Assembly (NCBI GenBank): GCA_902798385.1
Contig: CADBWK010000015.1
Coordinates: forward strand, 1-37,646
Reading direction: 5' to 3'
Source of the DNA: an uncultured Bacteroidales bacterium
GTDB taxonomy: Bacteria > Bacteroidota > Bacteroidia > Bacteroidales > Paludibacteraceae
DNA: 37,646 bases
The notes below the pieces were generated by a model. The model worked only from the letters and a program-made list of their open reading frames with translations, was not told the DNA's origin and did no database searches. A program made the translations under genes and the position numbers. The first letter of the stretch is position 1. Each line of letters opens with the position of its first letter. This document shows positions 1 through 37,646 of the stretch, in pieces.

Positions 1-1397
1 AGAACTCGAAGGACACCGTTTGGTGGACCACCGAGGGTTACAAGAACGATAACCACCCGATGTCCGAGGAAGTTTGGGCTAAGGTAAAAGAGTTGGCTAT
101 CAAGGAGCTCTGCAACAAGAACCTGTACGTAGTGGACGCTTTCTGCGGTGCTAACAAAGACACCCGCATGGCTGTTCGTTTCATCGTAGAGGTAGCATGG
201 CAGGCTCACTTTGTAAAGAACATGTTCATCCAGCCGAGCGAGGAAGAGTTGGCTAACTTCGAGCCGGACTTCGTGATTTACAACGCTTCGTTGGCAAAGG
301 TAGAGAACTACAAAGAGCTCGGCCTGAACAGCGAGACTTGTGTGGCTTTCAACACCACGAGCCGTGAGCAGGTGATTCTCAACACCTGGTATGGCGGTGA
401 GATGAAGAAAGGTATGTTCTCGATGATGAACTACTACCTGCCGCTGAAGGGCATCGCTTCAATGCACTGCTCGGCGAACACCGACATGGAAGGCAAGAAC
501 ACCGCTATCTTCTTCGGTCTCTCCGGTACCGGTAAGACGACCTTGTCCACCGACCCGAAACGTCTCCTTATCGGTGACGACGAGCACGGATGGGACGACC
601 AAGGTGTGTTCAACTTCGAAGGTGGTTGCTATGCAAAAGTTATCAACCTCGACAAAGAGAGCGAGCCGGACATCTACGCTGCTATCCGTCGTAACGCCCT
701 TCTGGAGAACGTAACGGTAGATGCTAACGGCAAGATCGATTTCGCAGACAAGAGCGTGACCGAGAACACCCGTGTATCGTATCCGATCAACCATATCGAG
801 AAGATCGTTAAGCCGATCAGTGCAGGTCCTGCTGCTAAGAACGTGATCTTCCTCAGTGCCGACGCTTTCGGCGTTCTGCCTCCTGTATCAATCCTGACTC
901 CGGAGCAGACCAAGTACTACTTCCTGAGCGGTTTCACCGCTAAGTTGGCTGGTACCGAGCGCGGTATCACCGAGCCGACCCCGACTTTCTCCGCTTGCTT
1001 CGGCCAGGCCTTCCTGGAGTTGCATCCGACCAAATATGCGGAGGAGCTCGTTAAGAAGATGGAGAAGAGTGGTGCGAAGGCTTACCTCGTGAACACCGGC
1101 TGGAACGGAACGGGCAAACGTATCTCGATTCGCGACACCCGCGGTATCATCGATGCTATCCTCGGTGGTGACATCCTTACCGCTCCGACGAAGAAGATCC
1201 CGTACTTCAACTTCGAAGTACCGACGGCTCTGCCGGGCGTTGATCCCGCTATTCTCGATCCGCGTGACACCTATAAGGATGCTGCTGAGTGGGAAGTTAA
1301 GGCAAAAGACCTCGCTGCTCGCTTCATCAAGAACTTCGACAAATATACGTCGAACGAAGCAGGTAAGGCACTTGTTGCTGCCGGTCCGCAACTATAA
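1..1397 (+). CDS. pckA: Phosphoenolpyruvate carboxykinase (ATP), 5' truncated by window edge
   Basis: Interconverts oxaloacetate plus ATP and PEP plus CO2 plus ADP in the cytoplasm; in many Bacteroidales it works in the carboxylating direction of succinate fermentation. The reading frame is open from the first bases: codons 3-59 read [16 protein letters not shown] and onward, a typical PckA segment, so the ATG at base 60 is internal. About 70 N-terminal residues are missing compared with the family length of about 535. Visible motifs are the P-loop [11 protein letters not shown] (bases about 514-546), the metal/kinase-2 motif [18 protein letters not shown] and the adenine-binding C-terminal region. 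It ends at TAA 1395-1397, 21 bases before a strong hairpin terminator. The identity is secure; only the start lies outside the window. Confidence 0.97.
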
Positions 1398-1418
1398 GCA
1401 GTTATCGATCATCGAAAA

Positions 1419-1450
1419 AATCAGGCATCCTTTCGGGTGCCTGATTTTGT
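1419..1450. terminator. Bidirectional intrinsic terminator between pckA and a convergent gene
   Basis: A 12-bp stem (AATCAGGCATCC pairing with GGGTGCCTGATT, one G-T wobble) closes a TTTC loop at 1419-1446. A T-rich stretch follows on the plus strand and an A run precedes it (T run on the minus strand). It can therefore terminate both pckA and the minus-strand gene that stops at 1450. Confidence 0.9.
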
Positions 1451-1974
1451 TATTCTTCTTTTTCTTCGTTAACGTCTTCCGCCATGATGGCGCGGATCAT
1501 TTCGCGTCGTATCAACAGCATCAACTGGAGCACGATAGCCGGCAGAATCGCTATCCAGCTGGGGGAGAGTGTGGCGAAATAAGCCTCCTCTATACGCAAC
1601 GCGTAGTATATTAAAAAGACATAATATGCGCCCGCGAAGCCAATGGTGATAAAGCAGAGGGCGATACGCCAGCGTTTCTTGAAGAAACACAGAAAACACG
1701 CAATACTCGCAGCCAGCATGCCCCATGCGCAATAATACAAGCCCTTGACCGACATCGTATCAACCACCTGTTGCATGTTGGTACTGATTTCGGTTTGTAT
1801 AACCTCAAAGGTCTCCTGATCCATAGAAAAACTACGAACATACAGGATACCTTTATCCTCCTGAAAATGAAAAACAGGAGCCACGAAAAGCAATGCTGAG
1901 GTAATAATGGCCAACACCATATATGCCCAGCGACGAAGCATCGGATAGATACTATTTTTCAGTTCTGGTGTCAT
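1450..1974 (-). CDS. Four-helix membrane protein, DUF4293-like
   Basis: A 174-residue inner-membrane protein of unknown function. It has four hydrophobic segments at about residues 15-35, 75-97, 104-126 and 140-157, with an extramembrane loop of about 40 residues after helix 1, and a charged tail (REMIRAIMAEDV, then Glu/Lys-rich). The size, four-helix plan and short charged C-terminus match the Bacteroidota family DUF4293, but similarity is judged by topology more than by a signature motif. It starts at ATG 1974, about 10 bases downstream of a recognisable promoter on the minus strand (TACTTTTG at 1991-1984). It is monocistronic, convergent with pckA, and shares the upstream region with secDF. 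Confidence 0.75.
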   Translation of the reverse strand: MTPELKNSIYPMLRRWAYMVLAIITSALLFVAPVFHFQEDKGILYVRSFSMDQETFEVIQTEISTNMQQVVDTMSVKGLYYCAWGMLAASIACFLCFFKKRWRIALCFITIGFAGAYYVFLIYYALRIEEAYFATLSPSWIAILPAIVLQLMLLIRREMIRAIMAEDVNEEKEE

Positions 1975-1983
1975 AAATCGGCT

Positions 1984-2016
1984 GCAAAAGTACTATAAAA
2001 ATTGGAAATACGCAAG
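1984..2016 (-). promoter_or_regulatory. Minus-strand promoter for the DUF4293-like gene
   Basis: On the minus strand, CTTG (2016-2013, -33 element) and TACTTTTG (1991-1984, matching TAnnTTTG) have Bacteroidota-type spacing. The -33 octamer CTTGCGTA is repeated in inverted orientation at 2032-2039 as the -33 region of the secDF promoter. Confidence 0.7.
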
Positions 2017-2031
2017 TTTTTGCTTTTTTTT

Positions 2032-2063
2032 CTTGCGTAATTAAATTATTTTTTGTAATTTTG
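2032..2063 (+). promoter_or_regulatory. Promoter for secDF
   Basis: CTTG (2032-2035) and TAATTTTG (2056-2063) are 20 bases apart, which predicts transcription from about 2069 and an 85-base leader before the ATG at 2155. The octamers TACGCAAG (2009-2016) and CTTGCGTA (2032-2039) form a perfect inverted pair, so the two divergent promoters carry mirror-image -33 boxes. Confidence 0.75.
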
Positions 2064-2154
2064 CGCACTTTTTGTGTGTCGTGCGCAGGTACGCGCCATA
2101 TGTACACACGAAAAATACATGCATATAAATAAAAATTAAATACAAATAACTATT

Positions 2155-5100
2155 ATGCAAAACAAAGGACTTGTTAGAATTTTGGCGGTGTGCCTTGCGT
2201 TGGTATGCGCCTTCTACCTGTCGTTCTCTTTGGTGACGAATCATTATGATAAGAAGGCCAAAGAGTATGCGGCAGGCGATGATGCAAAAGAGTACCTGTA
2301 TCTGGACTCGATTGCTGCTAAGAAAGTTTGGTTCGGTTACACGCTCAAAGAGTGCCGTGAGAAAGAGATCAACTTGGGTCTTGACCTCAAGGGCGGTATG
2401 AACGTGACGATGGAAGTGTCTGTTCCGGACATTCTCGATGCGTTAAGCGGTCACAACGAGACCCCGAACTACAAAGCAGCTTTGGCTGCAGCTAAGCAGA
2501 AACAGAAATCGAGCGGAGCAGACTTCGTGACGCTCTTCATTGAGTCGTACAAAGAGATTGATCCGGAAGGTCAATTGGCTTCTATCTTCTCGACCTTCGA
2601 GCTCAAAGACAAAGTAACCTTGACCTCGACGAATGCAGAGGTGGAGAAAGTGATCCGCGAGGAAGTGGACGGTGCTATTCAGAACTCGTTCAACGTGCTC
2701 CGTACGCGTATCGACCGTTTCGGTGTTGTTCAACCGAACATTCAGAAACTCGCTCAACCGGGTCGTATCCTGATTGAGTTGCCGGGTATCAAAGAGCCGG
2801 AGCGTGTTCGTAAACTTCTCCAGGGTTCTGCTAACTTGGAGTTCTGGGAGACCTACGATCTGTCTGAGTTGCTGCCGATGTTGGCGCAGATCAACCGTGA
2901 GTTTGCTGCCGGTGCTCAAACAGAAGAGGCAGAGGCTGCTGCTGAAGAAGTAAAAGCAGAAGAGGCTCCGAAGGCTGAGGCTGATGAGCTCGCTGAGTTG
3001 TTAGGTGACAGTACTGCTGCTGCTGAGGCTGATCAAGCCGCTCAAATTGCTGAGTACAAGAAGAACAACCCGCTCTTCGCTATCCTCAACCCGTCGATCA
3101 ACCAAGCCGGTCAGGCTTATCGTGGTCCGGTAGTAGGTACTGTTCATTATACAGATACCGCGAAGGTAAACGCAATGCTCAACTCGCAGATCGCCAAAGC
3201 TGTTCTGCCGCGTGATGCTCGTTTCTTCTGGACGGTTAAGGCCATTGATGAGGCGAACGCATACTATCAACTCGTAGCGCTGAAAGCACAGCGTGACGGT
3301 CGTGCATCGCTCGAAGGTGATGTAATCACCGACGCACGTGCCGACTTCTCGCAACTGAGCGCGTATGCGAATGTATCGATGTCGATGAATGCCGAGGGTG
3401 CTAAGACCTGGCAGCGTCTGACCAAGGACAATATCGGTAAGTCGGTAGCTATCGTACTCGACGGATATGTTTATTCGTTCCCGACCGTACAAAGCGAGAT
3501 CGCAGGCGGTAACAGCCAGATCACAGGTAACTTCACCGTAGAAGAGGCAAAAGACTTGGCTAACACTCTGAAGTCCGGTAAGATGCCGGCTCCTGCTCGT
3601 ATCATTGAGGAGAGTGTGGTTGGTCCGTCTCTGGGTCGTGAGGCTATTCAATCGGGTCTCTGGTCGTTTGCGCTTGGCTTCGTGCTGATCCTGATCTACA
3701 TGATCTTCTACTATGGTTGGATCCCGGGTCTGATTGCCGATGCAGCTTTGGTTTGCAACGTCTTCCTGCTCGTTGGTATCCTGTCTTCGTTCAGCGCCGT
3801 GCTGACCTTGCCGGGTATCGCAGGTATCGTCTTGACGATGGGTATGGCAGTCGATGCGAACGTGCTTATCTACGAGCGTATCCGTGAGGAGTTGCGCGCA
3901 GGTAAGGGTATGCGTAAGGCTATTGAGGACGGTTTCAAGGGTGCCATCAGCGCCATCGTGGATGCGAACGTAACGTCGTTCTTGACCGGTGCTATCTTGG
4001 CTATCTTCGGTACCGGTCCGATCAAGGGCTTCGCTGTTACCTACATGATCGGTATCATCTCTTCGTTCCTCACGGCTGTGTTCATCACCCGTCTGTTACT
4101 CGAAGACTACAGCAAGAACGAGAACGCTAAGGAGCTCAGCTTCACCACGAAGTTGATGCAGAACTTCCTGCAGAATATCCACTTCGACTTTGTGAACGCA
4201 CGTAAGATTGCATACTGCGTATCGGGCGCGTTGGTCATCTTCGCTATCCTGGGTCTGGAGCCGCACTTGTTCGGTAAACTGAACCTCGGTATTGACTTCT
4301 CCGGTGGACGTAACTATGTTGTTCGTTTTGACCAGAACATCAATACCCAGGATGTACGCGAGAGCTTGGACAATGTCTTCAAAGCTACGCTCGAAGAGGG
4401 TGAGACTTTTGGTCTGAATGTCATTACGTTCGGTAACGATGCTAACCAAGTTCGTATCTCGACCAACTATCGTATCCACGAGGACAATGCTGAGGCTGAC
4501 GAGGCTATCGAGGCATTGATTTACGAGGGAAGTAAGCCGTTCTTGAGCGAGGGTATCACCTTTGAGGACTTCCGTTCGACCGATTCGAACGCTGAGGTAG
4601 GAATCATGTCGAGCCAGAAAGTAGGTCCGGCTATTGCGGATGATATCAAGACGAGTGCCGTTTGGGCAATCTTTGCTGCACTCATCGTGATCTTCCTCTA
4701 TATCTTGATCCGCTTCCGTAACTTCGCTTACTCGGTAGGTGCGTTGGTAGCATTGGCTCACGATACCGTTATCATCCTCGGTCTGTACGCTATCCTTTGG
4801 AAGATCATGCCTTTCTCCATGGAGATCGACCAAGCGTTTATCGCTGCTATCCTGACCGTTATCGGTTATTCGATCAACGATACCGTGGTCATCTTCGACC
4901 GTGTACGTGAGTACAACGCCCTCTATCCGAAGCGTGAGAAGAAAGTGAATATCAATGATGCGTTGAACAACACGCTCAGCCGTACGTTCTCGACTTCTAT
5001 GTCAACGTTCGTGGTATTGCTCGCAATCTTCATCTTCGGTGGTGAGACCATCCAGGGCTTCGTATTCGCACTGTTGATGGGTGTGATCGTAGGTACCTAT

Positions 5101-5190
5101 TCGTCTCTGTTCATTGCTTCGCCGATTGCTTATGACATTCAGTTGGCTCAGGCAAAACGCGCAGCTAAGAAAGCAGAGGCTAAAAAATAA
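2155..5190 (+). CDS. secDF: Fused protein translocase subunit SecDF
   Basis: An inner-membrane RND-type protein that uses proton motive force to pull preproteins through SecYEG. At 1011 residues it has the Bacteroidota fusion size. SecD half: N-terminal helix (about residues 5-27), motif [10 protein letters not shown], the periplasmic P1 region with [12 protein letters not shown] and LIELPGI, then [13 protein letters not shown] leading into the membrane block. SecF half: [25 protein letters not shown] and the conserved [19 protein letters not shown]. An Ala/Glu-rich low-complexity insertion lies at about residues 255-280 within the P1 region. The stop codon overlaps the clpX start (TAATG), so translation is probably coupled. 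Its own promoter lies at 2032-2063. Confidence 0.97.
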
Positions 5191-6443
5191 TGGCGAAAAA
5201 GGATTCAAATAGTTCCGTTTGCGGCTTCTGCGGTCGCTCCATGCCGGAGATGTTCTCCGGTATGGATAAAGCCACGCTCATATGCAGTGAGTGCATCGAA
5301 GAGGGACACCGTATTCTATCTTCGCGTCCCAAAGCGCGTTCGCTCAATAGCGAAGAACTGAGCGTAGAGACATTGCCTATTCCGCAGAAGATAAAAGAAT
5401 TCCTTGACCAGTACGTCATCGGCCAGGAGGAAGCAAAACGCTTCCTCTCGGTCGCTGTGTACAACCACTACAAACGCGTGCTGCAGGAGATTACCAACGA
5501 TGATGTGGAGATAGAAAAATCCAATATCCTGTTGGTGGGATCGACCGGTACGGGCAAGACGCTCTTGGCGCGAACGATTGCTAAGATGCTCAAAGTTCCG
5601 TTTGCTATCGGTGATGCCACCTCCTTGACGCAAGCCGGCTATGTGGGTGAAGATGTAGAGACGCTTTTGGTACGTCTGCTTCAGGATGCCAATTATGATG
5701 TCAATAAGGCACAACGAGGCATCGTCTTTATCGATGAAATCGATAAGATTGCCCGCAAATCCGAGAACATGTCCATCACCCGCGATGTGAGCGGCGAAGG
5801 CGTTCAGCAGAGTCTGCTGAAGATGCTGGAAGGTTCGATCGTGAACGTGCCGCCTCAGGGAGGACGTAAGCACCCGGATCAAGAGCTGATTCATGTAGAT
5901 ACAAAGAATATCCTCTTTATCTGCGGTGGTGCATTTGAAGGCATAGAGAAGAAGATCGCCCAGCGTATGCATACGCAAGTCATCGGCTTTAGTGCGCAGC
6001 AGGAGACGGAACTGGTGGATAAGAACAACTTGCTGCAATACATTGCTCCTCAGGACCTGAAATCGTACGGTCTTATTCCTGAGATCATCGGCCGCTTACC
6101 GATACTGACCTATTTGGAACCGCTGAATCGTGAAGCGCTCCGCAGTATTTTGACCGAGCCGAAGAATGCGCTCACCAAACAATATCAGAAACTGATGTTA
6201 ATGGACAATGTGAATCTGCTGTTTGATGATAACGCATTGGATTACATTGTGGACAAAGCGATCGAGTATAAGTTAGGTGCTCGCGGCTTGAGAGGATTGA
6301 TGGAGACAGTGATGGCAGACTTGATGTACGAACTGCCTAACAAGAAACATATGGGAACACGTCAAGTCTTTACGGTCACACGCGATTATGCCCGAGAGAA
6401 ACTGGACAAAGCCGATTACGTGCGACTGAAGAATGCAGTGTAA
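5190..6443 (+). CDS. clpX: ATP-dependent Clp protease ATP-binding subunit ClpX
   Basis: A hexameric AAA+ unfoldase that feeds substrates to ClpP. At 417 residues it has the normal length. The N-terminal zinc finger uses C11, C14, C32 and C35. Walker A is GSTGTGKT (about 117-124; the usual Pro after the first Gly is Ser), the pore loop is in GYVGEDVE, Walker B is IVFIDEID (about 178-185), the RKH loop is GGRKHP, the ClpP-docking IGF loop is VIGFSA, and sensor 2 is GARGLRG. The start ATG (5190) shares its A with the secDF stop. The common tig-clpP-clpX neighbourhood is absent; here clpX is the distal gene of a secDF operon and ends in a hairpin terminator. Confidence 0.98.
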
Positions 6444-6446
6444 AAG

Positions 6447-6480
6447 AAAACGCGACTTGAAAAAGCCGCGTTTATTTTTT
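6447..6480. terminator. Intrinsic terminator after clpX
   Basis: AAACGCG (6448-6454) pairs with CGCGTTT (6467-6473), with an inner CTT-GAAA-AAG helix, followed by a run of T. An A-rich stretch upstream allows it to serve the convergent minus-strand gene as well. Confidence 0.85.
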
Positions 6481-7902
6481 TTAGAATCCGCTATATACAA
6501 GCTCCAGCCTCATGCCGTTCTTGGCCGACCGGATCTTGGTGGCAGACATGGTCTGTTGTTGCTTTACGGAGGATACTACCGTGGTGGAGGAAGTGGTAGA
6601 TGTACTGATGGTGACCGGTACTAACAGCATGTCCAGTATCTCATCATTGGATTCTTGGCGTAACTGGTTCGTCAGGAAATCCGACAGGTCATAACTATAG
6701 TAGTAGATTGCGTCACCTACCGAGTCCACACCTTGGGTTAACTGACCCAATAACGCACAGGTGTCCGATGGCAATTCCTTGTTCTTAAAGAATCGCTCCA
6801 TACTCTGCTCGCGGATAAGGAGCATGTATGAGGCGGGTTGTAACCAATCATTGCGGGTGATGTCGCTGCTCGAACCGTTGAACTTATTCTCGATGTGTAC
6901 ACGTACCTCCGCTTTGTTGACGTAGGGGCGCTTGAGGGTGTCACCGCTATTGTCCAAGAGTTTATTCCAAATAGCATCCTCCATCTTTTCCATCGGGAAA
7001 GATAATCGCGTGTACGCGCCCGCGGGCGCGATAATATAATTATAGGTGTCGGAGTCGCTTTGCAAGGCCGCGATGAGAGCCGCTTTATCCTCATACTGCA
7101 GATGATTGACGGTACGTACTTCGGAGTTGGCATAGAAAGCTTTCATGTCATGCACGATCGTGTCGCGGCCGCCTTTATCGTACTTGAAGCGGTAATAAAC
7201 GCCTAACGCTATATCGGATACATTAAGCATGGTGGAGGATCCGAAAGAAGTCTCAATGAGCAAACCCTTGAATAATTCATTAAAGGCATCCTGGCTGTTA
7301 AACGAAGTGATCGAACCGAAATAAGCCATGAAATCGTCATTCACTCGCATGCGTACCATCGGAACGTACGTGCCGTTGGAATCTTGGATGGAGTCCATTT
7401 TCTCGGATGCTACGACAATTCGATGGTTCGTGAGCACACTCTTGTTGCGTGTACAATAATCGTCTATATTCAGATCCGTAGGATAGGTGCCCGAGTAACT
7501 GAAGGTCTTTTTGTCCATCATATAGGCATTGATCGCCAAAGGCGACAAGGCATCTCCCGTCCAACTGGAGTAGGACATGAACAGACAAATCGAATCAATC
7601 GAGTCTACGTGAAAATCAGCCGGATAGGAGTATCCTTCCGGACAAGCCAACTGTGTCAGGATAGAGGCGCGTAATACACCATAATCGGATTCCACCTCTC
7701 CTAATAGGAATGAATCGGCTTGCGAGATAATAGCCTCGCAACTATCTACCATAGAACGGATATCGAATGTATCTACCAATACGATAATCTCATCATCAGG
7801 AGTCAAAACCGATTGACCGGTGTTGGCGACATCATCCTTACATGCCGTCCAGCAGCATGCAATCATCATCAAAACCCCTATGAACGCAGAGCGTTTATTC
7901 AT
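6481..7902 (-). CDS. DUF4270-family lipoprotein
   Basis: A secreted lipoprotein of unknown function, 473 residues from the chosen start. The ATG at 7902 is preferred over the in-frame codon at 7935. It gives a clean signal peptide (MNKRSAFIGVLMMIACCWTAC), with C21 (or C16) as the lipidated Cys, and overlaps the upstream glycogen-synthase-like stop by 8 bases, as expected in an operon. Family features are an early aspartate-rich segment, IDSICLFMSY followed by a short SWTGD stretch, and repeated beta-strand-rich segments ending in RLELVYSGF. The pairing of a DUF4270 lipoprotein with a GT5-domain protein next to panC is a known Bacteroidales arrangement. The C-terminus has a Ser/Thr-rich stretch (about residues 425-445). 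Confidence 0.85.
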   Translation of the reverse strand: MNKRSAFIGVLMMIACCWTACKDDVANTGQSVLTPDDEIIVLVDTFDIRSMVDSCEAIISQADSFLLGEVESDYGVLRASILTQLACPEGYSYPADFHVDSIDSICLFMSYSSWTGDALSPLAINAYMMDKKTFSYSGTYPTDLNIDDYCTRNKSVLTNHRIVVASEKMDSIQDSNGTYVPMVRMRVNDDFMAYFGSITSFNSQDAFNELFKGLLIETSFGSSTMLNVSDIALGVYYRFKYDKGGRDTIVHDMKAFYANSEVRTVNHLQYEDKAALIAALQSDSDTYNYIIAPAGAYTRLSFPMEKMEDAIWNKLLDNSGDTLKRPYVNKAEVRVHIENKFNGSSSDITRNDWLQPASYMLLIREQSMERFFKNKELPSDTCALLGQLTQGVDSVGDAIYYYSYDLSDFLTNQLRQESNDEILDMLLVPVTISTSTTSSTTVVSSVKQQQTMSATKIRSAKNGMRLELVYSGF

Positions 7903-8734
7903 CCTCTTTTTGTAACAATGTTTGGTAAAAATCATACTGACGTTTGCATGCCGCAGTCAGATCTTCCGTCTCTTCGTAAGCCAAGACAGGTTTGCCTTTC
8001 GTTTCTGCATAATTGGCAATACGTTGGTTCACCTTCGGTGTCGCATACACGATAGCATCCGAGAAATCAACAGCCAAACGCATCAACTCTTCGTATCCAA
8101 CGGGGAAATCAGCGATCGAACGCACATCGGTATTACTGATGCCGTTGATACGCAGTTTGTCTGCAAACTTGGTGGAGAAAGGTTTCTTGTACTCGTTATC
8201 ATCGAGCATCAATACGATCTTCGAGTTGGCGAAGAACGGCTCGTCATTGAATGCTTTCTTAAGGTACAACGGTGCGAGCGCACTCATCCATCCTGAGCAC
8301 AAGATGATATCCGGCGTCCAACGCAGTTTCTTGACGGTCTCGATCACACCGCGCGCATAGAAAATGACACGATCGTCATTGTCCGCATACTCCACGCCGT
8401 TCTCATCCGCTACACCTTTGCGGCGGTGGAACAGATCATCGTTGTCGATGAAGTAGATCTGGATACGTGCCGATTGGATAGAGGCTACTTTGATCAGCAG
8501 CGGATGATCCGATTCCTCAATAATCAGATTCATTCCGGACAGACGAATCACCTCGTGTAACTGATTGCGGCGTTCGTTAATCTCGCCGAACTTAGGCATA
8601 AAGGTACGCGTCTCATAGCCATGTCCCTGGAAGTACTCCGGGAGCTGACGATTCAGAAGACGAATAGGACTTTCTTCTGCCAGATAAGGGCTTATCTCCT
8701 GTGAGATAAAAAGGATACGTTTTAGCTCTTTCAT
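7895..8734 (-). CDS. Stand-alone glycogen/starch synthase N-terminal domain protein (GT5-like)
   Basis: A 279-residue cytoplasmic protein matching only the N-terminal half of a GT5 ADP-glucose glucosyltransferase. RILFISQEISPYL is followed by FMPKFGEINERRNQLHEVIRLSG, then the DENGVEY...DNDDRVIFYARG segment and PDIILCSGWMSALAP. The KxGGL nucleotide-sugar loop expected soon after the first strand is replaced by EESPIRLL, and the whole C-terminal GT-B domain is absent, so catalysis is doubtful. Such short forms are common in Bacteroidales. A GTG at 8746 is in frame, but the ATG at 8734 is preferred: it matches homologues and leaves about 20 bases of leader below the promoter. It is the first gene of an operon with the DUF4270 lipoprotein. 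Confidence 0.85.
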   Translation of the reverse strand: MKELKRILFISQEISPYLAEESPIRLLNRQLPEYFQGHGYETRTFMPKFGEINERRNQLHEVIRLSGMNLIIEESDHPLLIKVASIQSARIQIYFIDNDDLFHRRKGVADENGVEYADNDDRVIFYARGVIETVKKLRWTPDIILCSGWMSALAPLYLKKAFNDEPFFANSKIVLMLDDNEYKKPFSTKFADKLRINGISNTDVRSIADFPVGYEELMRLAVDFSDAIVYATPKVNQRIANYAETKGKPVLAYEETEDLTAACKRQYDFYQTLLQKEDE

Positions 8735-8758
8735 AGGCGTGTACACATTTTAGCACTG

Positions 8759-8806
8759 CAAAATTACAAAAAAATTTTGATATATACAAAAAAAATATTA
8801 TCTTTG
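8759..8806. promoter_or_regulatory. Overlapping face-to-face promoters (GT5-like gene and panC)
   Basis: Minus strand: -33 TTTG at 8790-8787 and -7 TAATTTTG at 8766-8759. Plus strand: -33 TTTTG at 8775-8779 and -7 TATCTTTG at 8799-8806. Each promoter's -33 box lies inside the other's spacer, so polymerase binding should be mutually exclusive. The geometry is identical to the module at 28259-28306. Confidence 0.75.
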
Positions 8807-8835
8807 TGCGTTTTTTTGAAAAAATTAATGAAATT

Positions 8836-9696
8836 ATGCAAATAATTACTACAAAAAGTGCATTACAGGAGGCGGTGAAAGCCTGTAAAGCAGCAGGTAA
8901 GACCATAGGTCTTGTTCCTACGATGGGAGCCTTGCATGAGGGGCATGCTTCGTTGGTGAAACGTGCGGTGAAAGAGAATGATGTGTGTGTGGTTTCGGTG
9001 TTCGTGAACCCGACGCAGTTTAACAACAAAGAGGATCTGGCGAAGTACCCGCGTAATATTGAGCGTGATGCCGAATTGCTTAGTTCCATCGGTGCGCATT
9101 ATGTGTTTGCGCCTACGCCCGAGGAGATGTATTCGACCGAAGAGATGAATTCTATGTTTGAATTTGATTTCGCGGGCTTGGACAAGGTGATGGAAGGCAA
9201 GATGCGCCCGGGACACTTCAATGGCGTGGTACAAGTAGTAAGTCGTCTTTTCTATCTCGTTCAACCGGATAAAGGCTATTTCGGAGAAAAAGACTTCCAG
9301 CAATTGGCAATCATCCATCATATGGTGGAACGCAGTTCGATGGCGGGTACATTCGGTAATCTGAAGATCATCGATTGTCCGATCGTGCGGGAGGAGTCCG
9401 GTTTAGCGATGTCGAGTCGTAACGAGCGTCTTTCGGCGGAAGAGAAACAGACGGCATTGGCTATCTCCAAGACCCTTTTTGATTCGTTGAAATGGGCAAA
9501 AGAAGAGGGTGCTACCGTTGCTGATGTGCAGCAAAGAGTGATCGATGCTATCAATGCCGTTGAAGGCTTGGAAGTAGAATACTATGAGATCGTAGATCAA
9601 ACGACCTTACTGCCTACCGATACCTTCAACCACGCCATCGGTTGTGTTACCGTTTATTGCGGTCCGGTACGTTTGATTGACAATATCAAATATTAA
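8836..9696 (+). CDS. panC: Pantoate-beta-alanine ligase (pantothenate synthetase)
   Basis: Condenses pantoate and beta-alanine with ATP in pantothenate/CoA synthesis. Conserved motifs are VPTMGALHEGHASLV (HIGH-type H34 and H37), VFVNPTQFN, RPGHFNGVVQVVSRLF, YFGEKDFQQL and the KMSKS-equivalent GLAMSSRNERLS. At 286 residues it has the normal length. The ATG at 8836 is chosen because an in-frame GTG at 8806 lies inside the promoter -7 box. The stop overlaps the pdxB start (TAATG). In many Bacteroidota panC is followed by panD; here pdxB takes that position, linking two cofactor pathways. Confidence 0.97.
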   Translation: MQIITTKSALQEAVKACKAAGKTIGLVPTMGALHEGHASLVKRAVKENDVCVVSVFVNPTQFNNKEDLAKYPRNIERDAELLSSIGAHYVFAPTPEEMYSTEEMNSMFEFDFAGLDKVMEGKMRPGHFNGVVQVVSRLFYLVQPDKGYFGEKDFQQLAIIHHMVERSSMAGTFGNLKIIDCPIVREESGLAMSSRNERLSAEEKQTALAISKTLFDSLKWAKEEGATVADVQQRVIDAINAVEGLEVEYYEIVDQTTLLPTDTFNHAIGCVTVYCGPVRLIDNIKY

Positions 9697-10655
9697 TGCG
9701 CATTGTCTGCGATACATATGTCCCGTTTATCGCTGAGGCTGTTCAAAACGAATGGCCTCATGTCGATATTTGTTCGATAAAACCGGAAGAAATCAATGCT
9801 GAGGCGGTCAAAAATGCTGATGTGTTGATTGTGCGAACCCGCACGAAAGTGAATGAGGCTTTATTGAGCGGTTCCAAGGTACAATTGGTCTGCACAGCTA
9901 CCATCGGTTTTGACCATATCGACACGGGGTATTGTGAATCGCACGGAATCCGTTGGATGTCCTGTCCGGGCTGTAATGCGCAAGCGGTTTGCGACTATAT
10001 CGAAGAGGCGTTGAGTGAAATTACCAATTGCCAATTGCCAATGACCAATACGCCGATTATCGGCGTAGTCGGTGTCGGTCATGTGGGTTCGTTGGTGGCT
10101 AAGATGGCAGAACGGAAAGGGTTGAAGGTCTTATTGAACGATCCGCCGAAAGGAATCGGCGTTTCGCTCGATTTCATCGCACAAAATAGCGATATCATCA
10201 CCTTCCATGTGCCGCTCGACTCCTCCACCTATCATCTCTGCGATGAGGCATTTCTCAAGAAATGCAAACCCGGTGCACTCATTATCAACGCGGCGCGCGG
10301 GGGTGTGGCGGATGAAGCGGCACTTCTGAAAAGCGGACATCCCTATATCTTGGATACTTGGGAGAATGAACCGAATATCGATGTGGAAGTATTGCAAAAG
10401 GCAGAGTTTGCATCTATGCATATTGCCGGTTATAGTGTGGAGGGGAAGCGGAATGCAAGTCAGATGTGTCTCGATCAAATCGCAGAGAGTTTTGGTTTAA
10501 AGCGGATAGATATCTCGGGATATCGGTACAATGTCACCTCATCAAAAAAAGAAGACTCGGCGCCAGGTTGGCTGTCCCGAGTCTCCGAATTGCTTAAAGC
10601 TCATCCTACTGCTTTTGAGGCGCTGCGCAAATCCTATCCACTGCGCGAAGGATAG
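9696..10655 (+). CDS. pdxB: 4-phosphoerythronate dehydrogenase
   Basis: An NAD-dependent 2-hydroxyacid dehydrogenase of pyridoxal-phosphate synthesis (DXP-independent branch from erythrose 4-phosphate). It has the PdxB signatures CTATIGFDHID and GCNAQAVCDYIEEAL, the Rossmann loop GVVGVGHVGS, catalytic-type Arg in INAARGG (R201) and catalytic His in HIAGYSVEGK (H242). The 319-residue length and the ending FEALRKSYPLREG resemble Bacteroidota PdxB. Between the two lobes (about residues 109-119) the DNA is a heptamer tandem repeat encoding a linker. The last 50 bases overlap the convergent metallopeptidase gene, and that gene's terminator hairpin lies within the pdxB coding sequence. Confidence 0.92.
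   Translation: MRIVCDTYVPFIAEAVQNEWPHVDICSIKPEEINAEAVKNADVLIVRTRTKVNEALLSGSKVQLVCTATIGFDHIDTGYCESHGIRWMSCPGCNAQAVCDYIEEALSEITNCQLPMTNTPIIGVVGVGHVGSLVAKMAERKGLKVLLNDPPKGIGVSLDFIAQNSDIITFHVPLDSSTYHLCDEAFLKKCKPGALIINAARGGVADEAALLKSGHPYILDTWENEPNIDVEVLQKAEFASMHIAGYSVEGKRNASQMCLDQIAESFGLKRIDISGYRYNVTSSKKEDSAPGWLSRVSELLKAHPTAFEALRKSYPLREG
10020..10047 (+). repeat. Heptamer tandem repeat inside pdxB (4 units)
   Basis: Four consecutive 7-bp units: ATTACCA, ATTGCCA, ATTGCCA, ATGACCA. They encode an ITNCQLPMT-like linker between the substrate lobe and the NAD-binding Rossmann fold, a tolerant position. A similar 28-bp, four-heptamer array lies in pepD. Confidence 0.85.
10544..10584 (-). terminator. 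Terminator of the metallopeptidase gene, embedded in pdxB
   Basis: AGACTCGG (10553-10560) pairs with CCGAGTCT (10577-10584), with an inner GCC/GGC helix. Seven A's at 10544-10550 give a T tract on the minus strand. The hairpin starts 22 bases beyond the minus-strand stop codon at 10606-10608 but lies within pdxB codons. Confidence 0.8.
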
Positions 10656-12600
10656 GTTCGATAGAGGGAGCCTCTCCTACAGCTTCGATCATCCATTGTT
10701 TCGGAGTCAGACAACCTAAACGATAGATGCGCATATATTCTTGCGCAAACTCCAATTGGTTCTTACTTTGTGCCAAGTGCTCCTCTAACTGGTACTGCAC
10801 GATATGTCCGAGCGGATAGTTCGGCAAGTACATCGGCGCGTTCACCATATGGCTGTAAACGGCCAGCAGGATACAATCATGTTCGCCGAGTACCGGTTCG
10901 TAGTACTGATTCCAGATATCTTTGGCAATCTGTTGGGTCGCCTCGCAAAGTTCTTTGGCAGTAGCCTTCGGATGCGCATAGATCCATTTCCACATTGCCA
11001 TATCCACCAGACTCACACCCATGATCTCGTACATCGACCAGAACTGATCCAGCACTTCGTTCGGGTCATTGATGCCGTTACCCATCCGGGCGCCGGGCAA
11101 TAACTGCAGATCACGGTGTTGCCAAAGGAAAGCGGATGCTTCGGTGTAGGCCGTGTTGGGTACGCCGAAAAGCATGTAGTGGTCGATGAAGTACATATCC
11201 AGCACTTGTTCTACGCAATGTCCGAACTCATGGACGGCGATGTTGTAGCCTTTGTAATCCATGCCGTTGGCAGGAATGCGGGTGCGGAGTCGGGCATCTT
11301 CTTTACGTCCGAGACACGGCCATGCGTGCCCCGAGCCGCGGGCGGGTTCCACTACGATATGACGGGCGATCGCACGCGCGTCTTCCGAGTAGAAACCCAT
11401 TTGTTGAAGCAGACGCGGCATGTCGGCAGCAAAAGCATTGGCATCGGGATAGAGTTGGCGGGTCTGGGCACTCAGTTCATCTTCGTTGAGTGCTGCACGT
11501 GCTTTGAAACCGTCATACCAGATATCGTACGGGCGCAGGTCGCGACCTAAGCGCTCACGGATGATAGCAGCTACTTGAGCTACTTGCTCCGATCCGACCA
11601 AAGCGCGGAAGAGGCTGTCCAACTCGGCCGCAGGAATCTCTACACCGCCTTCAAAATTACGAATAATACCCGTTGGCATCGACGGACAATAAGCGTCCTC
11701 GGCAAAATACGCTTGGGCGATATCGAGTATCTTCTGATAGCGGGTATAGGGTTCATTTTTCTCGATTTCATCGGAGAAAGGTTGCCATATATGGTCCGGA
11801 TTATTGATGGCTTTCTGCGGGATGGTTTGTGCGACGATCCGTTGCATCACCTGATAGATCATCTCCTGTTTCTCTTGACCGTTCTCGGCGCCATAGAGTG
11901 CTTTCAGTTCGTCGCGCAGGTTCCAGTGACTCAGCAGCACTTTGTCATTGTCCCAGAGTTGACGACCGTCTTCCGTGCGGAGGTTACCCATGTAGATGTT
12001 GTAGTCAGCGATGTAATTCTCCGCATTGGCGTTGACTTGCGCTATGCGGGCAATCACTTCGGCGGGTACGCGGGTAGTAAAGACGTCTCCCATGCGGGCG
12101 TAAGCCCATTCCTGACGCGTCCAGTTCTTACCGAGCGTGTTCTTCTCTTCGAGCGTATAATGCGGGAAGTTGATGATCGTGATGAACGCCAATTTGTTGG
12201 CGAACATATCATCCAAGAAATGCGCCAAGGGGCTGTAACCGGACATGATCCAATCGGGGGCTTGCGGTTCAGAAGCATTGGTCAGCTGAGTCGGTTTTAG
12301 CAGATCGACCGTCAGCATGTCTGCCGATTGGTAAACGTTCTCGAGAATGCGACTCAACGACTCGAAGAGCGCCAACCTTTCGCTGTCGGAGGTACAGTAA
12401 TAGTCTGCTACAAGTTGATCAAAATCGGCTTGCGAACCGTCTTTTTCTGTCCAAAGAGCTGCGGCTTGTTGTACGCCAAGAGGCGCATTTTCTTCCGTTG
12501 AAACCGAAGGAATCGCGCCCTTTTGCGGCAGAGAAACCGGACTTTTTTGAGTACACGAGGCTAAAATCATACAGCCAAGAATAAAATGTTGAACTTTCAT
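10606..12600 (-). CDS. Zinc metallopeptidase lipoprotein with HEFGH motif (M3-like)
   Basis: A 664-residue exported lipoprotein: signal peptide MKVQHFILGCMILASC, lipidated C16. The zinc site is AVHEFGHCVEQ (H457, E458, H461), with a probable third ligand E487 in YTEASAF, 26 residues downstream. That spacing fits gluzincins of the M3/M2 type. The N-terminal half is helical, with WTRQEWAYARMGDVF and similar segments. It probably degrades oligopeptides in the periplasm or at the surface; the substrate is unknown. It lies one base downstream of the small basic gene 12602-13027, so the two should be cotranscribed. Its 3' end overlaps pdxB by 50 bases, and its terminator lies inside pdxB. Confidence 0.85.
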   Translation of the reverse strand: MKVQHFILGCMILASCTQKSPVSLPQKGAIPSVSTEENAPLGVQQAAALWTEKDGSQADFDQLVADYYCTSDSERLALFESLSRILENVYQSADMLTVDLLKPTQLTNASEPQAPDWIMSGYSPLAHFLDDMFANKLAFITIINFPHYTLEEKNTLGKNWTRQEWAYARMGDVFTTRVPAEVIARIAQVNANAENYIADYNIYMGNLRTEDGRQLWDNDKVLLSHWNLRDELKALYGAENGQEKQEMIYQVMQRIVAQTIPQKAINNPDHIWQPFSDEIEKNEPYTRYQKILDIAQAYFAEDAYCPSMPTGIIRNFEGGVEIPAAELDSLFRALVGSEQVAQVAAIIRERLGRDLRPYDIWYDGFKARAALNEDELSAQTRQLYPDANAFAADMPRLLQQMGFYSEDARAIARHIVVEPARGSGHAWPCLGRKEDARLRTRIPANGMDYKGYNIAVHEFGHCVEQVLDMYFIDHYMLFGVPNTAYTEASAFLWQHRDLQLLPGARMGNGINDPNEVLDQFWSMYEIMGVSLVDMAMWKWIYAHPKATAKELCEATQQIAKDIWNQYYEPVLGEHDCILLAVYSHMVNAPMYLPNYPLGHIVQYQLEEHLAQSKNQLEFAQEYMRIYRLGCLTPKQWMIEAVGEAPSIEPILRAVDRICAAPQKQ

Positions 12601-12601
12601 A

Positions 12602-13027
12602 TTATTGATTTTGTCGTTTGGATTTGAGTTCTTGCATAATCATTGTACGAACGAAGGCATCGAAACGTTTGTAGCGTTTCTTGGTGCCATTTGGTAGTGT
12701 GACAGCAAAGGGATCCGGTTTGGAACCTCGGGTAGCAGTCAATTGTGCCGTAAAGCGTTGCTGCCAGTATTCGTATAGTTTGGGATCGTTAAGGGCTTTG
12801 TCGGCTATTTGTGAGGCTTCTTTGAAGAGTTGTTGGTTAACTTTTTCTTCGCCTTTCGCCGGTTTTTGCTTCCAGTTACGGGGATGAAGGACATCGTATG
12901 TTTCCTGAACACCGAGTCCGATAATACGTCCGCGGGCGTCACGAAAACGTTTGACACGATGGATATGTCCGGGCGATGTAGCGCCGTTTACTTCTTCTAT
13001 TCCGGGAGTAAGTTTCTCTCTTGCCAT
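12602..13027 (-). CDS. Small basic protein of unknown function
   Basis: 141 residues, Lys/Arg-rich and without signal peptide or membrane helix; I do not recognise the family. An N-terminal stretch with Gly and basic residues (HIHRVKRFRDARGRIIGLG) is followed by a helical middle (KLYEYWQQRFTAQLTA) and a basic tail (KRYKRFDAFVRTMIMQELK). The composition would suit nucleic-acid or ribosome binding, but this is inference. It resembles in style small proteins found in Bacteroidota mobile regions. The start ATG (13025-13027) lies about 160 bases below a good promoter; the long leader contains an 11-bp tandem array. It is the first gene of an operon with the metallopeptidase lipoprotein. Confidence 0.7.
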   Translation of the reverse strand: MAREKLTPGIEEVNGATSPGHIHRVKRFRDARGRIIGLGVQETYDVLHPRNWKQKPAKGEEKVNQQLFKEASQIADKALNDPKLYEYWQQRFTAQLTATRGSKPDPFAVTLPNGTKKRYKRFDAFVRTMIMQELKSKRQNQ

Positions 13028-13081
13028 AACTGATTGATTTTAAGGTACTTATAAGTATTTGCTTTTGCGTAGGCTGTTGCG

Positions 13082-13125
13082 AATCACGCACTAATCACAC
13101 AATAATCACGCATTAATCACCCAAT
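13082..13125. repeat. Four tandem 11-bp repeats in a leader
   Basis: The units are AATCACGCACT, AATCACACAAT, AATCACGCATT and AATCACCCAAT. An inverted partial copy (CGTGATTTGTG) lies at 13164-13174. The array is between the promoter at 13196-13227 and the start codon at 13027, so it is transcribed as part of the leader. Small hairpins also occur there (GCCCT/AGGGC at 13140-13156, GGTT/AACC at 13174-13184). Confidence 0.85.
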
Positions 13126-13195
13126 ATACATCCGGTGCAGCCCTGATTTTTAGGGCGTTCGGGCGTGATTTGTGGTTGGGAACCATTTCCGGGTG

Positions 13196-13227
13196 CAAAG
13201 GTACAAAAAAGATTTGGAATATGCAAA
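13196..13227 (-). promoter_or_regulatory. Promoter for the small basic protein / metallopeptidase operon
   Basis: Minus strand: TTTG (13227-13224) and TACCTTTG (13203-13196), with the spacer containing CATATTCCAAAT and a T run. Nearly the same sequence recurs at 14500-14531. It predicts a leader of about 160 bases. Confidence 0.75.
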
Positions 13228-13261
13228 TTTTGTTGCAGAAAAGTTTGGAAATGAACGAAGG

Positions 13262-13298
13262 TGAAAAGGAAGCGCGAAACTTTTGTGGTCTCGCGCTT
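13262..13298 (-). terminator. Hairpin terminator of the FISUMP-like lipoprotein gene
   Basis: AAGCGCGA (13270-13277) and TCGCGCTT (13291-13298) form a perfect 8-bp stem with a 13-base loop. On the minus strand it is followed by a short T-containing stretch (plus-strand AAAAGG at 13264-13269). The U-tract is weak, so termination efficiency is uncertain. Confidence 0.6.
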
Positions 13299-13332
13299 GC
13301 GGTAATGGAGTATGGAGGTAGTTGTTATATTC

Positions 13333-14253
13333 TTATTTGATATCCCTTACTAAGCGGACAGCACGTCCATAGCGTCTATCATATGATGGATCATCGAAAA
13401 ATGTCAATGAACTTTCATTAAATCTCATATACCATCTATATGTAGATGACCAATAATGGCCTTCATAGTAATCTAAACCAATATTACTTTTAACATAAAC
13501 TATATTGTCATCTGGATTAGTTCCTCTATCACCTGTCCCTGGCAAAAACACAGCTCCCGCCTTCTCCATTTTCTTCCATTCGGCTTCTGTATAAGAGTTG
13601 TGATTGTAATTGTCATTTCGGCTATTGTGATAATCAGGATCCATTCCCTTTTCGGTACTTGCATTAAATGTAAGTCCTTCTGGAGTAGTCCATGCATCTG
13701 GAAGTAAAATCACTCCTTCAACATTGTATACTTTACCTAGGCCAAATAACGTAGACGCATTTGGACGTCCCTTAAATATATACTGCCATTCACTATTCGT
13801 CAGTGTGCGCCATAAGCCTGCTTCATTACCGCCATTACTGATTTTATTATAAACACCCCAATCGTAATCAGTACCGGTAATATCTTTATCACCATCGCCA
13901 TAGCCATACCCGTTACTATTATATTTTGTTTTATCTGGTGTCATCCCTGTTCCCCATCCAAACAAATCCATCCATCCGCTATAAGAACTTATATTAACAT
14001 CACCATTCGCATAGCCAATCTTGTCATATTGATGTTCTGCAAAACGGCAGGTCTTGGTGCTTTTTTGATACTGAAAGTTACCAATGGAAAAATGCACTTT
14101 TAAGCTTGGGCTAACAGAAAATACACCTGTTAACTCTCCCTCAATCGTAGCGGGGCTTGTCGCGGAAGAATCACCATTTTCATTAGGAGCGTTCTTGTCT
14201 GTGCATGCTAGCATTCCTAATGCTGCGATTGCAAAAATAAATAACTTTTTCAT
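13333..14253 (-). CDS. FISUMP-like (formylglycine-generating-enzyme-fold) lipoprotein
   Basis: A 306-residue surface or periplasmic lipoprotein (MKKLFIFAIAALGMLAC, lipidated C17). The sequence order KVHFSIGNFQYQ, CRFAEHQYDKIG, GWMDLFGWGTG, GGNEAGLWRTLTNSEWQYIF, VILLPDAW, EKAGAVFLPGTG, YWSST and YGRAVRLVRD matches the large Bacteroidales family related to TIGR02145 (Fibrobacter major paralogous domain), with a C-type-lectin/sulfatase-modifying-like fold. Its function is unknown; such proteins are usually surface-exposed paralogues. The coding sequence is visibly more AT-rich (many Asn, Tyr, Lys codons) than its neighbours, suggesting transfer or relaxed selection. A promoter lies 250 bases upstream, and the intervening leader contains a large inverted repeat. 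Confidence 0.8.
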   Translation of the reverse strand: MKKLFIFAIAALGMLACTDKNAPNENGDSSATSPATIEGELTGVFSVSPSLKVHFSIGNFQYQKSTKTCRFAEHQYDKIGYANGDVNISSYSGWMDLFGWGTGMTPDKTKYNSNGYGYGDGDKDITGTDYDWGVYNKISNGGNEAGLWRTLTNSEWQYIFKGRPNASTLFGLGKVYNVEGVILLPDAWTTPEGLTFNASTEKGMDPDYHNSRNDNYNHNSYTEAEWKKMEKAGAVFLPGTGDRGTNPDDNIVYVKSNIGLDYYEGHYWSSTYRWYMRFNESSLTFFDDPSYDRRYGRAVRLVRDIK

Positions 14254-14311
14254 TTTGCTTTTATTAATTAGTTAGATATACACAAAAAACGTGAACTTTT
14301 GTTCGCATCCT

Positions 14312-14440
14312 TTGAGTTTTGAGGTCTTCGACTACCTTGTGAATCAAATTCTACGCAAAAGCCCACGCCGATGGCGCGAGCGCATAGGCTTTGCTTGATT
14401 CACATAGAATTTTTGAAAGTGTCGAAGTTTCAAAACTCAA
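14312..14440. repeat. Large imperfect inverted repeat (129 bp) in the leader of the FISUMP-like gene
   Basis: Paired arms: TTGAGTTTTGA (14312-14322) with TCAAAACTCAA (14430-14440); CTTCGAC (14326-14332) with GTCGAAG (14421-14427); TGTGAATCAA (14338-14347) with TTGATTCACA (14395-14404); GCAAAAGCC (14355-14363) with GGCTTTGC (14387-14394). The apex is CGCC-GAT-GGCG (14366-14376). About 36 pairs with asymmetric bulges. It is either a structured RNA leader or a small inverted-repeat element; there is no ORF. A smaller hairpin, GGCACA-TAAG-TGTGCC, lies at 14465-14480. Confidence 0.85.
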
Positions 14441-14499
14441 GTTCTGCTTATAACGCTATCAAATGGCACATAAGTGTGCCCATTATTTCAATACGGCTG

Positions 14500-14531
14500 C
14501 AAAGGTACAAAAAATATTTGGAATATGCAAA
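14500..14531 (-). promoter_or_regulatory. Promoter for the FISUMP-like lipoprotein gene
   Basis: Minus strand: TTTG (14531-14528) and TACCTTTG (14507-14500), almost identical in sequence to the promoter at 13196-13227. It predicts a leader of about 240 bases that includes the large inverted repeat. Confidence 0.7.
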
Positions 14532-14827
14532 TAAATCAGCGAAATTTGCATGAACCAGCATAGAATTGTGGGAAAAGAACGAAGATATCATCCCCTACTA
14601 ATAAACAAAAAACAGCCTCACCACCGGAGGTACTTGCCGGAATACACTCGCATTGAGACCGAAGCGGGCGGGGCGGTGTTTTCTATCCGCCAAGATTGGA
14701 CGGATGCAAGAGAAAACGCCGAACGCGAGGGCGAACATGGCGCGGTGGAGGATAAGGAGAAGGAGCGCCGGCGAAGCGGTAATCCGCCTACACCGCGAGC
14801 CTAAAAAAGAAGAAAATCGCACGCGGG
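14532..14827. other. GC-rich structured intergenic segment without a credible gene
   Basis: This stretch contains nested inverted repeats: GGCG (14672-14675) with CGCC (14717-14720), TTTTCT (14679-14684) with AGAAAA (14711-14716), ATCCG (14685-14689) with CGGAT (14701-14705), and CCAA-GA-TTGG (14690-14699). A second structure pairs CGCGGTG (14741-14747) with CACCGCG (14791-14797) around GCGG-TAAT-CCGC. The short ORFs crossing it are highly charged and look like artefacts of base composition. I see no tRNA or known RNA. Confidence 0.6.
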
Positions 14828-14859
14828 CTTGCGTATATGAAAAATAAGTTGTACCTTTG
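14828..14859 (+). promoter_or_regulatory. Promoter for the RAYT-like transposase gene
   Basis: CTTG (14828-14831) and TACCTTTG (14852-14859) have the same spacing as other promoters here. The predicted start near 14865 gives a leader of about 80 bases containing a GCGGT/ACCGC hairpin at its very 5' end and the REP-like hairpin at 14887. A nine-codon ORF (14937-14966) overlaps the transposase start. Confidence 0.7.
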
Positions 14860-14886
14860 CGGTCGGAAAGAACCGCGGATGGATGG

Positions 14887-14918
14887 CCGGAATGGTATTC
14901 CGGATAATAAACGAAGCC
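14887..14918 (+). repeat. REP-like hairpin-tail element, copy 1
   Basis: Stem CCGGAAT, loop GGT, stem ATTCCGG (14887-14903), directly followed by the tail ATAATAAACGAAGCC (14904-14918). It lies in the leader of the transposase gene. A second copy with the same geometry, identical tail and a differently paired stem lies inside that gene at 15309-15340. Confidence 0.85.
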
Positions 14919-14946
14919 CAAAACTATAATACAAGAATGAACAAGC

Positions 14947-15915
14947 ATGGCAGAGAACGACAATAATAAATGGCATTGGCAGGAACGGGGAACGGCATGG
15001 AAAGGCGTGGGGATTTATCACGTGACGTTGGTCGTGCCGAGTCGTGAGCCGTTGTTGGGGGAGCTCATTATTCCGGAGGATGATCCGAGGAAAGCCTATG
15101 TAAAGAGGACGGAGATGGGGGAGGAAATAGTCCATACTATCTTCCATATACAGGATATCCATCCTGAAGTCCGCGTCCTGCAATTCTGCATTATGCCGGA
15201 TCATGTACATGTCATACTACATGTGATACAGGCAATGACCGCTGGTATCAAAACGGTAGTGCGTGGGTGGTGGCAAGGAGCGAAAAAAGTATCCGCTTCG
15301 TCCGTTGACTCGAATACTATTCGAGATAATAAACGAAGCCTATCTCCTATTTTGACTGAGTTGCCATTCATTCGCCCGATGTCTCGCAAAGGCCAACTTC
15401 AGACGATGATTCGCTATGTGCAGATGAATCCGGAGCGGTTGGCGACTAAGCGGTTGATGCCGGAGTATTTCCGGGTACAGGAGGGGATAGAGATAGCTGG
15501 GCGGATGTACTGCGGGGTGGGGAATGCAGACTTGCTGCAAAGGGAGAAATATATGCCGGTTCATGTACGTTGGACAATGGTAGATGAGGCGGAGCACGGA
15601 GATAATAAGCGGCTACGCGATTATATGAACGGCTGTGTTTTGGCGGCGAGAAATGGGGCTGTGATGGTTTCGCCGTTTATTAGCAAGCAAGAACAGGCGG
15701 TAATGGAGGTGCTATTGAAAGAAGGTTTGCCGTTCATCTATATAGCCGATAATGGATTTCGGGATTATTACAAACCGCAAGACAGTTTGTTTGATGCGGT
15801 TGCAAGAAAGCAGGTGCTCATCTTGAGCCCTTGGGAGTATGACCCGGACAAGAAACATGTTAGCCGTGCGGAATGTGTGGAAATGAATAAAATGGCGGAA
15901 GAAATATGCGCTTAG
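14947..15915 (+). CDS. HUH (Y1) transposase of the IS200-like / REP-associated type
   Basis: A 322-residue protein with an N-terminal Y1 transposase domain: YHVTLVVPSREPLLGE, the HUH metal-binding pair in MPDHVHVIL (H86 and H88), WWQGAKK, then RKGQLQTMIRYVQMNPERL with the likely nucleophile Y157. The C-terminal half (about 200-322) is a Bacteroidota-specific extension (VSPFISKQEQAVMEVLL, YIADNGF, LILSPWEYD) of unknown role. HUH enzymes cut single-stranded hairpin DNA through a 5'-phosphotyrosine. No IS ends or second transposon gene are visible, so it looks like a domesticated, REP-associated single-copy type. Residues about 121-131 are encoded by a hairpin-tail repeat. The overlapping nine-codon ORF at the start is a possible translational control. 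Confidence 0.88.
   Translation: MAENDNNKWHWQERGTAWKGVGIYHVTLVVPSREPLLGELIIPEDDPRKAYVKRTEMGEEIVHTIFHIQDIHPEVRVLQFCIMPDHVHVILHVIQAMTAGIKTVVRGWWQGAKKVSASSVDSNTIRDNKRSLSPILTELPFIRPMSRKGQLQTMIRYVQMNPERLATKRLMPEYFRVQEGIEIAGRMYCGVGNADLLQREKYMPVHVRWTMVDEAEHGDNKRLRDYMNGCVLAARNGAVMVSPFISKQEQAVMEVLLKEGLPFIYIADNGFRDYYKPQDSLFDAVARKQVLILSPWEYDPDKKHVSRAECVEMNKMAEEICA
15309..15340 (+). repeat. REP-like hairpin-tail element, copy 2 (inside the transposase gene)
   Basis: Stem CTCGAAT, loop ACT, stem ATTCGAG (15309-15325), followed by ATAATAAACGAAGCC (15326-15340). Relative to copy 1 both arms change together, so pairing is preserved. An additional outer helix GCTTCGT (15295-15301) with ACGAAGC (15333-15339) can form here. 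It is in frame and encodes a loop between the HUH and Tyr motifs. Confidence 0.85.
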
Positions 15916-15956
15916 CGCGCGCCAGATCGCGCAAAAGCGAAAAAAATCGCGAAAAG

Positions 15957-15999
15957 AATGGCATATGCTTGCATATGTCATTTTTTTTGTGTAATTTTG
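15957..15999 (+). promoter_or_regulatory. Fused terminator (transposase) and promoter (proS)
   Basis: The hairpin AATGGCATATGC/GCATATGTCATT (15957-15982) with an eight-T tract forms an intrinsic terminator for the transposase gene. The apical CTTG (15968-15971) is the -33 box, the T tract is the spacer, and TAATTTTG (15992-15999) is the -7 box of the proS promoter. The minus-strand module at 37142-37187 has the same plan. Confidence 0.75.
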
Positions 16000-16039
16000 C
16001 GGCGCATTTTATGTGAAGCATTAAAAGAATACAAAATAT

Positions 16040-17530
16040 ATGGCAAGTTTTCAGAAGTTGACTCCTCGTGGAGAGGATTATTCGAAGTGGTACAATGAGT
16101 TGGTGGTAAAAGCCGACTTGGCAGAGCAGAGTGCCGTTCGTGGTTGTATGGTGATCAAACCTTATGGTTATGCCATTTGGGAGACCATTCAGGCAGAGTT
16201 AGACCGTCGTTTTAAGGCGCAGGGTGTGAAGAACGCTTATTTCCCGTTGTTGATTCCGAAATCGTTCTTGAGCCGTGAGGCTGAGCACGTGGAGGGTTTT
16301 GCGAAAGAGTGTGCGGTGGTAACCCATCACCGTCTGATGAACGACCCGAACGGAAAGGGTGTGATCGTGGATCCGCAGGCAAAACTGGAGGAAGAGTTGA
16401 TCATCCGTCCGACCTCGGAGACGATCATCTGGAGTACCTACAAGAACTGGATCTCGTCCTATCGCGATCTGCCGATTCTGTGCAACCAGTGGTGTAATGT
16501 AATGCGTTGGGAGATGCGCACGCGTCTGTTCCTGCGCACTGCCGAGTTCCTCTGGCAAGAAGGTCACACGGCACATGCCACGAAGGAGGAGGCAGAGGAT
16601 TATGCCCGTCAGATGTTGGACGTGTATGCAGATTTTGCTGAGAACGTGATGGCTATTCCGGTGGTAAAGGGCGTGAAGAGTCCGAACGAGCGTTTCGCGG
16701 GTGCGTTGAATACCTATTGTATCGAGGCGATGATGCAAGACGGCAAGGCGCTGCAAGCCGGAACGAGCCACTTCCTGGGTCAGAACTTCGCGAAGAGCTT
16801 TGACGTGCAGTTCTTGAGCAAGGAGAATAAATACGAGTATGTTTGGGCAACCAGCTGGGGTGTTTCGACACGTCTGATGGGTGCGCTGATCATGACGCAC
16901 TCGGATGATAACGGTCTGGTACTGCCTCCGCACTTGGCTCCGATTCAGGTGGTTATCGTGCCGATCTTCAAGAAAGAGGAAGATTTGGCGAAACTGATGG
17001 AGAAACTGAATCCGATTGCCGATCAGATGAAAGCGCTCGGTATCCGCGTGAAGGTAGATACCGACGAGAAATACACGCCGGGTTATAAGTTCGCGGACTA
17101 TGAGTTGAAGGGTGTACCTGTTCGTTTGGCCATGGGCGGCCGTGATCTGGAGAACAACACGATCGAGATCGCACGCCGCGACACGCAGAGCAAAGAGACC
17201 ATTTCGCTCGATGGCATCGTAGAAAAAGTACAAGCCCTGTTGGAGGAGATCCAGAAGAACCTGTTGACGAAGGCTCTGGATTTCCGCATCGCCAACACGC
17301 GCGAGGTGAACAGCTACGAGGAGTTCAAAGAGGAAGTGAAGAAAGGCGGATTCATCCTGGCACATTGGGACGGCACGGCAGAGACCGAGCAGAAGATCAA
17401 AGACGAGACCAAGGCAACTATCCGTTGTATCCCGTCGATCGAACTGCCGGGACACAAGAACGAGCCGGGTAAGTGCATGGTGACGGGCAAACCGTCCGCA
17501 GGCCGCGTGATCTTTGCGCTCAGTTACTAA
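16040..17530 (+). CDS. proS: Prolyl-tRNA synthetase (eukaryote/archaea-like type)
   Basis: Charges tRNA-Pro. It has 496 residues, the short ProS form without the bacterial editing insertion. Class II signatures are [15 protein letters not shown] (motif 1 region), [18 protein letters not shown] followed by [33 protein letters not shown] (motif 2), and [26 protein letters not shown] (motif 3). The anticodon-binding domain runs from about residue 310, followed by the C-terminal zinc-domain-like end [26 protein letters not shown]. It starts at ATG 16040, about 35 bases below its promoter, and leads the nine-gene plus-strand cluster. Confidence 0.97.
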
Positions 17531-17561
17531 TTGGCACGGTATTTGTCAGTAGCTCGGTAAG

Positions 17562-18146
17562 ATGATGAGACGACTACTGTACATAGTACTATTGGCAGCC
17601 CTCGGGTGCCAGGCTTTTGCCGCCGATCAGTATCTGGACTCCTGTATGATCCGTGTTCAGGACGGCGATACGATCTATATGGCGTATCTGCACGAGTTGT
17701 GGGTGTATCCACCCATGCAGTTCAAGAACAAGAAACAGGAGAAATTCTACTGGCGGACGGTGCGCGATGTGAAGAAATGTCTCCCGTACGCGAAGAAGAT
17801 CTCGAAGGATATGGCGTATGCCGATCAGGAGTTGGCGAAGATACCCGATAAGAAAGCCCGCAAGAAATGGTGGAGAGCCTATGAGAGATCGCTGTTCAAG
17901 AAGTACGAGAAGGACTTCCGGGGCATGTACGCCAGCCAGGGAAAGATGCTGATGAAACTGCTGGATCGGGAGACGAACAAGACGAGTTACGAGTTAATCA
18001 AGCAGTACAAGAGCAAGGCTGCGGCTGATTTCTGGCAGGTAGTGGCGAAACTGTTTCGGAATAACCTGAAGGACGAGTACGATGCTGCGGACAAAGACCG
18101 TATTACGGAACGCGTGATCAACCTCGTAGAGGCAGGTCAGTTGTGA
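17562..18146 (+). CDS. DUF4294 family secreted protein
   Basis: 194 residues with an N-terminal signal peptide (MMRRLLYIVLLAALGCQAFAA). The mature part carries the DUF4294 features: DGDTIYMAYLHELWVYPP, KKQEKFYWRTVRDVKKCLPYAKK, a basic helical middle (KKARKKWWRAYERSLFKKYEKDF) and LLDRETNKTSYELIKQYKSKAAADFWQ. The function is unknown; it is probably periplasmic or envelope-associated. Either ATG (17562 or 17565) could start it. It lies 31 bases after proS and 19 bases before the next gene, consistent with one operon. Confidence 0.85.
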   Translation: MMRRLLYIVLLAALGCQAFAADQYLDSCMIRVQDGDTIYMAYLHELWVYPPMQFKNKKQEKFYWRTVRDVKKCLPYAKKISKDMAYADQELAKIPDKKARKKWWRAYERSLFKKYEKDFRGMYASQGKMLMKLLDRETNKTSYELIKQYKSKAAADFWQVVAKLFRNNLKDEYDAADKDRITERVINLVEAGQL

Positions 18147-18165
18147 GATAACAAACAATTAAACT

Positions 18166-18717
18166 ATGATATACAGATTTACTTTTTCGTGTGAGGAAGG
18201 CGATCCGAACTTCCGCCGCGTGTTTGAGGCTGATGCAGATGCCACGTTTCTGGATCTGCATGAAGCCATCTTGAAGAGTGTAGGTTATCCGGACGATCAG
18301 ATGACCTCCTTCTTCCTTTGTAATGATGAATGGGAGAAGGGTCAGGAAGTGACGCTCGTGGAGATGGACTCGAACTTCGAGTACGACAACATGGTGATGA
18401 ACGAGACGCGTCTGAGCGATTTGATCGAGGAGCAGGGTCAGCGACTGATCTATATCTTCGATCCGATGTTCGAGCGCTATTTCTTCGGTAGCCTGAAGGA
18501 GATCAAAGCAGGTTCGATGAACGGTGTGGAGTGCGTGGAGTCGACGGGCAAAGCGCCGAAACAGTTGAAGAGCGAAGATCCGTTGGCCGGTGTCGGTGGC
18601 AAGGGCGCGGACGATGACTTTATGTTCGACGACGAGTTCAAGGACGAATACGACCTCGGCGACATCGACATGGAAGGATTCCAGGATCTATCCTTTGATG
18701 ATGGTACTATGTTTTGA
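18166..18717 (+). CDS. Plasmid pRiA4b ORF-3-like protein
   Basis: A 183-residue acidic cytoplasmic protein. The N-terminal part (MIYRFTFSC, RRVFEADADATFLDLHEAILKSVGY, FFLCNDEWEKGQEVTL, YIFDPMFERYFFGSL) matches the pRiA4b ORF-3 fold, which has a ubiquitin-like start. The last 40 residues are a very acidic tail (DDDFMFDDEFKDEYDLGDID). The name comes from plasmid/IS passenger proteins, but in Bacteroidales this gene is a stable chromosomal neighbour of miaA; its role is unknown. Its stop shares one base with the miaA start (TGATG). Confidence 0.8.
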   Translation: MIYRFTFSCEEGDPNFRRVFEADADATFLDLHEAILKSVGYPDDQMTSFFLCNDEWEKGQEVTLVEMDSNFEYDNMVMNETRLSDLIEEQGQRLIYIFDPMFERYFFGSLKEIKAGSMNGVECVESTGKAPKQLKSEDPLAGVGGKGADDDFMFDDEFKDEYDLGDIDMEGFQDLSFDDGTMF

Positions 18718-19646
18718 TGCCCACGCTTCTGCTCATAGTGGGTCCGACGGGTGTCGGTAAGACGGAGTTGTCGCTACGGGTAGCGGAGCATTTCGGATGC
18801 CCGATACTCAACTGCGACAGCCGTCAGATTTACCGGGGTATCCCTATCGGGACAGCCGCACCGACCGAAGATGAGCAAGCACGCGTGAAGCATTATTTTG
18901 TGGCGACGCGTGAATTGGAGGAAGACTATAATGCGGGGCAGTACGAACGTGATGCGTTAGCGCTTTTGGAGGAGTTATTCGCAACCCATGAGGTGGTAGT
19001 GATGACCGGCGGTTCGATGCTCTATGCCGATGCCGTTTGTAACGGTCTGGACGACCTGCCGAATGTGCCAACCGAGATACGGAAGCAGGTGAAAGAGGCG
19101 TACGAGCATGGTGGTTTGGAATGGCTGCAAGCCGAAGTACAGCGCCTCGATCCGGACTACTGGCAGATCGTGGACCAACAGAATCCCGCACGCTTGGCAC
19201 ATTGTGTGGAGCTATGTCTGACGACCGGAAAGGCTTATTCATCGCTCAGAACCAACACCCGCAAAGAGCGTCCGTTTAGGATCATCAAGATTGGTCTGGA
19301 ACGTCCCCGCGCAGAACTATACGCGCGCATAAACAGGCGCGTAGATCAAATGGTGAAGGAGGGGCTGATAGAGGAAGCTCGATCGGTCTATCCGAAACGC
19401 CGGTTGAACAGTCTGCAAACCGTGGGCTATCGGGAATTGTTTGCACATTTTGACGGAGAGTACGATCTGAATCGTGCCATCGAATTGATACAACAAAACA
19501 CGCGCCATTACGCCAAGCGACAGATGACTTGGTTCCGGCGCGATAAAGACATACATTGGCTAAATGCCAACGATGATTATGAAAAAAATTTACATCTTAT
19601 TGACACTCTGCTTGGCGCTGATAGCGTGCAAGAAGCATACCATTGA
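18717..19646 (+). CDS. miaA: tRNA dimethylallyltransferase
   Basis: Adds dimethylallyl to A37 of UNN-decoding tRNAs. It has 309 residues from ATG 18717 (an in-frame TTG sits just before). P-loop IVGPTGVGKTELS (residues 7-19), INCDSRQIYRG-type substrate segment (here LNCDSRQIYRGIPIGTAAPT), GGSMLYADAVCNGLDDLP, RTNTRKERPFRIIKIGL, and the C-terminal QTVGYRELFAHFDGEYDL and NTRHYAKRQMTWFRRD. The last 68 bases are also read in another frame as the start of the downstream lipoprotein, so the tail beyond the conserved FRRDKDIHWLN serves two genes. Confidence 0.96.
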   Translation: MPTLLLIVGPTGVGKTELSLRVAEHFGCPILNCDSRQIYRGIPIGTAAPTEDEQARVKHYFVATRELEEDYNAGQYERDALALLEELFATHEVVVMTGGSMLYADAVCNGLDDLPNVPTEIRKQVKEAYEHGGLEWLQAEVQRLDPDYWQIVDQQNPARLAHCVELCLTTGKAYSSLRTNTRKERPFRIIKIGLERPRAELYARINRRVDQMVKEGLIEEARSVYPKRRLNSLQTVGYRELFAHFDGEYDLNRAIELIQQNTRHYAKRQMTWFRRDKDIHWLNANDDYEKNLHLIDTLLGADSVQEAYH

Positions 19647-20589
19647 TTTTTCGTTCTCTCCGCAGCAGCCGAGAGCCGGACAGAGCGTGACTTTTGGTAA
19701 CCTCTGCTCTACGGGCGAGGAATGGGAATGGCAGTATGGTGATGGGGCTACCTCGACACTCAAGTCGCCGTCGCATATCTACAAACAGCCGGGTACGTAT
19801 ACCGTGACGCTGAAGGTGGATAAGAAAAAATCATGGACGGTGACCAAACAGGTGACGGTTACGGATACGATACCTACTTTTACGGCATCGGATACCACGT
19901 TTGTGATTTACAAGGACTATACCTTCACCGCCAATGTCTATAATCCGTACAACTACGATTTGGAACTCATATGGGACGTACCGGATCCAACAGCAATCAT
20001 GAGCGGCATGTCGATCACATGCTATTTCACCGAGCCGGAGAAAGAGACAGAGGTGAGCTTGGCGGTAATCCTGAACGGTGATACGACAGAGATCGTTAAA
20101 TCGTTCTATATTCACGACCAAAAGACCAACTCCGTGCTGATGCGAACACCGGACGGAGATTACAGTCAACGTATCTTCGACGACAGAGCAGAAGATGTAA
20201 AACCATTAGAAGACCCATCTCCGGTTTTGAATAAAGAACAGGACACGGCGCAGGTATATAACGGCTATGAGTTCAGGTTGTCGGAATTGAAGACCGTCTT
20301 CCCGGAACTGGAGGGCTTTAAGATCGCGAGCCGTAAGATATACTATCGTGCCAACGGTCTTTGGGTATCGAATATCGACGGTTCGTATCCCGTGCAGATC
20401 GATCCGCTCCCCTGTGCGGCGCTGACCTTGGAGACTCAGTACAACAACCGTATCTATTGGGCCAACGAGCAAGGCGTTTGGTACATGCCGTTTGTGGGGT
20501 CGGATAATAACAAGTTTGTTACCACGCCCGTTCTGTTGAACGCTTATACAGATGTAACTAAATTAGCCGCTGACGGCGAATTGAAATAA
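19579..20589 (+). CDS. PKD-domain lipoprotein
   Basis: A 336-residue exported lipoprotein: MKKIYILLTLCLALIAC, lipidated C17. The ATG at 19579 is chosen over 19564 because it begins the signal peptide exactly. Residues about 25-92 form a PKD domain (PRAGQSVTFGNLCSTG, WEWQYGDGATST, SHIYKQPGTYTVTLKV). The rest resembles the sugar- or protein-binding surface lipoproteins of Bacteroidota, with a possible beta-propeller fragment (YYRANGLWVSNIDGSYPVQI). The start lies inside miaA (68-base overlap), and the stop overlaps the next gene (TAATG). No partner can be named. Confidence 0.85.
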   Translation: MKKIYILLTLCLALIACKKHTIDFSFSPQQPRAGQSVTFGNLCSTGEEWEWQYGDGATSTLKSPSHIYKQPGTYTVTLKVDKKKSWTVTKQVTVTDTIPTFTASDTTFVIYKDYTFTANVYNPYNYDLELIWDVPDPTAIMSGMSITCYFTEPEKETEVSLAVILNGDTTEIVKSFYIHDQKTNSVLMRTPDGDYSQRIFDDRAEDVKPLEDPSPVLNKEQDTAQVYNGYEFRLSELKTVFPELEGFKIASRKIYYRANGLWVSNIDGSYPVQIDPLPCAALTLETQYNNRIYWANEQGVWYMPFVGSDNNKFVTTPVLLNAYTDVTKLAADGELK

Positions 20590-22115
20590 TGCAACCTGAT
20601 TATATTTTTGAAACCTCTTGGGAGGTATGTAACCGCGTTGGCGGAATCTATGCCGTATTAAGTACACGTGCGGCTTCGATGCAAGCCGAGCACCCGGACA
20701 AGGTCTTTTTCTTCGGGCCTGATTTCGGGGAGCATAGTGATATTTACTTTAAGCAAGACAAATCGTTACTCAAGGAATGGAAAGCTCCGCTGCCCGTCCG
20801 TATCGGTCGTTGGCAAGTGCCGGGCGAGCCGATGGCGATTCTGCTGAAGTTCGATTCTCTCTGGCCGAAGAAGGATGAGATCTATGCATGGGCATGGAAT
20901 AAGTTCCAAGTGCAGAGTCATGCGGCGTACGGAGATTACGATGAGTCTTGTCTGTTCGGCTACGCCGCAGGCATGGTGATGGAGAGTTTGTACAAGTTCC
21001 TCCTCAAGAGTCTGAAAACCCGCGGTAAGAAACCGAATTTCTGCATGCACGCGAATGAGTGGCAGACGGCTTTCTCGATCTTCTATCTGGAGGATCATTG
21101 CCCGCAGATTGCGACGCTGTTCACGACCCACGCAACATGTATCGGTCGCTCGATCGCCGGCAACGGCAAACCGCTGTACGACTATTTTGAGGCGTATAAC
21201 GGCGATCAGATGGCGTACGAGTTGAACATGGTTTCCAAGCACTCCGTGGAGAAACAAGCGGCGCATTGGGCAGACTGTTTTACGACGGTCAGCGACATTA
21301 CCGCGCGCGAGTGCAAGCAGTTGCTGGACAAACCCGTGGATATCGTGACCCCGAACGGTTTTGAGCCGACCTATGTGCCCAAAGGAGCGGAATTCGATGC
21401 CCGTCGTGCCAAAGCTCGCGAGGCTTTGCATAAGGTTGCCGGCAAAATGCTGGGTGGTGTCGTTCCGCAGAACGCCTTGCTGGTAGGTATATCCGGTCGT
21501 TTGGAGATAAAGAACAAAGGTATCGATGTGTTTGCTGAGGCTTTGGATAAGTTGGCGCAGAAGATCTATCACAGTGACCAACCGGAGAAAGAGGTGGTGG
21601 CATTCGTGATGATTCCTTATCTGGATCGTGCGCCGGCTCGCAAAGGCAAGGTGAGTGCGGTGTTTGTGCCGTATTATCTGGACGGCCAAGACCCGATGTT
21701 CGGTATGAAATACTATGACCTGCTTTTGGGTCTGGACGTGACAGTCTTCCCCTCGTACTATGAGCCCTGGGGGTATACGCCGCTGGAGTCCTGTGCGTTC
21801 CATGTGCCGACGATAACGACCTCATTGGCCGGTTTCGGTGCGTGGGCAGCCAAGCAGAAAGACCAATTCGGTGTGGTCGTTATCGATCGAACCGACTCGA
21901 ACTTCAACGAGGTGGCGGAGAACATAGCAGACGCCTTGTTGCGATACGACCGTCTGTGTGGAGAAGACAAGGCGCGTGCTCGCGCTGAGGCAGAGGCGGT
22001 GGCGAAGAAAGCCGATTGGAAACATTTCTTCAAGTACTACCGCAAAGCTTATGAGATCGCGTTGAAGAAACGGGATCAACGAATGGACGAATTACAAAAT
22101 CCTCGCTTATTATGA
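20589..22115 (+). CDS. Glycogen synthase, GT3 family
   Basis: A 508-residue GT-B glucosyltransferase of the GT3 (animal/fungal-type) family, which elongates alpha-1,4-glucan in the cytoplasm. N-terminal ETSWEVCNRVGGIYAVLSTRA is the GT3 signature. Further motifs are MHANEWQTAFSIFYL, FTTHATCIGRSIAGNG, FTTVSDITARECKQLLDK, VTPNGFEP and the paired-Glu catalytic region YEPWGYTPLESCAFHVPTITT. It is somewhat shorter than many Bacteroidales homologues (about 550). It overlaps the PKD lipoprotein stop by one base and the next gene by four (ATGA). Together with the GT5-domain protein at 7895-8734 it gives this genome at least two glycogen-synthase-related genes. Confidence 0.93.
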   Translation: MQPDYIFETSWEVCNRVGGIYAVLSTRAASMQAEHPDKVFFFGPDFGEHSDIYFKQDKSLLKEWKAPLPVRIGRWQVPGEPMAILLKFDSLWPKKDEIYAWAWNKFQVQSHAAYGDYDESCLFGYAAGMVMESLYKFLLKSLKTRGKKPNFCMHANEWQTAFSIFYLEDHCPQIATLFTTHATCIGRSIAGNGKPLYDYFEAYNGDQMAYELNMVSKHSVEKQAAHWADCFTTVSDITARECKQLLDKPVDIVTPNGFEPTYVPKGAEFDARRAKAREALHKVAGKMLGGVVPQNALLVGISGRLEIKNKGIDVFAEALDKLAQKIYHSDQPEKEVVAFVMIPYLDRAPARKGKVSAVFVPYYLDGQDPMFGMKYYDLLLGLDVTVFPSYYEPWGYTPLESCAFHVPTITTSLAGFGAWAAKQKDQFGVVVIDRTDSNFNEVAENIADALLRYDRLCGEDKARARAEAEAVAKKADWKHFFKYYRKAYEIALKKRDQRMDELQNPRLL

Positions 22116-23779
22116 GAAAAAGTTTATTGATGATGGCGTTCTTGCTGCCGATAGCAGCATTCGCATGTACGAATTTTTTAGTGGGCAAAGCCGCTTCCGC
22201 AGATGGCAGTACGATGATCTCGTACGCCGCTGACTCCTATGGTATGTTCGGTTATTTGCATTTTTCACCGGCTGCCGACTATCCGGAAGGCGCTATGCGT
22301 GAGGTCAAAGACTGGGACACCGGACGTCCGCTCGGGCAGATCCCGCAAGTGGCACATACCTATTCGGTAGTGGGTAACATGAACGAACACCAGGTGACCA
22401 TCGGTGAGACCACATGGGGCGGTCGCGAGGAGTTATGGGACACCGTAGGTATCGATTACGGATCGTTGATCTACATCGCGTTGGAGCGCTCCAAGACCGC
22501 TCGCGAAGCGATCGAATGGTTCATCAAACTGGTCAACGAATATGGCTATGCTTCTGAAGGCGAGTCGTTCTCTTTCGGTGACCCCAATGAGGTCTGGATA
22601 ATGGATCTCATCGGTAAGGGACCGGGTAAGAAAGGTGCTAACTGGGTAGCTGTTCGTATTCCGGACAACGCGATTGCCGGTCATGCCAACCAAGCGCGTA
22701 TCACCACGTTGCCGATCAGCAAGAAAGCGAAGATCAATAAAAAACTGAATTGTGTGATCAACGGCGATTGGATGTGGGATAAAGACCTTATTACCTTCGC
22801 GCGCGAGAAAGGGTTCTTCACCGGCGCGGACAAGGACTTCTCTTTCCAGGCTGCCTATAACCCCTTCGACTTCAGCGGACTCTATGTCTGCGAAGCACGT
22901 GTATGGTCGTTCTTCAACCATTTCAGCGATGACATGGAGCGCTATTTTGACTACGCGACAGGAAAAACTTTCCGCGATTCCAGCGGGAAAAATGAAGGCG
23001 AACATATGCCGCTGTGGATCATCCCGAACCGCAAAGTAACCGTTCAGGATATGAAGGAATGTATGCGTGACGAGTACAAAGGTACGCCGCTCGATATCAC
23101 CAAAGGTACCGATGCCGGTCCGTGGGAGAGTAAGTTACGTTTCGGCGGTCTGGGTTTCAAGTGCGCGGTGAACGGAACCGATACGTTGCAATACTGGTAC
23201 GAGCGTCCGACGGCTACCCAGCAGACGGCTTGGTCGTTTGTGGCACAGATGCGAAACGGTAAGAAAGGTATCTTCTGGTTCGGCGTAGATGACGCAGCAT
23301 GTTCGTGCTATACCCCGATGTACTGCTGCATCAACCATATACCCGAATGTTTTGCAGAAGGCAATGGAGACAGTTATACTTTCTCGCCGACCAGTGCATG
23401 GTGGACCTTCAACCTTGTGGCTAACTGGGCGTACACCAAGTATAGCCGCATGTACCCGCATGTACGCGAGAACCAGCAGATCTGGGACGATAAGTTCAAT
23501 ACGCAGATCGAAGGTGTGGATGCACAAGCTGCCGAACTGAATGAGGAAGACGCACGTGCGTTCCTTACTTCTTATTCATGTTCGCAGGCAGAGAACCTCG
23601 TGGCGGATTGGCAACGACTTTATATCTACCTCGTCACGAAGTTCATCGATGGTCAAGAGCGCAAGGAAGAGAACGGACAGTTCAAGCGTAATCCGTACGG
23701 ACAGAGCTGTGGACCGAACCGACTTCCGTTGCCGGAACCATTCCTCAAGATGGTCGCACCGGAAATTACGCACGAATAA
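22112..23779 (+). CDS. C69-family dipeptidase (PepD/dipeptidase A type)
   Basis: A 555-residue secreted N-terminal-nucleophile peptidase. The signal peptide ends so that Cys19 of AFACTNFLVGKAASADGS becomes the N-terminal catalytic residue, as expected of C69 enzymes. Other family segments are MISYAADSYGMFGYL, GNMNEHQVTIGETTWGGR, LIYIALERSKTAREAI, EGESFSFGDPNEVWIMDLIGKG and NAIAGHANQARITT. It probably cleaves dipeptides in the periplasm. It overlaps the GT3 stop by four bases and is followed after eight bases by the permease gene. Confidence 0.93.
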   Translation: MRKSLLMMAFLLPIAAFACTNFLVGKAASADGSTMISYAADSYGMFGYLHFSPAADYPEGAMREVKDWDTGRPLGQIPQVAHTYSVVGNMNEHQVTIGETTWGGREELWDTVGIDYGSLIYIALERSKTAREAIEWFIKLVNEYGYASEGESFSFGDPNEVWIMDLIGKGPGKKGANWVAVRIPDNAIAGHANQARITTLPISKKAKINKKLNCVINGDWMWDKDLITFAREKGFFTGADKDFSFQAAYNPFDFSGLYVCEARVWSFFNHFSDDMERYFDYATGKTFRDSSGKNEGEHMPLWIIPNRKVTVQDMKECMRDEYKGTPLDITKGTDAGPWESKLRFGGLGFKCAVNGTDTLQYWYERPTATQQTAWSFVAQMRNGKKGIFWFGVDDAACSCYTPMYCCINHIPECFAEGNGDSYTFSPTSAWWTFNLVANWAYTKYSRMYPHVRENQQIWDDKFNTQIEGVDAQAAELNEEDARAFLTSYSCSQAENLVADWQRLYIYLVTKFIDGQERKEENGQFKRNPYGQSCGPNRLPLPEPFLKMVAPEITHE

Positions 23780-23787
23780 TTGATAGT

Positions 23788-24816
23788 ATGTTTAGTCGCT
23801 TGTATGGCATATTGCTGCCGTTCTTTGTGAGCTTTTTGCTGGCGTGGTTGCTGGACCCGTTAGTGAGTTTCATCCAGCATAAATGCCGCGTTAAGTTCCG
23901 TATTCTGTCGGTGGCGATCACGCTCATTCTGTTTGTGGGCTTGATGACCTTGGGCGTTTATCTGCTGATTCCTGCCGTGGAGCGGGAAGTGAAGAAGTCG
24001 GCCGTGGCCATAGAGCAATACTTCGAGACGTTCGATGCGAGCAGATATCTCACGGAAGAGCAGCAAGCGAAGGTGCAGGAGACCTTAGGCGGACTTAATC
24101 TGCAGTCTGTGCTCTCCTATCCGGAAGTACGCGACGGCATCAAGAGTTTTCTCCCCGAAATAGGAAGTTGGATCACCGGTGGTCTGAGTTGGTTGAGCGA
24201 GTTGCTCGTGATCTTTATCGGCTTGCTCTACCTCATTTTCCTGTTAATCTCTTTCCCTTCCATACGCGCCCATTGGCGGGATTATGTTCCCAAGAAACAT
24301 CTGCCGGCTGTGTCGACGATTGTCCATGAGTTGAGCGTGAATATGAACGCTTATTTCCGCGGACAAGGCTTGATCGCGCTGTGTGTGGGAATTCTCTTTG
24401 CAATCGGTTTTACACTCACCGGCATGCCGATGGGGTTTGTGATGGGTTTAATCATCGGTGTGCTCAATCTGGTACCATACATGCAGGCTTTGGGTATTCC
24501 GCCATGTATCATTCTGTGTCTGGTGCAATCGGCGCAGACCGGTCAACCGGTGTGGTTAACCTTACTGCTTATGGCGATCGTGTTCATCGTGGTACAGACC
24601 TTCCAAGATATGGTTCTTACGCCGAAGATCATGGGTAAGGTGACGGGTCTTGGGCCGGCAGCCATCCTGCTCAGCCTCAGTTTCTGGGGAGCATTGATGG
24701 GTGTGGTAGGAATGATCATTGCTTTGCCGCTCACCTCACTTGGTATCTCCTGCTACAAACATTACGTGCTGCACGAACCGTTTGCATCCGAACAGCCGGC
24801 AAACCGGAAGAAATGA
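23788..24816 (+). CDS. AI-2E transporter-family (PerM/YdiK) permease, short N-terminus
   Basis: A 342-residue polytopic inner-membrane protein. Family features are LLPFFVSFLLAWLLDPLVSFIQ near the N-terminus, an amphipathic extramembrane middle (about 65-125), the IIGVLNLVPYMQALGIPP segment, and QTFQDMVLTPKIMGKVTGLGPAAILLSLSFWGALMGVVGMIIALPLT. Transport substrate is not predictable; the AI-2 label is historical. Homologues usually have an extra helix of about 25 residues before the LLPFF segment; here the ATG lies directly before it and no ATG/GTG/TTG is evident in frame in the preceding 40 bases. Overlaps the AsmA-like start by four bases. Confidence 0.88.
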   Translation: MFSRLYGILLPFFVSFLLAWLLDPLVSFIQHKCRVKFRILSVAITLILFVGLMTLGVYLLIPAVEREVKKSAVAIEQYFETFDASRYLTEEQQAKVQETLGGLNLQSVLSYPEVRDGIKSFLPEIGSWITGGLSWLSELLVIFIGLLYLIFLLISFPSIRAHWRDYVPKKHLPAVSTIVHELSVNMNAYFRGQGLIALCVGILFAIGFTLTGMPMGFVMGLIIGVLNLVPYMQALGIPPCIILCLVQSAQTGQPVWLTLLLMAIVFIVVQTFQDMVLTPKIMGKVTGLGPAAILLSLSFWGALMGVVGMIIALPLTSLGISCYKHYVLHEPFASEQPANRKK

Positions 24817-27479
24817 GACGCTTCAATCGAATAGTATTGCTTGTCGTGATTGTAGTGGGCGCCGCCATAGTGATTGCTTATGGTGGTCTGAGTGCTACCT
24901 TATCTCGTGTGGCTACGCGCGAAGCGAGTAAGTTCCTTGCCCAACTGCCGGAAGGCGAAGCGTCTTGTGGTGAGATATCTTTCAGTCTGCTGACCGGCAC
25001 GGCGCATATCAACGATGTACGCTACACCTACCGTGCAGACGTGCCGGGTAGCCCTGCCAAGCGTCCGGGGATGGAGGTGCATATCGGTTGTGTTGAAGTT
25101 GGGCGTGTGCTCTACTCGCTGCTGCGCGGCAATACGATCTCTGTGAACAGCGTCAGTGTGCAGGAACCCAGTATCGAACTATGGTTGGATGAAAAACATC
25201 CGAAGGAATGCCTGCCGCCCTTTATGATCGACAGTGCTGCCAAGCCGCTCCAGATGCCCTTTAAGCAGATCAGTTTGAACAAACTGCTTATCGAGGATGC
25301 CTCTTTGGCGTTGCATAGTACGAGTACACCTCTGGACGTCGCCGTTCACCATAGTTCGCTGTCTATGCAACAACTGGTCTACGACTCCGCTTTTCATTTC
25401 AACGACTCGGTATATAGTTTCTCGCTGGAGCGCGCTGCGGTCACTCTGCCGGACGGTCGCTCACGTTTCATCACGCAAGACATACGCCTTCAAGCGATGG
25501 GGGTACTCAGTGTTGGGGCTACGCAATATGTCAATATGACCGACCAAACGCTGGCAGATAATATTCCCGGCGCGGACATTCGCATCAAGTGCTTGGAAGT
25601 AGGACCGCTTTCGCATTCCAGTTTATTCAAGGGTGAACTGCTGGTACAGGCGATCAAGGTGCATAGTCCTCACATGGAACTATGGATGGACGAAGAGCAT
25701 CCTGAGTTGTGCTTCCCGCGTACGAAAGAAGGCAAGGCCCAGACGGCGATTATTCTGCCTTTCCACTATGCGGAATTACGGCATCTAATTATGCACAACG
25801 CCTCTTTTGCGCTGCATAGCACCCGTACGCAACTGGACGTGAAGGCAGATAGTTGTTCGCTCGCTTTCCACAAGATGCAGTTCACTGCGGATGCGATGCA
25901 TTGCGACACGGCTTATGATTTCTCGGTGGCATCGGGTACGGTAGTACTGCCTGACGGACAGATGAAACTGGCTACGCGGCAAATCCATCGTGACAAGCAA
26001 GGCATCTTCTCCGTGGGCGAAACACGAATGGCGTACCATGCTGACGAGGCGCGTGCCGGCCAAATGCCGGGCGTAGATATGAGCGTTGAGCGTATCGAGA
26101 TAGGTCCGTTGGCGTTCAATAAACTATGGGACAGACAGGTACTCTTCGAGTCGGCTCGTGTCATTCGTCCGCAGGTGGAGTTATGGTTGGATGAGGAGCA
26201 TCCGGAGCGATGCTTCCCTTCGTACGAGAAGAAAGAACCGAACGAGCGTACAGCCAAACTCAAACAGAAGATCCAAGAGCGGCTTCCGGAAGGCGAATCG
26301 CTGATCCACTTGACGGCGCTTCATCATGCACAGATAGAGAATGCATCACTGGCGCTGCATAGCACCCGTACGCAACTGGACGTAGTAGCAGACAGTTGCT
26401 CGTTGGCTGTACATGACCTTAGTTTCGACAAGACTTTCCATTTCAACGACACGGCCTACAGTTTCTCGCTGGCACATGCCGCGGTAACCCTGCCCGATGG
26501 TTCGATGAAGATGGAGACGCGTGATATCACGCACCGCGACCAGGGAGAAGTGCATATCGGTGCGTCACGTATTGTGCATAACATGGATAAACTGGCCTTG
26601 GGGGATATCGTACAAGAGCCGGTGACATGGATAGACATGCAGTTGAAGCGTTGCGTTATCTCACCGCTCAACCCGATTCGTAAGGCTCTCAATAAAGACT
26701 ATACCATTCGCCATATAGATGCCGAAGTAAGCTTCATGGACATCCTTCGTGACGAGCGCTATAAGCTGAAACACCCTACGGTAATGCCGCAAAAACTACT
26801 GGCGGAACTGCCGATGACTTTTTACGTAAAGGATGCTGATGTGCAGATCCGGCGCATTCATATTGGCTTTGCCATCACGGACACGCATATCGGACATCTG
26901 GACTTGGGCGATATCAATGCTCGGGTGGAGCATATCACCAACCGCCAGGGCTATACCATGCGTCTCGACGGTTCCTGCCAGATGGGAGAAGGCGTGGTCA
27001 ACGCACGATTTGATATGACGATGAACTGCGAATGCGGTTTCCGCATACAACTCAAGGGCAAAGGACTCAACACCTCCTTCCTCAACGGCTTTATCCGTCC
27101 GTTTGCGGGGATCACTTCGGATTGTAAGATAGACTCCATCTACGCCAACTACACGGGAAACAGCACGCGAGCAGATGGAACCTTCCGCATGGTGTACCAC
27201 GATTTCAGTATGAAAGTGAACAAAGGCGACGATATCCCCTTTGAGATCATCACCAAGCATGCCGGCGTGATCACCCGTGTGGGGAATGCACTGGTGCCCA
27301 AGAACAATCCGCCTACCAAGCATCTTAAGCCGCGCGGATATCAGGTTTCGTGGATACGTAATGAGAATAAAGATGTCGAACTATATCTGTTCGGACCGAT
27401 CCTTGACGGTCTAAAGAAAACATTCCTTCCTGGCTTATACGTTCACCTCCGCACCAAAGAAGGAGAGATCCTCGACTAA
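24813..27479 (+). CDS. AsmA-like envelope protein with triplicated module
   Basis: An 888-residue protein with one N-terminal membrane anchor (about residues 8-28) and a long beta-rich periplasmic part. It resembles AsmA/DUF748-type proteins linked to outer-membrane lipid homeostasis, but assignment is by architecture. Three modules repeat: VGRVLYSLLRG...IELWLDEKHPKECLP, VGPLSHSSLFKG...MELWMDEEHPELCFP and IGPLAFNKLWDR...VELWLDEEHPERCFP. Each is followed by ASLALHST-type, FHFNDTAYSFSL-type and VTLPDG-type segments. The unit is about 167 residues (501 bp), with a short insertion in the third. The C-terminal 250 residues hold the AsmA-C-like part (GFRIQLKGKGLNTSFLNGFI). It ends the plus-strand cluster, one base from a convergent gene. 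Confidence 0.75.
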   Translation: MRRFNRIVLLVVIVVGAAIVIAYGGLSATLSRVATREASKFLAQLPEGEASCGEISFSLLTGTAHINDVRYTYRADVPGSPAKRPGMEVHIGCVEVGRVLYSLLRGNTISVNSVSVQEPSIELWLDEKHPKECLPPFMIDSAAKPLQMPFKQISLNKLLIEDASLALHSTSTPLDVAVHHSSLSMQQLVYDSAFHFNDSVYSFSLERAAVTLPDGRSRFITQDIRLQAMGVLSVGATQYVNMTDQTLADNIPGADIRIKCLEVGPLSHSSLFKGELLVQAIKVHSPHMELWMDEEHPELCFPRTKEGKAQTAIILPFHYAELRHLIMHNASFALHSTRTQLDVKADSCSLAFHKMQFTADAMHCDTAYDFSVASGTVVLPDGQMKLATRQIHRDKQGIFSVGETRMAYHADEARAGQMPGVDMSVERIEIGPLAFNKLWDRQVLFESARVIRPQVELWLDEEHPERCFPSYEKKEPNERTAKLKQKIQERLPEGESLIHLTALHHAQIENASLALHSTRTQLDVVADSCSLAVHDLSFDKTFHFNDTAYSFSLAHAAVTLPDGSMKMETRDITHRDQGEVHIGASRIVHNMDKLALGDIVQEPVTWIDMQLKRCVISPLNPIRKALNKDYTIRHIDAEVSFMDILRDERYKLKHPTVMPQKLLAELPMTFYVKDADVQIRRIHIGFAITDTHIGHLDLGDINARVEHITNRQGYTMRLDGSCQMGEGVVNARFDMTMNCECGFRIQLKGKGLNTSFLNGFIRPFAGITSDCKIDSIYANYTGNSTRADGTFRMVYHDFSMKVNKGDDIPFEIITKHAGVITRVGNALVPKNNPPTKHLKPRGYQVSWIRNENKDVELYLFGPILDGLKKTFLPGLYVHLRTKEGEILD
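25809..26383 (+). repeat. Intragenic duplication in the AsmA-like gene
   Basis: A 32-bp stretch encoding LHSTRTQLDV is identical at 25809-25840 and 26352-26383, and a diverged copy lies near 25308-25339. The ELW-DE-HP coding segments fall at about 25181, 25682 and 26183, exactly 501 bp apart. The near-identity of copies 2 and 3 suggests recent duplication or gene conversion. Confidence 0.85.
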
Positions 27480-27480
27480 A

Positions 27481-28248
27481 TTAGAATTTATAACAGAAAC
27501 TTACAAACCAACCCCATTCAGACAGGTGCTGTTTGGGGAGTTGTTTATGTCGTACGAGATTGTTCAGACCGAAGTCATAACCCGATTGCAAACGGTAACG
27601 ATCCCATTCCAGACCACCGCCTAAACCCCATTGAATATTAGCGCGAATCAGTTCGTCTGCATATCGGTCATAGGGCTCGGTGGCTACACCGATCGTTTGC
27701 AACCATGCCTCGGTCTTCGTGCTCAGCTGCTTGTCCATATAATCTTTCTGCGCCAAACCGATATGTAACTGCGGACCTGTATAGAAGAACAGGTTCAACT
27801 TCTTCCAGAGAGGAATCGTATAGTAAACGCGCACGGGAATCGTCAGATTATGCTCCAGCACACGGTGGTCAATATACTCCTTCTGCACACTCGGTGCGTC
27901 CATGGAACGCCAGTGTTGCTCGTTGTGACCATAAAGCAGCGTGTAATAAACGCCTGTCTGCAAACCGAAACGAATTGGCAGATTGAAGGTAAAACTGGCA
28001 CCCAAGCGAATGCCGTGTAAGTACAAACCCGGATAAGTTAACTTGCGAGTACGCTGCTCATGTTGTGCGTATCCCACCTCAATACGGTACTCCACGCCGA
28101 ACTCATAACTCTTCTCTTTCTCCACTTTGCGCGTGGGGTCGAAGAAGGTGTTATCGGCAATCTGATACGCCGGTTGTTTGGTGTCATCCGCCCACAACGC
28201 ACACACGCTGAGGCTCAAAAAAAGCACTATTAATCCGAATTGTCTCAT
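27481..28248 (-). CDS. Outer-membrane beta-barrel protein
   Basis: 255 residues with a signal peptide (MRQFGLIVLFLSLSVCALWA) and alternating aromatic strands typical of small Bacteroidota barrels (LRLGASFTFNLPIRFGLQTGVYYTLLYG-like, LTIPVRVYYTIPLWKKLNLFFYTGPQLHIG, RANIQWGLGGGLEWDRYRLQSGYDFGLNNL). It ends in FVSFCYKF, with the terminal Phe recognised by the BAM machinery. No transport role can be assigned. It has its own promoter overlapping that of pepD and is convergent, one base away, with the AsmA-like gene; no terminator is visible between the two stops. Confidence 0.85.
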   Translation of the reverse strand: MRQFGLIVLFLSLSVCALWADDTKQPAYQIADNTFFDPTRKVEKEKSYEFGVEYRIEVGYAQHEQRTRKLTYPGLYLHGIRLGASFTFNLPIRFGLQTGVYYTLLYGHNEQHWRSMDAPSVQKEYIDHRVLEHNLTIPVRVYYTIPLWKKLNLFFYTGPQLHIGLAQKDYMDKQLSTKTEAWLQTIGVATEPYDRYADELIRANIQWGLGGGLEWDRYRLQSGYDFGLNNLVRHKQLPKQHLSEWGWFVSFCYKF

Positions 28249-28258
28249 AAATCGGCTG

Positions 28259-28306
28259 CAAAGGTACTATAAAATTTTGAAATATGCAAAAAAAGTTGTA
28301 ACTTTG
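28259..28306. promoter_or_regulatory. Overlapping face-to-face promoters (outer-membrane barrel gene and pepD)
   Basis: Minus strand: -33 TTTG at 28290-28287 and -7 TACCTTTG at 28266-28259. Plus strand: -33 TTTTG at 28275-28279 and -7 TAACTTTG at 28299-28306. The boxes occupy exactly the same offsets within 48 bp as at 8759-8806. Confidence 0.8.
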
Positions 28307-28338
28307 TGCCGAATTTGATAATTTAAATAGAATAGTAT

Positions 28339-29787
28339 ATGGAACCGAAAGCAGTTTTTGACATTTTTGCGCAAATCAATCAAGTACCTCGTCCGTCTAA
28401 GCACGAAGAGCGAATCAGTAAGTGGTTGCAAGATTTTGCCGCATCCCATAACATCGAATGTGTGGCTGACGAAGCGATGAACGTTATCATGCGTGTACCC
28501 GCTACGCCAGGTTACGAGAACCACGAAGGCGTTATCCTTCAAGCCCACATGGACATGGTTTGCGAGAAAAACGGCGACGTGCAGCACGACTTTATGACCG
28601 ATCCTATCCAAACCTACGTGGACGGCGAGTGGCTCAAAGCGAAGGGAACGACCCTCGGTGCAGATGACGGCATAGGTATCGCCATGGCACTCGCTGCTAT
28701 CACCGATCCGAACCTGCCACACCCGGCTATCGAGTGCCTCTTTACGGTAGATGAGGAGACCGGTCTCACCGGCGCGATGAAACTGCAAGACGGTATGCTG
28801 CAATCCAAACGTCTCATCAACCTCGACTCCGAAGATGATGGTCAGATCTTCATCGGTTGTGCCGGTGGAATCGACACCCTCGCGAAAATGTACTACGTGC
28901 CTACGATAATCGATAATCGAGAATCGAGAATCGCAATCCGTCTCTCTGTGACAGGATTGCTCGGCGGTCACTCCGGGGATGATATTAATAAAGGTCGCGC
29001 GAATGCTAACCAGTTTATCGTTTGGTTCCTCGCGCGCATCTGGCCGCAGACGGAGATCCAACTCGCATCTATCAACGGAGGTAACCTCCGCAATGCTATC
29101 GCTCGCGAAGCCGAAGCCGTCATCGCGATCCCGATGGCGTACAAAGAGCAGATCCGCATCGAGTGGAATCATTTCGTGGCACAGATGGAAGGTGTCTTCG
29201 GCGAAGTGGAGAAAGACATGCGCCTCGAACTCGAGACCTGCGATATGCCCGATATGTTCGTTCCCGCCGACAAAGCCTATCGTCTTATCATGGCGCTCTG
29301 CGAGTGTCCGCACGGAATGATTGCGATGAGTAAAGAGATGCCGGGACTCGTGGAGACCTCTACCAACCTTGCGTCCATCAAGATGAAAAGTGCCGATTCC
29401 TCCGATTTCATCGAGATAAATACGTCTCAGCGCTCCTCCAAAGAACCGGCTAAACACCACCTCAAATGGGCGGTGGAACAAGCCCTCTCTTTGGCGTGCG
29501 ACGAAGTGACGCACGGAGACGGATACCCGGGTTGGGCACCGAACCCCAACTCTCCCTTGTTGGAGGTCGTTAAGAAGTCCTACACGGATCTCTTCAAGTC
29601 CGAGCCGCAGGTGCTCGCTATCCATGCCGGCCTGGAGTGCGGTCTCTTCCTCGAGAAATATCCCTACCTCGACATGGTTTCCTTTGGTCCGCAGATGGTT
29701 GGAGTTCACTCGCCCCAGGAGCGTCTCTCTATCCCTTCGACGGAGCGCTGCTATAAATGGCTCTGCCAGACATTAAAATCCCTATAA
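28339..29787 (+). CDS. pepD: Cytosol nonspecific (aminoacyl-histidine) dipeptidase, M20C
   Basis: A dinuclear zinc dipeptidase of 482 residues (E. coli PepD is 485). Motifs are INQVPRPSKHEERISKWL, metal ligands in QAHMDMVCEK, GADDGIGIAMALA, the catalytic and ligand glutamates in FTVDEETGLTGAM, NLDSEDDGQIFIGCAGG, GGHSGDDINKGRANA, and the C-terminal ligand region AIHAGLECGLF. It starts at ATG 28339, about 30 bases below its promoter. At about residues 189-198 the coding DNA is a four-unit heptamer repeat (IIDNRESRIA-like), in a loop just before a conserved strand. Followed after 42 bases by feoB, which has its own promoter. Confidence 0.97.
   Translation: MEPKAVFDIFAQINQVPRPSKHEERISKWLQDFAASHNIECVADEAMNVIMRVPATPGYENHEGVILQAHMDMVCEKNGDVQHDFMTDPIQTYVDGEWLKAKGTTLGADDGIGIAMALAAITDPNLPHPAIECLFTVDEETGLTGAMKLQDGMLQSKRLINLDSEDDGQIFIGCAGGIDTLAKMYYVPTIIDNRESRIAIRLSVTGLLGGHSGDDINKGRANANQFIVWFLARIWPQTEIQLASINGGNLRNAIAREAEAVIAIPMAYKEQIRIEWNHFVAQMEGVFGEVEKDMRLELETCDMPDMFVPADKAYRLIMALCECPHGMIAMSKEMPGLVETSTNLASIKMKSADSSDFIEINTSQRSSKEPAKHHLKWAVEQALSLACDEVTHGDGYPGWAPNPNSPLLEVVKKSYTDLFKSEPQVLAIHAGLECGLFLEKYPYLDMVSFGPQMVGVHSPQERLSIPSTERCYKWLCQTLKSL
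28904..28931 (+). repeat. Heptamer tandem repeat inside pepD (4 units)
   Basis: The units are CGATAAT, CGATAAT, CGAGAAT and CGAGAAT. The 28-bp size and unit number match the array inside pdxB, although the unit sequence differs. It encodes a surface-loop segment. Confidence 0.85.
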
Positions 29788-29793
29788 TTAGGT

Positions 29794-29825
29794 ATTGTGC
29801 GCATCGCGAAAAAGCAGTAATTTTG
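29794..29825 (+). promoter_or_regulatory. Promoter for feoB, leaving almost no leader
   Basis: ATTG (29794-29797) and TAATTTTG (29818-29825) have the spacing used by the other promoters here. The GTG start is at 29830, five bases after the -7 box, near or at the predicted first transcribed base. The TAA at 29818 closes the frame upstream, so no longer product is possible. Confidence 0.7.
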
Positions 29826-29829
29826 CAGC

Positions 29830-31491
29830 GTGATTCAAATAGGTGTCATAGGACTGCCGCAGAGCGGTAAGAGTGCGTTGTGTCAAGCCCTGCAGAACTT
29901 GGCAGGCGAAACCATGCAATTTGTCGAGGTGCATCACTCCGATGAACTGCATGGACATGCCTATGACGTCGTGCTGCAGGTGGTTGATGCTACGCGTTTG
30001 GAGGACTCGCTCATGCTCACGCCGCATATCATCGATGAGCAGCAGAAGATCGTTTTGGCCATCGGACGCTACGATTTGTTACTTAAAACAGACCACTCCC
30101 TCAACCTGCCTAAGTTGGAGCAACTCATCGGTGTTCCCACCTGCCGTGTCTCTGTGCGCCTCAACTACGGTTTGCCGAATTGTTTGTCCATCCTGCGCGA
30201 AGTGGCTGCGCGCCCTGCATCTACCGCGCACCCGATCTACCACTTGCGTGATCAAGAGGGCGATGAAGACACCTATCGCGCGTACGTGCACGGTATATTA
30301 ACGGAGACGCTCACGCACGCGAAGGACGACAAGCACCAGACACGCCTGGAGCGCATCGATAAGGTGCTGACCAATCCCTGGCTCGGCTTCCCCATCATGA
30401 TGGCGATTCTCTATTTCGTCTTCTGGTGTACCTTCACGTTGGGGGCCTACCCGCAGGCTTGGATAGAAGGGGGCGTCGACGGATTGAGTGCATGGATCTG
30501 GACGCTGATGGAACCGAGTTGGTGGTCGTCCTTGCTCATCGACGGTGTCCTGCAGGGCGTAGGCGCTGTGTTGGCTTTCCTGCCCAACATCATCATCCTG
30601 TTCTTCTTCATCTCGCTCATGGAGGACTCGGGATATATGGCGCGTGAGGCGTTTATCATGGATACGATCATGCACCGCGTCGGCTTGCACGGCCGTAGTT
30701 TCATCCCGATGCTGATGGGCTTCGGCTGTAACGTCCCGGCTATCATGGCGGCACGCGACATACCGAATCCCAAAGACCGTGTGCTCACCATGCTCATGGT
30801 ACCTTTCATGTCTTGCTCGGCGCGACTACCGGTGTACATGCTCTTCGTGGATACGTTCTTTGAGCACCACAAAGCCCTCGTGATGATTTCGCTCTATGCC
30901 ATCGGCATTTGCCTGTCGGTGATTTTTGCCATCATCATGAAACGCACCAAGTGGTTCCGGCAGGATAACGACGATACGGTCAACGAGTTGCCGGAGTTCC
31001 GTATCCCCAAAGCGCGTAACACAGCTGCGCATATATGGGAGCGCGTGGCGGATTACCTGCAGAAGATCTGCACGGTTATCCTTTGGGCGTCTGTCATTAT
31101 CTGGGCACTCGAGTATTTCCCGACTCAGGACCTCAATGACCTCGAGCACTCGTATCTGGCGTCGATCGGGCAGTTCGTCTCTCCGCTCATGGAGCCGCTC
31201 GGCTTCGATTGGAAGATGTCCGTCTGCCTGCTCACCGGCCTGCCGGCGAAGGAAGCCATCGTATCCACACTCGCCATCCTCTACGGCGGCGACATCAGTG
31301 CGGCTGGTTTCACACCGCTGACGGCTTTCTCGTTCATGCTCTTTGTACTGCTCTACTTCCCCTGCGTAGCAACGATTGCTACCCTGCATCGCGAAGCCGG
31401 CAAACAATGGGCTTGGTTCACGGTCTTCCACAGCCTCTTCTTGGCTTGGTTCATATCATTTGTTGTTTATCAAATAGGTAGTTTGTTATGA
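29830..31491 (+). CDS. feoB: FeoB-type metal permease with a truncated, degenerate G domain
   Basis: A 553-residue inner-membrane transporter; typical FeoB has about 700-770. The permease core is intact: GFGCNVPAIMAARDI, MVPFMSCSARLPVYMLF, LTGLPAKEAIVSTLAILYGG and LLYFPCVATIATLHREAGKQWAW. The N-terminal GTPase domain is abnormal. P-loop GLPQSGKS (residues 8-15) is present, but only about 36 residues separate it from VVDATRLEDSLMLT, where about 65-70 are usual, so switch I and the G3 motif (DLPG) are missing. The G4 NxxD position reads GRYD (79-82). A His cluster (H35, H36, H41, H43) occupies the shortened stretch. Starts at GTG 29830, the only start possible upstream of the P-loop. Overlaps the HMA gene by four bases (ATGA). 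The metal is unknown. Confidence 0.88.
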   Translation: MIQIGVIGLPQSGKSALCQALQNLAGETMQFVEVHHSDELHGHAYDVVLQVVDATRLEDSLMLTPHIIDEQQKIVLAIGRYDLLLKTDHSLNLPKLEQLIGVPTCRVSVRLNYGLPNCLSILREVAARPASTAHPIYHLRDQEGDEDTYRAYVHGILTETLTHAKDDKHQTRLERIDKVLTNPWLGFPIMMAILYFVFWCTFTLGAYPQAWIEGGVDGLSAWIWTLMEPSWWSSLLIDGVLQGVGAVLAFLPNIIILFFFISLMEDSGYMAREAFIMDTIMHRVGLHGRSFIPMLMGFGCNVPAIMAARDIPNPKDRVLTMLMVPFMSCSARLPVYMLFVDTFFEHHKALVMISLYAIGICLSVIFAIIMKRTKWFRQDNDDTVNELPEFRIPKARNTAAHIWERVADYLQKICTVILWASVIIWALEYFPTQDLNDLEHSYLASIGQFVSPLMEPLGFDWKMSVCLLTGLPAKEAIVSTLAILYGGDISAAGFTPLTAFSFMLFVLLYFPCVATIATLHREAGKQWAWFTVFHSLFLAWFISFVVYQIGSLL

Positions 31492-31841
31492 GAAAATATC
31501 TGTTATCCTTGTTCTTTGCACTTTGTTCTGTAATCGTGTTCGCCGCTAAGGCCGACAAACAAGTGGTGGTCCTCTCTTGTGACCTGCATTGCCAGGGGTG
31601 TTGTGATAAGATCATGAAGAATATCGCCTTCGAGAAAGGAGTCAAAGATATCGTTTGTGACCTCAAGACCAAGACCGTCACCGTCACCTTCGATGCCGCC
31701 AAAACCGATGTCCCTACGCTTCTCAATGCCTTCGATAAGATCGGCAAACCCGCGAAGGTGAAAGAGACTCCTGCACAAAAAGAAGCATCGGCTCCTAAGA
31801 CAGAAACCGATGCTAATTCAGGTGCTTCTCAGCCCTACTAA
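31488..31841 (+). CDS. Periplasmic heavy-metal-associated (HMA) domain protein
   Basis: 117 residues: signal peptide (MRKYLLSLFFALCSVIVFAA), then an HMA ferredoxin-like fold with the metal site HCQGCC (H34, C35, C38, C39; an additional C31) and GVKDIVCDLKTKTVTVTFD. A flexible Lys/Ala/Thr-rich tail follows (KETPAQKEASAPKTET). The HCxxC site is typical for soft or thiophilic metals such as Cu(I). Its four-base overlap with feoB implies coupled expression and suggests delivery or scavenging of the transported metal; this is inference. Its stop overlaps the convergent OmpA-like gene's stop by four bases. Confidence 0.88.
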   Translation: MRKYLLSLFFALCSVIVFAAKADKQVVVLSCDLHCQGCCDKIMKNIAFEKGVKDIVCDLKTKTVTVTFDAAKTDVPTLLNAFDKIGKPAKVKETPAQKEASAPKTETDANSGASQPY

Positions 31842-33670
31842 CGTTTCATGATCGCTTCTTTGAGCCGCAGAGCTTCTTCCATAGCCTGCGTCTCATTCAT
31901 ACCTTTCAGCCGCTCTGTGAGGTTGGGTATCTCCAACTCGATACCCGGCGTCACATTACTCGGATCAGATATCTGATCACGGTTGGCTTCATAGATAAAT
32001 ACCCAGTACTCGGGGTTGCCGTAATGGCGTCTTGCGATCTGCGCGAGGCGTGAACCCGGGCGTACGATCTCGGTCGTCCGATAGGTCGGCACGATCTCCA
32101 CGCGACGGTCTTTGCTCAGCTGGTGGTGACCGTTATAGCGATACGGGATGTCCTGACCAAGGCCGGCTACGATCATCTGATCTTCGCGAACACCGAGTGC
32201 TTTCAGTTGGTCTGCCACCGCTTTCGCGCGGCGTAATGCCAGACGTTTGTTGTATTCCGGCTTACCGAGTTTGCAAGCGTGTCCGTTCACATGAATCTTC
32301 TGATCCGGATGACACTTGAGGATCTCTGCGATGCGTATCAGAATATCTTCCGGTTCGAGGATAGGTACCGCTTTGTCCAGATCGAAGAAGATGACGGCTT
32401 TCATCAGCATATCATCCAGCTGTTTGGCCACGGTGTCCTCTTTGATGACCGGCGTCGGTTCCGGATCGCGGTACAGATAAACGGTGTCGTGAATCTTACA
32501 GAACACCTCGCAGATATTGATGCCGTTGGAGTCGGCGATCGCACGGATGCGACGGATAGCCTCTTCGCGCGGGTCAATTACCTCTACCGGTTCTATTTCT
32601 GCTTGAACCACCTCTAACGTATCCTCTTCCACTACCTCCAAAACGGGTTCTTCTTCCTGCTGTTGTTTGCGCAGTCTGCGTTGCTCGCGGTCGTAGTCAC
32701 GCTGTGCCTTCGTGCGGTTCGCATTGATCTGCACGCCGATCTTCAGACCTACTGACCACGGATGGAGGGTCTCTACTTCGTTGGTACGCAGTACGCCGTT
32801 ATAGGAGGTGGTGTACGGTAAGTCGTACTCACCTGTCTTGCGTCCGTCTGCAAAGGCCAAGGGCGTCGCGCTGTGTGTCTCCATCACATCGTTGATGTAG
32901 TAGTTTGCATACGCGGCAATCGCCAGCTCTACGCGTTGATGCACGCGGATGAGCATACCTAACTCCGCATACGCCGCGTAGTTGATGGACTTCCATAGAC
33001 GGGCTTCGTATTTACCCGACTGACCATCGATAGGTAAGGTCTCCACAACCGTCGGCACGTCCTCGATCGTCAGGTCGTAGAACGGGTAATAAACGGAGTT
33101 ATGCATCGCGCCGTTATCGCGCAGACGGTAGTTATTGGCCATCGGCAGACCGATCTTCATACCCGCGGTAGCCGTCAGACCTACTACGCCCGGACGATAG
33201 CGGAACTTCAGCGCGATAGGAATCTCCAGCATGTATAGCGTCTGATCTTCCGACAGGTTCTGCGGGGTCGAGGTCAGCACATAACTGTCGCCGAACGGAT
33301 CAACGAGCATGGGATCCCGCGGCGTGGACCAAGGCTCGGTCACAGCTGCTTTATTCGTATAAGCAGAGAACTGAACACCCGTTCCGAGACCCATCCAAGG
33401 CACGAAGTAATAACTTAAACCAAAGGCGGCGTTCCATGAGGGGAATTGAATCTTGTTGGTTACATGGCGGTCGTTATTCGTCCACGAGGCACCAATCTGC
33501 CGGTATTCATACCGTCCCACACCGAGACCACCGGTGAACTCGAAGTTCCAGCCGTATGCGATATTGGGTTCTTCGCTGCTCGCTTGACGTACGGAGTCGG
33601 GGTATTGTTTAGCCGAGGTGGTAACGGCTACGATAAGCATCGATGCGATGATAAAGATCTTTGTTTTCAT
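31838..33670 (-). CDS. Outer-membrane protein: beta-barrel, OmpA-like domain, LysM-like domain
   Basis: 610 residues with a signal peptide (MKTKIFIIASMLIVAVTTSA). Residues about 35-325 form a beta-barrel-like region; a charged linker with Arg/Gln/Glu runs follows (about 330-380); then an OmpA-C-like peptidoglycan-binding domain (MKAVIFFDLDKAVP, IHVNGHACKLGKPEYNKRL, LSKDRRVEIVP); then a LysM-like end (RPGSRLAQIARRHYGNPEYWVFIYEANRD). In the OmpA-C motif the usual Asp of GHTD is replaced by Cys (GHACK), while the RRVEI Arg is kept. It lies 12 bases downstream of the T9SS cargo gene on the same strand, so it is probably cotranscribed and may anchor or serve the surface protein. Confidence 0.85.
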   Translation of the reverse strand: MKTKIFIIASMLIVAVTTSAKQYPDSVRQASSEEPNIAYGWNFEFTGGLGVGRYEYRQIGASWTNNDRHVTNKIQFPSWNAAFGLSYYFVPWMGLGTGVQFSAYTNKAAVTEPWSTPRDPMLVDPFGDSYVLTSTPQNLSEDQTLYMLEIPIALKFRYRPGVVGLTATAGMKIGLPMANNYRLRDNGAMHNSVYYPFYDLTIEDVPTVVETLPIDGQSGKYEARLWKSINYAAYAELGMLIRVHQRVELAIAAYANYYINDVMETHSATPLAFADGRKTGEYDLPYTTSYNGVLRTNEVETLHPWSVGLKIGVQINANRTKAQRDYDREQRRLRKQQQEEEPVLEVVEEDTLEVVQAEIEPVEVIDPREEAIRRIRAIADSNGINICEVFCKIHDTVYLYRDPEPTPVIKEDTVAKQLDDMLMKAVIFFDLDKAVPILEPEDILIRIAEILKCHPDQKIHVNGHACKLGKPEYNKRLALRRAKAVADQLKALGVREDQMIVAGLGQDIPYRYNGHHQLSKDRRVEIVPTYRTTEIVRPGSRLAQIARRHYGNPEYWVFIYEANRDQISDPSNVTPGIELEIPNLTERLKGMNETQAMEEALRLKEAIMKR

Positions 33671-33682
33671 ATCCGTTCCTCC

Positions 33683-36600
33683 TTATTTAACAATCAGTTT
33701 ATGAGTTTCTACCGTCCCGTCCGCAGCGGTGATCTGTACGAAATAGACGCCTTGCATCGGTGGCGCAATCATCGTTGCCGATCCTTCCACATGCCTCAAC
33801 GCACTCACACGCTCGCCGTAGAAAGAGATGATCTGTACATCGCCGAAGCACTCTATCGTCAGCGGCTGACCCGCTTCGACAGGTACCGGATAGATTTGGG
33901 ACATCCGAGGTGCCGAACCGGCTGCCTCCGTTGGCAAGGTGATCTCGCACGAACGATACCGATCGCCGTTCTGTGCCGTCAGAAGGACGTAGAACGTACC
34001 TACCAGCGATGCGCCGCCTTGGTGGTAATACTGTTTGGTCTCGCCTTCCAGGATATGTCCGTCTTTGTACCATTGATAAGTGATGAACTTCAGTTTCTCT
34101 GCGCCGCCGGTTTCCAGACCGTTATCGGGGTTGTTATCCACGAACAGCACGCGGTCGTACTTCGTATGCAGGTATCCGCCCAGGCTGAACGTCACTTGCA
34201 GTTTGCTCGGGCTGCTGTAGCATATATCCTCCGTCTCCCCGTTGACGGCATAACCGATCTCCAGATTCAGATAGCAGTCGCCGACACCGATCGGAGGCAT
34301 GTTCGTCATCAGAATCAGACCCGGAGAGGTGATCGTTCCTACGGTGTCCGTACGACCCATGTAGAACGACATATCCTCAGAGAACGTGATACGGAAGGTA
34401 TTCGCCATACCCGCTGTCTGCTCGAACTCCAACGCCATCGTACCTGTCTCTTGGCACACATGTGCCTCGGTGTCGATGCGGAACGAAGGAATCTCCGTGA
34501 TGAGGATGGTAAAGGAACTGTCAATCGGGCATTCGCCGTCTGTATCCGTGAAAGACCACGTCTCGCCGTCCTCCGTGAAGGTATGTGAGGTCTCTTTTCC
34601 GTCTTTGCCCACATGCGTGATGGTATATGGCATCTTCTCGCGGCATATACTGCGTGTCACGTGGGCACTCGTTGCCTGACCGTAATGCTGAGTCACCTCG
34701 CCGTCAGACTTGCTCCAATCGCAATCTGAATGAGCCGGACGCACATAACGGATATAGGTGTAGGTCGTACCCGGATCGATCTCGCTCATACGGAACGTAC
34801 GGTTGAGGTTCGCTTGCTCGCCGATCACCTCATCGCCCGGTACACGGACCCATTGATACTCCAGACCGTCCGCACACGTGGCAGCGGTGGTCTCGTTGAT
34901 ATGCACCGTAACGGTGGCTGTTTCTTTGGCATCCTCGTCGAAGCAGTAGGGTGAACGCGCTTGGTCTTCGATAGCACCCGGACTCAACGCAGAGAGGATA
35001 GTCACCTGAAGCTCGTAACGGCTCTTGGTCCACGTAGTGAAGCGGGTGTCGTCCTGTACCTCGCGGGTAAAGACATATTTATGTCCGGCTTGCAAACCGA
35101 TATTACTCAGACTCAGGTCGCGACCGGTAGCTTGCGGTATAGCATTACCGTCACGAAGCCAACGGTATAAAATCGTTCCCGCTCCGCCGGTTGCCTCTGT
35201 CGCTTCAATCACATACTTCTCGGCATCAGCCACCGAGCAGAAAGTCTTATTTTCGTGGTCGGTGATCTCTCCCGGATCCAACGCATTGAAAGCCACCACG
35301 ATGTACTCGCCTAACTCTGATACGGCATGTTCCGGTACGTAGCACACACTGTCCCGCGTGCCGCGCGTGAACACATACTCACCGGCCTTGGTGATCGCGT
35401 ATTGACTCAACTCCAACGAGGTCTGCTCATGAATCGAATCGCCGTTCACGAACCATTGGTAATAAACCGGTCCGCCACCTCCGTACGAGGCCTCGCTGCC
35501 CGATGTGCTCACCAGCGTCGGGATGGTATTCAAGAGGATCGTGTCGCGTTTCGTTACGATCATACCCGGAACGAACTCGCCGAACACATAGTACTCAAAA
35601 CCGGTTTTGTTCTCGCGCCAGTCGGTCATACAGCCATTGTCATGTACGTAACTGCGTACGATATAATGACCTGCTTCATCGGTCGGTACCTTACAGGTGT
35701 CAAACCAATTGCGATAGTCATCATGACCGCAGTCCGGCAGCATCGTATCGATCAGCACCGTGTCCGTGTCCGTGATACGGTAGCGCAGCACCTCATAGTG
35801 GTAGTCGCCATTACCGATCCAGCCCTCTTCGGCCATCGTCATATACGCCTCCTCTTTAAACTCTTCATAGGAGTTGAAGCAGTAATAATGCGTATAATTG
35901 AGCGTATCCGCCTCTTCGTCTCGACCTACAAACACACCCGGTATCAGATCCTCCACGCGGCGCGGGCTCATATACACCACGCGCGTCTCGTTATGCAGTT
36001 GGGCATCTACGAGTACCACCGTCGGTGCGCACGGACGCGTCACCTGCACGCTGCCGTTCGGGCTGATGGCTATCCACTGCTCATCCGCCTCTTTCTGACA
36101 CGTCCATGTGATGCCGCCTTCTACGCTCACACTAAAAGACAACGTGATATCATTCGCGTGCTCTACCGGATCCGTGCTGTTCGTCTCCAAGAACATCGGT
36201 GCTGCAGACAGCAAGGCTGCATCCTTGTCGGCGAAAGCACTCAGGATCGGATAGCGCGTCGTGGCGCTCGACCACGTAGCATTTCCCGCAAACAGCGAGA
36301 AGAGCAGTGCCGTGCTGTCGATAGGCGTGATGCTGTTGCCATCGATGCCGGATTTCTGCAGATATGCCTTCCGGTCGAAATAGCACTGGTTGTACGATCC
36401 GCCGTTGTCTTCGCCTACAATCGCATGACCGTCCTCACTCGAAGCATAACCTATATTAAAAACGCGTACGAGCGCGCCCGCGTTACGACCGACGATACAT
36501 CCGACGGTGGTGGAGACATTGTTCAGATAACCGGACTGATAGCAGTCGGTGATCGAACCCGAAGCCGTCAATTCGCCTACCAGACCACCGGTCACATCGC

Positions 36601-37114
36601 CTGTCGCTACGAACTGCGCCATCGACCAACACTGGAGGATGGTTCCGGCGCACACACCCGCGAGAGCACCAACGCGCGTCTTGTTCTTCGCCATGATCTT
36701 GCCGCCGCTGATACCGACTTGCTCAATCACCGCATTCGGACCTACATGACCGAACAAACCCACGCCGTCCGTCGCACCGCTGAAGGTGCGTAGACCGCGA
36801 ATGAGATAACCCGAGCCTTGGAACGTTCCTTGGAACGGCTTGGACGAACTGCCAATAGGCGTCCATGCCTGCCCGTTCAAGTCGATGTTCGCATGCAGCG
36901 TAATGGTCTTTCCTGCAAAATCCTCCGTCGCACTCAATGCCGCTATACCTGCCAGGTCAGCCGCCGAATGCACCTCGATCGCATCCGACAAAACCATCGG
37001 TGTGGCGTCCGTACCGTTCCATACACTGTACGTCTCATTGGCTGCATACGCACCGAAAGAGCACACGCATCCCAACGCCACAACTAAAATAAAAGAGAGT
37101 AATTTATGCTTCAT
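33683..37114 (-). CDS. Large secreted T9SS-sorted surface protein with GLUG-like repeats
   Basis: 1143 residues from ATG 37114. The longer frame to 37180 is rejected because the promoter lies within it and the signal peptide MKHKLLSFILVVALGCVCSF starts at 37114. Residues about 40-260 hold GLUG-type repeats (NIDLNGQAWTPIGS, GVGLFGHVG, VGALAGVC, TGGLVGEL). The middle is a series of Ig-like/adhesin segments (GPVYYQWFVNGDSI, TILYRWLRDGNAI, YQWYKDGHIL) that alternate with Pro/Gly-containing linkers. The last 75 residues are a type A T9SS C-terminal domain: YPVPVEAGQPLTIECFGDVQIISFYGERV, QGVYFVQITAADG, ending HKLIVK. Probably a surface adhesin. First gene of an operon with the OmpA-LysM protein. 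Confidence 0.88.
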   Translation of the reverse strand: MKHKLLSFILVVALGCVCSFGAYAANETYSVWNGTDATPMVLSDAIEVHSAADLAGIAALSATEDFAGKTITLHANIDLNGQAWTPIGSSSKPFQGTFQGSGYLIRGLRTFSGATDGVGLFGHVGPNAVIEQVGISGGKIMAKNKTRVGALAGVCAGTILQCWSMAQFVATGDVTGGLVGELTASGSITDCYQSGYLNNVSTTVGCIVGRNAGALVRVFNIGYASSEDGHAIVGEDNGGSYNQCYFDRKAYLQKSGIDGNSITPIDSTALLFSLFAGNATWSSATTRYPILSAFADKDAALLSAAPMFLETNSTDPVEHANDITLSFSVSVEGGITWTCQKEADEQWIAISPNGSVQVTRPCAPTVVLVDAQLHNETRVVYMSPRRVEDLIPGVFVGRDEEADTLNYTHYYCFNSYEEFKEEAYMTMAEEGWIGNGDYHYEVLRYRITDTDTVLIDTMLPDCGHDDYRNWFDTCKVPTDEAGHYIVRSYVHDNGCMTDWRENKTGFEYYVFGEFVPGMIVTKRDTILLNTIPTLVSTSGSEASYGGGGPVYYQWFVNGDSIHEQTSLELSQYAITKAGEYVFTRGTRDSVCYVPEHAVSELGEYIVVAFNALDPGEITDHENKTFCSVADAEKYVIEATEATGGAGTILYRWLRDGNAIPQATGRDLSLSNIGLQAGHKYVFTREVQDDTRFTTWTKSRYELQVTILSALSPGAIEDQARSPYCFDEDAKETATVTVHINETTAATCADGLEYQWVRVPGDEVIGEQANLNRTFRMSEIDPGTTYTYIRYVRPAHSDCDWSKSDGEVTQHYGQATSAHVTRSICREKMPYTITHVGKDGKETSHTFTEDGETWSFTDTDGECPIDSSFTILITEIPSFRIDTEAHVCQETGTMALEFEQTAGMANTFRITFSEDMSFYMGRTDTVGTITSPGLILMTNMPPIGVGDCYLNLEIGYAVNGETEDICYSSPSKLQVTFSLGGYLHTKYDRVLFVDNNPDNGLETGGAEKLKFITYQWYKDGHILEGETKQYYHQGGASLVGTFYVLLTAQNGDRYRSCEITLPTEAAGSAPRMSQIYPVPVEAGQPLTIECFGDVQIISFYGERVSALRHVEGSATMIAPPMQGVYFVQITAADGTVETHKLIVK

Positions 37115-37141
37115 ACTGATGAAGGTTAAGTAATTCGGGTG

Positions 37142-37187
37142 CAAAGGTACAAAAAAAAAATGACATACGCAAGCGCGCACGTCATTT
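37142..37187 (-). promoter_or_regulatory. Fused terminator (gap) and promoter (T9SS surface protein)
   Basis: On the minus strand a 13-bp stem (plus 37158-37170 with 37175-37187) and four-base loop is followed by a T tract, forming a gap terminator. The CTTG at the apex (37173-37170) is the -33 box and TACCTTTG (37149-37142) the -7 box of the next gene. The plan is identical to 15957-15999. Confidence 0.75.
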
Positions 37188-37194
37188 TTTGCAT

Positions 37195-37234
37195 CCTAGT
37201 CCCCTAGTTTCCTAGTTTCCTAGTCTCCTAAGTA
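37195..37234. repeat. Octamer tandem repeat (5 units) abutting the gap stop codon
   Basis: The units are CCTAGTCC, CCTAGTTT, CCTAGTTT, CCTAGTCT and CCTAAGTA. The array starts immediately after the gap stop codon and runs up to the terminator hairpin, so it forms the gap 3' untranslated region. Confidence 0.85.
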
Positions 37235-37646
37235 TTACTTCAGCTCTGCCAAGTACTTAATCGTACGAACCATCTGGCTGGTGTAGCTGTTCTCGTTGTC
37301 GTACCAGCTAACAACCTGTACCTGATAGGTGTCCTCGTCGATCTTAGCTACCATCGTCTGGGTAGCATCGAAGAGCGAACCGAACTTCATACCGATAACA
37401 TCGCTCGATACGATCTCATCCTCGGTGTAACCGAAGCTCTCGGTAGCAGCAGCCTTCATCGCAGCGTTGATACCCTCTTTCGTGATGTCTTTACCCTTAA
37501 CAACAGCAACCAGGATAGTGGTCGAACCGGTCGGAGTCGGAACGCGTTGTGCGCTACCGATCAACTTACCGTTCAGCTCCGGAATAACGAGACCGATAGC
37601 CTTTGCAGCACCGGTGCTGTTCGGAACGATGTTCTGTGCACCTGCA
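37235..37646 (-). CDS. gap: Glyceraldehyde-3-phosphate dehydrogenase, C-terminal part (cut by window edge)
   Basis: A glycolytic enzyme converting glyceraldehyde 3-phosphate to 1,3-bisphosphoglycerate. The minus-strand frame is open to the window end and encodes 136 C-terminal residues. [56 protein letters not shown] and [24 protein letters not shown] are typical GAPDH segments. The catalytic Cys and the NAD-binding half lie outside the window. The RVPTPTGS form (rather than RVPTPNVS) is seen in one Bacteroidota GAPDH subgroup. Confidence 0.96.

Follow-up and report, generated by a model that had tools for sequence, protein, structure and literature searches.

The window, which is the whole stretch of 37,646 nucleotides that we analyzed, is an entire contig (G000:C15) of the draft genome of a gut Bacteroidales bacterium; this draft is 1.92 Mb in size and 74% complete. 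Seventeen related contigs are labelled as uncultured Bacteroidales, Bacteroidia, or Paludibacteraceae, with a ruminant source given for three and a pig source for one. On the plus strand, positions 14947 to 15915 encode a protein of 322 amino acids that we annotated, from the open reading frame, weak profile matches, and the predicted fold, as a RAYT-like HUH/Y1 transposase with an apparent C-terminal DprA-like domain. The HUH motif, DHVH, occupies residues 85 to 88 (15199 to 15210), and both H86 and H88 are invariant in 18 aligned proteins. The putative catalytic tyrosine, Tyr157 (15415 to 15417), lies in YVQMNP, where Y157, N161, and P162 are likewise invariant in 18 proteins. In the predicted structure, the two motifs are separated by a linker (residues 119 to 140; 15301 to 15366) that runs from helix 101-118 to strand 141-144, and residues 119 to 132 of this linker have a pLDDT under 50.

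Several lines of evidence support the original prediction of a RAYT-like transposase. The two motifs of RAYT or TnpAREP (class 2 TnpAY1) proteins, [DN]HxH and Y---NP, are both present as DHVH and YVQMNP, and cognate REPs, copies of which are scattered over the genome, lie on the flanks of the gene. Profile matches were weak: Y1_Tnp scored 17.5 bits against a cut-off of 23, and the curated NCBIfam model NF047646 (REP_Tyr_transpos) scored 30.3 bits, below its cut-off of 80. In the Escherichia coli enzyme, the W-Q/E motif that reads GTAG is spaced from W94 (with Q95) to Y115. In our protein, L136 and T137 (usually F-T) stand 21 residues before the tyrosine, a correspondence by spacing only, and a WQ pair is found at residues 109 and 110, within helix 101-118. 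Homologues at E ≤ 1e-20 occurred in 36 of 200 family genomes, including the genome under study.

The original prediction described two hairpin-tail elements with a 7-3-7 plan and the same tail, spaced 422 nucleotides apart, and the sequence reads exactly that way. The upstream element (14887 to 14918, plus strand) consists of the hairpin CCGGAAT-GGT-ATTCCGG at 14887 to 14903 and a tail at 14904 to 14918. The second hairpin, CTCGAAT-ACT-ATTCGAG, lies at 15309 to 15325 and is followed at 15326 to 15340 by an identical tail. Both copies had been assigned to one gene, which holds for the second, found inside the open reading frame between the HUH motif and the catalytic tyrosine, but not for the first, which ends 28 nucleotides 5' of the frame. 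What had been overlooked is that the second element is a 45-bp double-foot palindrome, because the sequence to the left of its stem mirrors the tail. This REP-like palindrome (15295 to 15339, plus strand; codons 117 to 131) reads GCTTCGTCCGTTGA / CTCGAAT ACT ATTCGAG / ATAATAAACGAAGC, that is, a 14-nucleotide foot, a 7-bp stem, a 3-nucleotide loop, the second arm of the stem, and another 14-nucleotide foot, with 9 of 14 positions identical in the mirror match between the left foot, GCTTCGTCCGTTGA, and the tail, ATAATAAACGAAGC. The upstream element, in comparison, has a single foot.

A covariance model trained without the window elements recovered both of them, at E values of 1.1e-7 and 1.8e-7. 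The in-gene palindrome was matched on the plus strand at 15308 to 15340 and, through its left foot, on the minus strand at 15294 to 15326 (E 4.1e-7). These three half-elements were the only matches in the window with an E value below 1e-6, and the next match had an E value of 0.015. The shared tail occurred no more than twice in the window even when three mismatches were allowed; taken alone it is weak evidence, because 0.91 occurrences were expected by shuffling at that tolerance. No GT[AG]G was found within 0 to 2 nucleotides 5' of the stem on either strand of either window element.

Both elements are members of a REP-like family that is dispersed and has covarying stems; its conserved foot reads AAYRRACGRAG. 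Further copies, as the original prediction had proposed, occur throughout the genome: the covariance model gave 42 matches at E ≤ 0.01, with the in-gene element counted on both strands. Some of these 42 matches are there by construction, because the model (R1), which was trained on 39 of 51 non-redundant elements lying outside the aligned coding span of the genes and picked by eye, included five elements from this genome and two from locus L042 that are near-copies of elements in this genome. The feet in this genome comprise ACGAAG, ACAAAG, ACATAG, ACGGAG, and ACGATG/ACGACG. Like canonical REPs, the element is a short palindrome in many copies with a conserved tag at one end.

Counting exact tails proved a misleading test for a family spread over the genome, because the foot varies between copies. 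With up to two mismatches, we obtained nine tail matches, two of them exact, compared to six for a reversed-pattern control. Of the other seven, six lacked a 7-3-7 hairpin, and one (C17:19944) had a hairpin with one mispair and was also matched by the covariance model. We relied instead on the stem pattern, the foot pattern, and the covariance model. The stem pattern, CCGAATNNNATTCGG, was found in 27 of 35 genus genomes in up to 22 copies, with 0 to 1 for the reversed control; at two mismatches, it was noisy in the genome under study (88 versus 37 in the control). The foot pattern demands no stem beyond AT-NNN-AT and hence does not select for pairing. Among the listed places of this kind, we sampled 6 of 9 in this genome (the window's three being left out), 16 of 20 in G193, 7 of 13 in G189, and 14 of 15 in other genera. 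All four next bases were paired at 23 of the 29 genus places (3/6, 14/16, and 6/7, respectively), compared to 0 of 14 outside the genus. Plain counts of the foot pattern set the genus apart from other genera only in part.

Element number was associated with the presence of the enzyme, in line with the co-occurrence that had been proposed as a check. Among the 35 genus genomes, at least 8 model matches were present in 24 of the 26 with a homologue and in 3 of the 9 without (Fisher P = 0.0012; rank test P = 0.0004; relatedness uncorrected). The per-genome counts are lower bounds, with 35 first-look candidates scored per genome. Running against this association, three genus genomes (G138, G165, and G171) contained at least 11 to 26 elements and no homologue at E ≤ 1e-20, so that the enzyme was either lost or undetected, and 2 of the 26 genomes with a homologue had at least one and at least three elements. 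Outside the genus, G009 carried at least 15 elements together with full-length homologues, and no other genome exceeded 7 among the candidates scored. A pattern search of viral contigs gave no match. Two pairs of copies in the genome under study (G000:C18:114 with C25:7832, and G000:C25:9221 with C22:23595; L205 to L207 and L210) share flanks beyond the element, which suggests that longer repeats may carry some copies.

We then compared the in-gene element across the gene family. There were 52 loci with a long match and an identity of at least 43%, and 49 remained after removal of near-duplicates (L048, L049, and the window gene's own paralogue L057, a 98.9% duplicate of L042), the window gene included. 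A hairpin of at least 6 bp with a 3-nucleotide loop was present in the linker between the HUH motif and the tyrosine in 45 of the 49 genes. It was missing in L023, L026, L062, and L022; in the last of these, the element is split by about 22 nucleotides inserted in its 3' arm. Hairpins starting with CCCGATG were excluded as a coding palindrome of several genes; in L020, a CCCGAAT hairpin was picked by hand over a longer, unrelated one; and in L017, L047, and L064, the hairpin chosen may be the wrong one. The element was in frame 0 in 26 of the 45 genes, in frame 1 in 18, and in frame 2 in one (L064). On a gene tree built without the linker, 8 frame changes were required, at least 5 of which were forced by starred branches. 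What recurs is therefore a DNA element and not a peptide, since the element occupies different reading frames. The same observation rules out a self-encoded recognition peptide, in which the element would code for the loop that reads it.

At several stem positions, both bases changed together, as the original prediction had inferred from the two window copies. At position 5, the pairs were A-T in 38 genes, C-G in 3, G-C in 3, and T-A in 1, and at position 6, they were A-T in 40 and C-G in 5. Only the variety of pair types is informative here, not the paired fraction, because the elements were selected by pairing. The best-matching flanking copy started before the stop codon in 14 of 37 usable loci, which therefore have a second copy at the gene's end. 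In L012, this copy (...TLSLAPESDSGTNNKE) repeats the linker peptide of the same gene. In L040 and L041, the foot of the in-gene element is present in three in-frame copies at 24-nucleotide steps (gene offset 379 to 440), and L071 contains duplicated units. Relatives from genus g27 with about 30% identity (L031 and L033 to L036) have flanking hairpins such as GCGGGAAT-NNN-ATTCCCGC and none in the linker. A 32%-identical relative (L075; G087:C11) has an array of another type, CCCGCAT GCG ATGCGGG GGAGTTTGACAC, in the upstream 400 nucleotides and an in-gene hairpin with a related foot, AAGTTTAACAC, at gene offset 346.

The feet of the in-gene elements resembled those of hairpins flanking the same gene. 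Agreement was 9.08 of 12 positions within a locus, compared to 7.47 with other loci (SD 0.19; 0 of 10,000 permutations; 37 of 45 loci). A first version of the test without the gene-end copies gave 8.25 versus 7.03 (0 of 10,000; 32 loci). Stem concordance with the flanks was weak in that version (199 of 10,000) and reached 1 of 10,000 once gene-end copies were included. The two feet of an element, left and right, likewise agreed better than expected by chance (7.51 versus 6.70; SD 0.16; 0 of 10,000). Members of the genus are related, and the locus counts are not counts of independent events. Statistically, then, the linker slot has been refilled or re-framed repeatedly, with a foot that tends to match the gene's other copies. 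Given the C-terminal half, foot similarity tracked the N-terminal half of the protein (partial correlation 0.199, 0 of 1,000); the converse, with the C-terminal half given the N-terminal half, was not clear (0.103, 106 of 1,000). A gene that holds a copy of its own repeat makes the pairing of enzyme and repeat readable from each gene, and dozens of natural pairs with feet such as ACGAAG, ACAAAG, ACATAG, ACGGAG, and ACGTTG constitute a ready set for working out recognition.

The window gene appears to be a mosaic that combines two lineages, with a switch at about 15440 to 15447. From 15087 to about 15440, 60-nucleotide windows were mostly nearer to L040, L041, and L043 (60 to 86%, versus 46 to 71% to the paralogue L057), which share the foot and frame of the window gene, with ties in two windows at 15167 to 15266. 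From about 15447, they were mostly nearer to L057 and L042 (76 to 95%), except at 15607 to 15666, where L043 was nearer. By protein part, the nearest relatives were L041, L043, and L040 for the N-terminal part (74 to 75%) and L042 and L050 for the C-terminal part (89 to 90%). A recombination point inside the element was ruled out, as the switch lies about 100 nucleotides downstream of it.

A DprA-like domain appears to be joined to the enzyme, whose C-terminal half (residues ~172/175 to 322; 15469 to 15912, plus strand) is predicted to adopt a Rossmann-type fold, which for residues 172 to 322 resembles those of DprA and ShosA (4ljl, 3uqz, and 8zva). Unlike those proteins, it is joined to an HUH nuclease and has no detectable sequence homology to them: profile searches were negative, PF02481 (DprA) had no match at E ≤ 1 in any of 18 homologous proteins, and hhalign against 18 DprA proteins returned a probability of 0.5%. 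The original prediction had called this domain unusual, and indeed no HMM library names it, its likeness to DprA/ShosA being one of predicted fold only. Two weak matches of the C-terminal half were to a GlpE sulfurtransferase (E 0.088) and, as the sole PDB match by phmmer, an adenylyl-sulfate kinase (E 0.012). An ordinary DprA is also encoded in the genome (G000:C12:42104-42715). Among 296 Bacteroidota genomes spread evenly over the phylum, the domain was found only in the genome under study, using a profile of close relatives that may miss distant ones. The open-access literature that we searched yielded no paper in which a RAYT or HUH transposase is joined with DprA.

We consider it likely that the locus is REPtron-like, with a RAYT-type HUH nuclease and a cognate small palindromic element. 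This element has spread through the genome and has an in-frame copy in the disordered linker between the HUH and tyrosine halves. By analogy with the family, the protein most likely binds the single-stranded element as a short hairpin with its foot and would nick nearby through Tyr157. Speculatively, copies might spread when the HUH nuclease nicks single-stranded DNA and strand invasion or gene conversion then takes place. DprA loads RecA; if the predicted fold is a guide, the DprA-like domain may hold the single strand or, speculatively, recruit RecA. The in-gene copy would be tolerated and continually homogenized, and could conceivably make its gene a target of the encoded enzyme. Counting against the reading are the missing sequence match of the C-terminal domain to DprA, the exceptions among the genus genomes, the position of the mosaic switch outside the element, and the weak stem concordance in the first version of the test. 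In its boldest form, the proposal would be that, in a lineage of Bacteroidales, an HUH nuclease specific for REPs became joined to a DprA-like single-strand/RecA-loading module, and that REPs spread by nick-and-recombine gene conversion and not by classical transposition. The enzyme would then have its own target in the in-frame REP, so that the families of enzyme and repeat stay matched and the HUH half can be reshuffled with the Tyr/DprA half. We regard this full version as rather unlikely. The finding bears on how REPs multiply; according to PMC6006769, REPtrons do not move as units. A gene carrying its repeat, together with the apparent DprA-like fusion, leads to a hypothesis on the spread of such repeats that can be tested, and confirmation of the fusion would favor recombination as the step by which they are copied.

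It is quite possible, if somewhat less than an even bet, that the in-gene element is wholly selfish, an insertion that the flexible linker tolerates. This explanation differs mainly in denying the in-gene copy a role for the enzyme. As with Rickettsia palindromic elements or REPs in other genes, its constancy would then reflect repeated insertion and recombination between copies. The frame switches on the gene tree, the tandem foot duplications in L040 and L041 and duplicated units in L071, the second copies at the gene's 3' end, and the predicted disorder of the linker are all consistent with such an insertion, and PMC6006769 suggests that in-gene REPs are perhaps of little impact on the protein. 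Against it, an intact stem of 6 bp or more is retained at roughly the same position in 45 of 49 genes, and the five g27 relatives show flanking copies only, which argues that the slot is preferred or maintained in the clade.

It appears improbable that the hairpin acts as a structure in the mRNA to control how the transposase is translated or transcribed. The stem is in the coding strand, and REPs have roles in mRNA stability, termination, and translation, according to parts of PMC3733652 and PMC6006769. But the feet are symmetric and resemble the dispersed genomic copies, and no Rfam family reached its gathering score in 14600 to 16060.

We are very doubtful that the locus is an IS200/IS605-like insertion sequence with hairpin ends. 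In its favor, the upstream element, the gene, and the downstream spacer (14861 to 16033) are absent between conserved flanks in G202, where the left flank (14644 to 14860) is followed by a short spacer and then by proS, which is about 92 to 93% identical. This one empty site places the left edge at about 14860. However, the covariance model found no downstream copy of the element in the window, and the number and place of flanking copies vary between loci. In G167, a longer stretch (12602 to 15968) is absent. The transposase gene now stands between proS and what we take to be the older proS promoter, of Bacteroidota type. Finally, there is next to no chance that the palindrome is a by-product of a conserved linker protein sequence: a peptide, PNxIRxN, does recur in frame 0 genes, but stems of at least 7 bp were present in 42 of 47 genes versus 2.48 expected when each codon was redrawn from the gene's own synonymous codons, which contradicts this explanation, as do the different frames and the presence of the same element outside genes.

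The REPtron-like reading can be set beside known systems. In TnpAREP/RAYT subclass 2.4, as characterized in the relevant sections of Quentin et al. 2018 (PMC6006769), the gene has REPs on its flanks and others within its reading frame, as a rule located between HuH and Y; double-foot REPs are one of two REP types, and Bacteroidetes are among the hosts. Our locus is similar in its flanking and in-frame REPs between HuH and Y (here in 45 of 49 genes) and in the double foot. Unlike subclass 2.4, for which the same sections give a GT[AG]G foot and an insertion between β3 and αC, it has the foot AAYRRACGRAG without GT[AG]G, a stem of 7 to 8 bp, a 3-nucleotide loop, and an insertion just past the helix that comes next to the HUH strand in the chain, a place that we read from the predicted model as αC/β4. 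Nor does the description of subclass 2.4 in those sections include a C-terminal DprA-like domain. Subclass 2.6, mostly from Bacteroidetes, has atypical REPs without GT[AG]G and extra residues between αC and β4 (PMC6006769, in part), apparently where our insertion lies. Its median length is 179 amino acids compared to 322 here, and its description in that part of the source includes neither in-gene REPs nor a long C-terminal domain. With the E. coli REPtron (TnpAREP 4er8 with REP/BIME), our locus shares the HUH core fold, the pairing of element and enzyme, and dispersed palindromes, but the E. coli system has a GTAG foot and a long stem with a bulge (PMC6006769 and PMC8266576, both in part), and the 165-residue 4er8 chain is without a second domain of the kind seen here.

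REPs tagged with CGTC and Rickettsia palindromic elements are likewise small palindromes, some of them in genes and some in Bacteroidetes (PMC3733652, in part), and on the other strand our foot, in the form CTTCGTCCATT, contains CGTC. Compared by description, kinship is only a lead: the sections of Di Nocera et al. 2013 (PMC3733652) consulted report mostly 4- to 5-nucleotide loops, a terminal CGTC tag, and no dedicated transposase. An in-gene REP is not new in kind, because REPs inside genes are described for subclass 2.4 (PMC6006769, in part) and for other genes (PMC3733652, in part). What sets this locus apart is the lack of GT[AG]G, the 7- to 8-bp stem with its 3-nucleotide loop, the distinct foot, the insertion point, an in-gene element that is present in 45 of 49 genes and switches frame, and the predicted DprA-like fusion. 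In G193 and G189 (L104, L108, L109, L127, L128, and L130), a second hairpin of the type CGGCTC-NNNN-GAGCCG was seen by eye to precede several dispersed copies, so that what moves may be an element with two hairpins.
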